Assembly: GCF_030913635.1 (NCBI RefSeq)
Contig: NZ_CP133188.1
Coordinates: 2,108,001-2,172,000 of the forward strand
Length of the DNA: 64,000 nt
DNA from: Sedimentibacter sp. MB35-C1
GTDB lineage: Bacteria; Bacillota; Clostridia; Tissierellales; Sedimentibacteraceae
Direction: 5' to 3'
Both the position numbers and the translations under genes were made by a program. The notes under the pieces were generated by a model that saw nothing but the letters and a program-made list of their open reading frames with translations, was not told the DNA's origin and did no database searches. Positions 1 through 64,000 of this stretch are shown here, piece after piece; position 1 is the stretch's first letter, and every line of letters begins with the position of its first letter.

Positions 1-747
1 ATAACAGGTGCGGCATCAGGAATTGGACTTGGCTCAGTTGAACTTCTTTCAGCTTACGGCGCTACAGTTGCAATGGTCGACATAAGTGCGAACGGCGAAA
101 AAGAGGCTAAAAGGTTAATGGATGCAGGAAGAAAAGTAGAGTTTTTTAAATGTAATGTAACAAAATCCGATGAAGTCAAGAATACAGTTGAATCTATACT
201 TAATCAATTCGGACATATTGATATATTATTCAATAATGCAGGTGTTACCGTAAGGAAAACAGTTGTTGATCTGGAAGAGAAAGAATGGGATTTTGTTCTT
301 GGCGTAGGACTTAAGGGAACGTTTCTATTTTCTAAATATGTAATTCCGCACATGGCTGCAAACGGAGGCGGAAGCATTATTAACACAGGATCAGGTTGGG
401 GTTTGAAAGGTGGAGATTTGGCAGCAGCATATTGTGCAGTTAAAGGGGGAATTGTTAACTTAACTCGCGCAATGGCTATTGATCATGGACATCAAAATAT
501 AAGAGTTAACAGTGTTAATCCAGGTGATACTGATACAGCGATGCTTAGAGATGAGGGAGTTCAAACAGGAGTAGTTAAAGATTCTGCTTCTCAGGAAACT
601 TATCTTAGAGATTGTGGTATAGAAAGGCCTCTTCAAAGAATAGGTATGCCTGAAGATATAGCAAATACAGTGCTGTACCTTGCAAGTGATTTATCGAGCT
701 GGGTAACCGGAGCGGCAATTGTTGTAGACGGAGGAGGATTAGCTTAA
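1..747 (+). CDS. SDR-family NAD-dependent oxidoreductase (5' end outside window)
   Basis: Classical short-chain dehydrogenase/reductase. The frame is open from base 1, so only the start and a few residues are missing. Visible are the Rossmann motif TGAASGIG (bases 4-27), an aspartate at the end of the second strand (AMVDIS), which normally favours NAD over NADP, the NNAG motif near base 235, the catalytic Ser and Tyr-x3-Lys (YCAVK near 430-444), and the C-terminal TGAAIVVDGGG. Family role: NAD(H)-linked interconversion of a secondary alcohol and a ketone. It ends 29 bases before the GcvPA-like gene on the same strand, so it probably shares that operon. The substrate cannot be read from the sequence. 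Confidence 0.9.
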   Translation: MTGAASGIGLGSVELLSAYGATVAMVDISANGEKEAKRLMDAGRKVEFFKCNVTKSDEVKNTVESILNQFGHIDILFNNAGVTVRKTVVDLEEKEWDFVLGVGLKGTFLFSKYVIPHMAANGGGSIINTGSGWGLKGGDLAAAYCAVKGGIVNLTRAMAIDHGHQNIRVNSVNPGDTDTAMLRDEGVQTGVVKDSASQETYLRDCGIERPLQRIGMPEDIANTVLYLASDLSSWVTGAAIVVDGGGLA

Positions 748-776
748 TTTAACATAATAATAATTTGGAGGTTAAA

Positions 777-2177
777 ATGACAATAAGAGGATTTAAAAAC
801 CATCCCTATATTCCTAATTCAGTTCCTGAAATAGAAGATGAAATGTTAAAGGAAATAGGACTAAATTCAATTGAAGAACTTCATGAGGATGTTCCTGATG
901 AAATTAAGTTAAAAGAAAATTTGAATTTTCCTGAAGCTTTAGGTTCTGAGTATGAACTAAAAAGACATATTGAAGGTATTTTAAATAAAAATAAAAACTG
1001 CTTGGAAAATTTGAACTTTCTCGGCGCTGGCTGCTGGCAACATTATGTACCGGCAATATGCGATGAAATAAACGGAAGAGGAGAATTTCTAACAGCTTAC
1101 GGTGGTGAGCCCTATAACGATTTTGGAAGATTTCAGGCGCTGTTTGAATATCAAAGCCTTGTAGCCGAGCTTGTGGACATGGAAGTCGTTAATGTTCCAA
1201 CTATGGACTGGACTCAGGCTGCAGCTACTGCAATAAGCATGGCTTCAAGAGTTGTGGGAAAAAAACAGGTCCTTGTTCCGAGGTTAATGGATAGAGAAAA
1301 ACTAATGGCTATTAAAAATTACTGTGAACCTGTTCTTGAAATAGTTGAAGTTGATTATGACAAAAAAACAGGATGCATGTGTATGGATGATTTAAAAAAG
1401 AAAATCTCCGACAAAACTGCTGCAGTATATTTTGAGAATCCTTCTTACCTTGGATTTATTGAAGTAAACGGACATAAAATTTCAGATATAGCTCATGAAT
1501 TAGGAGCATTAAGTGTCGTTGGTGTTGATCCAATATCCTTGGGAGTTATTGCCCCGCCTCCGTCTTATGGTGCAAATATAGTTTGCGGTGATTTACAGCC
1601 TTTAGGAGTACATATGAATTATGGCGGAGGACAATCAGGATTTATGGCTACAATGGACGAAGAAAAATACGTTATGGAATTTCCTTCTAGGTTATTCGGA
1701 ATCGCTTCAACTAATGTTGAAGGTGAGTATGGGTTCGGAGACGTTGCATATGACAGAACATCATTTGGTAATTACAGAGAAAATGGCAAGGAATATGTGG
1801 GAACTCAATCAGCTCTTTGGGGAATTACAGCAGGTGTATATCTTGCAACAATGGGTCCAAAAGGCATGGAAGAAGTAGGACAGACAATTATGCAGAAATC
1901 TCAGTATGCTGTACGAAGATTAAATGAACTTGATAATATTAATGGAAGTTATTTTGATTCGGTATTCTTTAAAGAGTTTGTAGTTGACTTCAGTAAAACA
2001 GGAAAATCTGTAAAAGAAGTTAACAAAGCTTTGCTTGAAAAAGGAATATTTGGCGGAAAAGATTTGTCTGAAGATTTTCCTGAACTCGGTCAATGTGCTC
2101 TTTACTGTGTAACAGAAGTGCACACTAAGACTGATATAGATAAATTAATTACAGCTCTTGAAGAAATAGTTCTTTAA
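777..2177 (+). CDS. gcvPA: GcvPA-like subunit of a glycine decarboxylase-type PLP enzyme (divergent)
   Basis: About 466 residues, the size of the N-terminal-half subunit of two-subunit glycine dehydrogenase (P-protein). The ATG at 777 is chosen because GGAGGT (767-772) lies just upstream; an in-frame TTG at 765 has no site. The N-terminal YIPNS..EIEDEMLKEIG and FLGAG segments are typical of GcvPA. Where the canonical subunit has YTPYQPE-type and NASMYDGATA-type motifs, this protein has YGGEPYNDFGR and NVPTMDWTQAAATA, so the substrate pocket is probably altered. It is followed 23 bases later by the GcvPB partner. No gcvH or gcvT lies nearby. Family assignment is firm; activity on glycine is doubtful. 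Confidence 0.85.
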   Translation: MTIRGFKNHPYIPNSVPEIEDEMLKEIGLNSIEELHEDVPDEIKLKENLNFPEALGSEYELKRHIEGILNKNKNCLENLNFLGAGCWQHYVPAICDEINGRGEFLTAYGGEPYNDFGRFQALFEYQSLVAELVDMEVVNVPTMDWTQAAATAISMASRVVGKKQVLVPRLMDREKLMAIKNYCEPVLEIVEVDYDKKTGCMCMDDLKKKISDKTAAVYFENPSYLGFIEVNGHKISDIAHELGALSVVGVDPISLGVIAPPPSYGANIVCGDLQPLGVHMNYGGGQSGFMATMDEEKYVMEFPSRLFGIASTNVEGEYGFGDVAYDRTSFGNYRENGKEYVGTQSALWGITAGVYLATMGPKGMEEVGQTIMQKSQYAVRRLNELDNINGSYFDSVFFKEFVVDFSKTGKSVKEVNKALLEKGIFGGKDLSEDFPELGQCALYCVTEVHTKTDIDKLITALEEIVL

Positions 2178-2200
2178 TCTTAAGAAAGCGAGGAATCAAT

Positions 2201-3769
2201 GTGAAAAAAATAGATAGAAGTTGTAAAGTCAGAAAGAATTTTCACCAAGCAAAATGGGATGAAGCAATAATTTTTGAACTAAGCCAAAAAGGCGAAAGGG
2301 GTATTCTTGTTCCAAAGGCTGAAACAAAAATATCGGAAAAAGTAGGAGACGGAATATCCAAGCTGCCGAAAAACATGAAAAGAAAAACTGTTTTGAATCT
2401 TCCTGAAATGTCGCAGAACAGAGTCTTGAGACATTACACAAGGCTTTCTCAGGAAACTTTAGGGGCAGATGTAAATGTTGAAATAGGACAGGGAACATGC
2501 ACAGTTAAATACAGCCCCAAAATAAATGATCAGCTTTCAAGAATTCCAAAAATGGCAGAACTCCATCCTCTACAGGACGAATCTACAGTACAGGGCATAC
2601 TTCAAATTATGTATGAAACGGATTTATACTTAAGAGAAGTTTCGGGGATGGATCGAATTACATTCCAACCAGGTGGCGGAAGTCAAGGAGTATTTACAAT
2701 GGCATCTCTAGTGTATGCATACTATAAAGAAAAAGGCGAGGAAAATCAGAGAAACGAAATAATAACAACGATTTATTCGCACCCTTCTGATGCTGCAGCT
2801 CCACATGTTAAAGGATATAAAATAGTATATATTCATCCGGATGAAAATGGATATCCTGATTTTGAAGCATTTAAAGCAGCCGTAAGCGACAAAACAGCAG
2901 CATTTTTTGTGGCTAATCCAGAAGACACAGGCGTTTACAATAAGAATATTTTAAAATTTACAAAACTTGTTCATGAGCATGGCGGATTGTGTGGATATGA
3001 TCAAGCAAATGCAAATGGATTATTGGGAGTTACAAGGGCCAAAGAAGCCGGATTTGATATGTGCTTTTTTAATCTTCACAAAACGTTTTCAACGCCGCAC
3101 GGATGCGGAGGACCTGCTGTTGGAGCAACAGGAGTTTTAAAACATATTGAAAAATATTTGCCGGCTCCGCTTGTTGATTACGATGGAGAAAAATATTATT
3201 TGAATTATGAAATTACAAACAATCCTTATTCAGTAGGAAAAATCCGATCTTTCAATGGTGTTGCACAGGTTGTATTGAAAGCATATGCTTGGATAAGATC
3301 TCTGGGACCTGAAGGGTTGTACCAGGTTGCAAAAACTGCAGTGCTTAATAACAATTATCTGTTTAAAAAACTAATGGAGCTTCCATATGTTGATGCACCG
3401 TATATTAAAGGCAAACAGCGTGTGGAGCAGGTTAGATATACTCTTGAAAAATTATACAATGAAACAGGAGTGTCAACTGCTGATGTTCAAAGAAGAATGA
3501 TGGATTTTGGAATGCATTATTGGCAGAGTCATCATCCATATTACATACCTGAGCCAATGACATTAGAACCGACTGAGACTCCGTCCAAAGCTGATTTGGA
3601 TGAATATATTGAAACACTGAAATTTATATTCAATGAAGCCTATACAAATCCTGAAATAGTAAAAACAGCACCTCATCAAAGTGTGTGTCATTATATAGAT
3701 GAATCTGGAATGGATGATCCTGAAAAGTGGGCAGTAACTTGGAGAAGCTATCAGAAAAAATTTAAATAG
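2201..3769 (+). CDS. gcvPB: GcvPB-like subunit with PLP lysine (divergent)
   Basis: 522 residues, GTG start behind GCGAGGA (2188-2194). This is the PLP-carrying subunit partner of the preceding gene. The PLP-lysine segment NLHKTFSTPHGCGGP is present and close to the family pattern, so the fold and cofactor are kept. Other signature blocks differ from canonical GcvPB: GQGTCTVKYSPK instead of a GSCTMKYNPK-type block, QPGGGSQG instead of QPAAGAQGE, SHPSDAA instead of HGTNPA, and NPEDTG instead of NPNTLG. Known P-protein decarboxylates glycine and passes aminomethyl to lipoyl-GcvH. The lack of a lipoyl carrier here and the changed blocks suggest another amino-acid substrate or another acceptor (inference). 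Confidence 0.85.
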   Translation: MKKIDRSCKVRKNFHQAKWDEAIIFELSQKGERGILVPKAETKISEKVGDGISKLPKNMKRKTVLNLPEMSQNRVLRHYTRLSQETLGADVNVEIGQGTCTVKYSPKINDQLSRIPKMAELHPLQDESTVQGILQIMYETDLYLREVSGMDRITFQPGGGSQGVFTMASLVYAYYKEKGEENQRNEIITTIYSHPSDAAAPHVKGYKIVYIHPDENGYPDFEAFKAAVSDKTAAFFVANPEDTGVYNKNILKFTKLVHEHGGLCGYDQANANGLLGVTRAKEAGFDMCFFNLHKTFSTPHGCGGPAVGATGVLKHIEKYLPAPLVDYDGEKYYLNYEITNNPYSVGKIRSFNGVAQVVLKAYAWIRSLGPEGLYQVAKTAVLNNNYLFKKLMELPYVDAPYIKGKQRVEQVRYTLEKLYNETGVSTADVQRRMMDFGMHYWQSHHPYYIPEPMTLEPTETPSKADLDEYIETLKFIFNEAYTNPEIVKTAPHQSVCHYIDESGMDDPEKWAVTWRSYQKKFK

Positions 3770-3795
3770 TTTTTCTAGGTTGTTTATAATGAAAT

Positions 3796-3840
3796 TTCTG
3801 TAGGGATGTATTAATTATTTTTAAATCCATTCCTGCAGAA
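3796..3840 (+). other. Inverted repeat between gcvPB-like and acoX-like genes
   Basis: TTCTGTAGGGATG (3796-3808) pairs with CATTCCTGCAGAA (3828-3840), allowing G-U pairs, around a 19-base loop. No T-run follows, so it is more likely an RNA-processing or stability element, or a weak attenuator, than a full terminator. Confidence 0.4.
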
Positions 3841-3883
3841 GCACTGTTAATTTGTGCTTAAAAAAAATAAGGACTATAGAGTG

Positions 3884-4993
3884 ATGAAAAAAATAGGATT
3901 AATAATTAATCCCATAGCAGGCATGGGGGGGAGTGTCGGGCTTAAGGGGACAGACGGATTGGCACATGAAGCATTAAGGCTTGGCTCCATACCTAAAGCG
4001 TTAGATAAAGCAAAAGTGTTTATTGAGAAAATTAGTGGACTTGAAAATCTTGTGGAAATAGTTACTTGTTCCGGCGATATGGGAGAAAATGCTTTAAAGA
4101 AGTACAATTTTAATGCCAGAATAATTTATTTTCCAAGAAGTGAAAATACAACATCTAGTGATACTGTTGAGGCCGCCAGAATTATGAAAAACGAAGATGT
4201 TGATTTATTAGTATTTACGGGGGGAGATGGTACGGCAAAAAATATTTACGAAGGAGCGGGTGAGAGTACTACAGCAATAGGAATACCGGCCGGTGTAAAA
4301 ATTCATTCATCCGTATTTGCAAAGACTCCTGGCAGAGCCGGAGAACTGGCAAAATTGTTTATTGAAGGTAAAACAACCCTTACCAAGGAAGCTGAAGTTC
4401 TGGATATAGATGAATGTGAATATCGCAAAGGCAATGTGAATACAAGATTGTTTGGGTACTTAACGGTACCGGTGGAAAGAAAATTCATGCAGAATAAAAA
4501 AGCTCCGTCGCTAAAGAGTGAAAAATCCCAGCAATATGAAATTGCAAATGAAGTTATTAGGGATATGCTTGAGGACGAATATTACATTATTGGACCGGGG
4601 TCGACAACACGTGCAATAATGGAAATATTGGGGCTTAAGAATACATTAATAGGAGTTGATTTAATATATAACAAAAAATTAATTGAAAATGATCTGTCTG
4701 AAAATCAAATTTTGAAATACATATCATCTAGTCCGGCTAAAATAATTATTACTCCAACTGGTGGGCAAGGTTATTTACTTGGCAGGGGGAACCAGCAAAT
4801 CAGTGATAAAGTAGTTAAAACTGTGGGGAAAGACAATATAATTATAATAGCTACAAAAGATAAAATAGCTAACTTAAAAGGAGAACCGTTGCTTTTGGAT
4901 ACAGGCAGCAATGAAACAGATGAAATGCTAAAGGGGTATGCAAAAATTATTACAGGCTTCAGAGAAACAGTTATTTATAAAATAAATTCATAA
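3884..4993 (+). CDS. AcoX-like ATP-NAD kinase family protein
   Basis: About 369 residues from the ATG at 3884. A GTG at 3881 is also possible behind AAGGA (3869-3873); a GTG at 3854 has no site. The N-terminus KKIGLIINPIAGMGG and the block VFTGGDGTAKNIYEG carry the GGDGT signature of the NAD kinase/diacylglycerol kinase-like fold, and the length and layout match AcoX-type proteins rather than the shorter housekeeping NadK. Family role: ATP-dependent phosphorylation of a nucleotide or small polar substrate; AcoX itself has no settled substrate. It follows the GcvP-like pair and precedes the transporter on the same strand, so a role in the same catabolic route is inferred. Confidence 0.8.
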   Translation: MKKIGLIINPIAGMGGSVGLKGTDGLAHEALRLGSIPKALDKAKVFIEKISGLENLVEIVTCSGDMGENALKKYNFNARIIYFPRSENTTSSDTVEAARIMKNEDVDLLVFTGGDGTAKNIYEGAGESTTAIGIPAGVKIHSSVFAKTPGRAGELAKLFIEGKTTLTKEAEVLDIDECEYRKGNVNTRLFGYLTVPVERKFMQNKKAPSLKSEKSQQYEIANEVIRDMLEDEYYIIGPGSTTRAIMEILGLKNTLIGVDLIYNKKLIENDLSENQILKYISSSPAKIIITPTGGQGYLLGRGNQQISDKVVKTVGKDNIIIIATKDKIANLKGEPLLLDTGSNETDEMLKGYAKIITGFRETVIYKINS

Positions 4994-5173
4994 TATATCA
5001 AAAAATTGCTGTCTGAATTTATTTTAATTAGTTGTAATGGTATATAAAGAATAATGAATGCAGCCCTATTGAAAACGTTAACAAACAACATTATGTTTTG
5101 CTGAAATAATAAAAATCATCTCAAAACTTTGCATACTTAATTTGTTTATGTTAAAAAATTTATGGAGGGTTAT

Positions 5174-6679
5174 ATGAATAAAAATGAAAAGAAATCTGAA
5201 AGCGCTTTAATAGCAGCGATCAAATTTTTACCATTATTAATACTTGCTTTATTGGTAATTATTTTCGAGATGGATTTGCTTATTGCAGCTCCAATAGCAA
5301 CTGTTTTTGCTGTATTGGTAGCTATGTTTTCAAATAAATTCACCTTCAAAGAAGTTTTTGATAGAGGTCTTAAGAGTGCCAGCAATATAACAATAGTATT
5401 TTTTATTTTGATGTTTGCATATGGCGTTGCTGAATGTTTTATGGCAACAGGCGTGGGTGCTTCTGTTATCAATATTGCTCTATCATTGGGCATATCAGGG
5501 AAAACAGTGGCAGTTATAGGATTTTTAGTTACTTGTGTATTATCAATAGCTACAGGAACATCCTGGGGAACTTTCGCAGCATGCGCTCCTATATTCTTAT
5601 GGCTTAACTATATTGTAGGGGGAAGTGAAATATTGACACTTTGTTCTGTTGCAGGTGGCTCATGTTTTGGTGACAATATAGGTCTTATATCTGATACTAC
5701 AGTGCTAAGTTCAGGCTTGCAGGATGTTGAAATAATTCACAGAGTTAGGCACCAGGGTGTTTGGTCATTGTGTTGTTTAGTTATTTCAGCTGTTATAATA
5801 TTTGTGTTAGGCATGGGGCTTTCAGGTGTTTCCGGAGATCCAAGGCAAGCAATAGAATCAATCCCTCCGGAAGCATATGAAGCGTTGGCTGAACAGAGAC
5901 CTTCGGCAATATTGCTTCTTGAACAAGTTAAAACAGGAGTACCTGTTTATATGATAATACCGCTGGTTATTGTTGTAGGTATGGCATTTGCAGGAATACA
6001 AACAATGATATGTCTTGGAGCAGGTATGATTTCTGCGTTAATATTTGGTATGATTGCAGGTACAACAACTGTAAGCCAATGGTTAAATGATTTGCTTCTA
6101 GTGGGATTTGGAGATGCAGGTGGATGGTCAATAGTAATGATGATGTGGGTATCTGCTTTTGGAGGTATTATGAACGGTATGAATGCTTTTGAACCTCTAG
6201 CAAAATTAATTGTTAAAATGTCCTCCAGTGTAAAACAATTAATGGGTTGGTGTGGTGTTCTATGTATAACAGGAAATGTTGCGTTGTCGGATGAAACCGC
6301 AGAGATAGCAACAATATCGCCTATAATTAGAAACATAGTAGAAGAAAATGTGGAAGGTACTCCGGATTCTATGTATAAGTTGAGATTAAGACTTGCTACA
6401 TTTGCAGATGCCATGGGAGTTTATGGCTCTCAATTAATTCCTTGGCATTGCTTTCCGGTATTCTTTACAGCAATAGCCAATGCTGTTTATCCTATAGCTA
6501 ATTTTACTACTATAGATGTTATGAGGATGAATGTTATGGCATTTGTTGCTGTAGGCTCTATGTTAATATTAACATTTACAGGACTAGACAGGTTTATACC
6601 ACTGTTTAAAATACCTTCGGAACCTGAGGTGAAACTCAGAAAAAAAGGCAAAGAGTTGAGGGTTTCTGAAGAGGTATAA
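5174..6679 (+). CDS. NhaC-family Na+/H+ antiporter-type transporter
   Basis: About 501 residues with roughly 11-12 hydrophobic segments. The ATG at 5174 is preferred because GGAGGG (5164-5169) precedes it by four bases; an in-frame ATG at 5162 overlaps that site. The NhaC signatures GTSWGTFAACAPI and GGSCFGDNIGLISDTTV are clear. Members exchange Na+ or H+ for each other or carry small organic acids and amino acids (the MleN type). Standing at the end of the SDR/GcvP-like/AcoX-like run, it may import that pathway's substrate (inference). The gene sits 180 bases after the kinase gene, so it may have its own promoter. Confidence 0.85.
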   Translation: MNKNEKKSESALIAAIKFLPLLILALLVIIFEMDLLIAAPIATVFAVLVAMFSNKFTFKEVFDRGLKSASNITIVFFILMFAYGVAECFMATGVGASVINIALSLGISGKTVAVIGFLVTCVLSIATGTSWGTFAACAPIFLWLNYIVGGSEILTLCSVAGGSCFGDNIGLISDTTVLSSGLQDVEIIHRVRHQGVWSLCCLVISAVIIFVLGMGLSGVSGDPRQAIESIPPEAYEALAEQRPSAILLLEQVKTGVPVYMIIPLVIVVGMAFAGIQTMICLGAGMISALIFGMIAGTTTVSQWLNDLLLVGFGDAGGWSIVMMMWVSAFGGIMNGMNAFEPLAKLIVKMSSSVKQLMGWCGVLCITGNVALSDETAEIATISPIIRNIVEENVEGTPDSMYKLRLRLATFADAMGVYGSQLIPWHCFPVFFTAIANAVYPIANFTTIDVMRMNVMAFVAVGSMLILTFTGLDRFIPLFKIPSEPEVKLRKKGKELRVSEEV

Positions 6680-6769
6680 ATTCTAAAAAAAGCGTGAACC
6701 ATTTTTACGGCGAAATATTATCTATTAGATATATGTCTTAGTTTTATAACAGATATGTAAAAAGTCATA

Positions 6770-6807
6770 AGCAGCATCCAATTATTAAAATACTACTGGA
6801 TGCTGCT
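6770..6807 (-). terminator. Terminator hairpin downstream of def (minus strand)
   Basis: Perfect 11-bp arms AGCAGCATCCA (6770-6780) and TGGATGCTGCT (6797-6807). Read on the minus strand, the hairpin starts five bases after the def stop codon and is followed within about ten bases by TTTTT. It also separates def from the convergent nhaC-type gene. Confidence 0.7.
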
Positions 6808-6811
6808 AAAA

Positions 6812-7291
6812 TTATTGCTTAATAAAGAAGGATCTGTTGTCAATGGCTCTCATAGTAGCAAGTATTCCATCTAGGTGATCATATTCATGTTGCAGGAGTT
6901 CAGATAAATCTCCTTCTAAAACAATTTTACGCTCATTCCATTCCATATCACGATATTTGATAAGACATTTTTGATGTCGTTTAACCTTTACCAGCAGATT
7001 TGGAAATGACATGCAATCATCCATGACTTCCATCTGTTCTTCACCTATTGGTTCAAGAACCGGGTTGATGAAAACTGTCGGTTCTTCGATGTACATGTAC
7101 AGTATTCTTTTTTGAACCCCTATTTGAGGTGCCGCAATCGCTCTACCGGCATTATATTGATTTCGAAACGCAATCAATGTATCATGTAAATCCTGAATGA
7201 TGAGTGAAAGATTAGGCAACTCTGATTTTTCAACAGGTGTGCTGACCTCATATAATTTAGGATTTCCTAACAGTAAGATTTCTTTCTTCAT
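6812..7291 (-). CDS. def: Peptide deformylase
   Basis: 159 residues; removes the formyl group from nascent protein N-termini in the cytosol. The three metal-site motifs are visible: GRAIAAPQIG (motif 1, near residues 49-58), DDCMSFP in place of EGCLS (motif 2, metal-ligand Cys kept), and HEYDHLDG (motif 3, two His ligands and the catalytic Glu). Motif 2 is divergent, which is common in secondary or clostridial deformylases. A strong site TAGGAGGAAG precedes the ATG. It lies 22 bases downstream of yitT on the same strand, so the two are probably co-transcribed. Confidence 0.85.
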   Translation of the reverse strand: MKKEILLLGNPKLYEVSTPVEKSELPNLSLIIQDLHDTLIAFRNQYNAGRAIAAPQIGVQKRILYMYIEEPTVFINPVLEPIGEEQMEVMDDCMSFPNLLVKVKRHQKCLIKYRDMEWNERKIVLEGDLSELLQHEYDHLDGILATMRAIDNRSFFIKQ

Positions 7292-7313
7292 AATCTTCCT
7301 CCTAGATATGTAT

Positions 7314-8198
7314 TTATATTTCTTCCATTAGATGGCTTTTATAGCCGTCTCCAAATACTTCGTTTGCACTCGATACTATGAAGAATGCGTTTATATCCTC
7401 TTCTTTTATAATTTCTCTTACTTTTGTATAATTATACTTTCTGCATACACACATAATAACTTTTTTATAATTTTGCATGTATGCCCCCTCAGCTTTTAGG
7501 TAAGTGATTCCTATATCTATTTCATCAAGAATTCTTTTAGCTATTTTTTCTTGGTTATCACTGATTATATATAATAGTTTCGCACTGTCTCCTCCGTATA
7601 GGACAGAGTCCAAAACAAAATTACTGACAACAATAGTAATGGCAGCATATAAGGCAATTTCAATATTTTTAAATATAACAGCTGCTGCAGAAACTATAAT
7701 TGCATCTGTAACAATAAAAATAGTACCGCTTTTTATATGCTTGTATTTTTGCCTTAAAGCTCTGATAATTATATCAGTACCTCCCGTGGTTGCTCCTTGC
7801 CTGAATACTATGGCCATTCCCATAGCCATAAGAGATCCGCCTGCAACACCGGACAGCAACAAATCATCTGTTAAAACGCCATATCTAACTATTATATATG
7901 CATTAAGCATATTAATAAAAAATGATGAAATAAATGTAACATATATAGTTGATAATATAAATTTAGTTCCGAATTTCCACCATCCAAATATTAGAATTGG
8001 AAGATTTATCAGAAGAACCAAAGTACCTGTTTTTAAGCTTGTTAAGCTGCTTATTATTATTGCAATTCCGGTAGTTCCCCCTGGAGCGAGATTGTTTGGG
8101 TCTAAAAATACTGAAATCCCCATAGAATATATAAGCGCTCCAAAAGTAATTAATACAATTTTAATTAACACTGCTTTTAGATTAATATTTTTTTCCAT
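7314..8198 (-). CDS. YitT-family membrane protein (DUF161/DUF2179)
   Basis: 294 residues with five to six N-terminal hydrophobic helices (residues about 10-190) and a soluble C-terminal DUF2179-type domain of about 80 residues (from about YIISDNQEKIAK to the end). YitT proteins are conserved inner-membrane proteins in Firmicutes whose substrate is unknown. GAGGT precedes the start. It is the first gene of a yitT-def minus-strand pair. The central motif GATTGGTDII is characteristic of the family. Confidence 0.85.
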   Translation of the reverse strand: MEKNINLKAVLIKIVLITFGALIYSMGISVFLDPNNLAPGGTTGIAIIISSLTSLKTGTLVLLINLPILIFGWWKFGTKFILSTIYVTFISSFFINMLNAYIIVRYGVLTDDLLLSGVAGGSLMAMGMAIVFRQGATTGGTDIIIRALRQKYKHIKSGTIFIVTDAIIVSAAAVIFKNIEIALYAAITIVVSNFVLDSVLYGGDSAKLLYIISDNQEKIAKRILDEIDIGITYLKAEGAYMQNYKKVIMCVCRKYNYTKVREIIKEEDINAFFIVSSANEVFGDGYKSHLMEEI

Positions 8199-8596
8199 AT
8201 AGAACCTCTTTTATTAATATATATAATAAATAATATACTAAATTTGAAAGTAAGGCAATGCATTAGTACAAAAATTTGATAGTAAATTTGATAAATTGTT
8301 ATAAATGTTAATAAAGCAACCCTATTACAGTAGATAATTAAACGTTGGAAGGAAGCGTATTACTTTTATGTTGGATAGCATTTATATTAAGTGAAAACTG
8401 GATTGAAATTTGTTTTTGCGGTATAATATGATTATGTAAGCATGAGGGGCAAAAAATTGTAACCATATGGATAGTTTACTTGTTATAAGAGAGATTAGAG
8501 ACTAGTTTTAATCATGAAATAGATTAGAATTCCACTTTGAAAATGCTGTGTTTTTTGTGTAAGAATTGTGATTTTAATAAATAGGAGGGAAATAAA
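8199..8596. other. 398-base divergent intergenic region
   Basis: Holds the promoters of the leftward yitT and the rightward flavin reductase gene. A TATAAT at 8422-8427 is a plausible -10 for the rightward gene, but no good -35 is present at 17 bases. I see no further gene or strong hairpin. Confidence 0.4.
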
Positions 8597-9112
8597 GTGA
8601 ATAATTTTATTGAAATAAAACCTGAAGAATTAAACAACAGTCCATTTAAGATGATAGGATCTGACTGGATGCTTGTAACGGCTGAAAAAGATAGCAAGAT
8701 AAACACTATGACAGCATCATGGGGAGGCCTTGGGGTAATGTGGAACAAGGACGTATCATTTATAGTAATACGTCCTACAAGATATACTAAGGAATTTATA
8801 GATAATTCAGATAGGTTTTCGCTTGCTTTTTTTAATAATAGTTTTAAAAAACAACTGACTTATCTTGGTACTGTATCAGGTAGATCCGAAGATAAAGTGT
8901 CAAAATCAGGCTTAACCACTGAACATTTTAATGGTACACCATATTTTAGTGAAGCTGATACAGTAATAATATGTAAAAAATTATATTCTCAAAAATTTGG
9001 CTCCGAATTTTTCATAGAAAACTCTCTTGACGAAGTAAATTATCCTAATAAAGACTATCATACACTTTACATATCGGAAGTTGAAAATATTTTTGTGAAA
9101 AAAGATAAATAA
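8597..9112 (+). CDS. Flavin reductase family protein (FMN-binding split barrel)
   Basis: 171 residues, GTG start with GGAGGG at 8584-8589. The N-terminal NSPFKMIGSDWMLVTAEKD and NTMTASWGGLGVMWNK resemble the flavin reductase-like split-barrel family, with FVIRPTRYTKEFID and FSLAFFN following in the expected order. Such proteins bind FMN and reduce flavin or other small acceptors with NAD(P)H. It is monocistronic between yitT and the convergent dapB. The physiological electron acceptor is not predictable. Confidence 0.85.
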   Translation: MNNFIEIKPEELNNSPFKMIGSDWMLVTAEKDSKINTMTASWGGLGVMWNKDVSFIVIRPTRYTKEFIDNSDRFSLAFFNNSFKKQLTYLGTVSGRSEDKVSKSGLTTEHFNGTPYFSEADTVIICKKLYSQKFGSEFFIENSLDEVNYPNKDYHTLYISEVENIFVKKDK

Positions 9113-9155
9113 AAATTATATTAATAGTTTTGTAAAATTACTAAACACAGCATTT

Positions 9156-9953
9156 TTATATCTCTATAACATCTTTCATAGTGTATAATCCGGGAGCTTT
9201 TCCTTTTAAGTACAATGCGCCTTCACAGGCTCCTCTTGCAAAGCATTCCCAATTGTGTGCATGATGGGTAATTTCAAGGCGTTCACCCATTAATCCAAAT
9301 ATAACCGTATGGCTGCTCGAAATGTCTCCAGCTCTAACTGAATGGTAGCCTATTGTTCCGGGAATTCTTTCACTCGAACCTATGCGTCCGTTTACAGCAA
9401 TATCGCTTAGTTCTTTGTTCATGGATTTAGCTATAACTTCTCCCATTTCTTTTGAGGTTCCGCTGGGAGCATCTTTTTTATACGCATCATGCATTTCAAT
9501 TATTTCTATGTCAGAAGAGTTTCCGATGGTTTTAGCCGCTGTTTCCAGCAATGCATTCATCAAATTTACTACTCTTGATGTGTTGGAAGCATGCAGCAAC
9601 GGAATTTTTTTCGAGGATTTTTTTATTTTATCAATCTGCTCCGATGAGAATCCTGTAGTGCCGCAAACAAGAGATTTACCCGCTTCAATACACTTATTAA
9701 GTACATTCATTGATAATTCTGCGTTAGAAAAATCAATCACCGCGTCACATTTTTCTATAACATTTTCTAAATTATCAACTACTGGTGCACCTACTGTTTT
9801 TCCGATGCCCGCTGTTGTTCCGATATCTTTACCTATGTAATCTCTGCCTTTAGGGCCTAGACCTGCTATTATTTCAAAATCAGTATTTTCCGATGCTACT
9901 TTGGTAATAAGTCTACCCATTTTTCCTCTTGGTGCAACAATTATTATTTTCAT
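9156..9953 (-). CDS. dapB: 4-hydroxy-tetrahydrodipicolinate reductase (DapB), divergent
   Basis: About 265 residues from the ATG at 9951-9953, which has TGGAGG directly upstream; an 18-residue N-terminal extension with no site was rejected. DapB reduces the dihydrodipicolinate precursor in lysine and diaminopimelate synthesis. Seen: a Rossmann start with APRGKMG, the catalytic segment EMHDAYKKDAPSGTS (active-site His and Lys kept, the second His of the usual HH pair replaced by Asp), and the C-terminal GDISSSHTVIFG and FARGA blocks. No other lysine-pathway gene is near. NTSRVVN replaces the usual NFSxGVN, so a related reductase activity cannot be excluded. Confidence 0.8.
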   Translation of the reverse strand: MKIIIVAPRGKMGRLITKVASENTDFEIIAGLGPKGRDYIGKDIGTTAGIGKTVGAPVVDNLENVIEKCDAVIDFSNAELSMNVLNKCIEAGKSLVCGTTGFSSEQIDKIKKSSKKIPLLHASNTSRVVNLMNALLETAAKTIGNSSDIEIIEMHDAYKKDAPSGTSKEMGEVIAKSMNKELSDIAVNGRIGSSERIPGTIGYHSVRAGDISSSHTVIFGLMGERLEITHHAHNWECFARGACEGALYLKGKAPGLYTMKDVIEI

Positions 9954-10060
9954 AATTCCTCCACAAGTCTTTTTTTTTATTCTACCATCTATTTCTAATA
10001 TTTTCAATTTTTTAAAGCATCTTAATTATTTTTTTGCTATTACGTAGTAAAAGACTTAAG

Positions 10061-10088
10061 TTGAATTTTAATAATAGTGTAGTATAAT
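10061..10088 (+). promoter_or_regulatory. Sigma-A type promoter for the PF06541 gene
   Basis: TTGAAT (10061-10066), 16-base spacer, TATAAT (10083-10088), about 110 bases before the start codon of the membrane protein gene. Confidence 0.55.
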
Positions 10089-10199
10089 ATCGCTATGAAT
10101 ATGTCCGTATGTAGGCAAGAATGTATTTATTACATGCTTACAGTATGTTTTTGACGGATGTATAATATTTATAAAATGGGATAAGTAGAGGCTATAGAG

Positions 10200-11093
10200 A
10201 TGTTTATTAGGATATTACTGTATTTATTTATGTATTCGTTTTTGGGATGGTGTGCAGAGGTGATTTATGCTGCACTTAAGGAAGGAGAATTTGTAAATAG
10301 GGGGTTTCTGAACGGACCAATTTGTCCTATTTATGGCTTTGGTGCTGTTGCTGTAGTTGTAATTTTAAGACCGTTTCACGATAACTTATTTATCTTGTTT
10401 GCAGGATCGATTGTTGTCACCAGTTTGATCGAACTAATTACCGGATTTGTTCTTGAGAAGGTTTTTAAGCACAGATGGTGGGATTATTCTGATGAAAAGT
10501 TTAATATAGGAGGATATATTTGTCCTATTTTTTCTTTAATGTGGGGAATTGCATGTCTGGTTATAGTGGCTTATATTAACCCTATTATAGTGGATGTGGT
10601 AAACATTATACCAGAAACAGCCGCTAAAATTATTCTGACAATACTTATGACTTTATTTACAGTAGACTTTATAGCTACAACAGAAACAATTTTAAAGATG
10701 AATAAAAGGTTAGAACGAATAGAAGAATTAACTGGCTTGATTAGGAGAGCTTCTGATGATTTGGGAGAAAATCTTGCAGGCGGCACAATAGCATTAATGA
10801 AAAGAAAAGAAGAACTTGAAAAAGAGATAGATCAAAAGAGAAGTGCTGTAGAAGAAGAATTGGCAGAGATAAAGCAGGCACATATGGAAATTATGAAAAA
10901 TAGAGAACAGTATCTTATTAATTTGAAAAAGGCTTATAATGAAATTTTAGAAGCAAGGTTTTTTGGTCACAAGAGGATATTAAAGGCTTTTCCGGGTATA
11001 AAGTCATCAAGGCATAAAGATGCGATGGAAAAATTGAGAAATCATTTATTAAGAAGCCATAGAGGAGAAAAAATAAATGATAAAATGAAATAA
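10200..11093 (+). CDS. PF06541-type membrane protein (putative ABC-transporter type IV)
   Basis: 297 residues. The first 165 residues hold about five hydrophobic helices with the family hallmarks FLGWCAEVIYAALKEGEFVNRG, NGPICPIYGFG, HRWWDYS and GYICPIFSLMWG. The C-terminal 130 residues are a highly charged predicted coiled coil (KRKEELEKEIDQKRSAVEEE). Function is unknown; despite the family name no transport activity has been shown to my knowledge. ATG at 10200 with a weak AGAGG site. It is followed 126 bases later by the GGDEF gene. Confidence 0.8.
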   Translation: MFIRILLYLFMYSFLGWCAEVIYAALKEGEFVNRGFLNGPICPIYGFGAVAVVVILRPFHDNLFILFAGSIVVTSLIELITGFVLEKVFKHRWWDYSDEKFNIGGYICPIFSLMWGIACLVIVAYINPIIVDVVNIIPETAAKIILTILMTLFTVDFIATTETILKMNKRLERIEELTGLIRRASDDLGENLAGGTIALMKRKEELEKEIDQKRSAVEEELAEIKQAHMEIMKNREQYLINLKKAYNEILEARFFGHKRILKAFPGIKSSRHKDAMEKLRNHLLRSHRGEKINDKMK

Positions 11094-11219
11094 TCGATAT
11101 TATAAAAATTACCAATTAAAATTGCTTTTTACTTGTATATATGTTAAAGTAATAAAAATATATTTTTTGGTGAACTCTGTTAAGCAAATGTTTTGCTTGA
11201 CACAGTAAGTGGAGAAAAA

Positions 11220-12101
11220 ATGGAACATATTTCTATAAATGAGATAAAGGATAAATTGGACTTTTTTAGTAAAATGTATGATTCGGTGCGTCTTGTGGAC
11301 CCGGTAAATAAAAGAGTGGTGGACTGCAGGGATGCTTCTCCGGATGATAAAAAAGAAATCTGTTACGATTATTGGGGAAATGGAAGAATTTGTGACAATT
11401 GCATATCTGTCAGAGCGCACAATGAGGAAAAGAGCTTTTTTAAGTTGGAAAAATCTATGGAAACAATTATGCTTGTGACGGCTATACCTGTTGAAAACAA
11501 AAGTAAGCCTGTTGTTCTGGAGATGATGAAGAATACTACAGACAGTATGATGGTTGGAACCGGAAATTATAGTGAAGGTGAATTATTGAATCGCTTTGTG
11601 CGTGAAATTAACGATATTATTGTGAGAGATTCTCTGACTTCTCTTTATAACCGTCGATTTGTTGATGAGCGTCTTCCGGTTGATATTATTAATTCGACAT
11701 TAAAGGATCAGCCGCTTTCGGTTTGCTTTATAGATATGGATAATTTTAAGATGTTAAATGACCTTAATGGTCATGAAGCAGGCGATTGGGCTATGAAAGC
11801 TGTCGCGAGCGTTATTATGAAGCATATACGTTCAGAGCATGATTGGGCAGCCAGATACGGGGGAGATGAGTTCCTTCTTTGCTTAAATAATACTGATGAA
11901 AAGCAGGCCCATACAATACTTGAGCGCATACAGTGCGGAATTGAAAAAATACCAATGAAATTTAATTTGGAAAATACCAATCTTTCTATTTCATTTGGTA
12001 TTGAAACAATGAAAGATGTACCAAGAACAGCCGAAGAGCTTATACGGCTTTCGGACAAAAAAATGTACAAAGATAAAAAAAATAAACAGCAAGAGAATTG
12101 A
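11220..12101 (+). CDS. Diguanylate cyclase (GGDEF) with N-terminal Cys-rich sensor
   Basis: About 293 residues from the ATG at 11220 (GGAG at 11211-11214); an upstream TTG at 11193 lacks a site. The C-terminal half is a GGDEF domain with the active-site block RYGGDEF, expected to make cyclic di-GMP from two GTP. The inhibitory RxxD site is degenerate: the position before the motif reads SEHD. The N-terminal half carries CYDYWGNGRICDNC, a conserved Cys-x-Tyr-Trp..Cys-x2-Cys arrangement that may bind metal or sense redox state (inference). Cytosolic; no membrane segment is seen. Confidence 0.85.
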   Translation: MEHISINEIKDKLDFFSKMYDSVRLVDPVNKRVVDCRDASPDDKKEICYDYWGNGRICDNCISVRAHNEEKSFFKLEKSMETIMLVTAIPVENKSKPVVLEMMKNTTDSMMVGTGNYSEGELLNRFVREINDIIVRDSLTSLYNRRFVDERLPVDIINSTLKDQPLSVCFIDMDNFKMLNDLNGHEAGDWAMKAVASVIMKHIRSEHDWAARYGGDEFLLCLNNTDEKQAHTILERIQCGIEKIPMKFNLENTNLSISFGIETMKDVPRTAEELIRLSDKKMYKDKKNKQQEN

Positions 12102-12108
12102 TGGTACT

Positions 12109-12197
12109 AAAAAGCTGCATTTGAATGATGAGCCGACCCCCAAAAGTTAGACCGAAAATCTAATTTTTGGGTCACATCATGATAGCAGCTTTTTTTA
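12109..12197. terminator. Bidirectional terminator with an IS3-end-like palindrome in its loop
   Basis: Outer arms AAAAAGCTGC (12109-12118) and GCAGCTTTTTTT (12185-12196) form a terminator between the convergent GGDEF and splB genes. Inside, TGATGAGCCGACCCCCAAAA (starting at 12126) is mirrored by an arm ending in TTTTTGGGTCACATCA (12164-12179), meeting around ACCGAAAA. The inner sequence resembles the terminal inverted repeat of IS3-family elements. Confidence 0.65.
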
Positions 12198-12207
12198 TTT
12201 TATACAT

Positions 12208-13230
12208 TTATATAATATATTTAATAGTTTTTTTGTCGAATATATTGGCTATTTCTTTTTCAAAAAATATTTTTATATTTTTTATTTGCTCTTTTGAATA
12301 TACATATTTCCCATATCCAAACTGTCCGTATTTGAATGTTCGGCTCTCGTCGTTCATAGGTAAGGTTGTTTCAGGGAACGTCTTTAATATTATATTTTTA
12401 GCACTTGTTGTATATCTGTGTGAAATCACTTCAAATGTTAAGGGATATTCAGTTACATTAGGTAAGCTGTCCCTTATTTTTATCAACAAGCTTCTATAGT
12501 CATCCTCCCAATTATCATATAGAAATACAGGAGCTATAATAAATCCAGCGGGATATCCTGCATTAATAACTTTTTTGCACGCTTCAATCCTTTTTTCCAA
12601 TGAGGGAGTTTTATTCTCATAGTCGTTTATAACTTTATTGGTATTTAAGCTGAATCTTATTTCTGTTCTGCCTCTGTGGTTTAAATTAAGAAGAGTATCT
12701 ATGTCAGTAAATTTTGTTACAAATCTGAACCTTCCATGTTCAATGTTGCTGAAAAATTCAATAGCTCGTTTGAGAGAATTTGAATACGGTTCAACAGGCA
12801 CAGGATCAGAAGTAGCTGATCCTTCAAATATTGTTTTTTCTGGAAGCCTTTCAGTTATGTAGTTTTGCGCTGAAGAAAGTATGTCATCTAAATTTACATT
12901 TATTTTCATATAAGGTCTGTCACCAAGACGTGTATGTAGATAGCAGTATTCACACTGACCGGTACATCCGGATAGTAAAGGAAGTTGATAATTGGCTGAA
13001 GGTTTGCATGATTGAAATTTCATACCTTTTGTTACTCCTACAACTAATGTTTTTTTGCCTTCTCTATAAAAGTCATATGTGTTTTTTCCGGGGATGTTTT
13101 CTTTAAATTTATTATTTTTTAAGTGAATTAGATCTACTTTAGTATTGTGTTTAAAATAATTGTATATATTTATTCCGGTTTCATATTCCAAAGCATTTTT
13201 TTCAAAAAGTATTCTTTTAGGTATAAACAT
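12208..13230 (-). CDS. splB: Spore photoproduct lyase (radical SAM)
   Basis: 340 residues, the usual length of SplB. It repairs the 5-thyminyl-5,6-dihydrothymine dimers formed in spore DNA, using a 4Fe-4S cluster and S-adenosylmethionine. The cluster motif is CTGQCEYCYLHT (three Cys near residues 90-97), preceded by ANYQLPLLSG, both diagnostic for SPL. The C-terminal block YGKYVYSKEQ is also typical. Monocistronic; it shares a terminator with the convergent GGDEF gene. It supports an endospore-forming host. Confidence 0.92.
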   Translation of the reverse strand: MFIPKRILFEKNALEYETGINIYNYFKHNTKVDLIHLKNNKFKENIPGKNTYDFYREGKKTLVVGVTKGMKFQSCKPSANYQLPLLSGCTGQCEYCYLHTRLGDRPYMKINVNLDDILSSAQNYITERLPEKTIFEGSATSDPVPVEPYSNSLKRAIEFFSNIEHGRFRFVTKFTDIDTLLNLNHRGRTEIRFSLNTNKVINDYENKTPSLEKRIEACKKVINAGYPAGFIIAPVFLYDNWEDDYRSLLIKIRDSLPNVTEYPLTFEVISHRYTTSAKNIILKTFPETTLPMNDESRTFKYGQFGYGKYVYSKEQIKNIKIFFEKEIANIFDKKTIKYII

Positions 13231-13571
13231 GTTTTCTCCAATAGATCGTTTTTAATATTATGTCAGATGTGTTGATTTATATGCAGGCAAAAATATGTAA
13301 CATTTAAATTTCCGTGTTATTTAATTTTATAAGTTAGTATGAGATTGTATCAATACACTAAGAAAGTCGCCGCATAATAAAAAATATTGAGAAATAATCT
13401 TAAAATTGTCGGCAATAAAATAAAGAGTTTAAGAGCCTGAAGTTTATCTTCAGGTTTAATTTTTTAAATTATTTTTTGTAATATATTTTTGCATATTTTG
13501 GAATAAAGATATTTGTCGGGGCATATAAATTAATTGTATACGAAAGTGCATATTTAGCAGGAGGAGGGATT
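13231..13571. other. 341-base divergent region between splB and spoIVA
   Basis: Contains the splB promoter region (minus) and the spoIVA upstream region (plus), plus an orphan terminator-like hairpin listed separately. I could not place a convincing sigma-E promoter. No small gene is supported. Confidence 0.4.
13436..13464 (+). terminator. Intrinsic terminator-like hairpin upstream of spoIVA
   Basis: CCTGAAG (13436-13442), loop TTTAT, CTTCAGG (13448-13454), then TTTAATTTTTT. It is a good plus-strand terminator with no plus-strand gene before it, so it may end a small RNA or a leader transcript. Confidence 0.6.
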
Positions 13572-15053
13572 ATTATCACTAATTTAGATATATATGAGGA
13601 TATCGCAAAGAGAACAAACGGCGAGATATACTTAGGTGTAGTGGGTCCTGTAAGGACAGGCAAATCAACTTTTATAAGAAAATTTTCCGAAAATGTAATG
13701 CTGCCTAATATTGAAGATGAATATATAAAGGAAAGAGCAAAAGATGAGATGCCTCAAAGCGGTACAGGCAAGACAGTAACAACAACTGAACCTAAGTTCG
13801 TACCGGGAAATGCAGTAAAAGTTACATTTAAAGACAATATTAATGCAAAATTAAGGTTAATAGACTGCGTAGGTTATATGATTCCAGGAGCCATAGGAAA
13901 CATGGAAGGCGAAGTGCCGCGGATGGTAAGCACTCCGTGGAACGAAGAACCTATTCCTTTTGCAGAAGCGGCAGAAATAGGAACAAGAAAAGTTATTAAC
14001 GATCATTCCACAATCGGAGTACTTGTTACAACAGATGGGAGCATAACGGATATTAACAGAGATAACTACATTATGGCAGAGGAAAGAGTAGTTAAAGAAT
14101 TAAAAGAAATAAATAAGCCTTTCGTTATCGTTTTGAATACTACACATCCTATAAATGAAAACACTCAGGCCTTGGCGGTGCAATTAAAAGAGAAGTATGA
14201 TGCCCCGGTTAAGATATTGGATTTGATGAATCTCAATACGGAAGATATCGACGGTGTTCTGGAAAATGTTTTGTATGAATTTCCTATTAAGGAAATTAAT
14301 GTTGAACTTCCAAAATGGTTTGATGGACTTACATATGATTATTCGTTAAAAAAGGACTTGATCGGTACATTAAAAGATGATTTCGAAAATCTTTATAAAT
14401 TAAGTGATTTTAATGCAGATGAAATATTTTCTACTGAAAATGACTTTGTTGAAGATTTCTTTGTGAAAGATATTGAGCTTGGCAACGGAAGCATTAACAT
14501 GAGAATTGATCTTGACAATTCATACTATTACAAGGTAATAAGTGAGTTGTCCGGCGAGGAAATAACCGGAGAACATCAAATATTGAAGCTCATAGGAGAT
14601 CTGTCAAAAGCAAAAGATAATTACAAAAAAGTTGAATCTGCAATTAATGATGCTAAATCAAAAGGTTATGGATATGTTTCTCCAGGAATAGCTGATATGG
14701 TAGTTGATAAGCCGGAAGTATTTAAAGAAGGTAGTAGATACGGCATTAAAATCAAAGCTCAGGCTCCGTCACTTCATATATTTAATGCAGGAATAAATAC
14801 AGAGGTAGCTCCTATAATAGGGAACAAAGCTCAAAGCGAAGATTTGATGAACCATATGGTTGAACAGATGAAGGATAATCCTCAATGCATATGGGATGCA
14901 GAGATATTCGGAAAGACCATGTACAGTCTGGTTGATGAACAGCTTGAATCCAAACTTACCGCAATGCCTGAAAATGCAAGAAAAAAACTTAAAAAGACAA
15001 TTGAGAAGATTGTAAATGACGGCTCAGGAAGTATTATTTTCTTGATAATTTAA
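13572..15053 (+). CDS. spoIVA: Stage IV sporulation protein A, non-ATG start
   Basis: Spore-coat morphogenetic ATPase that polymerises on the forespore surface to anchor the coat. The P-loop GPVRTGKST and the blocks SGTGKTVTTTEPKFVP and DCVGYMIPGA are strongly conserved SpoIVA sequence. The frame is open upstream of the P-loop and encodes TNLDIYEDIAKRTNGEIYLG, matching the family N-terminus, but there is no ATG, GTG or TTG between the stop at 13479 and a GTG at 13641 that would remove the first beta strand. AGGAGG (13559-13564) points to ATT at 13572 (7-base spacing) or ATC at 13575. From 13572 the protein is 493 residues, the normal family length. Confidence 0.9.
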   Translation: MITNLDIYEDIAKRTNGEIYLGVVGPVRTGKSTFIRKFSENVMLPNIEDEYIKERAKDEMPQSGTGKTVTTTEPKFVPGNAVKVTFKDNINAKLRLIDCVGYMIPGAIGNMEGEVPRMVSTPWNEEPIPFAEAAEIGTRKVINDHSTIGVLVTTDGSITDINRDNYIMAEERVVKELKEINKPFVIVLNTTHPINENTQALAVQLKEKYDAPVKILDLMNLNTEDIDGVLENVLYEFPIKEINVELPKWFDGLTYDYSLKKDLIGTLKDDFENLYKLSDFNADEIFSTENDFVEDFFVKDIELGNGSINMRIDLDNSYYYKVISELSGEEITGEHQILKLIGDLSKAKDNYKKVESAINDAKSKGYGYVSPGIADMVVDKPEVFKEGSRYGIKIKAQAPSLHIFNAGINTEVAPIIGNKAQSEDLMNHMVEQMKDNPQCIWDAEIFGKTMYSLVDEQLESKLTAMPENARKKLKKTIEKIVNDGSGSIIFLII

Positions 15054-15070
15054 AAATCAAAAATTTATTT

Positions 15071-15147
15071 AAGAGATCCTTTCGTGCTTACAGAATTCCA
15101 TGAAACTAGTGAAATTCTGTGAGTATAGACGAAGAATCTCTTTTTTT
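15071..15147 (+). terminator. Terminator of spoIVA
   Basis: Long hairpin: AAGAGAT..TTCGT..CTTACAGAATT pairs with AATTCTGTGAG..ACGAAGAATCTCTT and ends in a run of seven T at about 15141-15147. Confidence 0.8.
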
Positions 15148-15232
15148 GTTGTTAATTATATGAATATGTCATTTTAAACAAAAATTTTTCGCATAAAGTT
15201 GTAATATTATTTGAAAATAAGCATATATAGCT

Positions 15233-15261
15233 TGCAAAAACGTTGAAATTTATGTTATAAT
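15233..15261 (+). promoter_or_regulatory. Sigma-A promoter of the division-gene cluster
   Basis: TTGCAA (15233-15238), 17-base spacer, TATAAT (15256-15261), about 60 bases before the HlyD-like start. It likely drives the run of closely spaced genes down to pyrR. Confidence 0.7.
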
Positions 15262-15319
15262 GTGCTAACAATCGGATTAAAATATAATCTGTATAGAGTA
15301 AAATTGGAGCTTTGTTTAA

Positions 15320-16573
15320 ATGGCTAAAAGAAAAATCTTTGGTATAAAAAATTTTTTCTTTTCATTTGCAGCAGTTTGTATAGTTATTTACATATTTCAA
15401 AATGTTAACGGCTCAGCTGAAACCATGGTTGCGGAGAACGGAAACCTTGAAGATGTTATTAAAGCAGAAGGAATCATTATAAAGGATGAAGTTACATATA
15501 ATGCAGCTGCTGGAGGAAGTGTTACATATTATTATGAAGATGGGGCCAAAGTAAAGGAAGGTCAGCTTGTTGCGGATTTAAGCACTGATGCAAATTCAGT
15601 CAAAATAAATAAACAAGTTGCTGAAATACAATCAGCAATAGATAAAAAAAATAATTCGTCAGGCAATTCGCCTGTGTTATCTCAAGAAACATTTGCTACT
15701 TATGAAAATGAAATTCAAGCCAGCATTTTAAATAATGAATTCAGCAGTATGTATTCTATTGTCGGACAAGTAAATGGCGAAAGTGATATAACTGCTTTTG
15801 GGGAAACATATGAGCAATACAATGTTGCTCAACTGGAAGAAATGAAAAAAAATCTGACGAACAGCATATCAACACATAAAGTCCGTTATTACTCGGGTCA
15901 GGCTGGAATTATAACTTATAAAACAGACGGGCTTGAAGATGTATATAAGTTTGAAAATGTTCTGGAAATGACACCAAGTGCCACGACAGAAAAAAAATAT
16001 ACAGCAGCGGATAAGAGCAAAAGCGAAACTGTTTCTGAAAATGAAGCTATATTTAAAATAATAAGAAATTTTGATTATTATATTACAGCTACTTTAGATA
16101 ATGAGGAAGCAAAGTTATTTGAAGAAAATAAATATGTAAAAACCAGAATTACATCAGACGGGGAACAGCATGAACTTTGGGGGTATATTGAAAAGATTAA
16201 TTATGGCAGTGAGCAATCTGTGCTGATTCTTTATTTTAATGATTATTTCTATAAAATTTATGATAAACGCTATATAAATTTAGAGCTGATAACCGATATA
16301 TATGAAGGACTGAAAATAAAAACCGAAGCATTAACAAAACTAAATGGTATGACCGGTGCATATGTTAAGGATGCAAGTAATATTATAAAGTTTTTTCCTG
16401 TAGAAATAGTAGGAATGGACGAAGATTATGCAATAATATCTACGGGCACATACATAGGGGAAAATGAAAGAAAAATAATAACAATTAATGAAAAATCATA
16501 TTCTACTGTTAAAATATTTGATAAAGTGATATTAGAACCTGAAAACGTATATGATGGTCAAATAGCAGATTAG
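15320..16573 (+). CDS. HlyD-like membrane-anchored protein of the ylm cluster
   Basis: 417 residues with a single N-terminal membrane segment (about residues 10-28) and an extracytoplasmic remainder. The segment VAENGNLEDVIKAEGIIIKDEVTYNAAAGGSVTYYYEDG is laid out like the lipoyl/barrel-sandwich part of HlyD-type adaptors. Homologues of this type commonly stand at the head of yggS-sepF-yggT clusters in Clostridia. No ABC exporter partner is nearby, so a role linked to envelope or division is more likely than classical efflux (inference). It begins about 60 bases after a good promoter and ends 10 bases before yggS. Confidence 0.7.
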   Translation: MAKRKIFGIKNFFFSFAAVCIVIYIFQNVNGSAETMVAENGNLEDVIKAEGIIIKDEVTYNAAAGGSVTYYYEDGAKVKEGQLVADLSTDANSVKINKQVAEIQSAIDKKNNSSGNSPVLSQETFATYENEIQASILNNEFSSMYSIVGQVNGESDITAFGETYEQYNVAQLEEMKKNLTNSISTHKVRYYSGQAGIITYKTDGLEDVYKFENVLEMTPSATTEKKYTAADKSKSETVSENEAIFKIIRNFDYYITATLDNEEAKLFEENKYVKTRITSDGEQHELWGYIEKINYGSEQSVLILYFNDYFYKIYDKRYINLELITDIYEGLKIKTEALTKLNGMTGAYVKDASNIIKFFPVEIVGMDEDYAIISTGTYIGENERKIITINEKSYSTVKIFDKVILEPENVYDGQIAD

Positions 16574-16583
16574 GAGGTTTGTT

Positions 16584-17288
16584 GTGAGTATTAAGGACAA
16601 TATAGACGGAATAGTGGCAAGGACAGCTGCTGCGGCAAAACGCTCGGGAAGAAAACCTGAGGATATTACTGTTATAGCGGTATCTAAGACGGTTACGGCT
16701 GAAAGGGCGAAGGAAGCTGTTGAGGGAGGTATATTGAATCTTGGAGAAAACAGGGTTCAGGAACTCGTCAGTAAGTATGAGCAGCTTTCAGATACAGAAA
16801 TTAATTGGCATCTTATAGGACATTTACAGAAAAATAAGGTAAAGTACATAATTGATAAAACAGCTCTCATTCATTCAGTTGAAAGTATAGAACTGGCAAA
16901 AGAAATAAATAAAAGGGCATCTCAGCATGACTTGACATCAAAGGTGCTCATAGAGCTGAATATTGGTGAAGAAGAAAGTAAATTCGGTATAGGTGAAGAT
17001 GAAATCTATGAATTTGTAAAGTCCATGGAACAGTTTGAGAATATAAAGGTGCTCGGACTTATGACTGTTGCACCGTATTGTGAAAATCCAGAAGATATAA
17101 GATGGGTTTTCAGGAAGATGAAAGAGATATATGATAAAATTTCAGATATGAAGCTTAAAAATACTGAAATGAAATATTTATCCATGGGGATGACAAATGA
17201 TTTTGAAATTGCTATTGAAGAAGGTGCAAATATGGTAAGGATTGGAACAGCTATATTTGGAGCAAGAAAATACAAGGAGGAAGTGTAG
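16584..17288 (+). CDS. yggS: YggS-family PLP homeostasis protein
   Basis: 234 residues, GTG start behind GGAGG (16573-16577). Single-domain alanine-racemase-fold protein that binds PLP and buffers free PLP and amino/keto-acid pools. The PLP lysine lies in VIAVSKT, with GENRVQEL, HLIGHLQKNK, LIELNIGEEESKFG and LSMGMTNDFEIAIEEG all conserved. It is two bases upstream of sepF (stop TAG 17286-17288, sepF ATG 17290), in the standard Gram-positive order. Confidence 0.93.
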   Translation: MSIKDNIDGIVARTAAAAKRSGRKPEDITVIAVSKTVTAERAKEAVEGGILNLGENRVQELVSKYEQLSDTEINWHLIGHLQKNKVKYIIDKTALIHSVESIELAKEINKRASQHDLTSKVLIELNIGEEESKFGIGEDEIYEFVKSMEQFENIKVLGLMTVAPYCENPEDIRWVFRKMKEIYDKISDMKLKNTEMKYLSMGMTNDFEIAIEEGANMVRIGTAIFGARKYKEEV

Positions 17289-17289
17289 A

Positions 17290-17721
17290 ATGGGAGTAAT
17301 GGATAAGGTAAAGGACTTTATAGGCATCACGGAATTTGAAGAAGATTATGATGAGGAGGATGTTTCTGCCGAAATAAATAGCGGCAAACCTGAAAGAATG
17401 GAAACTTATACAAGAAAAAACAATGTAATTAAGGTTCATTCTAACACTGATATGAAGGTCTTTATATGTGAGCCGACCAAGTATGAGGATTGCACAAAAG
17501 CTGTTGACGAATTAAAAAACAGAAAAGTTGTGGTTCTTAATATTGAAGGAATGGAATTAGAAGATCAAAAACAAATTTTTGAATTCATTAAAGGTGCTGT
17601 ATATGCACTTGAAGCAAGTATTCAAAAAATATCTAATGGAATATTTGTCTTAGCTCCTAATAATGTTCAAATTGACGGAAGGCTAAGTGACAGGTATGAA
17701 AGGAATTATTTTTATAAATAA
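17290..17721 (+). CDS. sepF: Cell division protein SepF
   Basis: 143 residues; ATG 17290 has GGAGG at 17276-17280. SepF tethers FtsZ rings to the membrane. The N-terminal MGVMDKVKDFIGI is the expected amphipathic membrane-binding helix, followed by an acidic linker and the C-terminal SepF core (KVFICEPTKYEDCTKAVDELK, VVVLNIEGME, ISNGIFVLAPNNVQI). Start at 17290 or 17299; both keep the helix. Part of the division operon. Confidence 0.93.
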   Translation: MGVMDKVKDFIGITEFEEDYDEEDVSAEINSGKPERMETYTRKNNVIKVHSNTDMKVFICEPTKYEDCTKAVDELKNRKVVVLNIEGMELEDQKQIFEFIKGAVYALEASIQKISNGIFVLAPNNVQIDGRLSDRYERNYFYK

Positions 17722-17730
17722 GGAGCAACT

Positions 17731-17991
17731 ATGTACACAATAAGATTAGCTCTTAGTCTACTATTAAGAATCATAGATTCGCTAATACTAGTAAGAGTAT
17801 TATTATCATTTTTCCCAACCCTACAATCGTCAAAAATTTCCTACTTTATCTATCAAATGACTGAGCCTATACTGGCTCCTTGCAGGGCAATTTTAGATAG
17901 ACTGGGATTAGGCATGGGAATGATTGATTTTTCTCCAATATTGGCATTTTTGTTGTTAAGGTTGTTCCAGACTTTGATTTTTGCCTTTTAG
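17731..17991 (+). CDS. yggT: YggT-family membrane protein (YlmG)
   Basis: 86 residues with two hydrophobic helices (about 3-25 and 65-85) and the YggT signature YQMTEPILAPCRAIL between them. YggT/YlmG proteins sit in the membrane next to SepF-dependent division functions; the precise role is unsettled. Located 9 bases after sepF. Confidence 0.9.
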   Translation: MYTIRLALSLLLRIIDSLILVRVLLSFFPTLQSSKISYFIYQMTEPILAPCRAILDRLGLGMGMIDFSPILAFLLLRLFQTLIFAF

Positions 17992-18000
17992 GAAGATAAC

Positions 18001-18786
18001 ATGAAAAATTTCGAAAAATATTACGATTTTATAAAGGACGAGGAAACAAGAAATTCGGTTAGAAGAATCGCTGAAAAGTCTCTGCATGTCAGCAAAAAAT
18101 TTGTTGTTGCTGTTACAGAATTTACAAATCCATATATTGCAGAGCTGAGTTTACCTACAATTAAAAATTATGATATAAAATTTGAAATTTTCCCCTCATT
18201 TGAGTATAGTGAGAGGAAAGTTTTCGTTTTATACCCTGATTATCTTGATAATATAGAAAAGAATGAATTTGTGACCGGGATTAGAATATATAATCGATCT
18301 AAGTTTAAAAAACTAAATCATAAGGATTATCTTGGAGCGTTGATGTCATTAGGTATAGCCAGGAACAAAACAGGGGATATTTATGTTTATGACAACTATG
18401 CGGATATAGTTCTGCACAATGATATCTCTGATTATATATTGTACAATTTAGATAAAATAGGTCATAATAAAATAGAAGCAGAAAAAATTAGCCTAGATGA
18501 AATAAATTATAAGGAGCAGGAGCATGTTATTATGAATATAACAAGCTCATCTTTAAGAATAGATAACATTGTTAAGCATATTACTAATAAGTCCAGAGAA
18601 GCGGCATCAGGTATGATAAAGTCGGGTAATGTAAAAATAAACTGGCAGGTAGAGGAAAGGGTATCATCAGAAGTAAAGGAAAATGACATGATTTCAATAA
18701 GCAGGTACGGGAGATACAAAATTTCGGGACTTTTTGGATTAACAAAAAGCGGTAAGCTAAAAATTGAAATCAAGCACTACATTTAA
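18001..18786 (+). CDS. ylmH: YlmH-type S4-domain RNA-binding protein
   Basis: 261 residues. The N-terminal two thirds is the YlmH/RqcP2-like domain with FVTGIRIYNRSKFKKLNHKDYLG and IARNKTGDIYVYDNYADIV; the C-terminal S4 fold spans about residues 180-240 (SSLRIDNIVKHITNKSREAA, IKSGNVKINWQ). Family members bind ribosomal or peptidyl-tRNA RNA in ribosome rescue and quality control and are genetically linked to division. Ten bases after yggT, 12 before lspA. Confidence 0.9.
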   Translation: MKNFEKYYDFIKDEETRNSVRRIAEKSLHVSKKFVVAVTEFTNPYIAELSLPTIKNYDIKFEIFPSFEYSERKVFVLYPDYLDNIEKNEFVTGIRIYNRSKFKKLNHKDYLGALMSLGIARNKTGDIYVYDNYADIVLHNDISDYILYNLDKIGHNKIEAEKISLDEINYKEQEHVIMNITSSSLRIDNIVKHITNKSREAASGMIKSGNVKINWQVEERVSSEVKENDMISISRYGRYKISGLFGLTKSGKLKIEIKHYI

Positions 18787-18798
18787 TGAGAGGATTCT

Positions 18799-19266
18799 AT
18801 GAACGTATTGATAGGAATAGTTTTTGCAGCATCTATATTGTTAGATCAGCTAAGCAAGGTTTGGGCTATAGATGTGCTGATGGACGGAAGTTCAATTAAA
18901 GTAATAGGAGATTTTTTGAGGTTCACGTACGCTGAAAACAGGGGTGCTGCTTTCAGCATTTTACAGGATCAGAGGATGTTTTTTATAATAATAACCATTG
19001 TTATGCTTGGGGTATTGTCATATGTATTTTTCAAGACAAAAAATATAAGCTGGTTATCAAGGTTATCCATAGCAATGATAGCCGGAGGAGCTATAGGAAA
19101 TTTTATTGACAGAGTGCGTTTCGGATATGTCGTTGATTTTATTGATGTGAGATTTGGCAGTTTTTATAACTTTCCAATATTTAATATTGCAGACAGCTTT
19201 GTTGTATGTGGCACAATACTCATGGTTATTTTGATTCTTTTTAACAGGTTTGAAAGAGTGAATTAA
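18799..19266 (+). CDS. lspA: Lipoprotein signal peptidase
   Basis: 155 residues with four membrane helices. LspA cleaves prolipoprotein signal peptides before the diacylglyceryl cysteine. Family motifs are present: NRGAAFSIL (helix 2 region), GGAIGNFIDR with the first catalytic Asp, and VVDFIDVRFG...FNIADSFVV with the second. It is needed for the several lipoproteins encoded later in the window. Its stop abuts the ATG of the next gene without a gap. Confidence 0.94.
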   Translation: MNVLIGIVFAASILLDQLSKVWAIDVLMDGSSIKVIGDFLRFTYAENRGAAFSILQDQRMFFIIITIVMLGVLSYVFFKTKNISWLSRLSIAMIAGGAIGNFIDRVRFGYVVDFIDVRFGSFYNFPIFNIADSFVVCGTILMVILILFNRFERVN

Positions 19267-20759
<1,493 letters not shown>

Positions 20760-20778
20760 AATTAATTGAAAAATGAAG

Positions 20779-20808
20779 GCTGGTACGGAAAACGTCACCA
20801 GCTTTTTT
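20779..20808 (+). terminator. Terminator after pyrR
   Basis: GCTGGT (20779-20784) and ACCAGC (20797-20802) flank a 12-base loop and are followed by six T (20803-20808). Confidence 0.8.
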
Positions 20809-20810
20809 GT

Positions 20811-20839
20811 TTGACATTAACCTGGTAAGGAATTATAAT
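20811..20839 (+). promoter_or_regulatory. Consensus sigma-A promoter for the hydrogenase gene
   Basis: TTGACA (20811-20816), 17-base spacer, TATAAT (20834-20839), starting three bases after the pyrR terminator and 43 bases before the hydrogenase ATG. Confidence 0.8.
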
Positions 20840-20881
20840 TTCATTGTAATATTTTGACAATATATAATAAAGGGGACGTAT

Positions 20882-22336
20882 ATGACAAAAAAATTTGACA
20901 ACCAGGCCAAATATATAAAATATAAAGTTTTGAAAGAGGTCATAAGATCAAATAAAAACGGAAGCTTAGCAAAGGATATATTATATATACCGGAGAAGAT
21001 AATACCCGGGCCTGAAGCTGAGACAAGATGTTGTATATATAAGGAAAGAGCTATAATATCCGATAGAATAAAAAATGTCATTGAGGATAATAAGGAACAT
21101 GTGGTTAATGTCATAGATTTGGCGTGTGACGAATGCCCTCTGTATAGATTTTCAGTTACAGAAGCTTGCAGGGGATGCCTTGCTCACCATTGCAGGGAAA
21201 ACTGCCCTGCCGGAGCAATCGAAATAATTAATAAGCGAGCTCATATTAACCAAGATAAATGCTTGGAATGTGGCAGGTGCGCGGCAGTATGCCCATTCGA
21301 AGCTATATCGGATGTAAAAAGACCATGCAGGACGATATGTAAGACTGGAGCATTAAGCTTTGACCAGGAAACAAAAAAGTCCGTAATTGACTATAGCAAA
21401 TGTACCAATTGTGGCGCATGTGTGTCAAGATGTCCGTTTGGCGCGATTGCAGACAAGTCTCATATCATGGAAATTATGAAGATGCTTGATGAGTCAATAA
21501 ATAATACAAAATATAAGGTATACTGTATTGTTGCTCCTGCAGTTGCCGCTCAATATCCAGAAACAGAAATTGAAAATGTGGTAACCGCAATAAAAAAACT
21601 GGGATTTTATGAGGTTGTTGAGGCTGCTGTAGGAGCTGATATGGTTGCTGACTATGAAACAAAATTATTGGAAAAAGAGCTTAAGCACAAAAAATTCATA
21701 ACATCCTCATGCTGTCCGGCATTTGTTTCATATATAAAAATAAAATATCCGGAGCTAAAGGATAATATTTCAACTGCTGTTTCACCTATGATAGCAACGT
21801 CCAGACTTATAAGAAGTAAGGATCCGGAAGCAAGAATAGTTTTTGTCGGCCCGTGCGTTGCAAAAAAGGCTGAAATAAATCAGGATAATTTAAAAGGTGA
21901 AATTCAATATACAATGAGCTTCGAAGAGCTTACTGCTTTTCTTGACGCTTATGGAATTAACCCTGTAGAATGTGAGGCGTCCACTCTTGATAACGTGTCC
22001 TATTATGCAAGGATATTTGCACGAGCTGGCGGCGTTACCGAATCGATTAAAAATACTATTTCCGTACAAGGTCTTGGATTTGAATTTAGACCTATAATAT
22101 GTGATGGAATAGAAGAGTGCGATAAGGCTCTTAAAATGGCAAAGTCAGGAAAGCTAAACGGAAATTTTATTGAAGGAATGGCATGCAGGGGGGGATGTGT
22201 AAACGGCCCTGTGTCCATGTTCAAAAAACATACAGGTGCAGATTTAATTAACAGCAGTGCAGACAAAGCAAAAGGAAAACATGTAAGGCAGACTTATGTT
22301 GCTCTTGATAAGGAAAACTTGAATATGGAAGTGTAG
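20882..22336 (+). CDS. Monomeric [FeFe] hydrogenase, group B type
   Basis: 484 residues. The N-terminal 200 residues carry many cysteines, including two ferredoxin-type 4Fe-4S motifs (CLECGRCAAVCPFEA and CTNCGACVSRCPFGA) and an earlier Cys cluster (CDECPLY, CRGCLAHHCRENCP). The C-terminal H-cluster domain shows the three signatures: TSSCCPAF (L1), GPCVAKKAE (L2) and GMACRGGCVNGP (L3). These fit group B hydrogenases found in anaerobic Firmicutes, whose physiological role (H2 evolution or sensing) is not settled. Maturases HydEFG are not in the window. Strong own promoter; the next gene follows after 44 bases. Confidence 0.87.
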   Translation: MTKKFDNQAKYIKYKVLKEVIRSNKNGSLAKDILYIPEKIIPGPEAETRCCIYKERAIISDRIKNVIEDNKEHVVNVIDLACDECPLYRFSVTEACRGCLAHHCRENCPAGAIEIINKRAHINQDKCLECGRCAAVCPFEAISDVKRPCRTICKTGALSFDQETKKSVIDYSKCTNCGACVSRCPFGAIADKSHIMEIMKMLDESINNTKYKVYCIVAPAVAAQYPETEIENVVTAIKKLGFYEVVEAAVGADMVADYETKLLEKELKHKKFITSSCCPAFVSYIKIKYPELKDNISTAVSPMIATSRLIRSKDPEARIVFVGPCVAKKAEINQDNLKGEIQYTMSFEELTAFLDAYGINPVECEASTLDNVSYYARIFARAGGVTESIKNTISVQGLGFEFRPIICDGIEECDKALKMAKSGKLNGNFIEGMACRGGCVNGPVSMFKKHTGADLINSSADKAKGKHVRQTYVALDKENLNMEV

Positions 22337-22380
22337 CATGAATTTGGGTTTATGTATGCGTTAATACAAGGGGAAAGCGG

Positions 22381-23175
22381 ATGAAGGATTATAAAACAGG
22401 GATTTACAATTGGTTTGGATATATAATGGCTATAGAAGAGAGAATTAAGCTAATAAAGCAGGCTGGATATGATTATGTTATGCTGTGGTGGGAGGATGAA
22501 TATTATCCATACAAGGTGGATCGCAGAGAATTTAATAAAATTTTAGATTCCTATGATTTAAAGTTGGATAATGTGCATTTACCCTTTGAAAATACAAACA
22601 ATCTTTGGAGTGAAAGCAGTGAAGAGAGAAACAATCATGTCAATATGATTAAGAGGTGGCTGTACGAATGCAGGGACAGTGGAGTTAATACTATTGTCCT
22701 GCATGTTACGGAGGGAAATGAAAAAAGTTTTGATTATTCACTTGGATATGATTCCTTTAGCAAGATAATAAAAGAAGCTGAAAAAACAGGTATTAAAGTA
22801 GCGATTGAAAATACACAAATGCTTAATTACACGGAATTCATACTAAAGGAAATAGATTCACCTAATTTGGGATTTTGTTATGATTCATCTCACGATTTTG
22901 TTAACGAATCAAGCTTCGGTGAAATACTGAATAGGTGGCAGAACAAACTCATGGCGGTACATTTGTCAGATAATGATGGCTTGTGCGACAGACACTGGAT
23001 TCCAGGGAAGGGCCATGTAAAATGGGATAGAATTATTAGTATTATTAAAAATACTAACATAAAAAGTTATTCCATGGAAACATATCCTTTTGAGTCTGAA
23101 AAAAACATGCTCCCCATAGATTTTTTAATAAAAGCAAGGGAAAATCTTGAGGAAATATTGGATTGCAATCTATAG
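22381..23175 (+). CDS. Sugar phosphate isomerase/epimerase-like TIM barrel
   Basis: 264 residues of the xylose-isomerase-like/AP-endonuclease-2 fold (PF01261). Likely divalent-metal ligands are in order: VHLPF, AIENTQM, CYDSSHDF, VHLSDNDG and the late DRHWIPGKGHVKW block. Such enzymes isomerise or epimerise sugars or inositol derivatives; the substrate is not predictable. It follows the hydrogenase by 44 bases on the same strand. Confidence 0.85.
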   Translation: MKDYKTGIYNWFGYIMAIEERIKLIKQAGYDYVMLWWEDEYYPYKVDRREFNKILDSYDLKLDNVHLPFENTNNLWSESSEERNNHVNMIKRWLYECRDSGVNTIVLHVTEGNEKSFDYSLGYDSFSKIIKEAEKTGIKVAIENTQMLNYTEFILKEIDSPNLGFCYDSSHDFVNESSFGEILNRWQNKLMAVHLSDNDGLCDRHWIPGKGHVKWDRIISIIKNTNIKSYSMETYPFESEKNMLPIDFLIKARENLEEILDCNL

Positions 23176-23282
23176 AGCTGAATAAACGTACATGATTTAC
23201 AAGCTAAAGAATATGGTATATAATTGCTACATGCATTTTATGAATGATTTTATATTACTGATATACATGAAAGAGGATAAAA

Positions 23283-23612
23283 ATGTATAAAAAATTCTAT
23301 ATAGCCAAAACATTAATAAATATATTGATTGTAGGACTGATTGATTTCTATATTTTTTTTGATGTATTAAATTACGTAATTGTATTGACTTGCTTAATAG
23401 TGGTTTTTCAAATAATATTCAAGCTGATAGTTAAATACAAATTTGAAGAACAGGCATTCAAGACCAAAAACCATGCCATACTTAATATAGCGATGGTTTT
23501 GTCATTGTGGGCTGGATTATACTTCTTCAGACCATTCATAGTGCTGACATGGATTATATATGTGTTTATAGAAGGATTTGCCTACAAAGAATCGCAGGAA
23601 TATTTTGAATAA
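23283..23612 (+). CDS. Small membrane protein of unknown function
   Basis: 109 residues with about four hydrophobic segments (residues 8-25, 28-50, 65-82, 85-100) and basic loops. AGAGGA precedes the ATG. I do not recognise a family. It stands between the isomerase and a convergent lipid-related gene pair. Confidence 0.6.
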   Translation: MYKKFYIAKTLINILIVGLIDFYIFFDVLNYVIVLTCLIVVFQIIFKLIVKYKFEEQAFKTKNHAILNIAMVLSLWAGLYFFRPFIVLTWIIYVFIEGFAYKESQEYFE

Positions 23613-23633
23613 ACGCTGCAACAATTAGAAAAA

Positions 23634-24680
23634 TCAACTGATTACTATTTTTTTCTTTCCTAATGCTGCTACAGCGAAAGAGAAGAATCCACTGAATATC
23701 AAACTGAAGTAATAGCTTATGCCTCTCCATAGAAGCATCGCAGTTGAAATTATGTTAGAAGGAAACAAATGCCCAAGAAGCAGTACAAAACCTACCTCAC
23801 TTGCTCCAGCCGTACCCGGTGTAGGTATAAAAGATACCGCCATATACAAAAACGACTGCAGGCATATGATATCAAGTATATTGGAACTGTTCAAATTAAA
23901 TGATTTATAGACAAAAAATGTTGTGCTGAAAAATATTGTCAGCTGTATAAAGGTGACGGCATACATTTTTATTGTGAACCAGTAATCTTCCTTTAATTTT
24001 ACAATGCTCTTATTATAATCAGCTATAAAGTTCTCGGTTTTGTTCATTACTTTTTTTACATCTTTAATTAAATGAAGCTTGTATAACAAATTAAACAGCA
24101 TTCCGCATAATTTAAGTAAAACGCGCTGATTAAAGGCTATTAACAATACAGTGCCAAGCATGACCATATTAAGCGTCAGTCCTGCTATTACGAAACCGGA
24201 AACACTGCTGTAGTAATTAACAAGAAGCTTGATTTTATAAACAGCAAGACAAAAAGAATAGATGGTTACACCAATCTGAAAAAGTAAAAACTTGCTTATG
24301 AGAATAGCTGTTCCGCTGCTTAAGGAAATATCATCATCAGTTAAAATGCATAGCTGAACCGGCTGCCCTCCCGTTGCCATAGGCGTAATGTTGCTGTAAT
24401 ATTGACCAATCATTGTAACCTTTATCGCAAGCCAGAATGTTCGCAAATTTTTTTTGCGGTCCGCAAATTTGGAAATCAATGTATAAAGCATGCCGGCTTC
24501 AAGAAACCAAAACATAAACATGCTAAGAACAGCAGCTCCGATGTAGAAGGCATTAATATTATTTATTATTTTGAACAGATTAATTAAATCGTTGTTTCTA
24601 AACAGTATACCCAGCATGACTGCAGCAGATAAAACAACGAATATTAATCCGAATTTTTTCCTGATTTTTTTGAATTGCAT
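23634..24680 (-). CDS. Flippase-like membrane protein (UPF0104/LPG synthase TM-like)
   Basis: 348 residues, about eight membrane helices. It matches the lysylphosphatidylglycerol-synthase transmembrane-type family (YbhN-like): TPMATGGQPVQLCIL in the first half and FIPTPGTAGASEVGFVLL near residue 285 are the family hallmarks. Members act in lipid or lipid-linked translocation or lack a known substrate. It follows the glycosyltransferase gene by one base on the minus strand, so it probably moves or modifies the glycolipid that enzyme makes (inference). Confidence 0.85.
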   Translation of the reverse strand: MQFKKIRKKFGLIFVVLSAAVMLGILFRNNDLINLFKIINNINAFYIGAAVLSMFMFWFLEAGMLYTLISKFADRKKNLRTFWLAIKVTMIGQYYSNITPMATGGQPVQLCILTDDDISLSSGTAILISKFLLFQIGVTIYSFCLAVYKIKLLVNYYSSVSGFVIAGLTLNMVMLGTVLLIAFNQRVLLKLCGMLFNLLYKLHLIKDVKKVMNKTENFIADYNKSIVKLKEDYWFTIKMYAVTFIQLTIFFSTTFFVYKSFNLNSSNILDIICLQSFLYMAVSFIPTPGTAGASEVGFVLLLGHLFPSNIISTAMLLWRGISYYFSLIFSGFFSFAVAALGKKKIVIS

Positions 24681-24681
24681 A

Positions 24682-25758
24682 TTAAATCACCTCATTTAAG
24701 ACAGAGCAAAAACTGTTCGTGTAATTTAGGGTCTTTTTTATTTTTCTTATGTTTTCGCAATAATAATTTATTATGTCCTGATTATTGGCATAGTAGCTTA
24801 GTATTGACGGTAAATTTTCGAAATCGTTAATAACCACACCTATTTTGTTTTTCTTTATAAATTCAATATTTCCCTTTTCCTGACCAATGTTTGAGTTTAA
24901 TACAATCAGTGGCAATTCTTTATTTATTGCTTCAAATATAGTTACTCCGCCTGGCTTTGTTACAATAAACAGAGATTCGTCCATCATTTGATTCATATTG
25001 TCCACATAGCCGTACACTTTAATATTGGAAAATGTAGATTTAGACAATTTTTCAAAAAGCCTTTCATTTCTGCCCGTTACCAGCATTATATCAAAATTAT
25101 CTAATTGGTCAAGTTTACTAAGAACACTTTCAGGAACATTATCTATTCCGCTTAATACAATCAAGATTGAGTGTTTATCCTTGATGGAAAGATTAATATT
25201 TTCACTTATGAATCCTTTTTTGACAGGAATGCCGGTCACGAGTATAGTACTACCGCTGACTCCCTTATGAATTATTCTATTCTTTATTTCTTCAGTTGGA
25301 ACTAAATATATATTTGTTCCTTTGTAAATCCATTCCCAGCTGTCTACCACATCTGTTATTACTGTTATCAAATTGATGTCAAGCTCATATTCTTCTTTTA
25401 TTTTTGATATCATGCATGAACACAACGGAAATGTGCTTATAACAGTCCTAGGTTTCTTAAGTTTCAAATATTCGTAAAACTTTTTTTGATATAAGCTGCA
25501 AAATACATTATCTATAATATTATTCTTGTAATTCATTTTTATCTCATAAAACGTGTTGTAAACAAGCGGATAATTTTCTGTCAGTTCACAATATATTTTC
25601 GAGCTGAAGTCCTTTACTTTTGGATTCAATATCTCCCAAATATCCGCAATTACAACCTCTGCGTTTTTATTTTCTGTCTCAATCTGTTCCTTTAAAGCAT
25701 TAGACACACTTTTATGCCCCATCCCAAAGGATGCGGTTAATATTAATATATCAGCCAT
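24682..25758 (-). CDS. MGDG synthase/UgtP-type glycosyltransferase
   Basis: 358 residues, GT-B fold. N-terminal ILTASFGMGHKSVSNAL is the MGDG-synthase N-domain pattern; VTKPGGVTIFEAINKELPLI near residue 270 is the C-terminal nucleotide-sugar binding site. Family members transfer a hexose from UDP-sugar to diacylglycerol to form membrane glycolipids on the inner leaflet. It is directly upstream of, and nearly abuts, the flippase-like gene. Sugar donor and acceptor are inferred from the family. Confidence 0.87.
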   Translation of the reverse strand: MADILILTASFGMGHKSVSNALKEQIETENKNAEVVIADIWEILNPKVKDFSSKIYCELTENYPLVYNTFYEIKMNYKNNIIDNVFCSLYQKKFYEYLKLKKPRTVISTFPLCSCMISKIKEEYELDINLITVITDVVDSWEWIYKGTNIYLVPTEEIKNRIIHKGVSGSTILVTGIPVKKGFISENINLSIKDKHSILIVLSGIDNVPESVLSKLDQLDNFDIMLVTGRNERLFEKLSKSTFSNIKVYGYVDNMNQMMDESLFIVTKPGGVTIFEAINKELPLIVLNSNIGQEKGNIEFIKKNKIGVVINDFENLPSILSYYANNQDIINYYCENIRKIKKTLNYTNSFCSVLNEVI

Positions 25759-26042
25759 AATATATACCTCTTCGTATGTTATTAAAAATACAAAATATAT
25801 TTAATAATCTTAAGTGTCACGGAAAAAAATTATTGTTGATACTATTAATATACCACGAAATGCTTAAATAAAGCATAATATTATATTAAATTTTGATTAA
25901 ATAATTTGTAAACACAATGAAAATAAAAAGAAAAATTGATACAAACATATCAATGATTATACTTTTTTATAATAAAGAATCATAGAAAACTGACGAAATA
26001 TAATATATAATGTATGTGTAGAGCAAATATAGGGGGGATATT

Positions 26043-26783
26043 GTGTTAAACATTGTATTATGCGATGACAATATTGAATTTTGCAACAAAATTGCGGGGA
26101 AATTAAAAGAAAAAATTAATGTTGACAAAAAAATACATATATATAATAAATATGATGAGAACCTTATTAAATATATAGAGGAAAATAAGGATCATACTAT
26201 TTTTATATTGGATATTGATTTGAAAAGTAAAGAAGCAGACGGATACAGCATCGCGAAAAAGATTCGAAAACTGAGAAATTATGATGATGAAATTATTTTT
26301 CTTACAAATTACACAAAGCTTTCGCCCAAAATTATAAAGCATAAAATACAACCTGTAGATTTTATAATAAAATCTGACTATTGTATAAATGATTTACTGA
26401 TTGCAATCAAAAAAAGCAAGGCGCAAATTGATGCAAAAGAAGAAGAAACAGATACAGGAATGATGGTTGTGTATGAAAACAAAGCCATGTACAAGCTTAA
26501 GTATAAGGATATTTTATACACTGAGCTTTTGGAGGATTCAAGAAGCGTTATGATAAAGCTGAAGCCCGACTATATAAAGACGGAGTTATACGTTGTTTCA
26601 TCTGTAAAATCAATAATGAAAAAACTTGACAGCCGTTTTTTCAGAATTTCAAGAACCAGAATAATAAACAAGGATTATTTGACATTTGCTGATCCATATG
26701 ACAAAAAAGTTGGATTGAGTTATGGTTATGTGTTGGAAGGAAGCGAAGAGAGAATAAAGGAGCTGTTAGAATGTATAAAGTAG
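26043..26783 (+). CDS. agrA: AgrA-like LytTR response regulator
   Basis: 246 residues. Receiver domain (about 1-125) with acidic pocket LCDDN and phospho-acceptor Asp in FILDIDLKSKEADGY, followed by a LytTR DNA-binding domain (about 145-246; SRFFRISRTRIINKDYL). It overlaps the histidine kinase gene by 13 bases. With the convergent agrBD genes it completes a peptide-sensing two-component circuit; regulator and kinase are on the plus strand while the peptide genes run leftward, unlike the usual single-operon order. Confidence 0.88.
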   Translation: MLNIVLCDDNIEFCNKIAGKLKEKINVDKKIHIYNKYDENLIKYIEENKDHTIFILDIDLKSKEADGYSIAKKIRKLRNYDDEIIFLTNYTKLSPKIIKHKIQPVDFIIKSDYCINDLLIAIKKSKAQIDAKEEETDTGMMVVYENKAMYKLKYKDILYTELLEDSRSVMIKLKPDYIKTELYVVSSVKSIMKKLDSRFFRISRTRIINKDYLTFADPYDKKVGLSYGYVLEGSEERIKELLECIK

Positions 26784-28087
26784 CAGCAGATGTTGTAGGA
26801 AGTTTTATTTCATGCTACATATGCACAATCTTGATTGCTGGTAAACTGTTAAATAAACAAGAATATTTTAAGTTTAAAAATTATATTATACTACTTTTGG
26901 CAATTCCTTTTCTTAGAATTTTTGGGAGCCTTGATATGGCATATAAAATAGCAGGGGTTATAATTATTTATACTATAATTATAAAATTGATTTACCAAAA
27001 AGGAAGCATAGCATCGTTTATTGTCTGCATATTTGCGTATTCTGTCGGCCTTGTTTGCGATGTAATAAACTCTTTCTTGTATTTGGCTGTTTTTAACATG
27101 GATATTACATATATACGCAGTAATTTGCATATGATTTATATTATGCACGCTTCATTTTTTATTATATCCTTTGCAGCTTCATTAATAATCAGACCCAGTA
27201 AATATTTCAACGAAATTGAGGATTTTGTATTAAGAAAAAATTTGTTCTCTGTAGTTCAATATGTTTTATTTTTTGTTGCATCTACAAGCCTCCTCGGTTA
27301 TATAATATCCGTGCAGCCGTATCTCAGTATTCAGCACATTATGTCAGCTGCCTTGCTAATCTTATTTATAGCAATTAATATAACGTATTTCAGCCAAATT
27401 AAAATATCCACTAAAGCAAAATATGATTATGATAACATGTATGATTATACTAACCAGGTTGAAAAATTCGCCAAGCAGTTGTCAAAACAGGAGCATGAAT
27501 ATAGAAACCGACTGATGGGAATGCAGGCGCTAATTGAAAATAATCAATACGATAAAGCACTGGAATTCGTCAATAGCATAGTGGCTGATCAAGATACAAA
27601 CAAAGATTCAGCCTCTGTAAATTACAATAAAATATATGATGCAATCTTGAAAAAGATACTTATAGAAAAAACCAGTAAAGCATTAAACGCAGGAATAAAA
27701 ATAAATGCAGATGTGAGAAAAGAAATCCCTACAATTAATATCCAGGGTATAGTATTAAATGACATTGTAAGTATTATTTTGGATAACGCCATAGAGGCGG
27801 CAACCATATCAAAAGACAAGGAAATAGATATATTGATAGATGGGGAAGAGGATGAAATCAATATAATTGTAGCCAATTCATATTCAAAAATAGTTGAGGA
27901 ATCCGCAATGTACAGAGAAGGAGAATCATCCAACGGTACATTCAGAGGAAACGGTCTCTATTTAATTAAACAAATCGAAAAAAATAACCCTAATATCACA
28001 ATAGACACCACCATTGCAGAAGAACTGTTTATTCAGGAAGTTAATATAAATAACTTAAGCGAAAAAGAGAAGACATATGACATATGA
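26771..28087 (+). CDS. agrC: AgrC-like sensor histidine kinase (GHKL)
   Basis: 438 residues: about six N-terminal membrane helices (to about residue 205), a dimerisation/phosphotransfer helix with HEYRNRLMGMQALIENNQ, and a GHKL ATPase domain with the N box LDNAIEAA and G box GNGLYLIKQIEK. It is predicted to detect the autoinducing peptide made from the neighbouring agrD product. The last bases of the gene form the left arm of the shared terminator. A 240-base near copy of its 3' end occurs at 32968-33211. Confidence 0.9.
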   Translation: MYKVAADVVGSFISCYICTILIAGKLLNKQEYFKFKNYIILLLAIPFLRIFGSLDMAYKIAGVIIIYTIIIKLIYQKGSIASFIVCIFAYSVGLVCDVINSFLYLAVFNMDITYIRSNLHMIYIMHASFFIISFAASLIIRPSKYFNEIEDFVLRKNLFSVVQYVLFFVASTSLLGYIISVQPYLSIQHIMSAALLILFIAINITYFSQIKISTKAKYDYDNMYDYTNQVEKFAKQLSKQEHEYRNRLMGMQALIENNQYDKALEFVNSIVADQDTNKDSASVNYNKIYDAILKKILIEKTSKALNAGIKINADVRKEIPTINIQGIVLNDIVSIILDNAIEAATISKDKEIDILIDGEEDEINIIVANSYSKIVEESAMYREGESSNGTFRGNGLYLIKQIEKNNPNITIDTTIAEELFIQEVNINNLSEKEKTYDI

Positions 28088-28105
28088 TATGTCTTCTCTT
28101 TTTTA
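28062..28105. terminator. Bidirectional terminator between agrC and agrD
   Basis: AAAAAGAGAAGACATAT (28062-28078) pairs with ATATGTCTTCTCTTTTT (28087-28103). A-run and T-run flank both sides, so it can end transcripts from both strands. The left arm overlaps the agrC coding end. Confidence 0.85.
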
Positions 28106-28107
28106 AA

Positions 28108-28275
28108 TTAGCGTTGGTTATTAGAATTTCTAATTTCTCTTGTCAAAAGGCACTTCGGAACCTTAGCCTGCTGCCATATAAATTCATTGCATTTTGATGA
28201 AGAATTAACTGCCGTATTAGTAAATAAGGAAAATAATTTGTTTGAAATTTGGTTGTTTTTAAATAAATTTCTCAT
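28108..28275 (-). CDS. agrD: AgrD-type autoinducing peptide precursor (55 aa)
   Basis: A 55-codon gene whose ATG (28273-28275) lies inside the 3' end of agrB in another frame, with AGGAG (28286-28290) ten bases upstream and stop at 28108-28110. The product has a basic, amphipathic N-terminal helix region (MRNLFKNNQISNKLFSLF), a Ser-rich stretch, then KCNEFIWQQAKVPKCLL and a charged tail. Cys-x4 followed by Gln..Pro-Lys-x-Leu-Leu is the layout of clostridial AgrD, in which the ring Cys closes a thiolactone and the conserved segment is removed by AgrB. The likely signal starts at or just before Cys29; a second Cys at 42 is unusual. Confidence 0.8.
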   Translation of the reverse strand: MRNLFKNNQISNKLFSLFTNTAVNSSSKCNEFIWQQAKVPKCLLTREIRNSNNQR

Positions 28276-28849
28276 AGTTTTTATACTCCTTTTTAAATAA
28301 TATATACAATACAGGGCAAGTGTTAAGCCCTATAAATGTCAATGATAATACAAGCATATTGGATAAAGCTTCATTAGTAAAAAATGATAATACAAAGTAC
28401 AAAACTGCTGCAGACATTGTTTTAATTTTCAATTTTAATCTTTTCTTACTGTCTACCAGCGGTCTTTCTTCCGTATCAGCAGGAGCAAATAATGCAAACA
28501 GGATTAAAGAAATCACAGCCAGTAAAATTTTTATCAAGGGATTAAAGGACAATTCAGACAAATAAACTATACCGAAAATATTTATAAAAGTAATAACCAG
28601 GCAAGACCAGAACGTATCCGCATGAAATCCGTATGCAAATCTTTTTAATATTGCTATTAGCAAAAAAGCCATACAAGTTTCTGCAAAAATATCAAGAACA
28701 ATAGAAACTACAAGTAATATTAAAAGCTTGGAAATATTAAAGTAATATATTTGAATTCCATATCTCAATATTTCTTCGTCATCACCGGTAATTGTGCATT
28801 TATATTTCTTTATATAGCCCACAATTTTGTTTTCTAAATATAACTCCAT
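28259..28849 (-). CDS. agrB: AgrB-type peptide-processing membrane protease
   Basis: 196 residues with several membrane helices. AgrB is a membrane cysteine endopeptidase that trims and cyclises AgrD. Seen are the conserved RFAYGFHADTFWSC segment (His and Cys of the catalytic pair about residues 74 and 81), and PADTEERPLVDSKKRLKLK, also typical. It overlaps agrD by 17 bases, as expected for coupled agrBD. It runs leftward, tail-to-tail with agrC. Confidence 0.9.
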   Translation of the reverse strand: MELYLENKIVGYIKKYKCTITGDDEEILRYGIQIYYFNISKLLILLVVSIVLDIFAETCMAFLLIAILKRFAYGFHADTFWSCLVITFINIFGIVYLSELSFNPLIKILLAVISLILFALFAPADTEERPLVDSKKRLKLKIKTMSAAVLYFVLSFFTNEALSNMLVLSLTFIGLNTCPVLYILFKKEYKNYEKFI

Positions 28850-28928
28850 TAAATACCCCTCCGATTAGTCTTGTGCTTAATGCTTTATTAAATGATACCA
28901 TATTTTAAAATAACCATAGCAAAATTGT

Positions 28929-28990
28929 CATGAACCCCCCTATTTTTTTGCATGAAACCCTTTCATGTAGAATTTTAGGGGGGTTTCATG
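28929..28990. promoter_or_regulatory. Large palindrome upstream of agrB
   Basis: Left arm starts CATGAACCCCCCTA and ends GCATGAAA (28929-28957); right arm starts TTTCATG and ends TTAGGGGGGTTTCATG (28961-28990). It lies 80-140 bases upstream of agrB, just beyond a possible minus-strand -35 (TTGCTA). A plausible binding site for the AgrA-like regulator or another activator. Confidence 0.5.
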
Positions 28991-29046
28991 CAGTATTTGT
29001 GACAGGCAAAAGTTTGTTTAGTATAATGTAATTAGTAATAAAGAAT

Positions 29047-29185
29047 GAAGATATTTGTAAAAGTAATAACCGAATGTATCTGCGTAAAACCAGTGTGTAA
29101 ATCTTTTCGGTACAGACGTAAGTAAAACGTATGCATATTTTAGTTAAAATATCAAAAGCAATTGAGATACAAACAATATTAAAAC
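29047..29185 (-). pseudogene. Decayed agrB fragment
   Basis: Bases 29047-29185 align with agrB bases about 28573-28734 in the same orientation: shared stretches include ATATTT.TAAAAGTAATAACC, GTATC.GC.T.AAA.C..T.TG.AAATCTTTT, and AAAATATCAA.A.CAAT followed by CAATATTAAAA. Gaps and substitutions remove any reading frame. It indicates an older duplicate of the agr genes at this locus. Confidence 0.6.
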
Positions 29186-29337
29186 AAGAGAAATAAAAGA
29201 ACAGCTAGAAAATGAATTAATCAATTTTCAAAAATTCAGACACATTATTTTGGTAACTGGGGTTATGAGTAATTGATAGCTATTTTCTGTAACATTAATA
29301 TGCTGGATTATAAAAGCTTTGCTTACAGTGTAACTAC

Positions 29338-29392
29338 TAGTTGCAACCTGTAGTTGCATAAATTCCATCTTAAAACGGTAGAATGCAACTAC
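29338..29392. promoter_or_regulatory. Probable operator of the XRE regulator
   Basis: TAGTTGCA occurs at 29338-29345 and 29351-29358 and inverted as TGCAACTA at 29384-29391; the outer arms GTAGTTGCAT (29350-29359) and ATGCAACTAC (29383-29392) are a perfect 10-bp inverted repeat about 50 bases before the regulator gene. Autoregulation is inferred. Confidence 0.5.
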
Positions 29393-29441
29393 TGAAAGGA
29401 ATATAATTATTAATAATAAAGAAAATTGAGGAGTGAAATGA

Positions 29442-29852
29442 ATGACCTTTGGGAAAAAATTGCAAAAACTTAGAAAGAATCAGAGAATGTCACAAGAAGA
29501 ACTTGCTTCAAAAATTACTGTATCTCGACAAGCCGTATCAAAATGGGAATTAGACGAAACTATGCCTGATGTAGATAACATAATACAACTTAGTAAAATA
29601 TTTGGGATTTCCATTGATTATTTATTAGATGATGAAATAAATATTGTTGAGGAAATCCCAATTGTTAAAGAAACTACAAAAAAGCTAAAAAAGAAATATT
29701 ATAATTTTGGAAGTATATTACTTGTTATCTCAATTATATTAGCTATTATTATAGGAAATTTATTGAATTTGCAAGCTACAGTAATATTAGGAATAATATG
29801 CTTTGGTATACTTGTTGTAATTGTATTGCTCATAAATTTTTTAAAAAAGTGA
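29442..29852 (+). CDS. XRE-family regulator with C-terminal membrane helices
   Basis: 136 residues. The N-terminal helix-turn-helix of the Cro/CI type (LQKLRKNQRMSQEELASKITVSRQAVSKWE, about residues 6-35, described here only by its ends LQKLRK and VSKWE) is followed by a basic linker and two hydrophobic segments (about 90-110 and 113-133). Membrane-tethered XRE proteins of this type are common in Firmicutes; the signal is unknown. It stands next to the IS110 element and behind a repeat-type operator. Confidence 0.85.
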   Translation: MTFGKKLQKLRKNQRMSQEELASKITVSRQAVSKWELDETMPDVDNIIQLSKIFGISIDYLLDDEINIVEEIPIVKETTKKLKKKYYNFGSILLVISIILAIIIGNLLNLQATVILGIICFGILVVIVLLINFLKK

Positions 29853-29977
29853 TAAAAGTAAGGGGGCGATTCCATTGATTAATAAAATATTTACTCAAAT
29901 TAAATAAAATTATAGTCTAAGGAGCTTCCTGTATAATTCAAATATAAGGAATTCCAAGAAAGAAGGTTGAGAAAAAA

Positions 29978-30046
29978 ATACCTCAGTGTACAATAAGATT
30001 ACTGACTTTGCCGGTTAGTAAAAAATCTTATTAAACAGAGAGGTAT
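29978..30046 (+). promoter_or_regulatory. Hairpin sequestering the transposase ribosome site
   Basis: ATACCTC (29978-29984) pairs with GAGGTAT (30040-30046), which contains the Shine-Dalgarno GAGAGG (30038-30043); an inner stem pairs AATAAGATT (29992-30000) with AATCTTATT (30024-30032). Transcripts entering from outside the element would fold this way and block translation, a known protective device of insertion sequences. Confidence 0.6.
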
Positions 30047-30052
30047 CTAGAA

Positions 30053-31345
30053 ATGAATTATAACACACAGAACGCAAAATTAGGAACTATTACAGAAAAA
30101 ACTTTAGTGGTTGGTATTGATGTCGGAAGTGAACTACACTATGCCAGAGCTTTTGACTGGAGAGGTTATGAGTACTCAAAGAAGGCCTTCTCATTCAGTA
30201 ATACAGAAGCTGGATTTAACAGTTTTTTGGCATGGATGCATGAACTGGGAGAAAAGCATGAGAAACAGGCTGTACTTCCAGGGATGGAGCCAACAGGACA
30301 CTACTGGTTTGCACTAGGAAAGTTCCTACAGGACAACGGCATGAGACCGGTGCTTGTCAATCCTCATCACGTAAAGAAATCCAAAGAACTAGATGATAAC
30401 AATCCAACAAAGACTGATCGCAAGGATCCGAAAGTAATCGCAGGACTAATCAATGAGGGGCGATTCTCTTACCCTTACCTTCCGGAAGGTGTCTATGCAG
30501 AGCTTAGGACGGCTTCAAACCTGAGATTTCAGGCGCAGGAGGAACTTACAAGAGTTCTTAATAGGATTGCAAGATGGTTCAGCATTTACTTTCCAGAGTA
30601 TAAAGACGTTTATGGGAAGAAAGATGCAAAAAGCGGATTGATGATTTTAGCACAGGCACCATTGCCAGCAGACATTGCAGCGTTAGGTGTGGAAGGAGTG
30701 AACAAAATCTGGCGGGACGCAAAGCTGAGAGGCGCTGGACGAAAGAGGGCAAAGACCTTGGTAGCAGCTGCAGAGCATAGCATTGGCAGTCAGGAAGGTT
30801 TGACAGCAGCACGTATGGAAATAAAAAATCTGCTCAGTGATTATGAGGTTTATAGTAAAAGAGTCAATGAACTAATGGCTCTAATAGAAGACTTGATGAG
30901 TGGAATTTCATACACAGATAAGTTGCTGGAAATTAAAGGTATTGGAAGTAAGACCGTATCTGGATTTATAGCTGAAGTGGGTGACATAAGACGTTTTGAT
31001 AACCCAAAACAGATACAGAAGCTAGCAGGATATGCACTGGTGGAGAACAGTTCTGGAAAACATAAGGGCGAGACAACGATAAGCAGACGTGGTCGCAAGA
31101 GACTGAGATATCTGCTGTTTGAGGTTGCAATGTCATTAGTTGGAAAAAATAAAGAGTTCAGGGAACTGCACCATTATTATACGACCAGACAGAATAATCC
31201 ATTGAAGAAGATGCAGTCGCTGATTGCAGTTGCCTGTAAGTTGCTTAGGGTGATTTACAAGATTCTAACAACAGGAGTCAGCTATGATCCTGTAAAAATG
31301 CTTGGAGACATCAAGAGACCACCGATATCAGCACAGGCAGCATAA
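30053..31345 (+). CDS. IS110-family transposase (DEDD recombinase)
   Basis: 430 residues. N-terminal DEDD RuvC-like domain with LVVGIDVGSE, GMEPTGHYWFALGKFL and KTDRKDPKVIA supplying acidic residues; C-terminal Transposase_20 domain (LLEIKGIGSKTVSGFIAEVG, KLAGYALVENSSGKHKG), where the Ser of the SSGKH segment is the likely nucleophile. IS110 enzymes recombine DNA under guidance of an element-encoded RNA. The gene looks intact, and its base composition is richer in G+C than its neighbours, consistent with recent arrival. Confidence 0.93.
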   Translation: MNYNTQNAKLGTITEKTLVVGIDVGSELHYARAFDWRGYEYSKKAFSFSNTEAGFNSFLAWMHELGEKHEKQAVLPGMEPTGHYWFALGKFLQDNGMRPVLVNPHHVKKSKELDDNNPTKTDRKDPKVIAGLINEGRFSYPYLPEGVYAELRTASNLRFQAQEELTRVLNRIARWFSIYFPEYKDVYGKKDAKSGLMILAQAPLPADIAALGVEGVNKIWRDAKLRGAGRKRAKTLVAAAEHSIGSQEGLTAARMEIKNLLSDYEVYSKRVNELMALIEDLMSGISYTDKLLEIKGIGSKTVSGFIAEVGDIRRFDNPKQIQKLAGYALVENSSGKHKGETTISRRGRKRLRYLLFEVAMSLVGKNKEFRELHHYYTTRQNNPLKKMQSLIAVACKLLRVIYKILTTGVSYDPVKMLGDIKRPPISAQAA

Positions 31346-31800
31346 AAAGTAAAGCAATAAGCTTAAACCTCTGTTGAAAGATATCGCGGTTGAATTTAAT
31401 TATCAAGGGTACGTTAGTACCGCTAAAGCGGCAAGCCCTTGACAATTAAATCCAGCCACGATAAATAGTAAACAAGAGGTTAAGCTGGAAACTGCCACAA
31501 ATGTGGCTATACAATAAACAGAAAGCAACAGGAAAACGTCCGTTGGAAACAACGCTGTTGTAGGAGCAAAATCAGTAATCAAAACAAAGAATGAGCCAGT
31601 AGTCGGCAGGAATATTTTCCATAGGGCATAGACCCTGTTAAGGAGCTAAGCTGACACCCTGGTTATGGATAGGCAGGACGAAGGTAGTTAGGACGCATGC
31701 GGAAACGGATGGAGATCCTGGTGGATACAGGAGGTTAGCTGCCATAGAGGGATGGGTATACACAAGGCCATGTAAAGCGAAAAACAAAGACGTTTTACTT
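31346..31800 (+). ncRNA. Structured non-coding tail of the IS110 element (candidate seek/bridge RNA)
   Basis: A nested hairpin spans 31361-31485: GCTTAAACCTCT (31361-31372) with AGAGGTTAAGC (31475-31485), TATCG (31382-31386) with CGATA (31459-31463), and the arm from 31388 (GGTTGAATTTAATTATCAAG) with its mate ending at 31457 (CAATTAAATCCAGCC), capped by CCGCTAAAGCGG. About 300 further bases are rich in purines and G+C with no open frame. Position 3' of the transposase matches IS1111-type guide RNA. Which part is the guide is not determined. Confidence 0.5.
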
Positions 31801-31934
31801 CGTGTACCCTAATACCACTATTTTAGTACTCGATACAAGAAATATCCATGACTATGGCCATTTATCTGAGATAAAGAAACAAAAAACCTTGATTTTTCAA
31901 GGAAAAAAGCTTGACTATATGAGGAGGAAAAACA

Positions 31935-32432
31935 ATGAACAAACGTATTTTAGGTTTTTTTATGGCTGTAACTATCTTAATTTGCTCTTTTGTGCCAGCA
32001 TATGCTGCTGAGACAAACAATGACGCTTTAAAAATGGATGTAATAGGAACTGTAAATTTCAAAGATTTAGAAAATAATCCAAATCAAACATATATAGGTA
32101 TAGATAAAAATGGCGATGAATATACCGTTACAATTGAAAAAGTAGACACTCTAAATCGTGCATCAGCAAACAGTTGGAAGGTATCGTTTACGGGTGTAAT
32201 AATAAACTGTTATTTTTATATGACTGTAACTGACAATAAGTGTACTTCTGTATATGATAAATGGATTATGGTTATAGGTGGTACATATGATAATGCTGCT
32301 CTAAGCAGAGGTTCAAGTTACGGAAAACTGGAATTTGATGTAACCACAGCTGGTATTTTTCAAACTACTTGTTGGTTAAAAGGGACAGTTACTGGTTCCA
32401 ATAATGAAATAGACGTATCTTTTCAGATGTAA
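31935..32432 (+). CDS. Secreted protein of unknown function
   Basis: 165 residues, GAGGAGG site directly upstream. N-terminal signal peptide (KRILGFFMAVTILICSFVPAYAAE, cleavage after AYA). The mature part is a probable beta-rich domain with NSWKVSFTGVIINCYFYMTVTDNKC and alternating polar/hydrophobic strands; it loosely resembles small secreted DUF5626-like proteins of clostridia, but I am not sure. The truncated coding region at 34758-35159 has a similar Cys/Gly/strand layout. It lies immediately right of the IS element. Confidence 0.7.
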   Translation: MNKRILGFFMAVTILICSFVPAYAAETNNDALKMDVIGTVNFKDLENNPNQTYIGIDKNGDEYTVTIEKVDTLNRASANSWKVSFTGVIINCYFYMTVTDNKCTSVYDKWIMVIGGTYDNAALSRGSSYGKLEFDVTTAGIFQTTCWLKGTVTGSNNEIDVSFQM

Positions 32433-32539
32433 ACTTTAAAATAATAGCATGTTAACGCGTATAATATAAGTAAACGTTAAATACAACTAAACAAAATAAT
32501 GAGTCCAACAGGGCAATGTCAATTAAAATGAAAGATTAA

Positions 32540-32578
32540 GAACAGAGTATGTTAAGAATGCATACCCTGTTCTTTTTT
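32540..32578 (+). terminator. Terminator after the secreted protein gene
   Basis: GAACAGAGTATG (32540-32551) pairs with CATACCCTGTTC (32561-32572), followed by six T. Confidence 0.8.
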
Positions 32579-32596
32579 ATGCAATTTAGCAATAGG

Positions 32597-32772
32597 GACG
32601 GTTCTTTCCGGACAATTTTCCAAATACATATACTGTTTTATTTAAGCAATAATGTTTGAACTTTTCTTATAAAGCTTTCCTAAAATTCCCAAAAATGAAT
32701 TTTTTTTATAATTAAACCGTCTAAAAAAAGAGCATATTAGAGAAGCTCCAGAGGTGTCCAAAAAGAACCGTC
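32597..32772. repeat. MITE-like element, full copy with 18-bp terminal inverted repeats
   Basis: Left end GACGGTTCTTTCCGGACA (32597-32614) and right end TGTCCAAAAAGAACCGTC (32755-32772) are inverted repeats with two mismatches. The interior (ATTTTCC..ATACATATACTGTTTTATTTAAG..) recurs at 34660-34785 and 42376-42495 as partial copies. No open frame. It looks like a small non-autonomous mobile element of about 176 bases. Confidence 0.6.
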
Positions 32773-32967
32773 ACCACTGGACAAGAACAGACATGGGCAG
32801 ACATGGGGACGTTCCAGGTGTCTTGGGCTTTTATGGAAATTACAGATTGATTCTGTAATAATTATAGGAGAATATCGGTATTAGTCAATTAAGCAAGATT
32901 TTTTGGAATGATAAATGTAATTGTTGAAAATGTTCTAAAAAAGACGAGCGAAACGTCCCCCCTCGTC

Positions 32968-33211
32968 CTAATTGTAGCCAATTCATATTCAAAAATAGTT
33001 GAGGAGTCCGCAATATACAGAGAAGGAGAATCATCCAACGGTACATTCAGAGGAAATGGTCTATATTTAATTAAACAAATCGAAAAAAATAACCCTAATA
33101 TCACAATAGACACTACCATTACAGAAGAACTGTTTATTCAGGAAGCTAATATAAACAACTTAAGCGAAAAAGAGAAGACATATGACATGTGATATGTCTT
33201 CTCTTTTTTAT
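32968..33211 (+). pseudogene. Duplicated 3' fragment of agrC including its terminator
   Basis: Bases 32968-33211 match 27866-28105 with nine base differences that I can count (about 96% identity), from ATTGTAGCCAATTCATATTC through the stop and terminator. It encodes the last about 75 residues of the kinase (G box GNGLYLIKQIEK included) with no promoter or N-terminal part. Homology ends abruptly left at GTCCTA and right just after the terminator T-run. Confidence 0.85.
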
Positions 33212-33213
33212 TT

Positions 33214-33408
33214 TTATTCAATTATATCTCCAAGCATATTTCGTAACTCATGTATGTGAGAAGTAATTACATCTATTCGCTGAGAAGCAAAGTTGTCACT
33301 TGAAATCATATCTTTATGAACCTTATCAATTTTAGAAATTAAAACCACCTGCATACATAGAATAATCGCAAGCATAACTCCCATAATTATTGTTGCTTTT
33401 TTACTCAT
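33214..33408 (-). CDS. Small membrane-anchored protein (64 aa)
   Basis: 64 residues from the ATG at 33406-33408 with AAAGGA about 11 bases upstream. One N-terminal membrane helix (about residues 6-26, ATIIMGVMLAIILCMQVVLI) and a polar, helix-prone tail (DVITSHIHELRNMLGDIIE). No recognised family. It abuts the right edge of the agrC fragment, so it may be a passenger left by the same rearrangement. The upstream in-frame extension has no ribosome site. Confidence 0.5.
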   Translation of the reverse strand: MSKKATIIMGVMLAIILCMQVVLISKIDKVHKDMISSDNFASQRIDVITSHIHELRNMLGDIIE

Positions 33409-33902
33409 TTTTTCATTCGTCCTTTCTTTGTTTTTTATAAAATAGCTTTTCAATAAAAGGTTTTTTCATCGGTTCTTCTGGGGACGGAGCTTGCTGCTCA
33501 TCCTGATACGCCCCCGGTCCTAATATGAGCAAAGGGGTCTCGTTCTCCGCAGAGAACGACCAAAGGGGGTAGCAATGCCTGCCTATCCCTATATATAAAC
33601 GATTATATCATTAGAGGATATTTTTTACAATAATTAATAATGCTTGACAGCTCCGAAAGGTAAATTAAATCTTCCTTTGCAGATTGTTTTAATTCTTAAA
33701 TTAAAATATCAATTTTTAAATTACCAACAGAAGTATGCTGAAATTATTAATTTACCCCATATCAAATAGTTGAATTTTCCCATTTTAATTTCTTATTAAG
33801 TCTGAAATTTTGCGCGTGCTTAGAAAGGTAAATATTTCTAATACTGATGTTGATGAAAATGAAATAATGAGCTTTACCGAAATTATTAAATAAGAGGTGC
33901 TT
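33409..33902. other. About 490-base region with GGGGACGG-type repeat and hairpin
   Basis: CTGGGGACGGAGC at 33478-33490 and a GC-rich patch with the hairpin TCGTTCTC (33540-33547)/GAGAACGA (33552-33559), flanked by direct CAAAGGGG words. An open stretch at about 33816-33893 ends in ..VDENEIMSFTEIIK and stop; it looks like a C-terminal gene fragment of unknown origin. Confidence 0.4.
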
Positions 33903-34439
33903 ATGATTAAAGCAATAATAATAACTGTTATCTTAAATCTAATATTAACAATAAGCTTTCCTAGCATAGTTATAGCATCATATGCCTCTCAGCAGAATTC
34001 TGAAATAACTTACAAAGAAGCGATGAATCAAATTAGCATATTATCATACAGACCTGTTGAAGAAGTAATTATTGAAGATAAGCTTGAAAAGAAGATGTAT
34101 AACTATTTATTTGAAAATGAGAATGTGCAATTCAATTATATAAAGATGGAATCGGAGAAGAACCATGAAGAAAATGAAGAAGTGAAAGCAACATGGCTTG
34201 GCATATTAAAGGTGGATTATGGAAATAAACTTATAGTGGATATGTATGCCACTGCAGTTGCCGAACAAAATCTGCTTAATAAGTATGAATTTAAATTAGT
34301 AAGCTGGGGTTGTGATAAAGATGGTAATAATATCAACGGTTATTACGACAATGTATATACTTCTGGGATTGTAGAATTCATAAACAAAAAATCTTATGAA
34401 CATTATTATTTTTATCATGATTTGTCATTTTCCTTTTAA
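33903..34439 (+). CDS. Exported protein of unknown function
   Basis: 178 residues from the ATG at 33903 (GAGG 33894-33897). Hydrophobic N-terminus (KAIIITVILNLILTISFPSIVIASYAS) reads as a signal peptide or anchor. The rest is acidic with a WLGILKVDYGNKLIVDMYATAVAEQ strand-rich segment and YEFKLVSWGCDKDGN near the C-terminus. No family recognised. It lies between repeat clusters in the accessory region. Confidence 0.6.
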   Translation: MIKAIIITVILNLILTISFPSIVIASYASQQNSEITYKEAMNQISILSYRPVEEVIIEDKLEKKMYNYLFENENVQFNYIKMESEKNHEENEEVKATWLGILKVDYGNKLIVDMYATAVAEQNLLNKYEFKLVSWGCDKDGNNINGYYDNVYTSGIVEFINKKSYEHYYFYHDLSFSF

Positions 34440-34757
34440 AGTAGGCTTTTACATGGAAAACAAATATATATATCAAAGCAGGCTACTCAAAGTAAGACCA
34501 GGATGTTGACACTAGCTAGTAGCTGCATTATTGGCAATAAAAAAGAGTTATAAAATAGAGGGTAAACAAATGTATATAGTTGGAGCTGTGCCCAATAGTG
34601 CCGGTTCTTTAGAAGTCCAATAGAAGTCCAATAGGGACGGTTCTTTCAGTCCAATAGGTACGGTTCTTTCTGGACAATTTTCCAAATACATATACTGTTT
34701 TATTTAAGTAATGTTGTCCAAGCTTTCTTTATAAAACTTTTCTAAAATCCCATAAAA
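34440..34757. other. 318-base region without genes before the truncated coding region
   Basis: Its first half is AT-rich with no signal I can name. The second half is the tandem repeat and partial MITE listed separately. Confidence 0.4.
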
Positions 34758-34785
34758 TTGAACCTTTTTGACTTTTTTCATAAAT
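34606..34785. repeat. Tandem GTCCAATAG..GGACGGTTCTTTC units and partial MITE copy
   Basis: AGAAGTCCAATAG occurs twice in tandem (from about 34610), followed by two GTCCAATAGG(G/T)ACGGTTCTTTC units and then the MITE interior (34672-34785: GGACAATTTTCCAAATACAT onward). The right terminal repeat is missing; the copy runs into the truncated coding region at 34758. Confidence 0.6.
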
Positions 34786-35159
34786 TGGGTAATATAAAAG
34801 GCAATACGGAAGATATATCCACAAATGCCGTAAAGTCTTATACACATACTATGGAAAAGACCAAAAAAGATCTTTTGGGGAATGTGCAGTTCGGGTTAAG
34901 GTGCAAGGTTGACTGGAATGTATCTGATGGCAAAATAACATATTTGGCTTCAACAACAACAAGATTATATAATTCCGATTATACTTATTATGGGTCTCTT
35001 GGAGGAAAGGAAACTCTTACTGATAATGATACCAGAGGTGTTGTATTCAAATACCAGAGTTTTGGTCTTAAGGAAGACGGATATGCCAGTGCAACGGTAT
35101 ATTTAGCTGGAAATTACTACACTGATGGAACTTGTGCATGGAATGGAGAAATTGATTGA
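34758..35159 (+). pseudogene. 5'-truncated secreted-type protein remnant
   Basis: An open frame of 133 residues starting at a TTG inside the MITE-like repeat, with no ribosome site or signal peptide. The C-terminal 100 residues (LLGNVQFGLRCKVDWNVSDG, SLGGKETLTDNDTRG, ASATVYLAGNYYTDG) look like a real folded, strand-rich domain similar in layout to the secreted protein at 31935. The natural N-terminus was most likely replaced by the repeat. Confidence 0.5.
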
Positions 35160-35172
35160 TGAACAAAAGGTA

Positions 35173-35215
35173 AATTCTGGGGACGGACCTTATTTTAAGG
35201 TCCGTCCCCAGAATT
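35173..35215. repeat. Perfect 20-bp palindrome carrying the GGGGACGGACC repeat
   Basis: AATTCTGGGGACGGACCTTA (35173-35192) and its exact reverse complement (35196-35215) around TTT. It could fold as a very stable RNA hairpin or a cruciform; no T-run follows on either strand. Confidence 0.8.
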
Positions 35216-35253
35216 ATGGCAAGTTCCTATGTGAAAGTTGTCAGTAACCCTGT

Positions 35254-35296
35254 CCCTTTGACACCCCTTTGACACCTACGTCCCTTTGACACCTAC
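35254..35296 (+). repeat. Direct repeats of CCCTTTGACACC
   Basis: Three near-identical units at 35254, 35263 (CCCCTTTGACACC) and 35282, the last followed again by TAC. Part of the dispersed short-repeat population of this region. Confidence 0.7.
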
Positions 35297-35300
35297 AAAA

Positions 35301-35334
35301 AAAGTGAGAAATCACAAATTAAAAATCTCACTTT
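35301..35334. repeat. Hairpin AAAGTGAGA/TCTCACTTT
   Basis: Nine-bp perfect arms at 35301-35309 and 35326-35334. No T-run follows on the plus strand. On the minus strand TTTTTTTGTAGG follows, so it could act as a minus-strand terminator. Confidence 0.5.
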
Positions 35335-35462
35335 GAATTATATAAAAGTCTTAACTAAATGACATTGGCCGTGAATAGTAACAAAGTTTAAGTTTTACAA
35401 TTGATTAATTGCAGGAATAAAAAATAAACCTTCATTAAAATAAAAAATCCTATTGTGAAATA

Positions 35463-35525
35463 GGAGGAAGTAAAAAAATGGTAGCAAGGTAAAACCTTGC
35501 ACCGACTAACTCGGAGTATTCCGAG
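35463..35525 (+). other. Micro-ORF (MVAR) with strong ribosome site and two hairpins
   Basis: GGAGG (35463-35467), ATG at 35478, and a stop after four codons; the frame runs into the hairpin GCAAGGT (35484-35490)/ACCTTGC (35494-35500), followed by CTCGGA (35510-35515)/TCCGAG (35520-35525). It resembles a leader-peptide or structured-RNA layout, but no regulated gene follows closely. Confidence 0.35.
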
Positions 35526-35703
35526 AGACTATTAAATAATTAGGAGGTAAATTATAGGGTGGGTTAATTGAGCTAAGTACTTGACTTATCCTTAATGCTT
35601 GTCAACCTCTTAACAACTGCATATATTAAATTGTATTTTGTTTATATAATCAAAAGACTGAAAATACGAACCTTAAAAGACATGGGAAAGACATGGGGAC
35701 GTT

Positions 35704-35817
35704 TCATGTGTCTTGTATATATTTCATGTCAGTATTCTTTTCCTCGGATATAGTATGTTTTGGGATAACGTATTTCTTGAATACATCAAGATAGTTATTC
35801 AAAGCTTTTTCTTTACG
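35704..35817 (-). pseudogene. C-terminal coding fragment of unknown gene
   Basis: A minus-strand frame encodes KEKALNNYLDVFKKYVIPKH and ends DMKYIQDT then stop at 35704-35706. It opens directly after an in-frame TGA, and the upstream frame would continue as YENDV with a one-base shift. Likely the tail of a disrupted gene; no family recognised. Confidence 0.3.
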
Positions 35818-35928
35818 TCATTTTCGTATATGTTGATTTATGTACTTAGATCAACAATTATGAGCTGTTTATGCTTTTTATAAATTCGGAAATTGTAATA
35901 TTTAAGTATATTTCAAAAAGGCGAAATT

Positions 35929-36036
35929 ATGGCAGTTGACTCTTTTTTCCAGAAGTACTTGTTAATCATCATTATATCGATTATGCTTATTTTTGCAGGT
36001 GTTTATAAAAATAAGAAATTTTATTTTCAAAAATAA
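35929..36036 (+). CDS. Possible 35-aa single-helix membrane peptide
   Basis: Short frame MAVDSFFQKYLLIIIISIML..FAGVYKNKKFYFQK: one hydrophobic helix flanked by charged ends. AAAGGCG stands about six bases before the ATG. It lies 55 bases before a membrane-anchored gene on the same strand. The coding status is uncertain. Confidence 0.35.
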   Translation: MAVDSFFQKYLLIIIISIMLIFAGVYKNKKFYFQK

Positions 36037-36091
36037 TGCTATTTACTTACATATCCGCCACAAATATATGAAAGGAAGATAGATACAAATA

Positions 36092-36619
36092 ATGAAGAAG
36101 AAGGTATTAATAATATGCTTAGGTTTGCTTTGCTTTGTCATAGTAATTACTATAGCCCTGTTCTTTATCCCTATAACAAAGAATATAGACACACAACTCA
36201 CTGGCAAAATAGTAAGTTTTTATGATTCTTTTGAAGATAATAATATTGATATAATTTTATCGGGAGAGTTTAAAAGCTATATATTTGGTCAGAGTTCTTT
36301 CTCAGGTAACATTCAAATCAACAATGCAGATGCATCACTTAGTAGCGGTGGTTATGTAGATATTCTTTTTAATAATAATATTGGGCTTCTTGAGTACTTG
36401 ACTTTTAGTAATGGGGAAATAACTGGGCAATACTTGGGTCGTATATGTACAAAAGATTTTAATTCGCTTCTTATTTTGCTTTATGATGAAAACTCAATAT
36501 ATAATTCTAGATACACTGCATTTATTTGTGCACCAGCTACATCTATAGAGGAAGCAATAACTATTGCCAATAAGTTAAGCCAAGACAATTGGATGAATGA
36601 TATTAAATGGGAAAAGTAA
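36092..36619 (+). CDS. Membrane-anchored protein of unknown function
   Basis: 175 residues with one N-terminal membrane helix (about 5-27) followed by an extracytoplasmic domain rich in Ser, Asn and Ile (SSFSGNIQINNADASLSSGG, FSNGEITGQYLG). GAAAGGA precedes the start. It overlaps the C39-like gene by 13 bases, so the two are translationally coupled and probably work together. No family recognised. Confidence 0.65.
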   Translation: MKKKVLIICLGLLCFVIVITIALFFIPITKNIDTQLTGKIVSFYDSFEDNNIDIILSGEFKSYIFGQSSFSGNIQINNADASLSSGGYVDILFNNNIGLLEYLTFSNGEITGQYLGRICTKDFNSLLILLYDENSIYNSRYTAFICAPATSIEEAITIANKLSQDNWMNDIKWEK

Positions 36620-37179
36620 AGATGTTACCAGTTAATTTAAATATTAGCGTACCGTTTAATCAATACTCTACAAATATTAAAAACTTGAACTCAAAGTTTG
36701 GAACAGCATGTAAAGCATTCGCCTGTGCGGCTATTTACTCTTATTATACTCAAAAGCTAATAAGTCCATATTGGTTTCCAATTGAATCTAATGGATCATA
36801 TAATCTGGACATTAAAACACCAATAGGACAAATAACTAAAAATGCATATAAATGTTTTGAATTTGTCAAAGTATCGACAACAGCTTTATCCGACATAAAA
36901 TCAACATTAGAAGCAGGTAAACCTATATTAATATGCTGTTCATTAAGCGGTGAAACACATTGGGTAGCAGCCTATGGCTACAAAAATAACTGTGCAAGCA
37001 AATCAGATATTTTGGTCGTAGATTCAGTAAATCTTAATAAAAATGTAGAATATGGTACTGCTAAGTATCAAGATGGGGCAACGGATTTGGATTTATCCGA
37101 ATCAATGAGGATAAATTTAGGAAGCGGTTCCACTTATGCAATACAAAGTGCATGGACAATCAATATAAGGAACAACTAA
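36607..37179 (+). CDS. C39-like papain-fold cysteine peptidase domain protein
   Basis: 190 residues. A Gln near the N-terminus (PFNQYS), Cys in FGTACKAFACAAIYSYY, His in GETHWVAAYGY and an Asp in ILVVDSV occur in the order of the Peptidase_C39_2 family, so a thiol peptidase or a degenerate relative is likely. Unlike most bacterial C39_2 proteins it has no signal peptide, but the preceding coupled gene encodes a membrane anchor. Start at 36607 (overlap) or 36622. Substrate unknown; the two-gene unit might process a peptide or act as toxin/modulator (speculative). Confidence 0.55.
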   Translation: MGKVKMLPVNLNISVPFNQYSTNIKNLNSKFGTACKAFACAAIYSYYTQKLISPYWFPIESNGSYNLDIKTPIGQITKNAYKCFEFVKVSTTALSDIKSTLEAGKPILICCSLSGETHWVAAYGYKNNCASKSDILVVDSVNLNKNVEYGTAKYQDGATDLDLSESMRINLGSGSTYAIQSAWTINIRNN

Positions 37180-37405
37180 GTAAAATAAATATCTATTTTA
37201 TACATCACATCAAGGATTAAATAGCGGTTGAAAATAATAAAATTACAAAAAGCTATGACTATAATTTTAAAGGTATAGTTTTTTGTAATTTTAATAATTT
37301 TTTTAGGAGATATGTGTTTTTACAGATAATAATTATTTGTAAATTAATATTTCATATTTCTAAATATAGTGCTAAAATTACCTTATAATTTGTAAGGAGG
37401 ATGCC

Positions 37406-38503
37406 ATGAAACGATCTAAAATTATTTATGCATTGATTATATTACTTATATCGGCTTTGACAGCTTGCAGTATTAACAATAAAATTAAAGATACTGACAA
37501 TAATATTGCTGATAATAATGTTGCAGAAGATGACAATACAAACAAAGAGGTTATTACAGATAATGATGATTCTGACGAAAATTCGGAAGGTCCATTTGAG
37601 CCTATTGTAATTAACACGGATATTCCCCCAACCTACAGTGTAGTTGAGGATTCAGTGAGAAAATTGGCAGGCAATTCTTATACTTTTTATAGTTTGTGGC
37701 CCACTTTGAAATTATCGTCCAATGACGAAATATACCATGCAAATGCCTATTTTATTTCTATTCCTGAATATTTAGAGTTTAATATAGATACTTCGTTTTC
37801 AATTATTCCTTGGGGTGATTCCTATAATTTTCCCGAGCTGCCCCCATCTTCCTTTGTAGAATTAGCATTGAAAGCAGGGAAGCTCGGTACCTATGATGCG
37901 GAAAATATTATACGAAGTAATGGGAATATTGTATACAAAATATCTGATACGGAATATTTATTTTTAGAAGAGGAAATTTATCCTGATGCTGATTTGGGTT
38001 TTTGTGCCGTCTTGGTATTGAGTTTTACTACCATTCCTACTTCCGAAGATTTGGATGTTATGTGTAACAGTTATTTAGCTTCCATTTCAGGAGACAGTTA
38101 TTTATGGAGAGTGGATTTAGATCGTAATTCTTTATATTATGCTATATATAGTGGGTTAACAGGTTATTATCCAAAAAACTATATTGCAATCTATTGTCCC
38201 AGATATCCTTTAGATTCCTGGGATGAATTTAAAATGACTATTACAGATTCTACAGACAATATTTTTGATGATCTAATTACATTAACTGATTTTCCGAAGG
38301 TAGATTTCGAGGAATATATTTCAGAAAATGAATATGTACCATATACCTTAAATGAGCGCCGTGTTTATGGAGAAGATGAATATCCACAAATATATAATTA
38401 CAGGATATATCAGATTGCTGAAAACAGATACCTTCACTTTTACTTTTCTCATTCAAGAGGTGTTGGGGATATGTATAGTCAAGGATATTTAAATAATAAA
38501 TAA
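37406..38503 (+). CDS. Lipoprotein of unknown function
   Basis: 365 residues, AAGGAGG site. Signal peptide with lipobox LTAC (Cys at residue 21), then an Asp/Asn-rich linker (about 22-65, NNIADNNVAEDDNTNKE) and a globular domain of about 290 residues with several aromatic-rich strands. The linker suggests a surface-tethered protein. No family recognised. It would be processed by LspA. Confidence 0.75.
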   Translation: MKRSKIIYALIILLISALTACSINNKIKDTDNNIADNNVAEDDNTNKEVITDNDDSDENSEGPFEPIVINTDIPPTYSVVEDSVRKLAGNSYTFYSLWPTLKLSSNDEIYHANAYFISIPEYLEFNIDTSFSIIPWGDSYNFPELPPSSFVELALKAGKLGTYDAENIIRSNGNIVYKISDTEYLFLEEEIYPDADLGFCAVLVLSFTTIPTSEDLDVMCNSYLASISGDSYLWRVDLDRNSLYYAIYSGLTGYYPKNYIAIYCPRYPLDSWDEFKMTITDSTDNIFDDLITLTDFPKVDFEEYISENEYVPYTLNERRVYGEDEYPQIYNYRIYQIAENRYLHFYFSHSRGVGDMYSQGYLNNK

Positions 38504-39218
38504 AGACAAGGATTCCAATAATAGGCAAAGGCAAGGAAGGCAGGGGAAGGGATGTCAAGGGGACAGGGTTGTTGACACTACGCCTTTTGAATTACTCCTC
38601 TGTTTACCCCTGCTAATCTTCAGATTTGGTTTACAGATAAATTGTGATTTGTTTTTTATATGTTTGTGTTATCCTTTCCTTTCTGACAGAAGAATGGAAT
38701 GTATGTATTTATACATAAATACTGCATAATTATTACCGAAGATTTATGATTTTAATAAATGGGGTAATTCCAATGAAATTTTAATTATTGAAAAAAGTTT
38801 TTTGAAAGCTTTGTCAATATGTTAAACTGAACTTCGGGTTTTTTCAAGAAATAATTTTTGAGAAAATGTATAAAATTATATAAATTTATACATTATTATC
38901 TTTTCCGCACATATTTCTGTTAATGAAACATATTGTACCATTATAGGAATGACGCGGGGACGGGGTTGTTGACATCAAAGCAAAGTATAGGTTATACAAG
39001 CACAAGTAAGAAGCTATATGATACGGCTTCTTACTTGTGCGCTCAGATTATTTTTGATTTATATATATATTTATATGATTTATTAAGCTTGCCCGTTTAT
39101 ACTTACTGTAATCTGGCGGCTGTATCCCATATCCGAGAATTTGAAAAAGCGTCAAATGTCCGCAGTAAGGAAAGTATTATGTCAGAGCTTATAACTTCAA
39201 GGACGGATCAACGAATTT
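38504..39218. other. About 715-base region without a supported gene
   Basis: Contains AAGGGGACAGGGTTGTTGAC at 38558-38577 and a similar GGGGACGGGGTTGTTGAC at 38957-38974 (shared repeat), and a perfect 15-bp hairpin GCACAAGTAAGAAGC (39000-39014)/GCTTCTTACTTGTGC (39026-39040). An open frame near 38933-39232 starts in the repeat and is probably not a gene, although its tail (SHIREFEKASNVRSKES) could be a fragment. Confidence 0.5.
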
Positions 39219-40250
39219 TTACTTACTCATAATAAAATTTAAGCTGAAATAAGTCTCCGGCGCATTCTCTTCGGAAAATAGAAATTGAGATGACCTGTCT
39301 TTGTAGCCATAATATTCTGTATCACATGTAAAGGTAATGCCGGCCTCTTTAAAATGAAAATCTTTAAAAGTCCTGCTTTTAATTTGCTCTTCTATTTTAT
39401 TTGGAATTTTTGAATACAGCTTCATTTCGTCCTGTGCTCCGACAAAAGCAAGGGAAGCGAGAAGCATTTGCGTATCATAAGGACTTAGCACCCCTTCGCT
39501 GTTTTTAATTTCAATCGAAAATGAAACCCCCGTAACATATCCGTTTTCTGTTGTAAAATGATATTCGGGCTTTTCTGCATGACCGATTTCAACGTATACA
39601 ATACCGTCAGAGTAATTTTTCGCCCATTTTCCGTTTTCGTCCAAGTATTCATTGCTATAATCAATATCAAAATATTTCATATAATAATTATAGTTCTCGG
39701 CAAATTCCGCTATTGTCAGATCACCTCGGTTGGGAGGCAGCTGCTTTGCGAAGACTATCGTGACAAAAACAGCCAGCATAGCTGCATGGGCTCCGATATA
39801 AAATATACTCCGATACCACTTTGTATCCTTGATGGTATAAGATATGGATTCATCCCATGGCTGAACTTCTTTCTCACTGCACAGCTTGTAGCTGTTCCAG
39901 AGACGGACAAGATTGTAGATTGGAATATAGTATCCCATTCCGGCGCCTATAAGTCCCCATGTTCGATCCAACCCTTCTTTATAGGAAAGAAGACTGCCAT
40001 CAGGATTTTCTATCCGTAGCCCTAGGAGTGCCTTTCCCGGCGTAGTTCCAAACAAATGCAGCTAAAGCGGTTCCAAAATCAGCATCACAATAATAACCAC
40101 AAAAGAATCAAGAATATTTCCCAGATTGCTTCTGGACGTTAAATTCACATGAAAGGTAAATGCAAGAAAAGCAGACCAAAGCAGACGGTATATAGAAAAG
40201 TCTAACATTCTGGCAAAATGATATTGCTCAATTTGAAGAAAAAGACACAC
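39219..40250 (-). pseudogene. RDD-family membrane protein interrupted by an amber codon
   Basis: Two adjacent minus-strand segments in one frame: 40250-40065 encodes FARMLDFSIYRLLWSAFLAF..VVIIVMLILEPL, then TAG (40062-40064), then LHLFGTTPGKALLGLRIENP and about 270 residues to the stop. ARMLDF and FGTTPGKALLGL are the RDD signatures, and they lie in the order and spacing expected of one protein. The 5' end is also cut: the frame begins next to TGTGGGGACGGACC (40252-40265) without a proper start. A single substitution or a sequencing error could explain the amber; the missing 5' end argues for a real pseudogene. Confidence 0.75.
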
Positions 40251-40447
40251 TGTGGGGACGGACCTTGGAGTGGGTTTTTGCTGTGTTCATTAAACACTTG
40301 ATGTTAATAACATTGTAACACATAAAATTATGGATACAAATATAAAGGAAAGTGTAGACAATGCTTTTATTACATATATTTCTGGCATTTTTAGCAGATT
40401 TGGTTTATATTATTAGTAAGATTTCATGAACTAAAAAGGTGTAGGTA

Positions 40448-40681
40448 ATGATTAAAAATTATTTAGAGTTAAATAAATGTGAGGAAGAGAGATTCCTCCA
40501 ATTTATAAATAGAAATAAGATAAATAAAATATCTTTTCATGACATGGACAAACAATTAAAATCTGAAGAATTTGATTTTGGTAATGGAGTTATTGTAAAG
40601 GTCAAAACTCATTCCGGAGACGGACCTCGGAATGAGTTTTTTACTGAATGTATGATATACCTATGCCTTGAGGAAATGTAA
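40448..40681 (+). CDS. Short hypothetical frame running into a repeat
   Basis: 77 residues, the first about 55 (MIKNYLELNKCEEERFLQFI..FDFGNGVIVKV) look coding; the rest is read through the hairpin at 40604-40640 carrying GGAGACGGACC. Probably an N-terminal gene fragment truncated by repeat insertion rather than a working gene. No family recognised. Confidence 0.3.
   Translation: MIKNYLELNKCEEERFLQFINRNKINKISFHDMDKQLKSEEFDFGNGVIVKVKTHSGDGPRNEFFTECMIYLCLEEM
40604..40642 (+). terminator. Terminator-like hairpin with GGAGACGGACC loop
   Basis: AAAACTCATTCCG (40604-40616) pairs with CGGAATGAGTTTT (40628-40640), followed by more T. The loop is the same GACGGACC word seen in the other repeats of this region. 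Confidence 0.65.
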
Positions 40682-41286
40682 ATACATCCAAAGGGTCATG
40701 CTTATCCTTTATTTTCTTTAATATATCTGTATGCTTTCCATAATATTCCTCCTTATAACAGTCCAGGCATTTATAGGGGAAATTCACATAAGAGCCATCA
40801 GTCATGCATTCAAGCTGAGGGAATTAATTTTTTATCCAGTCTCTGTTGACTTCGGCATATTGCTGCTCTTCCCATGTTGTTTCCAGCCATATGATATATT
40901 GGGCATTACGATAAAAAAATGCCGTAGCATCTGTTTCGACTTCCGATACTCTGCCTCCCAGTGCATACATTGATATTCCTGTAAATACAGAACCAGGCGG
41001 GCGCTTTGCGATTAATCCTGCAAGCTTTGTAAAGTTATCCCATGTTAAGTCCCTTAAAACAAATCGGCTTGCAGATTGAAATTTTTCATATGGAGGATAT
41101 GAGCTGCCGATGATAGTAACAGCCTCAAGAAACGTAACATATTCTATATTGAATTTTGCTTTGTTCAGGCGAAGAAAATCGTCGATGATCTCCAGTGCCT
41201 CTTCCGGCATGCCCGAAATTATATACCTGATTGTTGGTTACACCGCTTTCAACATGCAAACAGTTTGAATTTTCATCAATATACAT
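40641..41286 (-). pseudogene. Berberine-bridge FAD oxidoreductase, internally deleted
   Basis: Minus-strand relic. The right part (about 41286-41225) encodes CLHVESGVTNNQVYNF, typical of the N-terminal FAD-binding-4 domain. After a frame change comes the distant C-terminal part (EEALEIIDDFLRLNKAKFN.. IIWLETTWEEQQYAEVNRDW), then an in-frame TAA, then the conserved BBE tail GSYVNFPYKCLDCYKEEYYG..LKKIKDKHDPLDVFTFPQ. The central FAD-binding and substrate region is missing, so the gene was destroyed by an internal deletion plus point changes. Confidence 0.75.
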
Positions 41287-41292
41287 GCTGTT

Positions 41293-41517
41293 CTATGTGA
41301 TATTGGTTCCTTTATCCTTTATATTGAAACGTTTTTTAGCTGTTTCCAAATCCATATTGTTGTCAACAAATTCGCTTTGCCTGGATGTTAAGCTTCCTAT
41401 GTTTTCCGCACCGGATCTTACGATAGAAAGCTCCCTGGCAATCTCTGCCTTCATTTGATTCAAGGATTTTTTTGCTTCGGGGGATGCCGTTGTTTTGCTT
41501 TTTAAATTATCAGACAT
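41293..41517 (-). CDS. Alpha/beta-type small acid-soluble spore protein
   Basis: 74 residues, AAAGGA before the ATG. SASP coat forespore DNA and protect it from UV and heat. The family blocks are visible: SPEAKKSLNQMKAEIARELSI and GSLTSRQSEFVDNNMD (the germination-protease site region is in the first block). Monocistronic on the minus strand between two pseudogenes, yet itself apparently intact. It supports an endospore former. Confidence 0.85.
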   Translation of the reverse strand: MSDNLKSKTTASPEAKKSLNQMKAEIARELSIVRSGAENIGSLTSRQSEFVDNNMDLETAKKRFNIKDKGTNIT

Positions 41518-41649
41518 TTTATTTTCCTTTCTTAATTAAAATATTTATTTTATTATTGTCTGATTAAGCAAAATTAATCGAAAAATATGAATATTAGAAG
41601 ATTACTTTTAGATGGCAGCAGCATATCCTTATATCAATAAATCCCTGTG

Positions 41650-42127
41650 TCACCATTGAGCCCGGAAGATTATTTCCTTTGCTTTGCAGCATGCTTTAAT
41701 ATCATTTATGGTTTGTTTAAACAATTCCATAAATTTCTCATCTGTATTAATTACAATTTCTTTTATTTCTGATTTCATTGACAGAGCATTTTCAGACTTA
41801 TACTTTCTTGTATTTGCAATAATCTCCTTAAGTTTTTCTCCGAAAAGGATAATATCATTATCAAGAGATTCTTCAGTTTCCCAATACAAGTTGTGTATAG
41901 AAATACTGTTCTCATTTTGTCTGAAAAATTCCTGATAAATATATTCGGTTATGTGAGGAACATAAACGGCATACAGTTTTAATGTATTGAGCATGCAATA
42001 ATACAGGGCATATTGTGCTGAATGCCGTTCTTTATATCCATGTAATTCAGGCTGGTATAAACGTTCTTTAACAATTTCAAGATAATAGTCATATAAATCC
42101 ATGCAGAAAATCATAGTTTTTCTGCAT
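41650..42127 (-). pseudogene. Valyl-tRNA synthetase relic lacking the catalytic core
   Basis: Behind a T-box leader and GGAGGTAGG, the ATG at 42125-42127 begins MQKNYD, a typical ValS N-terminus, but the reading then jumps in another frame to the C-terminal anticodon-binding domain (LYDYYLEIVKERLYQPELHG, VYVPHITEYIYQEFF, ENSISIHNLYWE). About 600 codons, including the HIGH and KMSKS motifs, are absent. The remaining frame of 154 residues could still be translated from internal starts but cannot charge tRNA. Confidence 0.75.
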
Positions 42128-42204
42128 GGTAATACCTACCTCCTAAAAATTTTAAGAACACAAAATCACAGCTTTGTTCACCAAATTATTTGCTCGCTGT
42201 CGCT

Positions 42205-42373
42205 CACATAAAACTCCGCCCTAAGCTTTTACATTTGCTTAGGGCGGATTGTATGCGTCCGTGGTACCACCTAAATTCAGATGTGAATCTGCACTCTGCC
42301 AGTACGGGATAAAATGCGCTATCCGATACTGTTTTCCTTTTAACGGTGGAAATTTCCGTTGAAGTCTACTAAG
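42205..42373 (-). ncRNA. Truncated T-box leader (tRNA-responsive) of the valS relic
   Basis: Minus strand: AGAGTGC, then the T-box core GGTGGTACCACGG (42271-42259), then the terminator hairpin CCGCCCTAAGC/GCTTAGGGCGG (42247-42237 and 42226-42216) followed by AGTTTT. Upstream stems (AACGG/CCGTT; CAGTA..GGATA/TTATCC..TACTG) look like stems II and III. Stem I with the specifier codon is missing; the MITE-like repeat (42376-42495) begins where it should be. Confidence 0.75.
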
Positions 42374-42375
42374 AT

Positions 42376-42495
42376 TTGGACAATTTCAAAATACATATAC
42401 TGTTGTATTTAAGTAATGTTGTCCAAGCTTTCCTTATAAAACTTTCCAAAGGCTCCATAAAATTGAACTTTTTTATGATTTAAATCGTCTATATA
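42376..42495. repeat. Partial copy of the MITE-like repeat
   Basis: Same orientation and interior as the copies at 32597 and 34672 (GGACAATTTC..AAATACATATACTGTTGTATTTAAGTAATGTTGTCC..TAAAATTGAAC..TCGTCTA). Terminal inverted repeats are not preserved. It truncates the T-box leader. Confidence 0.6.
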
Positions 42496-42667
42496 AATAC
42501 AGAGTGAACGTCTCATGCTAAATAAACAGAAAGCGATAGTAGCGATATTAAGAAAGAGATAATTTTGTTTACTTCAATTTTTATTTTTAATATGTTAAGT
42601 TATTGAAAACAAATTGGCTATTGCAATTTATAAATCCTACAAACAATTAAATTCAAGGAGGAATTGT

Positions 42668-43237
42668 ATGATTCAAAAAGGAGAAGGTAATAGATTGAAA
42701 TTTAGCATGAAAAAAATATTTACTCTATGCGCTGTCTTGCTTGCGCTTGCATCAAGCGGTTGTGCTGTGAACGAAGAAGCAAATTCTCATGAACTTGCAG
42801 AAAAATTTGTATCAGAATTGTATACTGTAAACAAAAAAGAAATTGAAAGTTATAACAATTTATTAAAAGCAAATGCGGAGGATGCTTTAAAAGAGGCTAT
42901 TGAAGACATATACAAGGATATTAGGATTTTGATGTCAGACGAAGCGTATGAGAAGTTCACTGCAAACAGGACAGGGGTTAGGTTTGCTGAATTCTGCTCT
43001 GAAAATAACTGTTACATAGAAATTAAAGAAACGATTCTTTCCGAGAGATCAACTAATGAAAACAATAATGAAAAAGGATATAATTTTGAAGTCAAATTAA
43101 ATATTGTATCATCTAAGGATGGAGCAGAAGAGGAAGATGTTGCGGAAGGAATAATTCAACTTACAAAAGAAAATGAAGAATGGAAAGTTTCAGGATATAG
43201 AGATATCAAATTGCCTGAAGCAATAACAAAAGAATAA
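42668..43237 (+). CDS. Lipoprotein of unknown function
   Basis: About 189 residues from the ATG at 42668 (AGGAGG just upstream); a later ATG at 42707 would also keep the signal peptide. Lipobox ASSGC after a hydrophobic stretch (IFTLCAVLLALASSG). The mature part is helical and charged (HELAEKFVSELYTVNKKEIESYNNLLKANAEDAL), ending in a small beta segment. First of four adjacent exported-protein genes (42.6-45.8 kb), separated by 26-120 bases, perhaps one unit. Confidence 0.7.
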   Translation: MIQKGEGNRLKFSMKKIFTLCAVLLALASSGCAVNEEANSHELAEKFVSELYTVNKKEIESYNNLLKANAEDALKEAIEDIYKDIRILMSDEAYEKFTANRTGVRFAEFCSENNCYIEIKETILSERSTNENNNEKGYNFEVKLNIVSSKDGAEEEDVAEGIIQLTKENEEWKVSGYRDIKLPEAITKE

Positions 43238-43263
43238 TGGCATGAGGGTGAGAGGAGGACTGT

Positions 43264-43998
43264 ATGCAGAAATATAAAAAATTTATCGGTACTATAGTAT
43301 TTGCAATATTTACGCTGCTGTTTGCTTTTTCATTTGAGTTCATAGGCTATGGAAATTCTGCAGAACCGCCGTCGATATTAATTATAGTTCCGAATGCAAC
43401 CGATGAGATGAGTATAAAATTGAATTTAGAGGATGGCGAACATGAAGCAAGAGTAACGGATAAGGTTATAGAAAAATATTATGCTTTTTATTCAAGTGCT
43501 ATGTTTAAAAATACAAATGTTTATAGCTTTATTGTCAGTACGGGAGAGGACAGTTTTGAAGTCGAATTGGATAAGCCAATTAAAAACTATAACAATGTTT
43601 ATACACTGGATTTGAAATCTCACACTTTGACAGAAGGGAAACTGTTGTCCAGATCTGTCATGCTTGTTTCGATGCGGATAGTCTTGACACTTGTCATTGA
43701 AGCAGCTGTATTTTGGAGTTTTGGATTCAGGGATAAAAAATCATGGAAAGTTTTTTTAATCATAAATTTTGTAACGCAAGGAGCGTTGAATATCTGGATA
43801 AACAGCTTTACGCCAATTACAAGCTATGTTATTTTCACTCTGATATTTGGCGAGTTTTTTGTGTTTATTGCCGAACTTTTTGCATTTTCGCTATTCTGCC
43901 GGGAACATGGACGTTTAAGAAAGATACTGTATGTTTCAGTCGCAAATTTTGCAAGTCTGATTTTGGGTGGATACATAATAACAGTGCTGCCTATTTAG
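43264..43998 (+). CDS. Membrane protein with N-terminal extracytoplasmic domain
   Basis: 244 residues: one N-terminal membrane helix (about 7-27), an outside domain of about 100 residues (PPSILIIVPNATDEMSIKLNLEDG..) and four C-terminal hydrophobic helices (about 132-240). GAGAGGA precedes the ATG, 26 bases after the preceding lipoprotein gene. No family recognised. Confidence 0.65.
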   Translation: MQKYKKFIGTIVFAIFTLLFAFSFEFIGYGNSAEPPSILIIVPNATDEMSIKLNLEDGEHEARVTDKVIEKYYAFYSSAMFKNTNVYSFIVSTGEDSFEVELDKPIKNYNNVYTLDLKSHTLTEGKLLSRSVMLVSMRIVLTLVIEAAVFWSFGFRDKKSWKVFLIINFVTQGALNIWINSFTPITSYVIFTLIFGEFFVFIAELFAFSLFCREHGRLRKILYVSVANFASLILGGYIITVLPI

Positions 43999-44120
43999 AC
44001 AGAATAATTTTCAATTAACTGCTCAGATTGAATAAAATAAATACTAAGAAAGAATTATATTGTGAATAATGGTTTGATCGATCTTGCAGGTCTGAAATAA
44101 AGTTGAAACGGAGGAATGGT

Positions 44121-44723
44121 ATGAAAAAAATAGGTGGTATATTATTAGTGATAGTAGTTACATCCATCTTAACTGGCTGTAGTGCTCCTTTAATGGAAAC
44201 TGATGCTAAGGAAAATATGTTTATTAAATCAGTTGCTTTATCCGAAGATGAAAGAATCAAAACCCCGATTGTTGGTTTCCTGCCCAAAATATATGAATAT
44301 TCTGTAGATGAAAGTATCAAAGCTATGATGATTGAAGTAATAGATTATACAGATACATATAATCCAATAGTTGTTAACAGTTATGCTTATAAATTGTATA
44401 AAGAATCAACAAAAGGAAGAATTTATATAATTTATTATCCTGATGAAAATGAGTTGAATATTGAAATTAATTCAAAAAAAAGAAAAGATAAAAATTCAAG
44501 TGTTCTGTATGTCTATGATAAGAATGATTCATATGCAATGTCTTTCAACAATGAATCAGTTATTAGGAAAGAAGAGGCAATACCCTTGATTGCAATACTA
44601 TATGCGGATTCTTTTTCGGAGGTAGATAGGTTTTTAAATAATCCCAAAAAATACAGAGGATATTATAGTACTGCATATCAAATTAAAATAACTTTTTTTG
44701 ATAAGGATTTAAATAGCAATTAA
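44121..44723 (+). CDS. Lipoprotein of unknown function
   Basis: 200 residues from the ATG at 44121 with GGAGG at 44110-44114; the in-frame TTG at 44103 precedes the ribosome site and is rejected. Lipobox LTGC (IGGILLVIVVTSILTGC). The rest is charged with YIIYYPDENELNIEINSKKR and a KVDRFLNNPKKYRGYY-like tail. No family recognised. Member of the exported-protein group. Confidence 0.7.
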   Translation: MKKIGGILLVIVVTSILTGCSAPLMETDAKENMFIKSVALSEDERIKTPIVGFLPKIYEYSVDESIKAMMIEVIDYTDTYNPIVVNSYAYKLYKESTKGRIYIIYYPDENELNIEINSKKRKDKNSSVLYVYDKNDSYAMSFNNESVIRKEEAIPLIAILYADSFSEVDRFLNNPKKYRGYYSTAYQIKITFFDKDLNSN

Positions 44724-44790
44724 GGGACGCACCTTTAAATAAAATAAAACAGAAGAGCAATTTTTATCAAATAAATAGTAGCAGGTTGCC

Positions 44791-45799
44791 ATGAAAACAA
44801 AAAAATTATATTTATTATTAATTATAGTCTTTATACTACTATCATTATTTTTATTTAATAAAGATGTGATTTTTCAGGAGGGTAATCCCATATCGGTATT
44901 AAAAGGCATAATTCAGCTTAATGGTACAAGTACATTTGTAAGGATAAAAGACAATCCGATAACTTATGTAACAAAAACAGGTAATAGTGAAGAATTGTTT
45001 AATTATATTGAAAAAGAGTATAATGTTGTGTTTAAAGAACAGATGGGTTCCGGGCATACATTTGAAGGTTCAGAAAAAAGTGTGATTCTGACATCCAAAC
45101 TGTATACCAGGTTCTATCAAATATGGGAGTACTCTGAGCTTAATATTATAAGTCTGAAGTTTTCTGCCATCATGGTTGAGGCTCTCAAAGAAGGACTTCC
45201 AAATGAAAATCTGATATATGAAAAAAGCATATCATTGGAGAATTTATTTGACCAAGAAGAAGTTGTAATTGATTTGTATTTTGAAAAATCACAGGAAGAA
45301 TCAGTTGAACCTAATACAGTATATGCTTTTTTACAATATAATAATAAAGTGTATGAATTAGGTACTGTAAGTAATTATGGATTGGAAGACTTAAAGGTGG
45401 AGGCTGTTGACAGAACCTTTGACGGTAAAAATGAAATTGAAATAGTAGGAGAACTGGGAGCCACCTATATTGAAATGAAATTAATCGGGTATAATGAAGA
45501 AACAAAGGAGTTAGTAAATCTTCTGACCATGGGGACTCCCGAATACATTGACTTAGATCATGATGGCACAGATGAGCTAATAGGTGTGTCAGCAGGTATT
45601 GTCCCCGGATATGTGAATATATACAGATGGAACGGAAAGCATTTTGAAATGGCGGAATATCAAAGGTGACGAAAAGTTTGTATTCAGGTTTAGAAATAAA
45701 AACGATACATTGTATATTGTTACCGGAAATTACTATGAAAATAATAAAATGATATTCAGATATTTCATATATAAGAGCGGAAAGATTTTTGAGCAATAA
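44791..45799 (+). pseudogene. Exported protein gene with a late frameshift
   Basis: Frame 1 runs from ATG 44791 to TGA at 45667-45669 (292 residues): N-terminal membrane anchor (LYLLLIIVFILLSLFLF), a middle domain and a C-terminal repeat-like part (TPEYIDLDHDGTDELIGVSAG, FG-GAP-like Asp-rich loop). The protein sense continues in another frame from about 45660 as KGDEKFVFRFRNKNDTLYIV..FRYFIYKSGKIFEQ, stop 45797-45799. A one-base change near CAAAGGTGAC separates the two, so either a true frameshift or a base-calling error. Confidence 0.65.
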
Positions 45800-45864
45800 G
45801 ATTAATTCTTAAAAGAAACGGTAAGTTTCTTGAGTAATTTAAAAAATAAATCTGTAATTGATAA

Positions 45865-46041
45865 TTTGATTTGTTAATTGATTCAGGGCATGTAATGCAG
45901 AATCTATATCTAAGCTGCGGAGCCGTAGGCTGCGGAACCTGTGCAATAGCTGCATTTGATCAGAAAGCTGCTGATGATTTTCTCAAGCTTGACGGAAAAG
46001 ATGAGTTTGTAATATATGCAGCACCTGTCGGCGTTGTGTAA
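45865..46041 (+). pseudogene. C-terminal fragment of a nitroreductase/SagB-type dehydrogenase
   Basis: The frame encodes IDSGHVMQNLYLSCGAVGCG..AIAAFDQKAADDFLKLDGKDEF..YAAPVG then stop. GHVMQNLYL..GCG..AIAAFD and PVG are hallmarks of the C-terminal part of the FMN-binding nitroreductase fold. The first two thirds of the gene are missing and a TAA closes the frame at 45862. Confidence 0.65.
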
Positions 46042-46143
46042 TGCTAAGAAAGCTCTTTTAAAATTAAAGATATATATCTTTAACAAATTATAGTATTGAA
46101 GGACAGATGAAATTGAAAAAGAAAAATATAAAAAACACTGGCA

Positions 46144-46284
46144 TTTGATAAGGTGGGCATTAGTAATAGATATTCGGCACACGCTGAATATCTGGACATA
46201 AGAGATGTTTATTCCGTTGTGAGAGAGTTTTTCGCATATTATAAGTATCTGAATTTAAATGTGTTTGATGACTTATATGGATGA
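46144..46284 (+). pseudogene. Orphan coding fragment of unknown family
   Basis: An open stretch encodes FDKVGISNRYSAHAEYLDIR, then VYSVVREFFAYYKYLNLNVF and a stop at 46282-46284. It has the look of real protein sequence but no start or ribosome site. I cannot name the parent gene. Confidence 0.35.
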
Positions 46285-46331
46285 ATATGGTATAATAAAA
46301 AACAAAATCTAAGGAGGCAGGTCGTCTAATA

Positions 46332-47012
46332 ATGAAAGCCATACAAAACTTTGAAGATTTCCTGGAAAATTTATATTGTGCAGGCATGAGCCTAGGCGGT
46401 GAGAACAGCGAAGGAATATTTGCCCTATGTGATTATTTTAAAGACAATGTGCTTTGGCATACCGGAGAACCAGACACCGATCCGTGGGAATGGAGAATGA
46501 GAGTTCTGAATGAAAGGAACGACATTGCCTATGGTAAGCTGTTTTTCAAGAAGAGCGGATATATAACGCAGGAATGGTATCCTTATTTTTACGCCGTAAG
46601 GCGCGGAAGCAATGAATTGCAGGAAGAGTATGAAGAAGGCAAAATAAGCCATCATGCGAAAAAAATCTATGAATTGCTGTGTGAGTACAAAGAGCTGCCT
46701 ATTCATCTGATTAAAAGATACGGAGGATTTTCCAAGGAAGATAAGACAAAGTTCGATAATAATGTCATAGAACTGCAGATGAAATTCTATATTTCCATGT
46801 GCGGAAGAGCAAGAAAAAAATCTAAGTCGGGAGAAGAATTTGGATGGTCATCAACTGTATTTTGTCTTGCGGAGGATTTTTTTGACGAAGAAGTCATAAG
46901 CGCTGCTGATGGAATAAGCTATGAAGAAGCCTACGAAAAAATCGAAAAGAAAATATATGAGCTGAATCCGAAAGCTGATCCGAAAAAGGTAAAAAAATTT
47001 ATTTTGGGATAG
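46332..47012 (+). CDS. AlkZ-related conserved protein
   Basis: 226 residues; TAAGGAGG about 20 bases upstream of the ATG and an extended -10 (TGGTATAAT at 46288-46296). The block VLWHTGEPDTDPWEWRMRVL and AYGKLFFKKSGYITQEWYPYF are typical of a clostridial family annotated as AlkZ-related (DNA glycosylase HTH_42-like). Activity is not established. The gene is intact, followed by a strong terminator, and marks the right side of the first pseudogene cluster. Confidence 0.65.
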   Translation: MKAIQNFEDFLENLYCAGMSLGGENSEGIFALCDYFKDNVLWHTGEPDTDPWEWRMRVLNERNDIAYGKLFFKKSGYITQEWYPYFYAVRRGSNELQEEYEEGKISHHAKKIYELLCEYKELPIHLIKRYGGFSKEDKTKFDNNVIELQMKFYISMCGRARKKSKSGEEFGWSSTVFCLAEDFFDEEVISAADGISYEEAYEKIEKKIYELNPKADPKKVKKFILG

Positions 47013-47024
47013 AGCAGAAGCATA

Positions 47025-47064
47025 CGTCAGGAACTGTGTTTTACGGTTCCTGACGCTATTTTTT
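47025..47064 (+). terminator. Terminator of the AlkZ-related gene
   Basis: CGTCAGGAAC (47025-47034) pairs with GTTCCTGACG (47046-47055); TATTTTTT follows. Confidence 0.85.
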
Positions 47065-47082
47065 AAGTGCTTTCAAATTTTA

Positions 47083-47370
47083 TTAAACCGGTATTGAAGA
47101 GCCTTTTGAATCTTCTTCAATAACTTTTTTTGTTTCGTCAGTTTGATATATTTCTACAATACGTTTGTGAGTTTCATTATCCTTGTCCTTTGTGCTAACA
47201 GCAATTACATTTATATATAGGTTTTCTCCCGGTTTGGATTCTTCCAGAACTATAGCATCCTGTGAAGGAATAAATCCTGCATCGGTGGCCACCCCGGAAT
47301 TAATTGCTGCCAGTGGAACTTCTTCCAAAGAAGCGGGTATGTTTGTTGCCGCAAATTCTACAATGTTGAA
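47083..47370 (-). pseudogene. C-terminal fragment of a MetQ/NlpA-type lipoprotein
   Basis: Minus-strand frame encodes FNIVEFAATNIPASLEEVPL..INSGVATDAGFIPSQDAI, NLYINVIAVSTKDKDNE and KKVIEEDSKGSSIPV, matching the C-terminal lobe of methionine-binding MetQ proteins. The N-terminal signal peptide and first lobe are missing, and the fragment is joined to an unrelated AIM24-type gene start. Confidence 0.7.
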
Positions 47371-47485
47371 GTTACATCATTGCTCCAGGTTCAGCAACAA
47401 TTGTTTCTTAGTAATCAAGACCTATTTCCACAAACTGAATGTCATCTCCGAAAATTCTGTAGTCAACTTGATGCGCTCTCTCCAT
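47371..47485 (-). pseudogene. N-terminal fragment of an AIM24/TIGR00266-family gene
   Basis: Begins at ATG 47483-47485 behind a good AAGGAGGG site and encodes MERAHQVDYRIFGDDIQFVE, then IGLDY, an in-frame TAA, ETIVAEPGAMM and another TAA. The sequence pattern (DY.IFGDD.QFVEI.LD..E.VIAEPGAMM) is the AIM24 N-terminus. It breaks exactly after GAMM where the MetQ fragment starts. Confidence 0.7.
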
Positions 47486-47695
47486 ATTATCCCTCCTTGA
47501 TACACATATAATTATGTATTTAATGTATGTTTGGATAGCAAAATTATTAGTAACATGCAACTGTTGCTATAAATTTTCTTGTGCAGAAATTAGTGCTGAT
47601 TTGCAAATGATTGAATTTTATCAAAAATAGGACACAGTTTTGCCACAAATTATAAGTATATTTGAATACAAATCTTAATGAGGAGAATAAATTTA

Positions 47696-48541
47696 ATGAA
47701 GAAAAAGAATATAAGAAGATTATTGCAAATTTTTTTCTTTGCACTTATTGGCTTGATTGCTATTAACAAAACTTTGGCAGAGTCGGGAATGGCAAGCATT
47801 CCATTTTTGTCAGAAGCCTCCCTTCATTCTCTTTGTCCATTTGGGGGAGTAGTAACACTTTATAATTTGTTTACATTGGGGGCGCTTATAAAGAAAATTC
47901 ATATGTCATCTGTAATACTTATGGGAATAATTTTTGTTTTAGCAATACTTTTTGGACCAGTGTTCTGCGGATGGGTTTGCCCTCTAGGTTCTGTACAAGA
48001 ATGGATTGGTAACATTGGTAGAAAAATATTTAAGAAAAGATACAATACTTTTGTTCCCCAGGAAATTCATAAAATACTTAGATATTTTAGATACGGTGTT
48101 TTAGCATGGGTTGTTTACATTACATCAATATCAGGTTACTTAATATTTGACAGTGTAGATCCATACCATGCGCTATTTACATTTTGGTCAGAAGAAACAG
48201 CAGTAACTGCAATTTTGGTGCTTGTTGTAACGCTTGTTATGTCCTTGTTTGTGGAAAGACCTTGGTGCAAGTATGCCTGCCCATATGGAGCTTTGCTTGG
48301 AATATTCAATAAGTTTAGAATTTTTAAGATAAGAAGAAACAAAACAACCTGCATTTCATGTAAGAAATGTGACAGTGCATGTCCTATGAATTTGAAAATT
48401 TCTGACAAGGAAGTTGTAGATGATTTGCAGTGTATAAGCTGCTATGAATGCACTTCAGAAAGAAGCTGCCCAGTAAGCAATACAGTGAATCTTATGACAA
48501 ATGCATCAACAGCAGAAAAGGAGGCCAACAGTGAAAATTAG
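47696..48541 (+). CDS. Membrane 4Fe-4S polyferredoxin-type protein (NapH-like)
   Basis: About 281 residues from the ATG at 47696 (AGGAG 47681-47685). Four to five membrane helices with CPFGG and FCGWVCPLGSVQEWIG in the first half, WCKYACPYGALLG before the C-terminal domain, and CISCKKCDSACPMNLK plus CISCYECTSERSCPVS as ferredoxin clusters. Related to NapH/NosR-type quinone-linked iron-sulfur proteins that move electrons across the membrane. It overlaps the next gene by 11 bases, so the pair is coupled. Confidence 0.85.
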   Translation: MKKKNIRRLLQIFFFALIGLIAINKTLAESGMASIPFLSEASLHSLCPFGGVVTLYNLFTLGALIKKIHMSSVILMGIIFVLAILFGPVFCGWVCPLGSVQEWIGNIGRKIFKKRYNTFVPQEIHKILRYFRYGVLAWVVYITSISGYLIFDSVDPYHALFTFWSEETAVTAILVLVVTLVMSLFVERPWCKYACPYGALLGIFNKFRIFKIRRNKTTCISCKKCDSACPMNLKISDKEVVDDLQCISCYECTSERSCPVSNTVNLMTNASTAEKEANSEN

Positions 48542-49256
48542 TATGAATAAAATAGCGCTTATAATAATTGTTGTAATATTTGGAGGAATTGCAGCTACTA
48601 TTTTTGCAGGTGTATGGTCTTCAGAGTCTGAAAAAGTTCCTGCGGTTTACAAAGAAGGGGATTTTCAGGGACAGTACAATCCAGAGGACATAAGAGGTTC
48701 ATATTATTTTGATGAGGTAGCTGAACTGTTTGAAATTGACAGAGATGTTCTCTATAAAGCATTCGGCCTTGAAAATTTAAGTGACCGTAATATTAAATCA
48801 AAAGACCTTGAGTCATTGTACATTAATATGGAAAATGAAATAGGAAACGGTTCAGTACAGCTATTTGTTGCTCTTTACAAAAATCTCCCAATTAGTTTTG
48901 AAGATACCTATTTGCCAGAGGCGGCTATTAATATTATACTTGAACACAATGAAAATCTAACAGAAGAAGTTAAAGAATATCTGCGTGAACACTCTGCTAA
49001 AATACCAGTTTTAAATGAGGATGACTTAGATGTAACTTTGGAGAGCCAAGAAGATGAAGAACAGGAAGAAGAAATTCTTGTATCTGGCAAAACTACTATT
49101 AAAGACATTCAGGATGCAGGAATAACAGATGAAAAGATAAAAGAAATTCTTGGAACTGATATTCCACCATCAAACACAAATATCAGAGATTATTGTCTTG
49201 AAAAAGGATTGTCATTTTCAGAAATTAAGGAAAAAATAAATGATCTTGTTCCATAA
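48531..49256 (+). CDS. Membrane-anchored partner of the 4Fe-4S protein
   Basis: About 241 residues; GTG at 48531 with AAGGAGG at 48518-48524. One N-terminal membrane helix (IALIIIVVIFGGIAATIFAGVW), then two similar small helical modules: EDIRGSYYFDEVAELFEIDRDVL and the C-terminal IKDIQDAGITDEKIKEILGTD..CLEKGLSFSEIKEKI, joined by an acidic linker (about 150-180). The helical modules are often fused to or encoded beside NapH-like proteins. Role in the electron-transfer complex is inferred from coupling. Confidence 0.7.
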   Translation: MKISMNKIALIIIVVIFGGIAATIFAGVWSSESEKVPAVYKEGDFQGQYNPEDIRGSYYFDEVAELFEIDRDVLYKAFGLENLSDRNIKSKDLESLYINMENEIGNGSVQLFVALYKNLPISFEDTYLPEAAINIILEHNENLTEEVKEYLREHSAKIPVLNEDDLDVTLESQEDEEQEEEILVSGKTTIKDIQDAGITDEKIKEILGTDIPPSNTNIRDYCLEKGLSFSEIKEKINDLVP

Positions 49257-49287
49257 TACATTAAAATAAAATTTATAATAATATTAT

Positions 49288-49323
49288 ACAATAAAAAACA
49301 CATGTACAGGTGTTTTTTATTGT
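49288..49323 (+). terminator. Terminator after the 4Fe-4S pair
   Basis: ACAATAAAAAACAC (49288-49301) pairs with GTGTTTTTTATTGT (49310-49323). Confidence 0.8.
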
Positions 49324-49373
49324 ATGATTGAATATGAAAGATATACAAAGAAGAACACGGATATGTTGCAGCA

Positions 49374-49490
49374 ATGCAGGTGGAAATAATAGACATGGCT
49401 ACAATAGCAGGTGAAAATGAGCTTTTGGATTATTTAAAAGAAGAAGAACTTGCAAATATCCAAGAGTATATGGAGAAAATAAATAAATAA
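49374..49490 (+). pseudogene. Small coding remnant
   Basis: Frame encodes MQVEIIDMATIAGENELLDY..EEELANIQEYMEKINK; the same sense extends upstream as EEHGYVAA without a start, and a second frame just before (MIEYERYTKKN) may be its displaced N-terminus. No ribosome site. A helical, acidic remnant of unknown family. Confidence 0.3.
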
Positions 49491-49579
49491 TTATATATTA
49501 AAACACTGAGGATGGTTTGTAAAAATCTTACACCAACAGATTTTAAAAATATGCAAACATTGGTTTTAATGATTAATAA

Positions 49580-49620
49580 AGGATACTATTTAATTGAAGA
49601 GTAGTATCCTTTATGTTTTT
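49580..49620 (+). terminator. Second terminator upstream of the YyaL gene
   Basis: AGGATACTA (49580-49588) pairs with TAGTATCCT (49602-49610), followed by TTATGTTTTT. Confidence 0.65.
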
Positions 49621-49662
49621 GGGTATAATAATTAGTAATAAATTTATGAGGGAGAGCTAAAT

Positions 49663-51708
49663 ATGACTGAATTAAAAAAAACAGCAAATCATTTGATAGA
49701 TGAAAAAAGCCCTTATCTGCTTCAGCATGCCCACAACCCCGTTGATTGGTATCCATGGGGTGATGAAGCTTTTGAAAAGGCAAAGTCAGAAGATAAGCCC
49801 GTTTTTCTTTCCATCGGTTATTCGACTTGTCATTGGTGCCATGTAATGGAGGGTGAATCTTTTGAGGATGAGGAAGTAGCTGAAATTATAAACAAACATT
49901 TTGTTCCTATAAAAGTAGACAGGGAGGAGCGTCCGGATATTGATTCTGTTTATATGAATGTGGCTCATAGAATTACCGGAAGCGGAGGATGGCCTCTTAC
50001 AATAATAATGACACCGCAGCAGAAACCTTTTTTTGCCGGTACATATATTCCGAAAAAAAGCAAGTATGGAATGACAGGACTTATTGAATTGCTTGAAATC
50101 GTTGCTGACAGATGGCAACATCAAAAAGATAGGCTGGTGGAGTCAAGCAATGTAATAACCCAAGAGATAAAAAAAATTGAAAATGAAAGTACTTCCGAAT
50201 TTGTTCTGTCAAAGAAAAATATCAGTGATGCTGCAAACATACTTGAGAGAAATTTTGATGAGGAGTACGGAGGGTTTTCGAAAAGCCCTAAATTTCCTCA
50301 ACCGAGCTATTTATTATTCCTTTTAAGTTATTATGCACTTGAAGGTGATAATGATGTGCTGTTTATGGTTGAGAAAACTCTTGAAAGCATGTTTGTGGGA
50401 GGAATGTTCGATCATGTTGGAAACGGATTTTCAAGATACTCAACAGATAACAGGTGGCTTGTTCCTCACTTTGAAAAAATGCTTTACGACAATGCGCTTC
50501 TTGTTACTGCATATTCATACGGCTATGCTGCAACAGGTATAAAACTTTACAAGAGCATAACAGATAAGGTTTTAAAATATGTGCTTAAAGAAATGACTCA
50601 TGAAAAGGGAGGTTTTTATTCCGCGCAGGATGCTGATAGCGAAGGAGAGGAAGGTAAGTATTATGTTTTTACTCCGGATGAAATAATAAATGTTCTCGGC
50701 AGAGAGGATGGAACGTATTTTAATGAGTATTATGGGATTACCCATAATGGGAATTTTGAAGGAAAAAACATACCTAATTTGCTTCAAAGAGAAGACTTTT
50801 ATGATGTTGATGAAAAAATTGAAGAACTTAATAAAAAGGTTTATGAATACAGAAAGACTAGAACTGTTCTTCACAAGGACGATAAAATTCTTGCTTCATG
50901 GAATGGTATGATGATTGCTGCATTTGCTGTTGCTCACAGAGTGTTTGGAGATGAAGACTATATTGATGCAGCTAAAAAGGCAATGAAGTTTGTTGATGAA
51001 GAATTAACAAATAATAAGGGATATTTGTGTGCACGATATAAAGACGGCTCCGTTCTTGAAAATGCAACTCTTGAAGATTATGCAATGATTCAGTGGGCTT
51101 TAATTGAACTCTATGAATCATCTTTTGAAATAGTATATTTGAAAAAGGCGTTGGACATAAATAAAAAAATGACTGAGTTGTTTTGGGATGAAGAAAATGG
51201 AGGCTTTTTTCTTGGAAGCAAGTATGGTGAAAAGCTTATTTATAATCCAAAGGACACTTATGACGGTGCTGTTCCTTCTGGGAATTCAGTTGCGGCATAC
51301 AATTTGGTAAGGTTATCCAGAATAACAGGAGATAAAAATATAGAGGAGTTGACAAAAAAGCAAATTGATTTTTTATCAGGAAGCATTGTTAAGTATCCTG
51401 CAGGCTATACATTTGCACTAATGGCTGCAATGTATGAACTATATCCTTCGGTTGAGGTTGTATGTATAGCAAAAGATGTGGAAGATTTACAAAATACCAT
51501 TAAAAAATTAAGCGGTCTATCTATGGTGAATACTACTGTGGTTGCATTTGCTTCCCAGGAGTCAGAGAATGTATCAAAGCATATTGGCTATATAAAAAAC
51601 TATTCAATGAAAAATAACAAAACAACATTTTACATATGCAAGAACAAGAATTGTTCTCTTCCAATTACGGATTTTGATGAAGTAAAAAAAGAGCTTAAAA
51701 CCAAATAA
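49663..51708 (+). CDS. YyaL-type thioredoxin-domain protein (DUF255)
   Basis: 681 residues, GAGGGAGAG before the ATG. N-terminal thioredoxin-like DUF255 domain with [19 protein letters not shown] and the redox motif [16 protein letters not shown], then [14 protein letters not shown]; the C-terminal 450 residues form an (alpha/alpha)6-barrel like those of GlcNAc 2-epimerases ([47 protein letters not shown]). Widespread but without a proven reaction. Monocistronic, with its own terminator. Confidence 0.92.
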
Positions 51709-51713
51709 CATCT

Positions 51714-51737
51714 AAAACTCCCACCAGGGAGTTTTAT
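51714..51737 (+). terminator. Terminator of the YyaL-type gene
   Basis: AAAACTCCC (51714-51722), loop ACCA, GGGAGTTTT (51727-51735). Confidence 0.75.
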
Positions 51738-51889
51738 TATGGAAATATAAAAAGAAATATAACTTTTATTCATACATAACGAGTCAATGATGAAATTATT
51801 TAATTTTACATATTATTATTGCTATGATAAACTTTTCTAATGGTATTTAAAGAAATAATGACATTTCCATATGAAAGGAATAGTAGCAT

Positions 51890-52516
51890 ATGCTTGTTGA
51901 TTTGCATGTTCATGAATGCACATTTTCCAAAGACAGTAAAAACAGCTTAGAAGAAATTGTTGAAAGTGCCAAAAGAAAAGGCTTAGATGGCGTCTGTATA
52001 ACTGATCACGACAGTATGGGGCTTAAGGAAACAGCTGAAAAATATTCTAAGGAAGTTAATTTTCCTATTTTTGTAGGTGTTGAAGTTCTTACAAACCAAG
52101 GAGATATTTTAGCATTTGGAATTGACAGAATTCCTGACAAAAAGCTTGATGCACAGCAGTTCATTGATTATGTAAAAGAACTCAACGGTGTTTGCTTCAG
52201 TGCTCATCCTTTCAGAAACAACAACAGAGGTTTAGAGGAAAATTTATTGTCTGTTAATGGTTTGGACGGCATTGAGGTGCTAAATGGCAATACAGATTTG
52301 CAGGCTAATAAAAAGGCATTGGAGTATTGTAAAATTTTAGGGTTGCAAGCAATAGGTGCAAGTGATTCCCACAGTGAAAAAACACTTGGTAAATATGCAA
52401 CCAAGCTGCCTAAATGGGCAAATAATCTGGGGGAATTCATTGATGTTTTAAAGCTAGGGCAATGTAAGCCGGCAGTTCTTGAACACAGCGGCTATAGAAT
52501 TTTAGAGCAATTTTAG
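51890..52516 (+). CDS. PHP-domain phosphoesterase
   Basis: 208 residues. PHP metal-binding motifs are in order: DLHVHECTFSKDS, CITDHDSMG, FVGVEVLTNQGDILAFG, FSAHPFR and GASDSHSE. Family members hydrolyse phosphoesters such as 3',5'-bisnucleotides or histidinol phosphate; this short form lacks extra domains, so the substrate is open. AAAGGAA site before the ATG. It lies 57 bases before the ABC binding protein gene. Confidence 0.88.
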   Translation: MLVDLHVHECTFSKDSKNSLEEIVESAKRKGLDGVCITDHDSMGLKETAEKYSKEVNFPIFVGVEVLTNQGDILAFGIDRIPDKKLDAQQFIDYVKELNGVCFSAHPFRNNNRGLEENLLSVNGLDGIEVLNGNTDLQANKKALEYCKILGLQAIGASDSHSEKTLGKYATKLPKWANNLGEFIDVLKLGQCKPAVLEHSGYRILEQF

Positions 52517-52573
52517 TGTTAACTTAGGAGTTGTATTATTATAATTTAACATAACAATTTATGGAGGAAAAAA

Positions 52574-53671
52574 ATGAAAAAAATATTGTCTATTTTACTT
52601 TCTGTATTGATGATTTTTTCTTTAATAGGATGTTCTTCAACAGATAACAATGAAGAAATTGAAAAACCAGCAGAAAATAATGAGAGCGAAGCTGTTTCAG
52701 CTGACGAAGAAACGTGGAAAGCACATTACGATGAATCAATGAAAGATATAACACTAAATTTGTACGGAGTAACTGACGCTATTATTCCTGTTCTTGATGC
52801 ATTTACTGCTGACACAGGAATAAAGGTTGAAAATCTTACAATGAAAAACGGCGAAATTCTGCAAAGAATTCAAAACGAAAAAGATTCAGGAGTAGTTGTT
52901 GCTGATATCTGGTTTACTGGAGGAGCTGATGCATTTATTAGTGCAGCAGAAAATGGTCTTCTTGAATCATATGTATCAGAAGAATCTAAAAATATTGCTG
53001 ATGGAATGAAAGATGCTGACGGATATTGGTACGGTACATCTCTTACAGTTGTTAACTGGGTTGTTAACACAGAAATAATAGAAGAGCTTGGATTAGAGAT
53101 TCCTTCAAAGTGGGACGACCTGCTTCATCCAGAGCTGAATGGATTGGTTTCAATGTCTGATCCTGCATCTTCGGGAACAGCTTACAACACTGTTAGTGCA
53201 ATTCTTCAAACAAGAGGAGAAGAGGAAGGCTGGAACTATCTTGACAAATTAATAGCTCAGGTACCATTTTTTACAGCAAGAGGAAGCGATCCTGGTAAAA
53301 ATGTTATTGCAGGTGAAGCAGCTGTAGGAATAAATGCAGGCACTGGCGATAAGAGTTTGGAAGAAAATAACCCTCAGGTTAAAGTAATTTATCCAGAAGA
53401 CGGTACAGGATGGTGGCCACAGCCTGTTGCAATACTATCAGGATGTAAAAATCCGGAAGCTGCAAAAGTGTTCATAGATTGGCTGTTGTCAACAAAGGGA
53501 CTTGAAGAAGTAGGTAAGGCCCAGAATGCTTTGCTGGTACGTGATGATGTATCTGCTCCAGAAGGAATTTTAAGCCTTAAAGAAATTGAACTGTTCCCTA
53601 CAGATTTCAAAGCCAACGCATCTGAACGTGATGAGATTCTTTCAAAGTGGAACGAAAGAGTTAACAAATAG
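52574..53671 (+). CDS. ABC transporter substrate-binding lipoprotein (AfuA/FbpA-like)
   Basis: 365 residues, TGGAGG site. Signal peptide with lipobox LIGC (Cys at residue 20), acidic linker, then a type-2 periplasmic-binding fold: LNLYGVTDAIIPVLDAFTADTG, VVADIWFTGGADAFISAAENG, YGTSLTVVNWVVNTE, GTAYNTVSAIL. This is the Fe3+/phosphonate/polyamine-type family. It binds the solute outside the membrane for the permease and ATPase that follow. The ligand (iron chelate, 2-aminoethylphosphonate or other) is not decided by sequence. Confidence 0.88.
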   Translation: MKKILSILLSVLMIFSLIGCSSTDNNEEIEKPAENNESEAVSADEETWKAHYDESMKDITLNLYGVTDAIIPVLDAFTADTGIKVENLTMKNGEILQRIQNEKDSGVVVADIWFTGGADAFISAAENGLLESYVSEESKNIADGMKDADGYWYGTSLTVVNWVVNTEIIEELGLEIPSKWDDLLHPELNGLVSMSDPASSGTAYNTVSAILQTRGEEEGWNYLDKLIAQVPFFTARGSDPGKNVIAGEAAVGINAGTGDKSLEENNPQVKVIYPEDGTGWWPQPVAILSGCKNPEAAKVFIDWLLSTKGLEEVGKAQNALLVRDDVSAPEGILSLKEIELFPTDFKANASERDEILSKWNERVNK

Positions 53672-53689
53672 AACTAGATTAATATAATA

Positions 53690-53737
53690 AACAAGCTGTG
53701 CATAGAATTTAAGATTCTTTTTCACAGCTTGTTTATT
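53690..53737 (+). terminator. Intra-operon attenuating hairpin after the binding-protein gene
   Basis: AACAAGCTGTG (53690-53700) pairs with CACAGCTTGTT (53723-53733), followed by TATTATT. It would reduce read-through so that the binding protein is made in excess over the membrane parts. Confidence 0.65.
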
Positions 53738-53757
53738 ATTAAAGGAGCAGTGATATT

Positions 53758-55434
53758 TTGATAAGACATTTTAATTACATTAAATTAATACAGATGCTCT
53801 TAATTGTTTTTTTAACTTACTTTTGTTTTTTGCCTATTATAAGTGTAATTATATATGGGATATCAGGTGATTTGTCTTTTTTTGATCAGAAGTTAATAGA
53901 CAGAGTAATAAAACTTTTAGGAAACAGTTTGTTTGTTTCTTCTGTTGTAACGGCCATTTCGGTTTTTTTTGGAATTATTATAACATTTTGTTTAAGAAGA
54001 ATGCAATTTAAGGGAATAGGCATATTGAGAGTTCTTATGCTGTTACCTTTGGTGAATCCTGCTTTTGTGGGAGCAATTGCATTTATTATGCTTTTCGGAA
54101 GCAGGGGGCTAATAACTTATAAAATACTTCATTTAAGCGTAAGTCCATACGGATGGCAGGGCATTGTTATTTTGCAAGTTCTGTCTTTGGTAACATATGC
54201 CTATATTCTTATTTCTAGTTCAATTAAAAATGTAGATACAACAATTGAGCAGGCAGCCAGAAATCTTGGAGCATCTGAAAGTACCATACTATTTAAAATA
54301 ACTCTCCCAATGATGATTCCTGAAATTACATCTGCAGCGTTGCTTGTTTTTTTATCTTCTATGGCTGATTTTACAACTCCTCTTATGATAGGGGGTAAAT
54401 TTTCCACCCTTGCATCAGATTTGTATGTGCAGATAACAGGAGTGTACAACATGAAAAGTGCAGCAGTTTCAGGAATAATTTTGTTAATACCATGTGCTGC
54501 GGCATTTTTTGCTCAAAGGCATTTCAGCACTAGAAAAAGCTATTTTTCAGATGCATCTAATGAAAGGGATATAGTATACGAAAATGTGAGTAAACCTATA
54601 AAAATGGCGCTTATTTTCTGCACCTTGTGCTTTGTGTCATTTTTTATAATTAAATTTGGCTTCATAGTTATTGGAGCATTAACAAAAAATTGGGGATATG
54701 ATTACACATTGACCTTAGACCATGTGAGAGAAGCGCTTTCTATGAACCTTCGGCCATTTGTTAACAGTGTTAAATTATCCTTTGTTACTGCTTTGACAGC
54801 ATCATTTATGGGGGTTGTATTATCCTACATAATTAACAGAAAAAAAATAATAGTGCCTGTATTTGTAGATTTTATAGGCGTTTTTCCAGCTGCGGTTCCA
54901 GGTATTTTGTTTGGCATAGGCTATCTTGTGACATTCAAGTATCCCATATTCGGAATAGGAAAATATATATTACCAAACTTGTCACCGTGGATTATACTTG
55001 GTACAAGTGTTATTATATATCTTATATGTATAGCAAGATCATTAAATGTGGCAATGAAATCAGGATATGCTTTGTTGGAACACATTGACCCTGACCTAGA
55101 AGATGCTTCGTATAATCTGGGAGCGGGTAAAATAAAAACATTCAGGCTTGTGCTTATGCCTCTTCTTACGGAAGCTGTCGCTGCATCATATTTAAAAATA
55201 TTTTCAAGTACAATGACAACTTTAGGTGCCATAATATTTTTAATACTTCCAAAGAACAAAGTTGCAGTACAGGTTATATTTCAATCAATAACTCATTCTG
55301 CAATAGGAGTTCCTGCTACATTGGCACTGTTGCTGTCCTTTGTTACATTGGCTTTAATGGGAGTGTTTTATGTTATTCTTAACAGAAAAAGTATTACAGA
55401 TAAGTTTAAGGGGGTGATTCAGCATGAAAATTAA
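53758..55434 (+). CDS. ABC transporter permease, two fused permease domains
   Basis: 558 residues, TTG start with AAGGAG at 53742-53747. About twelve membrane helices forming two permease halves, each with an EAA-type coupling loop: EQAARNLGASESTILFKITL (about residue 162) and EDASYNLGAGKIKTFRLVLM (about residue 446). This is the FbpB/AfuB arrangement. Its 3' end overlaps the ATPase gene by 11 bases. Confidence 0.88.
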   Translation: MIRHFNYIKLIQMLLIVFLTYFCFLPIISVIIYGISGDLSFFDQKLIDRVIKLLGNSLFVSSVVTAISVFFGIIITFCLRRMQFKGIGILRVLMLLPLVNPAFVGAIAFIMLFGSRGLITYKILHLSVSPYGWQGIVILQVLSLVTYAYILISSSIKNVDTTIEQAARNLGASESTILFKITLPMMIPEITSAALLVFLSSMADFTTPLMIGGKFSTLASDLYVQITGVYNMKSAAVSGIILLIPCAAAFFAQRHFSTRKSYFSDASNERDIVYENVSKPIKMALIFCTLCFVSFFIIKFGFIVIGALTKNWGYDYTLTLDHVREALSMNLRPFVNSVKLSFVTALTASFMGVVLSYIINRKKIIVPVFVDFIGVFPAAVPGILFGIGYLVTFKYPIFGIGKYILPNLSPWIILGTSVIIYLICIARSLNVAMKSGYALLEHIDPDLEDASYNLGAGKIKTFRLVLMPLLTEAVAASYLKIFSSTMTTLGAIIFLILPKNKVAVQVIFQSITHSAIGVPATLALLLSFVTLALMGVFYVILNRKSITDKFKGVIQHEN

Positions 55435-56461
55435 ATTGGAGAACATATGTAAGACTTATGAAAGCACTCAGGTTGTTAAAGATGTTTCTATGGAAATTGA
55501 AGACGGAGAAATAATGGTACTACTAGGACCGTCGGGCTGCGGAAAAACAACTTTGTTACGAATGATTGCAGGTCTTATTTCAAGAACCCAAGGAAGAATA
55601 CTTTTTAATGATGTTGATGTAAGTAGTTTTCCACCGCAAAAAAGAAATACGGCAATGGTTTTTCAAAACTATGCATTATTTCCTCATTTAAATGTTGAAG
55701 AGAATATATCTTTTGGATTGAAAGTTAGAAAACTTCCCACTTCTAAAATTAATGAAATGGTAGCAAAAATAATAAAAAGTGTGGAGCTGGAAGGTTTAGA
55801 AAAAAGAAAGATACAGGAACTATCAGGAGGTCAAAGACAAAGGGTGGCATTGGCTCGCGCTTTGGTAATAAAGCCTGACATACTATTATTTGATGAACCT
55901 CTATCAAATCTTGATGAAAAATTAAGAGTGTCTATGAGGCAAAGCATCAAAAAGCTGCAGCGAGAGCTGGGTATTACAAGTATCTATGTAACCCATGACC
56001 AGGAAGAGGCTATGTCCATTGCAGACCGCATTACGGTTATGAACAAAGGAGAAATACAGCAGTGCGCATCACCAAATGAAATTTACAGAAATCCTAAAAA
56101 TTCCTTTGTAGCAAGTTTTGTTGGTCAGGCAAATTTATTTAACTGTCAAGTACAAAGTGATAGCGATAAGAAATATATAAATGTTCTTAACAAAAAAATA
56201 AATATTGAAAATGATATAATTGGTGAAACAGTTACTGCGATGATTCGTCCGGAACATCTTCACATAGACAAAGACGGTATTGAAGGTGTGATTGATTTTA
56301 AAGAAGAATTGGGACTTATAACCCGTTGCCAGATAAAAATTGGAGATATGAATATTTCTCTTGATGAGCTTAATGCGTCGGAACATCATACTTTAGGTGT
56401 TGGAGAAAAGATATTTGTATCCTTCGGAGAAAATGATGTGGTTATACTAAAAGAGCAGTAA
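55424..56461 (+). CDS. ABC transporter ATP-binding protein (AfuC/PotA-like)
   Basis: 345 residues. Walker A GPSGCGKTTLLRMIAG, Q-loop FQNYALFPHLN, signature LSGGQRQRVALARAL, Walker B ILLFDEPLSNLD and switch His in VTHDQEEAMSIADR; the C-terminal about 100 residues form a TOBE-type regulatory domain (MIRPEHLHIDKDG). It powers import by the preceding permease. It is the last gene before the thiamine leader region. Confidence 0.92.
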   Translation: MKIKLENICKTYESTQVVKDVSMEIEDGEIMVLLGPSGCGKTTLLRMIAGLISRTQGRILFNDVDVSSFPPQKRNTAMVFQNYALFPHLNVEENISFGLKVRKLPTSKINEMVAKIIKSVELEGLEKRKIQELSGGQRQRVALARALVIKPDILLFDEPLSNLDEKLRVSMRQSIKKLQRELGITSIYVTHDQEEAMSIADRITVMNKGEIQQCASPNEIYRNPKNSFVASFVGQANLFNCQVQSDSDKKYINVLNKKINIENDIIGETVTAMIRPEHLHIDKDGIEGVIDFKEELGLITRCQIKIGDMNISLDELNASEHHTLGVGEKIFVSFGENDVVILKEQ

Positions 56462-56496
56462 ATCTTTTCTACAAGCATTGTTTAGCTATAAATTTT

Positions 56497-56525
56497 TTGA
56501 CAAAGCTATTTATATATGCTAAAAT
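56497..56525 (+). promoter_or_regulatory. Sigma-A promoter of the thiamine operon
   Basis: TTGACA (56497-56502), 17-base spacer, TAAAAT (56520-56525), just upstream of the TPP riboswitch. Confidence 0.7.
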
Positions 56526-56529
56526 TTAT

Positions 56530-56630
56530 ATAAGAAATAAGGGGAGCCGTAACAGGCTGAGAGGAAGTATTTATACTTCGACCCTAATAACCTGATTTGG
56601 ATAATGCCAACGTAGGGATAATGCATTGAG
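56530..56630 (+). ncRNA. TPP riboswitch (canonical Thi-box)
   Basis: GGGGAGCC..GGCTGAGAGGAAG (56541-56566), CTTCGACCC (56576-56584), then ACCTGATTTGGATAATGCCA and ACGTAGGGA (to about 56618). Both sensor arms are complete: CTGAGA for the pyrimidine ring and the GATAATG-containing arm for pyrophosphate. A terminator follows, so TPP should shut transcription. Confidence 0.95.
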
Positions 56631-56640
56631 CTTAGATTAA

Positions 56641-56680
56641 TGTGAAATATCGTGTTGGTATTTCGCATTTTTTATTTTTT
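56641..56680 (+). terminator. Expression-platform terminator of the TPP riboswitch
   Basis: TGTGAAATA (56641-56649) pairs with TATTTCGCA (56659-56667), followed by TTTTTTATTTTTT. Confidence 0.85.
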
Positions 56681-56726
56681 ATAAATTCTTTATTATAGCT
56701 TTGAGACAGATTTGTTATCATCAGGC

Positions 56727-56760
56727 AAAGGGGGAGCGCCCTGGGCCTGAGTCTTTAGAG
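56727..56760 (+). ncRNA. Half Thi-box-like segment
   Basis: GGGGGAGC (56730-56737), hairpin GCCC/GGGC, then CCTGAG (56746-56751): the 5' half of a TPP aptamer (P2 strand, P3, start of CTGAGA) without the downstream half. Probably a relic of a duplicated aptamer. Confidence 0.5.
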
Positions 56761-56769
56761 TTTAAAAAT

Positions 56770-56864
56770 AAACAGCGATGGGAGTCCGTGTACGGACTGA
56801 GAGGGAGCAATTGAGCTTCGACCGGCCTGAAATAATTTGCACAGGTTTTAAGTCGCTGTTTTGT
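56770..56864 (+). ncRNA. TPP-like variant aptamer embedded in a terminator stem
   Basis: AAACAGCGA (56770-56778) pairs with TCGCTGTTT (56853-56861) as both P1 and terminator stem. Inside: GGGAGTCCGTGTACGGACTGAGA (described by its parts GGGAG, TCCG/CGGA and CTGAGA at 56797-56802), a GGGAGC/GCTTC arm and GACC (56820-56823), all as in clostridial TPP aptamers. The second arm is replaced by CCTG (56826-56829)/CAGG (56842-56845) around AAATAATTTGCA; the TGG..GATAATGCCA..GCGTAGG pyrophosphate-sensor elements are absent. It lies 58 bases before thiW. Confidence 0.7.
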
Positions 56865-56921
56865 CATGCCTAGAACCTTTCATATGTTTCAGAGAATTTT
56901 ATCTTAAGAGAGGTTTAAAAA

Positions 56922-57473
56922 ATGACAAGAAAATCTTCACTGTTCAAAACTGTAGTCCTTTCCATGCTTGTTGCAATCGGAGTAGTAATTTCACCGATTC
57001 TCAGAGTTGAAGGGCTGTGTCCTACTGCTCACCTAATAAATATTGTTTGCTCAGTATTGCTGGGGCCGTGGTATTCACTTCTTTGCGCTGTTATGATAGG
57101 AATAATACGTATGATATTTATGGGAATCCCTCCGCTTGCTCTTACAGGCGCAGTATTCGGTGCGTTTCTTTCCGGAATTTTTTATCGAATTTCAAATGGT
57201 AAAATAATATTTGCCGTTATAGGTGAAATATTTGGTACAGGTGTTATTGGGGCAATTGTCTCATATCCTGTAATGGCATTGATATGGGGCAGAACAGGCC
57301 TTACATGGATGTTTTACGTTCCTTCATTTATAACAGCTACAATAATGGGAGGTATGGCAGCATACATATTGTTGAAGGCTTTAAGTAGGAACGGAATGTT
57401 ACTGAAATTTCAAAAAAGCTTAGGAGTTAATGTTTATGATAAACCAACTTTTAAAAATAAAGTTACAGATTAA
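56922..57473 (+). CDS. thiW: ThiW, S component of a thiazole ECF transporter
   Basis: 183 residues with five to six membrane helices. ThiW is the substrate-binding subunit for the thiamine thiazole precursor (hydroxyethylthiazole) in an energy-coupling-factor transporter. Conserved segments include HLINIVCSVLLGPWYSLLCA and MALIWGRTGLTWMFYVPSF. Its ECF ATPases and T component are not here and would be shared from elsewhere. GAGAGG site; overlaps thiM by 38 bases. Confidence 0.92.
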   Translation: MTRKSSLFKTVVLSMLVAIGVVISPILRVEGLCPTAHLINIVCSVLLGPWYSLLCAVMIGIIRMIFMGIPPLALTGAVFGAFLSGIFYRISNGKIIFAVIGEIFGTGVIGAIVSYPVMALIWGRTGLTWMFYVPSFITATIMGGMAAYILLKALSRNGMLLKFQKSLGVNVYDKPTFKNKVTD

Positions 57474-58254
57474 AGTAGACAGTCCTCTGATACATTGTAT
57501 AACAAATCCCATATCAATCAATGACTGTGCAAATATTGTCTTAGCTGCCGGATCCAAGCCCATAATGGCAGAACATCCTGATGAGGTTGAGGAAATAACG
57601 GCGTTATCACAGGCGTTAGCTGTAAACTTAGGCAACATAACAGATGTAAGGATAAAGTCTATGATGCTTTCGGGGAAAGTGGCAGCTATAAGTAAAATTC
57701 CTTCAATAATCGATGTTGTGGGAGTAGGGTGCAGCAGCTTGAGGCTTAATTATGCCAAGGAATATATATGTAAGAACAAACCATCTGCAATAAAGGGAAA
57801 CATGTCAGAAATAAAATCACTTTGCAATATGGATTCGCATTCTGTGGGAATAGATGCCGGAAATGATGACGTAATAAATGCGAATACTTTAGTAAGAAAT
57901 TCTGAAATTGTCAGAGAGCTGTCATTGGCCACAGGGGCGGTAGTCGTTGCTACCGGAAAAATTGATATAATAAGTGACGGAAGAAAAACATATTCAATTA
58001 AAAACGGTATTGAAATTATGTCTCATATAACCGGTACAGGATGTATGCTCAATGTTTTAATTGCAAGCTATATTTCATCCGGTAGGATATTAGAGGGTGT
58101 AATATTAGGTACGGCAGCTTTGGGAATTAGCGGCGAATTGTCCAGAGACGTAAAAGGTACCGGAAGTTTTAAAACAGCATTGTTGGATAATCTTTATACT
58201 TTGACGGATGAATCTATTAAAGAATCTATTAAATTGGAGGAAGTAACCATATGA
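57436..58254 (+). CDS. thiM: Hydroxyethylthiazole kinase
   Basis: About 272 residues from the ATG at 57436 (TAGGAG nine bases upstream); an ATG at 57430 is too close to the site. ThiM phosphorylates the thiazole alcohol using ATP. Family blocks: PLIHCITNPISINDCAN, SKPIMAEHPDEVEE, NLGNITD, AIKGNMSEIKSL and the C-terminal HITGTGCMLNVLIA with the catalytic Cys. The usual LDPVG(A/V)G block reads IDVVGVG. It uses the ligand imported by ThiW, and its product goes to ThiE. Overlaps thiE by four bases. Confidence 0.93.
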   Translation: MINQLLKIKLQIKVDSPLIHCITNPISINDCANIVLAAGSKPIMAEHPDEVEEITALSQALAVNLGNITDVRIKSMMLSGKVAAISKIPSIIDVVGVGCSSLRLNYAKEYICKNKPSAIKGNMSEIKSLCNMDSHSVGIDAGNDDVINANTLVRNSEIVRELSLATGAVVVATGKIDIISDGRKTYSIKNGIEIMSHITGTGCMLNVLIASYISSGRILEGVILGTAALGISGELSRDVKGTGSFKTALLDNLYTLTDESIKESIKLEEVTI

Positions 58255-58883
58255 AATTTGATACTACATTGTATTTTGTTACGGACAGCACAGGAAAAAC
58301 AGAGAATGAATTTTTGAATGTTGTTGAAAAAGCCTGCAAAGGTGGGGTAACCCTTATACAGCTGAGAGAAAAAAACTTAACTGGAAGAGATTATTTGAAA
58401 CTTGCATTGAATGTTAAGATTATTACAGACAAATACAATATACCTCTTATCATAGATGACAGAATTGATGTAGCAATGGCATCAGATGCTTCGGGAGTCC
58501 ATGTGGGACAAAATGATATTCCCGTGAGCTATGCAAGAAAGCTAATGGGAAAAAATAAAATTATAGGTGCCACGGCCAAAACCGTAGAACAGGCACTTGT
58601 GGCATATGAACAGGGAGCAGACTATCTGGGAGTTGGAGCAATATATCCGACTACAACTAAGGTTGCTACACGTATAACAGATGTTAGCACATTGAACGAT
58701 ATTTGCAGAGCAGTACCTATTCCTGTTGTTGCAATTGGCGGTTTGAATATAAATAATATTGATATCCTAAAAGAAAGTCCCATAAAGGGAATTTCTGTAG
58801 TTTCAGCTGTTATGAAGTCCATAGATCCGGAAAAATCTGCTATGGATTTAAAGAAAAAAGTTGCTGATATGTTGGATAAATAG
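58251..58883 (+). CDS. thiE: Thiamine phosphate synthase
   Basis: 210 residues, TIM barrel. It joins HMP-PP and thiazole phosphate to thiamine phosphate. Motifs: TLIQLREKNLTGRDYL, LIIDDRIDVAMASDASGVHVGQND, GAIYPTTTK and VVAIGGLN. With ThiW and ThiM it forms a thiazole-salvage route that needs HMP-PP from elsewhere (no thiC or thiD here). ATG overlaps the thiM stop (ATGA). Confidence 0.94.
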   Translation: MKFDTTLYFVTDSTGKTENEFLNVVEKACKGGVTLIQLREKNLTGRDYLKLALNVKIITDKYNIPLIIDDRIDVAMASDASGVHVGQNDIPVSYARKLMGKNKIIGATAKTVEQALVAYEQGADYLGVGAIYPTTTKVATRITDVSTLNDICRAVPIPVVAIGGLNINNIDILKESPIKGISVVSAVMKSIDPEKSAMDLKKKVADMLDK

Positions 58884-58928
58884 TACTTACATATTTTGTT
58901 TTGTGGCGTTAATTTAATATAGAAATAT

Positions 58929-59636
58929 TTAAAAATTGGACATCCATTTTATCAACACGGCATTATCAATTAAGCTTGCGTCAAAGCGATAATGAGCTGT
59001 TACATCCATTGTTGTCCTATTCAGGTAATTTTCTTCACGTTTAGGCTGCCCGGAGTTATGTATAATATAAGCGTGTCCATTTTTATTGCGCTTGTCGGAA
59101 ACAATGCCAATGTGTTTATTGTTTCCGAAGATTACTATATCTCCTGGCTGCCATTCTTCAATATTGTTAATATCTGTTGTTAGTGGGACGGCATATTCAT
59201 CAAAAAATACGCGAAGATTTCCTACGCGGCGAAAATCGATATTGCTGTCTATTCGAGTAATATTGGTGTACGCTTCCGTCCTTTTTTGTATATCTGCATC
59301 AACCATGTCTTTCAGGGAGTATCCTGCATTTTTAAATGCCCTCCATACAACATCTGTGCACACTCCGATGTTATCGGGAGGATATCCGCCTGCATGGTAG
59401 CTTCCGTCATACTTAGGGTGATTTTCGGCATCTGCTCTGGCTCCAAGGAGAAGGTCCTCATAGTCATCTAAACCGTTTTCATTGAAGTCAATAGAGCTGA
59501 TAACTGTCTCTATGCCGAAGTCCTCCGCTGTGTAAGATTTTTGCGGAATCAAGTTCCAATAATAGGCTGCAAATAGTACGGATGAAATGATCAATGAAAA
59601 TATGATAATAAATAAAGTCTTATTTTTGAATTTCAT
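58929..59636 (-). CDS. DUF1287-family exported protein
   Basis: About 235 residues from the ATG at 59634-59636 (AAAGGA upstream). An N-terminal membrane segment (TLFIIIFSLIISSVLFAAYYW) then a NlpC/P60-like DUF1287 fold: YPPDNIGVCTDVVWRAFKNAGY (likely catalytic Cys), FDEYAVPL, WQPGDIVIFGNNKHIGIVSD (His) and YIIHNSGQ. A thiol amidase or peptidase acting at the envelope is inferred. It follows the radical SAM gene on the minus strand with 23 bases between. Confidence 0.82.
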   Translation of the reverse strand: MKFKNKTLFIIIFSLIISSVLFAAYYWNLIPQKSYTAEDFGIETVISSIDFNENGLDDYEDLLLGARADAENHPKYDGSYHAGGYPPDNIGVCTDVVWRAFKNAGYSLKDMVDADIQKRTEAYTNITRIDSNIDFRRVGNLRVFFDEYAVPLTTDINNIEEWQPGDIVIFGNNKHIGIVSDKRNKNGHAYIIHNSGQPKREENYLNRTTMDVTAHYRFDASLIDNAVLIKWMSNF

Positions 59637-59659
59637 AAGGCTTTCCTTTCTGTTTAAAT

Positions 59660-60490
59660 TTAACAATTTCCTTCATAAACATAACTTAAAGCTTCTCGCG
59701 CAATATCAGCAAGCTTGTATACAGAGGATATTTTTGTAGCAGGTGCATCTTTCATTTTATAACAAGGGAAAAAACGTGATATGTGTAAAGGTATGTTTTT
59801 ATCTATAGAAGCAATAAATTTAGATAAATTTCTCATTTCGTCCTCATTATCGTTTTCTCCTGGAATTATCAAAGTTGTTATTTCTATATGGCTGGTGCTT
59901 GCGGCCAATTTAATAAAGTTTTTGACAATTTCGAAGTTTCCTCCTATTTTATTATAGAAATCTTCAGTGAAACCCTTCAAATCAATATTTAATGCATCCA
60001 TAAGCGGAAGAAGTTCATTTATTGGTTCTCCGAAGAAGCATCCGTTAGTTACCAATACATTTTTTAAATTGTTTTCTTTTGCTAAAATGGCACAATCTCT
60101 TACATATTCGTAGCCTACGAGAGGTTCATTGTAAGTGTAGGCAATGCCTATATTTCCTTCAGGTTTTAAATCTACAGCTGCTCTGACTAAGTCTTCAGGC
60201 TTTATAAATTGATATTTTATGTCGTTCTTTCCTGACATAGATATTTCATAATTCTGACAGAATGAACACTTCAGGTTGCAGCCGAAGCTGCCCACAGATA
60301 AAATGCTGCTGCCGGGAAAGAAATTCCTGAGTGGTTTCTTTTCTATAGGATCTAAAGCAATAGCGGAAACCATTCCGTAATTTATTGGGACAACTTCACC
60401 GTTAATATTGCTTCTGGCCTTGCATGCTCCTACTTGATTTTCATCCAGCTTGCAATGATGTGGACATATATTACATTCTACTTTGTTCAT
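59660..60490 (-). CDS. amrS: AmmeMemoRadiSam system radical SAM enzyme
   Basis: 276 residues. Radical SAM cluster motif FGCNLKCSFCQNYEIS, preceded by CNICPHHCKL and GEVVPINYGMVSAIALDPIEKKPL, both typical for the AmmeMemoRadiSam enzyme (related to PFL-activating enzymes). The system of radical SAM + Memo + AMMECR1 is widely conserved in anaerobes; its reaction is unknown to me. Overlaps the upstream Memo-AMMECR1 gene by four bases. Confidence 0.9.
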   Translation of the reverse strand: MNKVECNICPHHCKLDENQVGACKARSNINGEVVPINYGMVSAIALDPIEKKPLRNFFPGSSILSVGSFGCNLKCSFCQNYEISMSGKNDIKYQFIKPEDLVRAAVDLKPEGNIGIAYTYNEPLVGYEYVRDCAILAKENNLKNVLVTNGCFFGEPINELLPLMDALNIDLKGFTEDFYNKIGGNFEIVKNFIKLAASTSHIEITTLIIPGENDNEDEMRNLSKFIASIDKNIPLHISRFFPCYKMKDAPATKISSVYKLADIAREALSYVYEGNC

Positions 60491-61872
60491 TTATGTCTAA
60501 CCACCTCAAATCTTTCCATTCTATAGTTCTCATTAGAATCAATTCCTGCTTTTTTTAGAGCAATGCTTACTTGTTGCTCCGGTACATCAATTCCTTCTAA
60601 ATTGGGCAGCAACAATCCACTTTTCCTGCCTTTGGATACAATGACTCCATATTTTTTAGGATCTAATTCATTCATTGAACTAATAGCTTCTTTTTCACCA
60701 AGTATGTCAACAGAATATTCAATTTTATTTAATTCCTTTTTTGTTACAGGGCTGAACCTTGGGTCTTCTAACCCTGAACTTATTGCATTCTGGATAATTT
60801 CGTTGGCTATACTATCTGTTGTGGGTATAATTGTACCTATACAGCCTCTGAGCTGCCCGTTTAACTTTAATGAAACAAATACACCAGCTTGTTTTTGAGA
60901 CATTTCTACAGGCAAATCTTCAGGAATGTTAATTTTTTTTTGGTTCAATACATAGTTCTCAAGAGAGCTTCTTGCTAAACGCACATATTCATCTTCATTT
61001 GACATAATATGCTTTAAACGTTCTTCTTCTTTTTTATTAAACATATCCGCAAATCCTCTGTTCTCGTCCTCGCCTTTTATTTCAAATGATGCAACAGCAT
61101 ATCCGACTCCAAAGGGTCCCTCATAGGAAAGAAGTTCTGAGGATACAGCCTTTTTGTCTAATGCACCTGCCATAATAATAAAGGAACGGAGCCCGCATTC
61201 ACCTGCATTTTCGCAAAATTCTTCATCAAAGGTTAAAAGACGGAGAAAATCACCTTTAGATACAGCTGATGTAACATCTTTATCAAACATTGGGCCTTCT
61301 TCCGCATATCCATATGGCCCCTCATCCTTAAGCATATGGGATAAATCGCCGCTTGCTATTATTACTGTTTTCTTGCCGGTTTCTTCTGCTGTTTTTGCTA
61401 TACATTTTCCAAAGTTATAGTGTTCTACAGGAGATAAGCCTGATATTGATATGCGAACGATTTTGTAATCAGTATAGTACTTATTGATAAAATATAAAGG
61501 AATCATAGTTCCATGATCTAAGGACTTTCTTTTTTCTCCTAACGTTCCGGCAGGGATTCCTTCAATTTCTGCCGATAAAGATAAATTCTTTATAAAATCT
61601 TGGTCATATTCAGCTTCAAAGCTTATATCGGATCTTCCGAATTCTCTAAAGTCACCCTTAGCTTTATTCCCAGGGGAGACATGAATATAGTCAGAATACA
61701 TTATTGAGTGAGGTGTAGTAATTACAATGGTTTCGGGTTTTATTTTGCCGATTTCTTCAGCTATTTTGTTATATGCCTTGACAGTTTTGGCAATCTTTAT
61801 TTCTTGCCCGTTTCCAACCTTTGGGATAATTAACGGTGGATGTGGGACAATATATGCATTTACAATTGACAT
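60487..61872 (-). CDS. Fused Memo-AMMECR1 protein of the AmmeMemoRadiSam system
   Basis: 461 residues: N-terminal Memo domain (about 1-265; AYIVPHPPLIIPKVGNG, TIVITTPHSIMYSDY, ASGDLSHMLKDEGPYG, of the class III extradiol dioxygenase fold) and C-terminal AMMECR1 domain (about 280-461; ARSSLENYVLNQKK, KLNGQLRGCIGTIIPT, RFSPVTKKEL). The fusion of both partners and overlap with the radical SAM gene show the three activities work as one system. Confidence 0.9.
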   Translation of the reverse strand: MSIVNAYIVPHPPLIIPKVGNGQEIKIAKTVKAYNKIAEEIGKIKPETIVITTPHSIMYSDYIHVSPGNKAKGDFREFGRSDISFEAEYDQDFIKNLSLSAEIEGIPAGTLGEKRKSLDHGTMIPLYFINKYYTDYKIVRISISGLSPVEHYNFGKCIAKTAEETGKKTVIIASGDLSHMLKDEGPYGYAEEGPMFDKDVTSAVSKGDFLRLLTFDEEFCENAGECGLRSFIIMAGALDKKAVSSELLSYEGPFGVGYAVASFEIKGEDENRGFADMFNKKEEERLKHIMSNEDEYVRLARSSLENYVLNQKKINIPEDLPVEMSQKQAGVFVSLKLNGQLRGCIGTIIPTTDSIANEIIQNAISSGLEDPRFSPVTKKELNKIEYSVDILGEKEAISSMNELDPKKYGVIVSKGRKSGLLLPNLEGIDVPEQQVSIALKKAGIDSNENYRMERFEVVRHK

Positions 61873-61995
61873 TTTATCACTCCTTTGAATTACTTATCTT
61901 TATCATATTATAACATATATTTGATAAATTAGACTCTAAAAAGTAAGATACAGAAGTATAAACAGGCATGTAGTAAATGATGATGCAAAAAAACA

Positions 61996-62039
61996 TAACA
62001 GCTCTTTCTAAAATAGTGTCACCAAAGAAAGAGCTGTTA
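61996..62039 (-). terminator. Terminator of the GNAT gene (minus strand)
   Basis: TAACAGCTCTTTCT (61996-62009) pairs with AGAAAGAGCTGTTA (62026-62039); read leftward it is followed by TGTTTTTTTGC. Confidence 0.85.
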
Positions 62040-62079
62040 CTAAAATATTTTAAGATTTTTTACAACTAGAAATAAATTA

Positions 62080-62592
62080 TCAGCTTATTTTATACACATC
62101 GCTGAATAATACATGCTTTATTTTGTGAAGTTCTTTATCTGATAAATTCTGCGGATAATGCATTAGCCTCAGTGCCGGTTTGATATCTGTTTTCCTCAGC
62201 GGCGGTTGTACATATTCAATATTGCTTAACGTAAATCCCAAGCGTTTGTAAAATTCTATCCTGCGCTTTGCAATAGGAGTATTATTAGCTTCAACTTCTA
62301 TAACAACCGGGCCTTTTACAGATTTTAAATAGTTGTGCATTATTTTAGTTCCCATTCCACTTCCCCTTAAATCAGGGGTTACACAAAAATGCTCAATGTA
62401 ATGAACATACTTAAAAATCCATTCTGCAATAAATGCCTGTACTTCATTGTCTGAGCGAAGAGCCATGACCTTATAATTTTGTTTGTTAAACAAGTCAAGT
62501 TCACCGTCAAAGCTACGATATTCCTCAGATGGAAAGGATTCCTGCATTAATCGGTATACATCGTAGAATTCTTTAGGTTTTACTATTTCCAT
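62080..62592 (-). CDS. GNAT-family N-acetyltransferase
   Basis: 170 residues. The acetyl-CoA pyrophosphate-binding motif is VTPDLRGSGMGTKIMHNYL (about residues 73-91), followed by VIEVEANNTPIAKRRIEFYKRLGF. AGAGGTGAG site before the ATG. Small-molecule or protein acetylation; the acceptor is not predictable. Monocistronic with its own terminator. Confidence 0.88.
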   Translation of the reverse strand: MEIVKPKEFYDVYRLMQESFPSEEYRSFDGELDLFNKQNYKVMALRSDNEVQAFIAEWIFKYVHYIEHFCVTPDLRGSGMGTKIMHNYLKSVKGPVVIEVEANNTPIAKRRIEFYKRLGFTLSNIEYVQPPLRKTDIKPALRLMHYPQNLSDKELHKIKHVLFSDVYKIS

Positions 62593-63046
62593 ACTTTCTC
62601 ACCTCTTTCTCATTTAACTAATTGTCATTCAGATGAGGAGGTTGTTAAAAGCATTGCTTATTATGCTGTATTGAAAGAATTGATTTTAAATATTTGTTAT
62701 ATAAAAGGATATGTGTATGCAATTACATTTGAAATGAAAATGTAACTAATTATAATTTTTATGGATTGTATTAAAGATTTACAAAGTGTAGTTCGGATTA
62801 TCATTAGCAAGAACTGCATAAAGATTATAAATACAATTTTTAAATCGGTATTTTTAGAAAAAACCGGATATGAAATAATATTTATTAAGCTGAAAGCTTT
62901 TGGCACGCTAAAATCGCACCTCTCATCTGACAACTATATCTATATATTAATATAAATTTTATCAATTGTCAATACAGGCAGCACATTTGGGACTTTCCAC
63001 TGCAAAAATAAAGTCCCATTATGTTTATGTGCCAAAAGCTTAAATT
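62593..63046. other. 454-base region without a supported gene
   Basis: Contains a 13-bp inverted repeat AAGCTTTTGGCAC (62894-62906)/GTGCCAAAAGCTT (63029-63041) enclosing a hairpin TGGGACTTT (62988-62996)/AAAGTCCCA (63010-63018). It begins five bases after the ClC stop codon (read leftward), so it may form the ClC terminator or an untranslated structured element. A short plus-strand frame at 62761-62955 has no ribosome site and is not called. Confidence 0.45.
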
Positions 63047-64000
63047 TTATTTTATTTCATATATTTTTTGAAGTGAATAAATCGATAAATTTCCGTTGCA
63101 GGCATAAGCTACAGTGCACACTATAACAAAGTAAGGCAGATATTCATAGCCAAAGACTTCTGCACCAATTATCATTGGAGCAATCAGTGTGTTAGTAGCG
63201 CCGGCAAATACTGCGGAATATCCTAATGCTGCAGCGAAATACACTGGCACATTAAGTATAGAAGCTAAGACTACGCCAAGAGGTGCTCCTATGGAAAACA
63301 GTGGAGTAACCTCGCCGCCCTGAAAACCTGCAGCTAAAGTAACTACTGTAAATACTAGCTTCAATGCAAAGTCCCAAGCATATATGCCATTATCGAAGCT
63401 CATGGAAATCAAGTTTGTTCCAAGTCCAGAATATCTACCGTTCCATAATAACAGTGAAAAACAGCTCACTGCAACTCCAATAACGAAAATTCGTATAAGC
63501 GGATTTTTCATGCGATCGGCAAAAATCTCTTTAAGTTTATGTAAGTACATTGTAAATAGCCTACCAGTAATTCCAAAAGAAATTCCAAGCGCAATAAGCT
63601 TCAGCGCTAACAATAGTGAAAAAGTAACATTATCCGATAGCATAAAATAAAACTTTTCCAAGCCGCATATATTTGCAGTAAAGCTTGCAGTAAAAGAAGC
63701 TGCTAGCGCAGGAAGCATTGCTTTATTTTCCAAGACACCTGCCGTAAGCACCTCCACAGCAAAGAAAGCTGCTGCAATTGGTGTCCTAAACAGGCCTCCG
63801 AAACCTGCGGACATACCTACAATCAATAGTAATTTTCTATCAACATTGGTTAAAATTCGTCTGCCTGCTTCGTAAGATAGTGCTCCACCAACCTGTATGG
63901 CAACGCCTTCTCTTCCTGCACTTCCTCCGAACAAATGTGTAAGCCAGGTTCCTACGATGGAAAAGGGGATTAGCCTAAGAGGTATATTGTCACTTGTGCC
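63047..64000 (-). CDS. ClC-family chloride channel/antiporter (5' end outside window)
   Basis: At least 317 residues; the frame continues to the window edge, so the N-terminus is missing. GSAGREGVAIQVG is the ClC selectivity-filter region with the gating Glu in GREG; GMSAGFGGLFRTPIAAAFFAVEVL and GFQGGEVTPLFSIGAPLG (second filter region) are also diagnostic. About eight membrane helices are visible. It is a Cl-/H+ antiporter or anion channel (fluoride-type variants usually carry other filter residues). Minus strand. Confidence 0.9.
   Translation of the reverse strand, partial: GTSDNIPLRLIPFSIVGTWLTHLFGGSAGREGVAIQVGGALSYEAGRRILTNVDRKLLLIVGMSAGFGGLFRTPIAAAFFAVEVLTAGVLENKAMLPALAASFTASFTANICGLEKFYFMLSDNVTFSLLLALKLIALGISFGITGRLFTMYLHKLKEIFADRMKNPLIRIFVIGVAVSCFSLLLWNGRYSGLGTNLISMSFDNGIYAWDFALKLVFTVVTLAAGFQGGEVTPLFSIGAPLGVVLASILNVPVYFAAALGYSAVFAGATNTLIAPMIIGAEVFGYEYLPYFVIVCTVAYACNGNLSIYSLQKIYEIK

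Follow-up and report, generated by a model that had tools for sequence, protein, structure and literature searches.

The window analysed here, a stretch of 64,000 nucleotides from contig NZ_CP133188.1 of Sedimentibacter sp. MB35-C1, carries the genes thiW, thiM and thiE behind a structured leader (Table 1). Profile matches bore out the three gene names given in a first-pass annotation of the sequence; TIGR02359, the model applied to thiW, also accepts five reference ThiW proteins of various types at its cut-off. The canonical TPP riboswitch with its own terminator, which the same annotation had placed in the leader, was likewise recovered. ABC transporter genes (52574-56461) lie directly upstream of this leader; their substrate-binding protein and permease come closest to a 2-aminoethylphosphonate set (phnS2, PhnU2), below cut-off, and the ATPase is about equally similar to several families.

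Table 1. Leader features and genes of the thiW-thiM-thiE locus, in coordinates of the window.
Feature	Position	Strand	Basis
Promoter-like site of the leader, TTGACA-17-TAAAAT	56497-56525	+	11 of 12 consensus matches; consensus only
Canonical TPP riboswitch aptamer	56530-56635	+	RF00059, 68.2 bits (cut-off 54.3)
Intrinsic terminator of the TPP riboswitch	56639-56669	+	14-pair stem and T run
P0 hairpin (module 2)	56721-56750	+	Presence in members; covarying stems
P0 outer stem	56722-56726/56745-56749	+	
P0 inner stem	56729-56732/56739-56742	+	
P0 loop GGAGCG	56733-56738	+	
Variable linker, P0 to P1	56751-56769	+	Alignments; 6-54 nt in members scored, longer in others
P1 5′ strand AAACAGCGAT	56770-56779	+	Pairs with 56852-56861; predicted fold; compensatory forms in CAGCGAU-type relatives
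TPP-like half aptamer	56781-56823	+	Alignments; P3 and P3a covary, P2 invariant
P2 of the half aptamer	56781-56782/56822-56823	+	
P3 of the half aptamer, loop TGTA	56784-56788/56793-56797	+	
UGAGA	56798-56802	+	
P3a of the half aptamer	56804-56808/56815-56819	+	
Short P4 hairpin in place of P4/P5: CCTG 56826-56829 with CAGG 56842-56845	56826-56845	+	Kept in three genus genomes; variable or absent elsewhere
P1 3′ strand GTCGCTGTTT	56852-56861	+	Predicted fold, helix search
Predicted translation-control hairpin	56861-56928	+	Predicted in G000, G019 and G009; anti-SD strand differs in G009
Start-codon part: TTGTCAT with ATGACAA (start codon)	56861-56867/56922-56928		
SD part: GAACCTTTC with GAGAGGTTT (Shine-Dalgarno)	56873-56881/56908-56916		
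thiW, ECF S component for hydroxyethylthiazole	56922-57473	+	TIGR02359, 131.2 bits (cut-off 84.35)
thiM, hydroxyethylthiazole kinase	57430-58254	+	NF006830, 245.4 bits (cut-off 180); TIGR00694, 207.7, below its cut-off of 256.4
thiE, thiamin phosphate synthase	58251-58883	+	TIGR00693, 214.2 bits (cut-off 145.1)

Two further structures follow the terminator, and an Rfam 15 scan of the window at E ≤ 5 gave no match at either of them. The first (module 2), originally described as a half copy of a Thi-box, is instead a distinct GAGC-loop hairpin, termed P0, in which an outer CAGGC/GCCTG stem is joined through an AA/GG internal loop to an inner AGGG/CCCT stem capped by GGAGCG; its resemblance to TGAG is lost in G009 (GGCATTAG), another genome of the genus. 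The second (module 3, 56770-56861) is a TPP-like RNA whose predicted fold comprises a 10-bp P1, P3, UGAGA, P3a and a short hairpin in which CCTG and CAGG pair as claimed, and it contains no P4/P5 core, in line with the reported loss of the pyrophosphate arm. The 2-bp P2 (GG/CC) is assigned by homology to the TPP aptamer and is absent from the window's predicted fold. With RF00059 silent at this threshold, module 3 falls outside the TPP model. The proposal that its P1 is itself a terminator stem did not hold: only TTTTG follows, G009 has no T run, and a terminator scan of the window finds only the TPP terminator.

A leader peptide was also considered for module 3 and rejected, as the ATG-TAG frame read by eye in the window stops after seven codons in G009. 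An indel in the P3 loop breaks this frame in the alignment, which marks the conservation as that of an RNA.

Homologues were sought at increasing distance. ThiW is encoded in 13 of the 27 genomes of the family searched, and the whole array recurs in two further genus genomes, G019 (ThiW 98% identical) and G009 (87%); in the latter the flanks have diverged, whereas AAAGGGGGAGCGCCCTGG and almost the whole of module 3, as far as CCTGAAATA, are conserved. A covariance model of module 3 built on two genomes (R1) and searched in 249 genomes of the order matched, besides G009 and canonical TPP riboswitches, six distant loci, which share the upstream GAGC-loop hairpin, a feature outside the model. A second model (R2), built on nine loci (alignment A6), yielded 10 loci at ≥60 bits in the 249 order genomes, the window included, 17 at this score besides the window in 391 genomes of the class, and four new loci at E ≤ 1e-9 in 398 genomes of the phylum; one locus of the order search, L054, scored 52.0. 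Canonical TPP riboswitches start at about 52 bits with R2 (L091, 52.1), so borderline scores need inspection. All 20 weaker class matches that were inspected (38-47 bits), a minority of the R2 matches below 52 bits, proved to be canonical TPP riboswitches, 19 by rule and L258 by eye.

A further set was collected independently by scanning named genome contigs for a 26-base pattern limited to GGGAA-P3-GUGAGAGG. It returned at least 118 stretches, a lower bound that is biased to one subtype, and all of the 80 taken match R2 at 52-96 bits, five of them being cut off at one end. Their titles include Lachnospiraceae, Oscillospiraceae, Ruminococcus, Faecalibacterium prausnitzii and Gemmiger formicilis, as well as Veillonella (Negativicutes) and Floccifex porci (Erysipelotrichia). 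The 108 collected members thus combine 28 model-found and 80 pattern-found loci, ranging by taxon over Clostridia, Veillonella and Erysipelotrichia; the four phylum loci L103-L106 stand outside the gene counts given below. The homologous variants before thiW or thiM for which the first-pass annotation had called therefore exist, both in two other genus genomes and in many further genera, and this recurrence shows that module 3 is not a product of chance. No viral contig with ThiW was found.

The GAGC-loop hairpin and the TPP-like part occur together in all 107 members with upstream DNA (of 108; L154 is cut). Under a loose rule, requiring at least two of four inner pairs around NGAGCN, P0 was detected beside module 3 in 98 of the 108 members, with L107 and L176 on a wrong GAGC: L107 has the correct hairpin at -63, and L176, whose locus starts inside P0 with only the loop side visible, is counted in part only. 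The hairpin was read by eye in L161 (GGAGTG) and L179, lies farther off in L120, L167, L184 and L186, and is found at -182 to -235 in L110, L139 and L172. Under a strict rule limited to 100 nt, it was recognised in 88 of 106 members and, within the subset that came from the P3 pattern alone, in 68 of 78; the same rule scored 0 of 176 for canonical TPP aptamers (2 of 176 when loosened) and 11 of 1060 for shuffles. Across 75 distinct P0 hairpins, misplaced ones included, the inner stem is 96.7% paired versus 76.9% in shuffles and the outer stem 88.7% versus 59.5%. Their joint retention across spacers as long as about 200 nt speaks for a spatial contact between them. From sequence comparison, modules 2 and 3 are best read as one structured cis-regulatory RNA, a candidate riboswitch class derived from the TPP aptamer, for which the name thiW element is used here.

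Two variations on this layout were observed. Mediterraneibacter and relatives (L107, L184, L186, L166, L110, L139 and L172) form a subtype in which a spacer as long as about 200 nt separates P0 from the TPP-like part; four of these loci (L107, L184, L186 and L166) also have a canonical TPP riboswitch, several hundred nt downstream of the thiW element. In several relatives among L074-L088, another short hairpin followed by CGG stands directly upstream of P0, often with GGAGG before it (both by eye), and the element may extend further 5′.

The covariation looked for after the first-pass annotation is strong in P0, P3 and P3a, while P2 never varies. In alignment A6 (9 loci), standard pairs fill 97.8% of cells and double-sided changes occur in 8 of 15 pairs, a number as high in 0 of 500 shuffles; the number of further pair types is not above shuffles (249 of 500). 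The 80-row alignment was fitted to the model; in it, pairing holds in 99.5% of cells and 9 of 15 pairs change on both sides, with 165 double-change cells versus a shuffled mean of 40.8; the number of pairs with double changes is reached by 16 of 500 shuffles. The element thereby shows a general riboswitch trait, a conserved structure in the leaders of metabolically related genes. These data bear directly on the fallback offered in the first-pass annotation, namely a decayed TPP copy acting as a plain terminator, to be preferred should homologues and covariation be lacking. It would explain why Rfam gives module 3 no TPP score; conservation with covariation across classes and the missing terminator refute it, and practically no credence is left for it. 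That the thiW element is a real conserved regulatory RNA is close to certain, and very probably it works as a riboswitch.

UGAGA, P3a, CGACC and the GG/CC of P2 are conserved in the members, which were partly selected for P2, P3 and P3a with UGAGA. The P3 loop is UGUUY in 24 of the 28 model-found members (nine of these being training rows) and GUGUUY in 103 of all 108, 80 of which were selected for it; in 173 canonical TPP aptamers the same loop gave 101 different automatic calls. The residue before UGAGA is G in 99 of 108 members and C in canonical aptamers, which offers no contrast because the canonical set was selected with C. The window copy departs from its relatives in having CUGAGA rather than GUGAGA and UGUA as its P3 loop.

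By either of two rules, the P4/P5 core is present in 0 of the 104 members with enough sequence. One of these rules (TAAT..TAGG) finds the core in 140 of 173 canonical aptamers; the other was used to select the canonical set, so it gives no contrast. A variable hairpin, often with a UUCC/GGAA-like stem (by eye), occupies this place, and L054, L053 and L110 have nothing there, the Shine-Dalgarno sequence following almost directly after CGACCG. The CCTG/CAGG arm singled out at the outset is thus real in the window and seen in this genus only. P1 is clear in CAGCGAU-type members, where it takes many compensatory forms (AAACAGCGAT/GTCGCTGTTT, CTAAATAGC/GCTATTTAG, GACGCAGC/GCTGCGTC), and short-leader members seem to do without it. 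The best P1 helix reaches 17.6 over the 102 of 108 members scored, versus 13.4 (sd 2.75) in mononucleotide shuffles, so P1 is not general. Taken together, the original observation is partly confirmed: it holds in its main point and reaches further than first described.

Of the 100 loci with a readable next gene, 96 lead into ThiW and 4 into ThiM, the other eight members ending 0-289 nt downstream, and the R2 genome searches of order, class and phylum gave no member at another thiamin gene among matches of ≥60 bits. This association weighs against a rather unlikely alternative, in which the same architecture binds thiamin or thiamin monophosphate (TMP) and acts as an OFF switch that repeats end-product control. 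Such a ligand would suit an aptamer that has kept its pyrimidine pocket and lost the pyrophosphate arm, the anti-SD competition predicted in the window (see below) fits an OFF switch, and Breaker and co-workers (PMC9481103) note a preference for thiamin or TMP in some RNAs that are counted as TPP riboswitches. That remark, however, concerns RNAs classed as TPP, whereas RF00059 missed the thiW element where scanned; a thiamin sensor would also be expected at thiamin uptake genes, yet all 100 readable loci lead into thiW or thiM, and the 20 weaker matches inspected added only canonical TPP riboswitches.

A TPP riboswitch stands upstream in at least 56 of the 80 pattern-found members (52 by pattern, four more by Rfam), and 21 of the 28 model-found members carry at least one TPP mark under a loose pattern. 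Since tandem TPP riboswitches are known (PMC9481103), the element might be a second TPP sensor that draws its pyrophosphate contacts from the 5′ hairpin and steepens the response (pseudo-cooperativity). We consider this distinctly unlikely, as an Rfam check of 18 members left 14 without a TPP riboswitch in their leader, although they stand at the same genes; with an unchanged ligand, moreover, one would hardly expect a universal arm to be replaced at thiazole genes alone. Triple arrays, with two TPP riboswitch marks before the thiW element, were observed in L046, L136, L175 and L185.

The metabolic setting was read from the member genomes. The genome of MB35-C1 encodes ThiC and CytX, each behind a TPP riboswitch, and also ThiD; its best ThiG match (29.7 bits, Pfam cut-off 23) covers positions 121-211 of 247 in a 342-residue frame, and we read this weak partial match as another protein. 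Across 32 member genomes, counted alone and without a background sample, ThiC is above cut-off in 20, several of the genomes being incomplete, and ThiG is above Pfam's low cut-off in 17, the MB35-C1 genome included; the ThiG match is near-full and strong, at 297 bits or more, in four of these, and the matches in the other 13 are partial or weak. With ThiC common but strong ThiG scarce, most member bacteria would import thiazole, and many can make HMP. Elsewhere in the MB35-C1 genome, L004 (C1:3539512-3539644, minus strand) gives a TPP-like match that, at 43.1 bits, falls short of the Rfam cut-off; an additional hairpin-like insertion separates its ACCC strand from P4, and it stands before genes for a small protein, which we take to be MTH1187-like, and ABC-transporter-like proteins.

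In the TPP aptamer, UGAGA, P2 and P3a make up the HMP pocket. These are among the most conserved parts of the thiW element, its members having been partly selected for them, which speaks against a binding site for a protein or for another thiamin-pathway signal (thiazole or its phosphate) that merely borrows the TPP-like scaffold. Although the gene association is with thiazole (HET) supply and an HMP-type ligand is something we infer, such a binding site is very unlikely. A ligand carrying the HMP ring is probable, and HMP, HMP-P, HMP-PP and thiamin form a plausible set. Within it HMP-PP, the partner that ThiE joins to thiazole phosphate, would be the most likely candidate; it is favoured by the gene association and the mostly missing thiazole pathway and not implied by the aptamer, which would fit thiamin or TMP too, so that for HMP-PP specifically we stop a little short of even odds.

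The mechanism proposed for this architecture is as follows. The 5′ hairpin would dock on the conserved P3 loop (GUGUUY), to whose GUUY the GAGC is complementary, and take over the role of the lost arm, the two pieces forming one ligand pocket. This GAGC-GUUY contact is proposed for two nearly invariant loops that show no covariation, and the window loop UGUA breaks one of its four pairs. In the leader as a whole, a first switch (TPP low, transcription) and then a second (HMP-PP at hand, probably translation) would restrict production of ThiW, ThiM and ThiE to the case in which both conditions hold; in the window the second would act on the hairpin that hides the Shine-Dalgarno sequence and start codon of thiW. 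This explanation, a split TPP-derived riboswitch candidate that gates thiazole salvage with HMP-PP as its most likely ligand, is given a rough probability of 0.55. A further step, that the element is a second, independently evolved HMP-PP class which dropped the pyrophosphate arm, recruited a 5′ GAGC hairpin kissing the P3 loop and formed a 'not TPP and HMP-PP' gate, is put forward tentatively, at somewhat less than an even chance.

An ON switch is claimed by analogy: metabolic logic and the TPP/HMP-PP tandems described in PMC6478431 and PMC9481103 suggest that ligand binding would turn expression on. Beyond P1, the fold predicted for G000, G019 and G009 buries both the Shine-Dalgarno sequence and the start codon. 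The anti-SD strand can also pair with the 3′ strand of P4 (-8.2, -8.2 and -11.1 kcal/mol versus -10.7, -10.7 and -11.0, respectively), which makes switching possible. A ligand that stabilises P4 would free the anti-SD and give OFF, and the default would also be OFF; the competition predicted in the window fits an OFF switch as well. For the long leaders of G019 and G009, the proposed aptamer is not the energy minimum: in the minimum-energy fold, P3 is paired with the P4 region instead. An ON/OFF folding test on 90 of the 96 leaders with a called start (six skipped) gave a mean SD accessibility of 0.44 in both states, with three leaders up and one down by more than 0.1 (Wilcoxon p 0.018), a negligible effect that indicates no direction.

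Although TPP riboswitches rank among the most abundant RNAs and the most thoroughly studied, a widespread relative with half of its aptamer replaced has apparently been missed by Rfam 15 and the literature searched. If HMP-PP is bound, the element would illustrate how replacing an entire domain gives a riboswitch a different ligand, and the logic of the thiS motif would have been reached a second time, by convergence. Were the HMP-PP gate true, it would operate in many Firmicutes; in those sampled, HMP synthesis is frequent and thiazole mostly has to be imported. The element may also be a marker of bacteria that rely on imported thiazole for their vitamin B1, with loci found in Faecalibacterium, Gemmiger, Veillonella and many uncultured bacteria.

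With the TPP riboswitch (RF00059, THI element) the thiW element shares P3, UGAGA, P3a with its CGACC strand, and a place in thiamin-gene leaders. It differs in lacking the P4/P5 core of that class, in having GGGAA in 96 of 108 members where canonical TPP aptamers mostly have GGGGA or GGGAG, and in two features of its own, the conserved P3 loop GUGUUY and the 5′ GAGC hairpin. RF00059 gave no match at the element in 34 loci at its gathering score, nor in L136 at E ≤ 10. We call the thiW element a relative of the TPP aptamer that lacks the P4/P5 core and is recognised neither by the TPP model nor by a thiS model. The TPP variants of the Breaker laboratory, RNAs classed as TPP riboswitches that favour thiamin or TMP and are cited in one sentence as 'unpublished findings' in PMC9481103 (ref. 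82), embody the same idea, a TPP-related aptamer with another thiamin-pathway ligand, and may overlap with the thiW element. Among the papers listed in searches of the open-access literature, a body that leaves most subscription papers outside, none describes the element, and the passages accessible in two papers that mention thiW concern thiS or tandem TPP RNAs instead. The element is apparently undescribed in Rfam 15 and the searchable literature.

With the HMP-PP riboswitch (thiS motif) the element shares the second position behind a TPP riboswitch with its own terminator and an association with thiazole-supply genes including thiW; according to PMC6478431, HMP-PP riboswitches occur behind a TPP riboswitch at thiW. 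If the HMP-PP reading is true, the 'not TPP and HMP-PP' gate would be the same as that of TPP/thiS tandems. The thiS motif is a small aptamer inside a terminator (same source), whereas the thiW element differs in sequence and fold and, in the window, has no terminator of its own. A kinship between the two, suggested in the first-pass annotation, found no support from a home-made thiS model built on four genus loci (R3), the thiS name resting on the published description and this model: R3 gave no match at E ≤ 0.01 anywhere in the 50 loci with a thiW element among 57 searched, yet across 391 genomes it detects thiS-type motifs in 25, where the gene that follows is mostly short and, by eye, ThiS. 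Counted per genome, 25 of the 391 carry the thiS motif, 18 the thiW element and one both (chance expectation about one); this genome, G365, has a thiW element at thiW and an R3 match, L247 (43.9 bits), beside which no thiamin gene was recognised. At loci L008-L012, from other genus genomes with a more distant ThiW, a thiS-type motif stands in place of the thiW element, and in L010 it follows a TPP-like Thi-box (by eye). Related Sedimentibacter species may thus solve the same task with two different RNAs.
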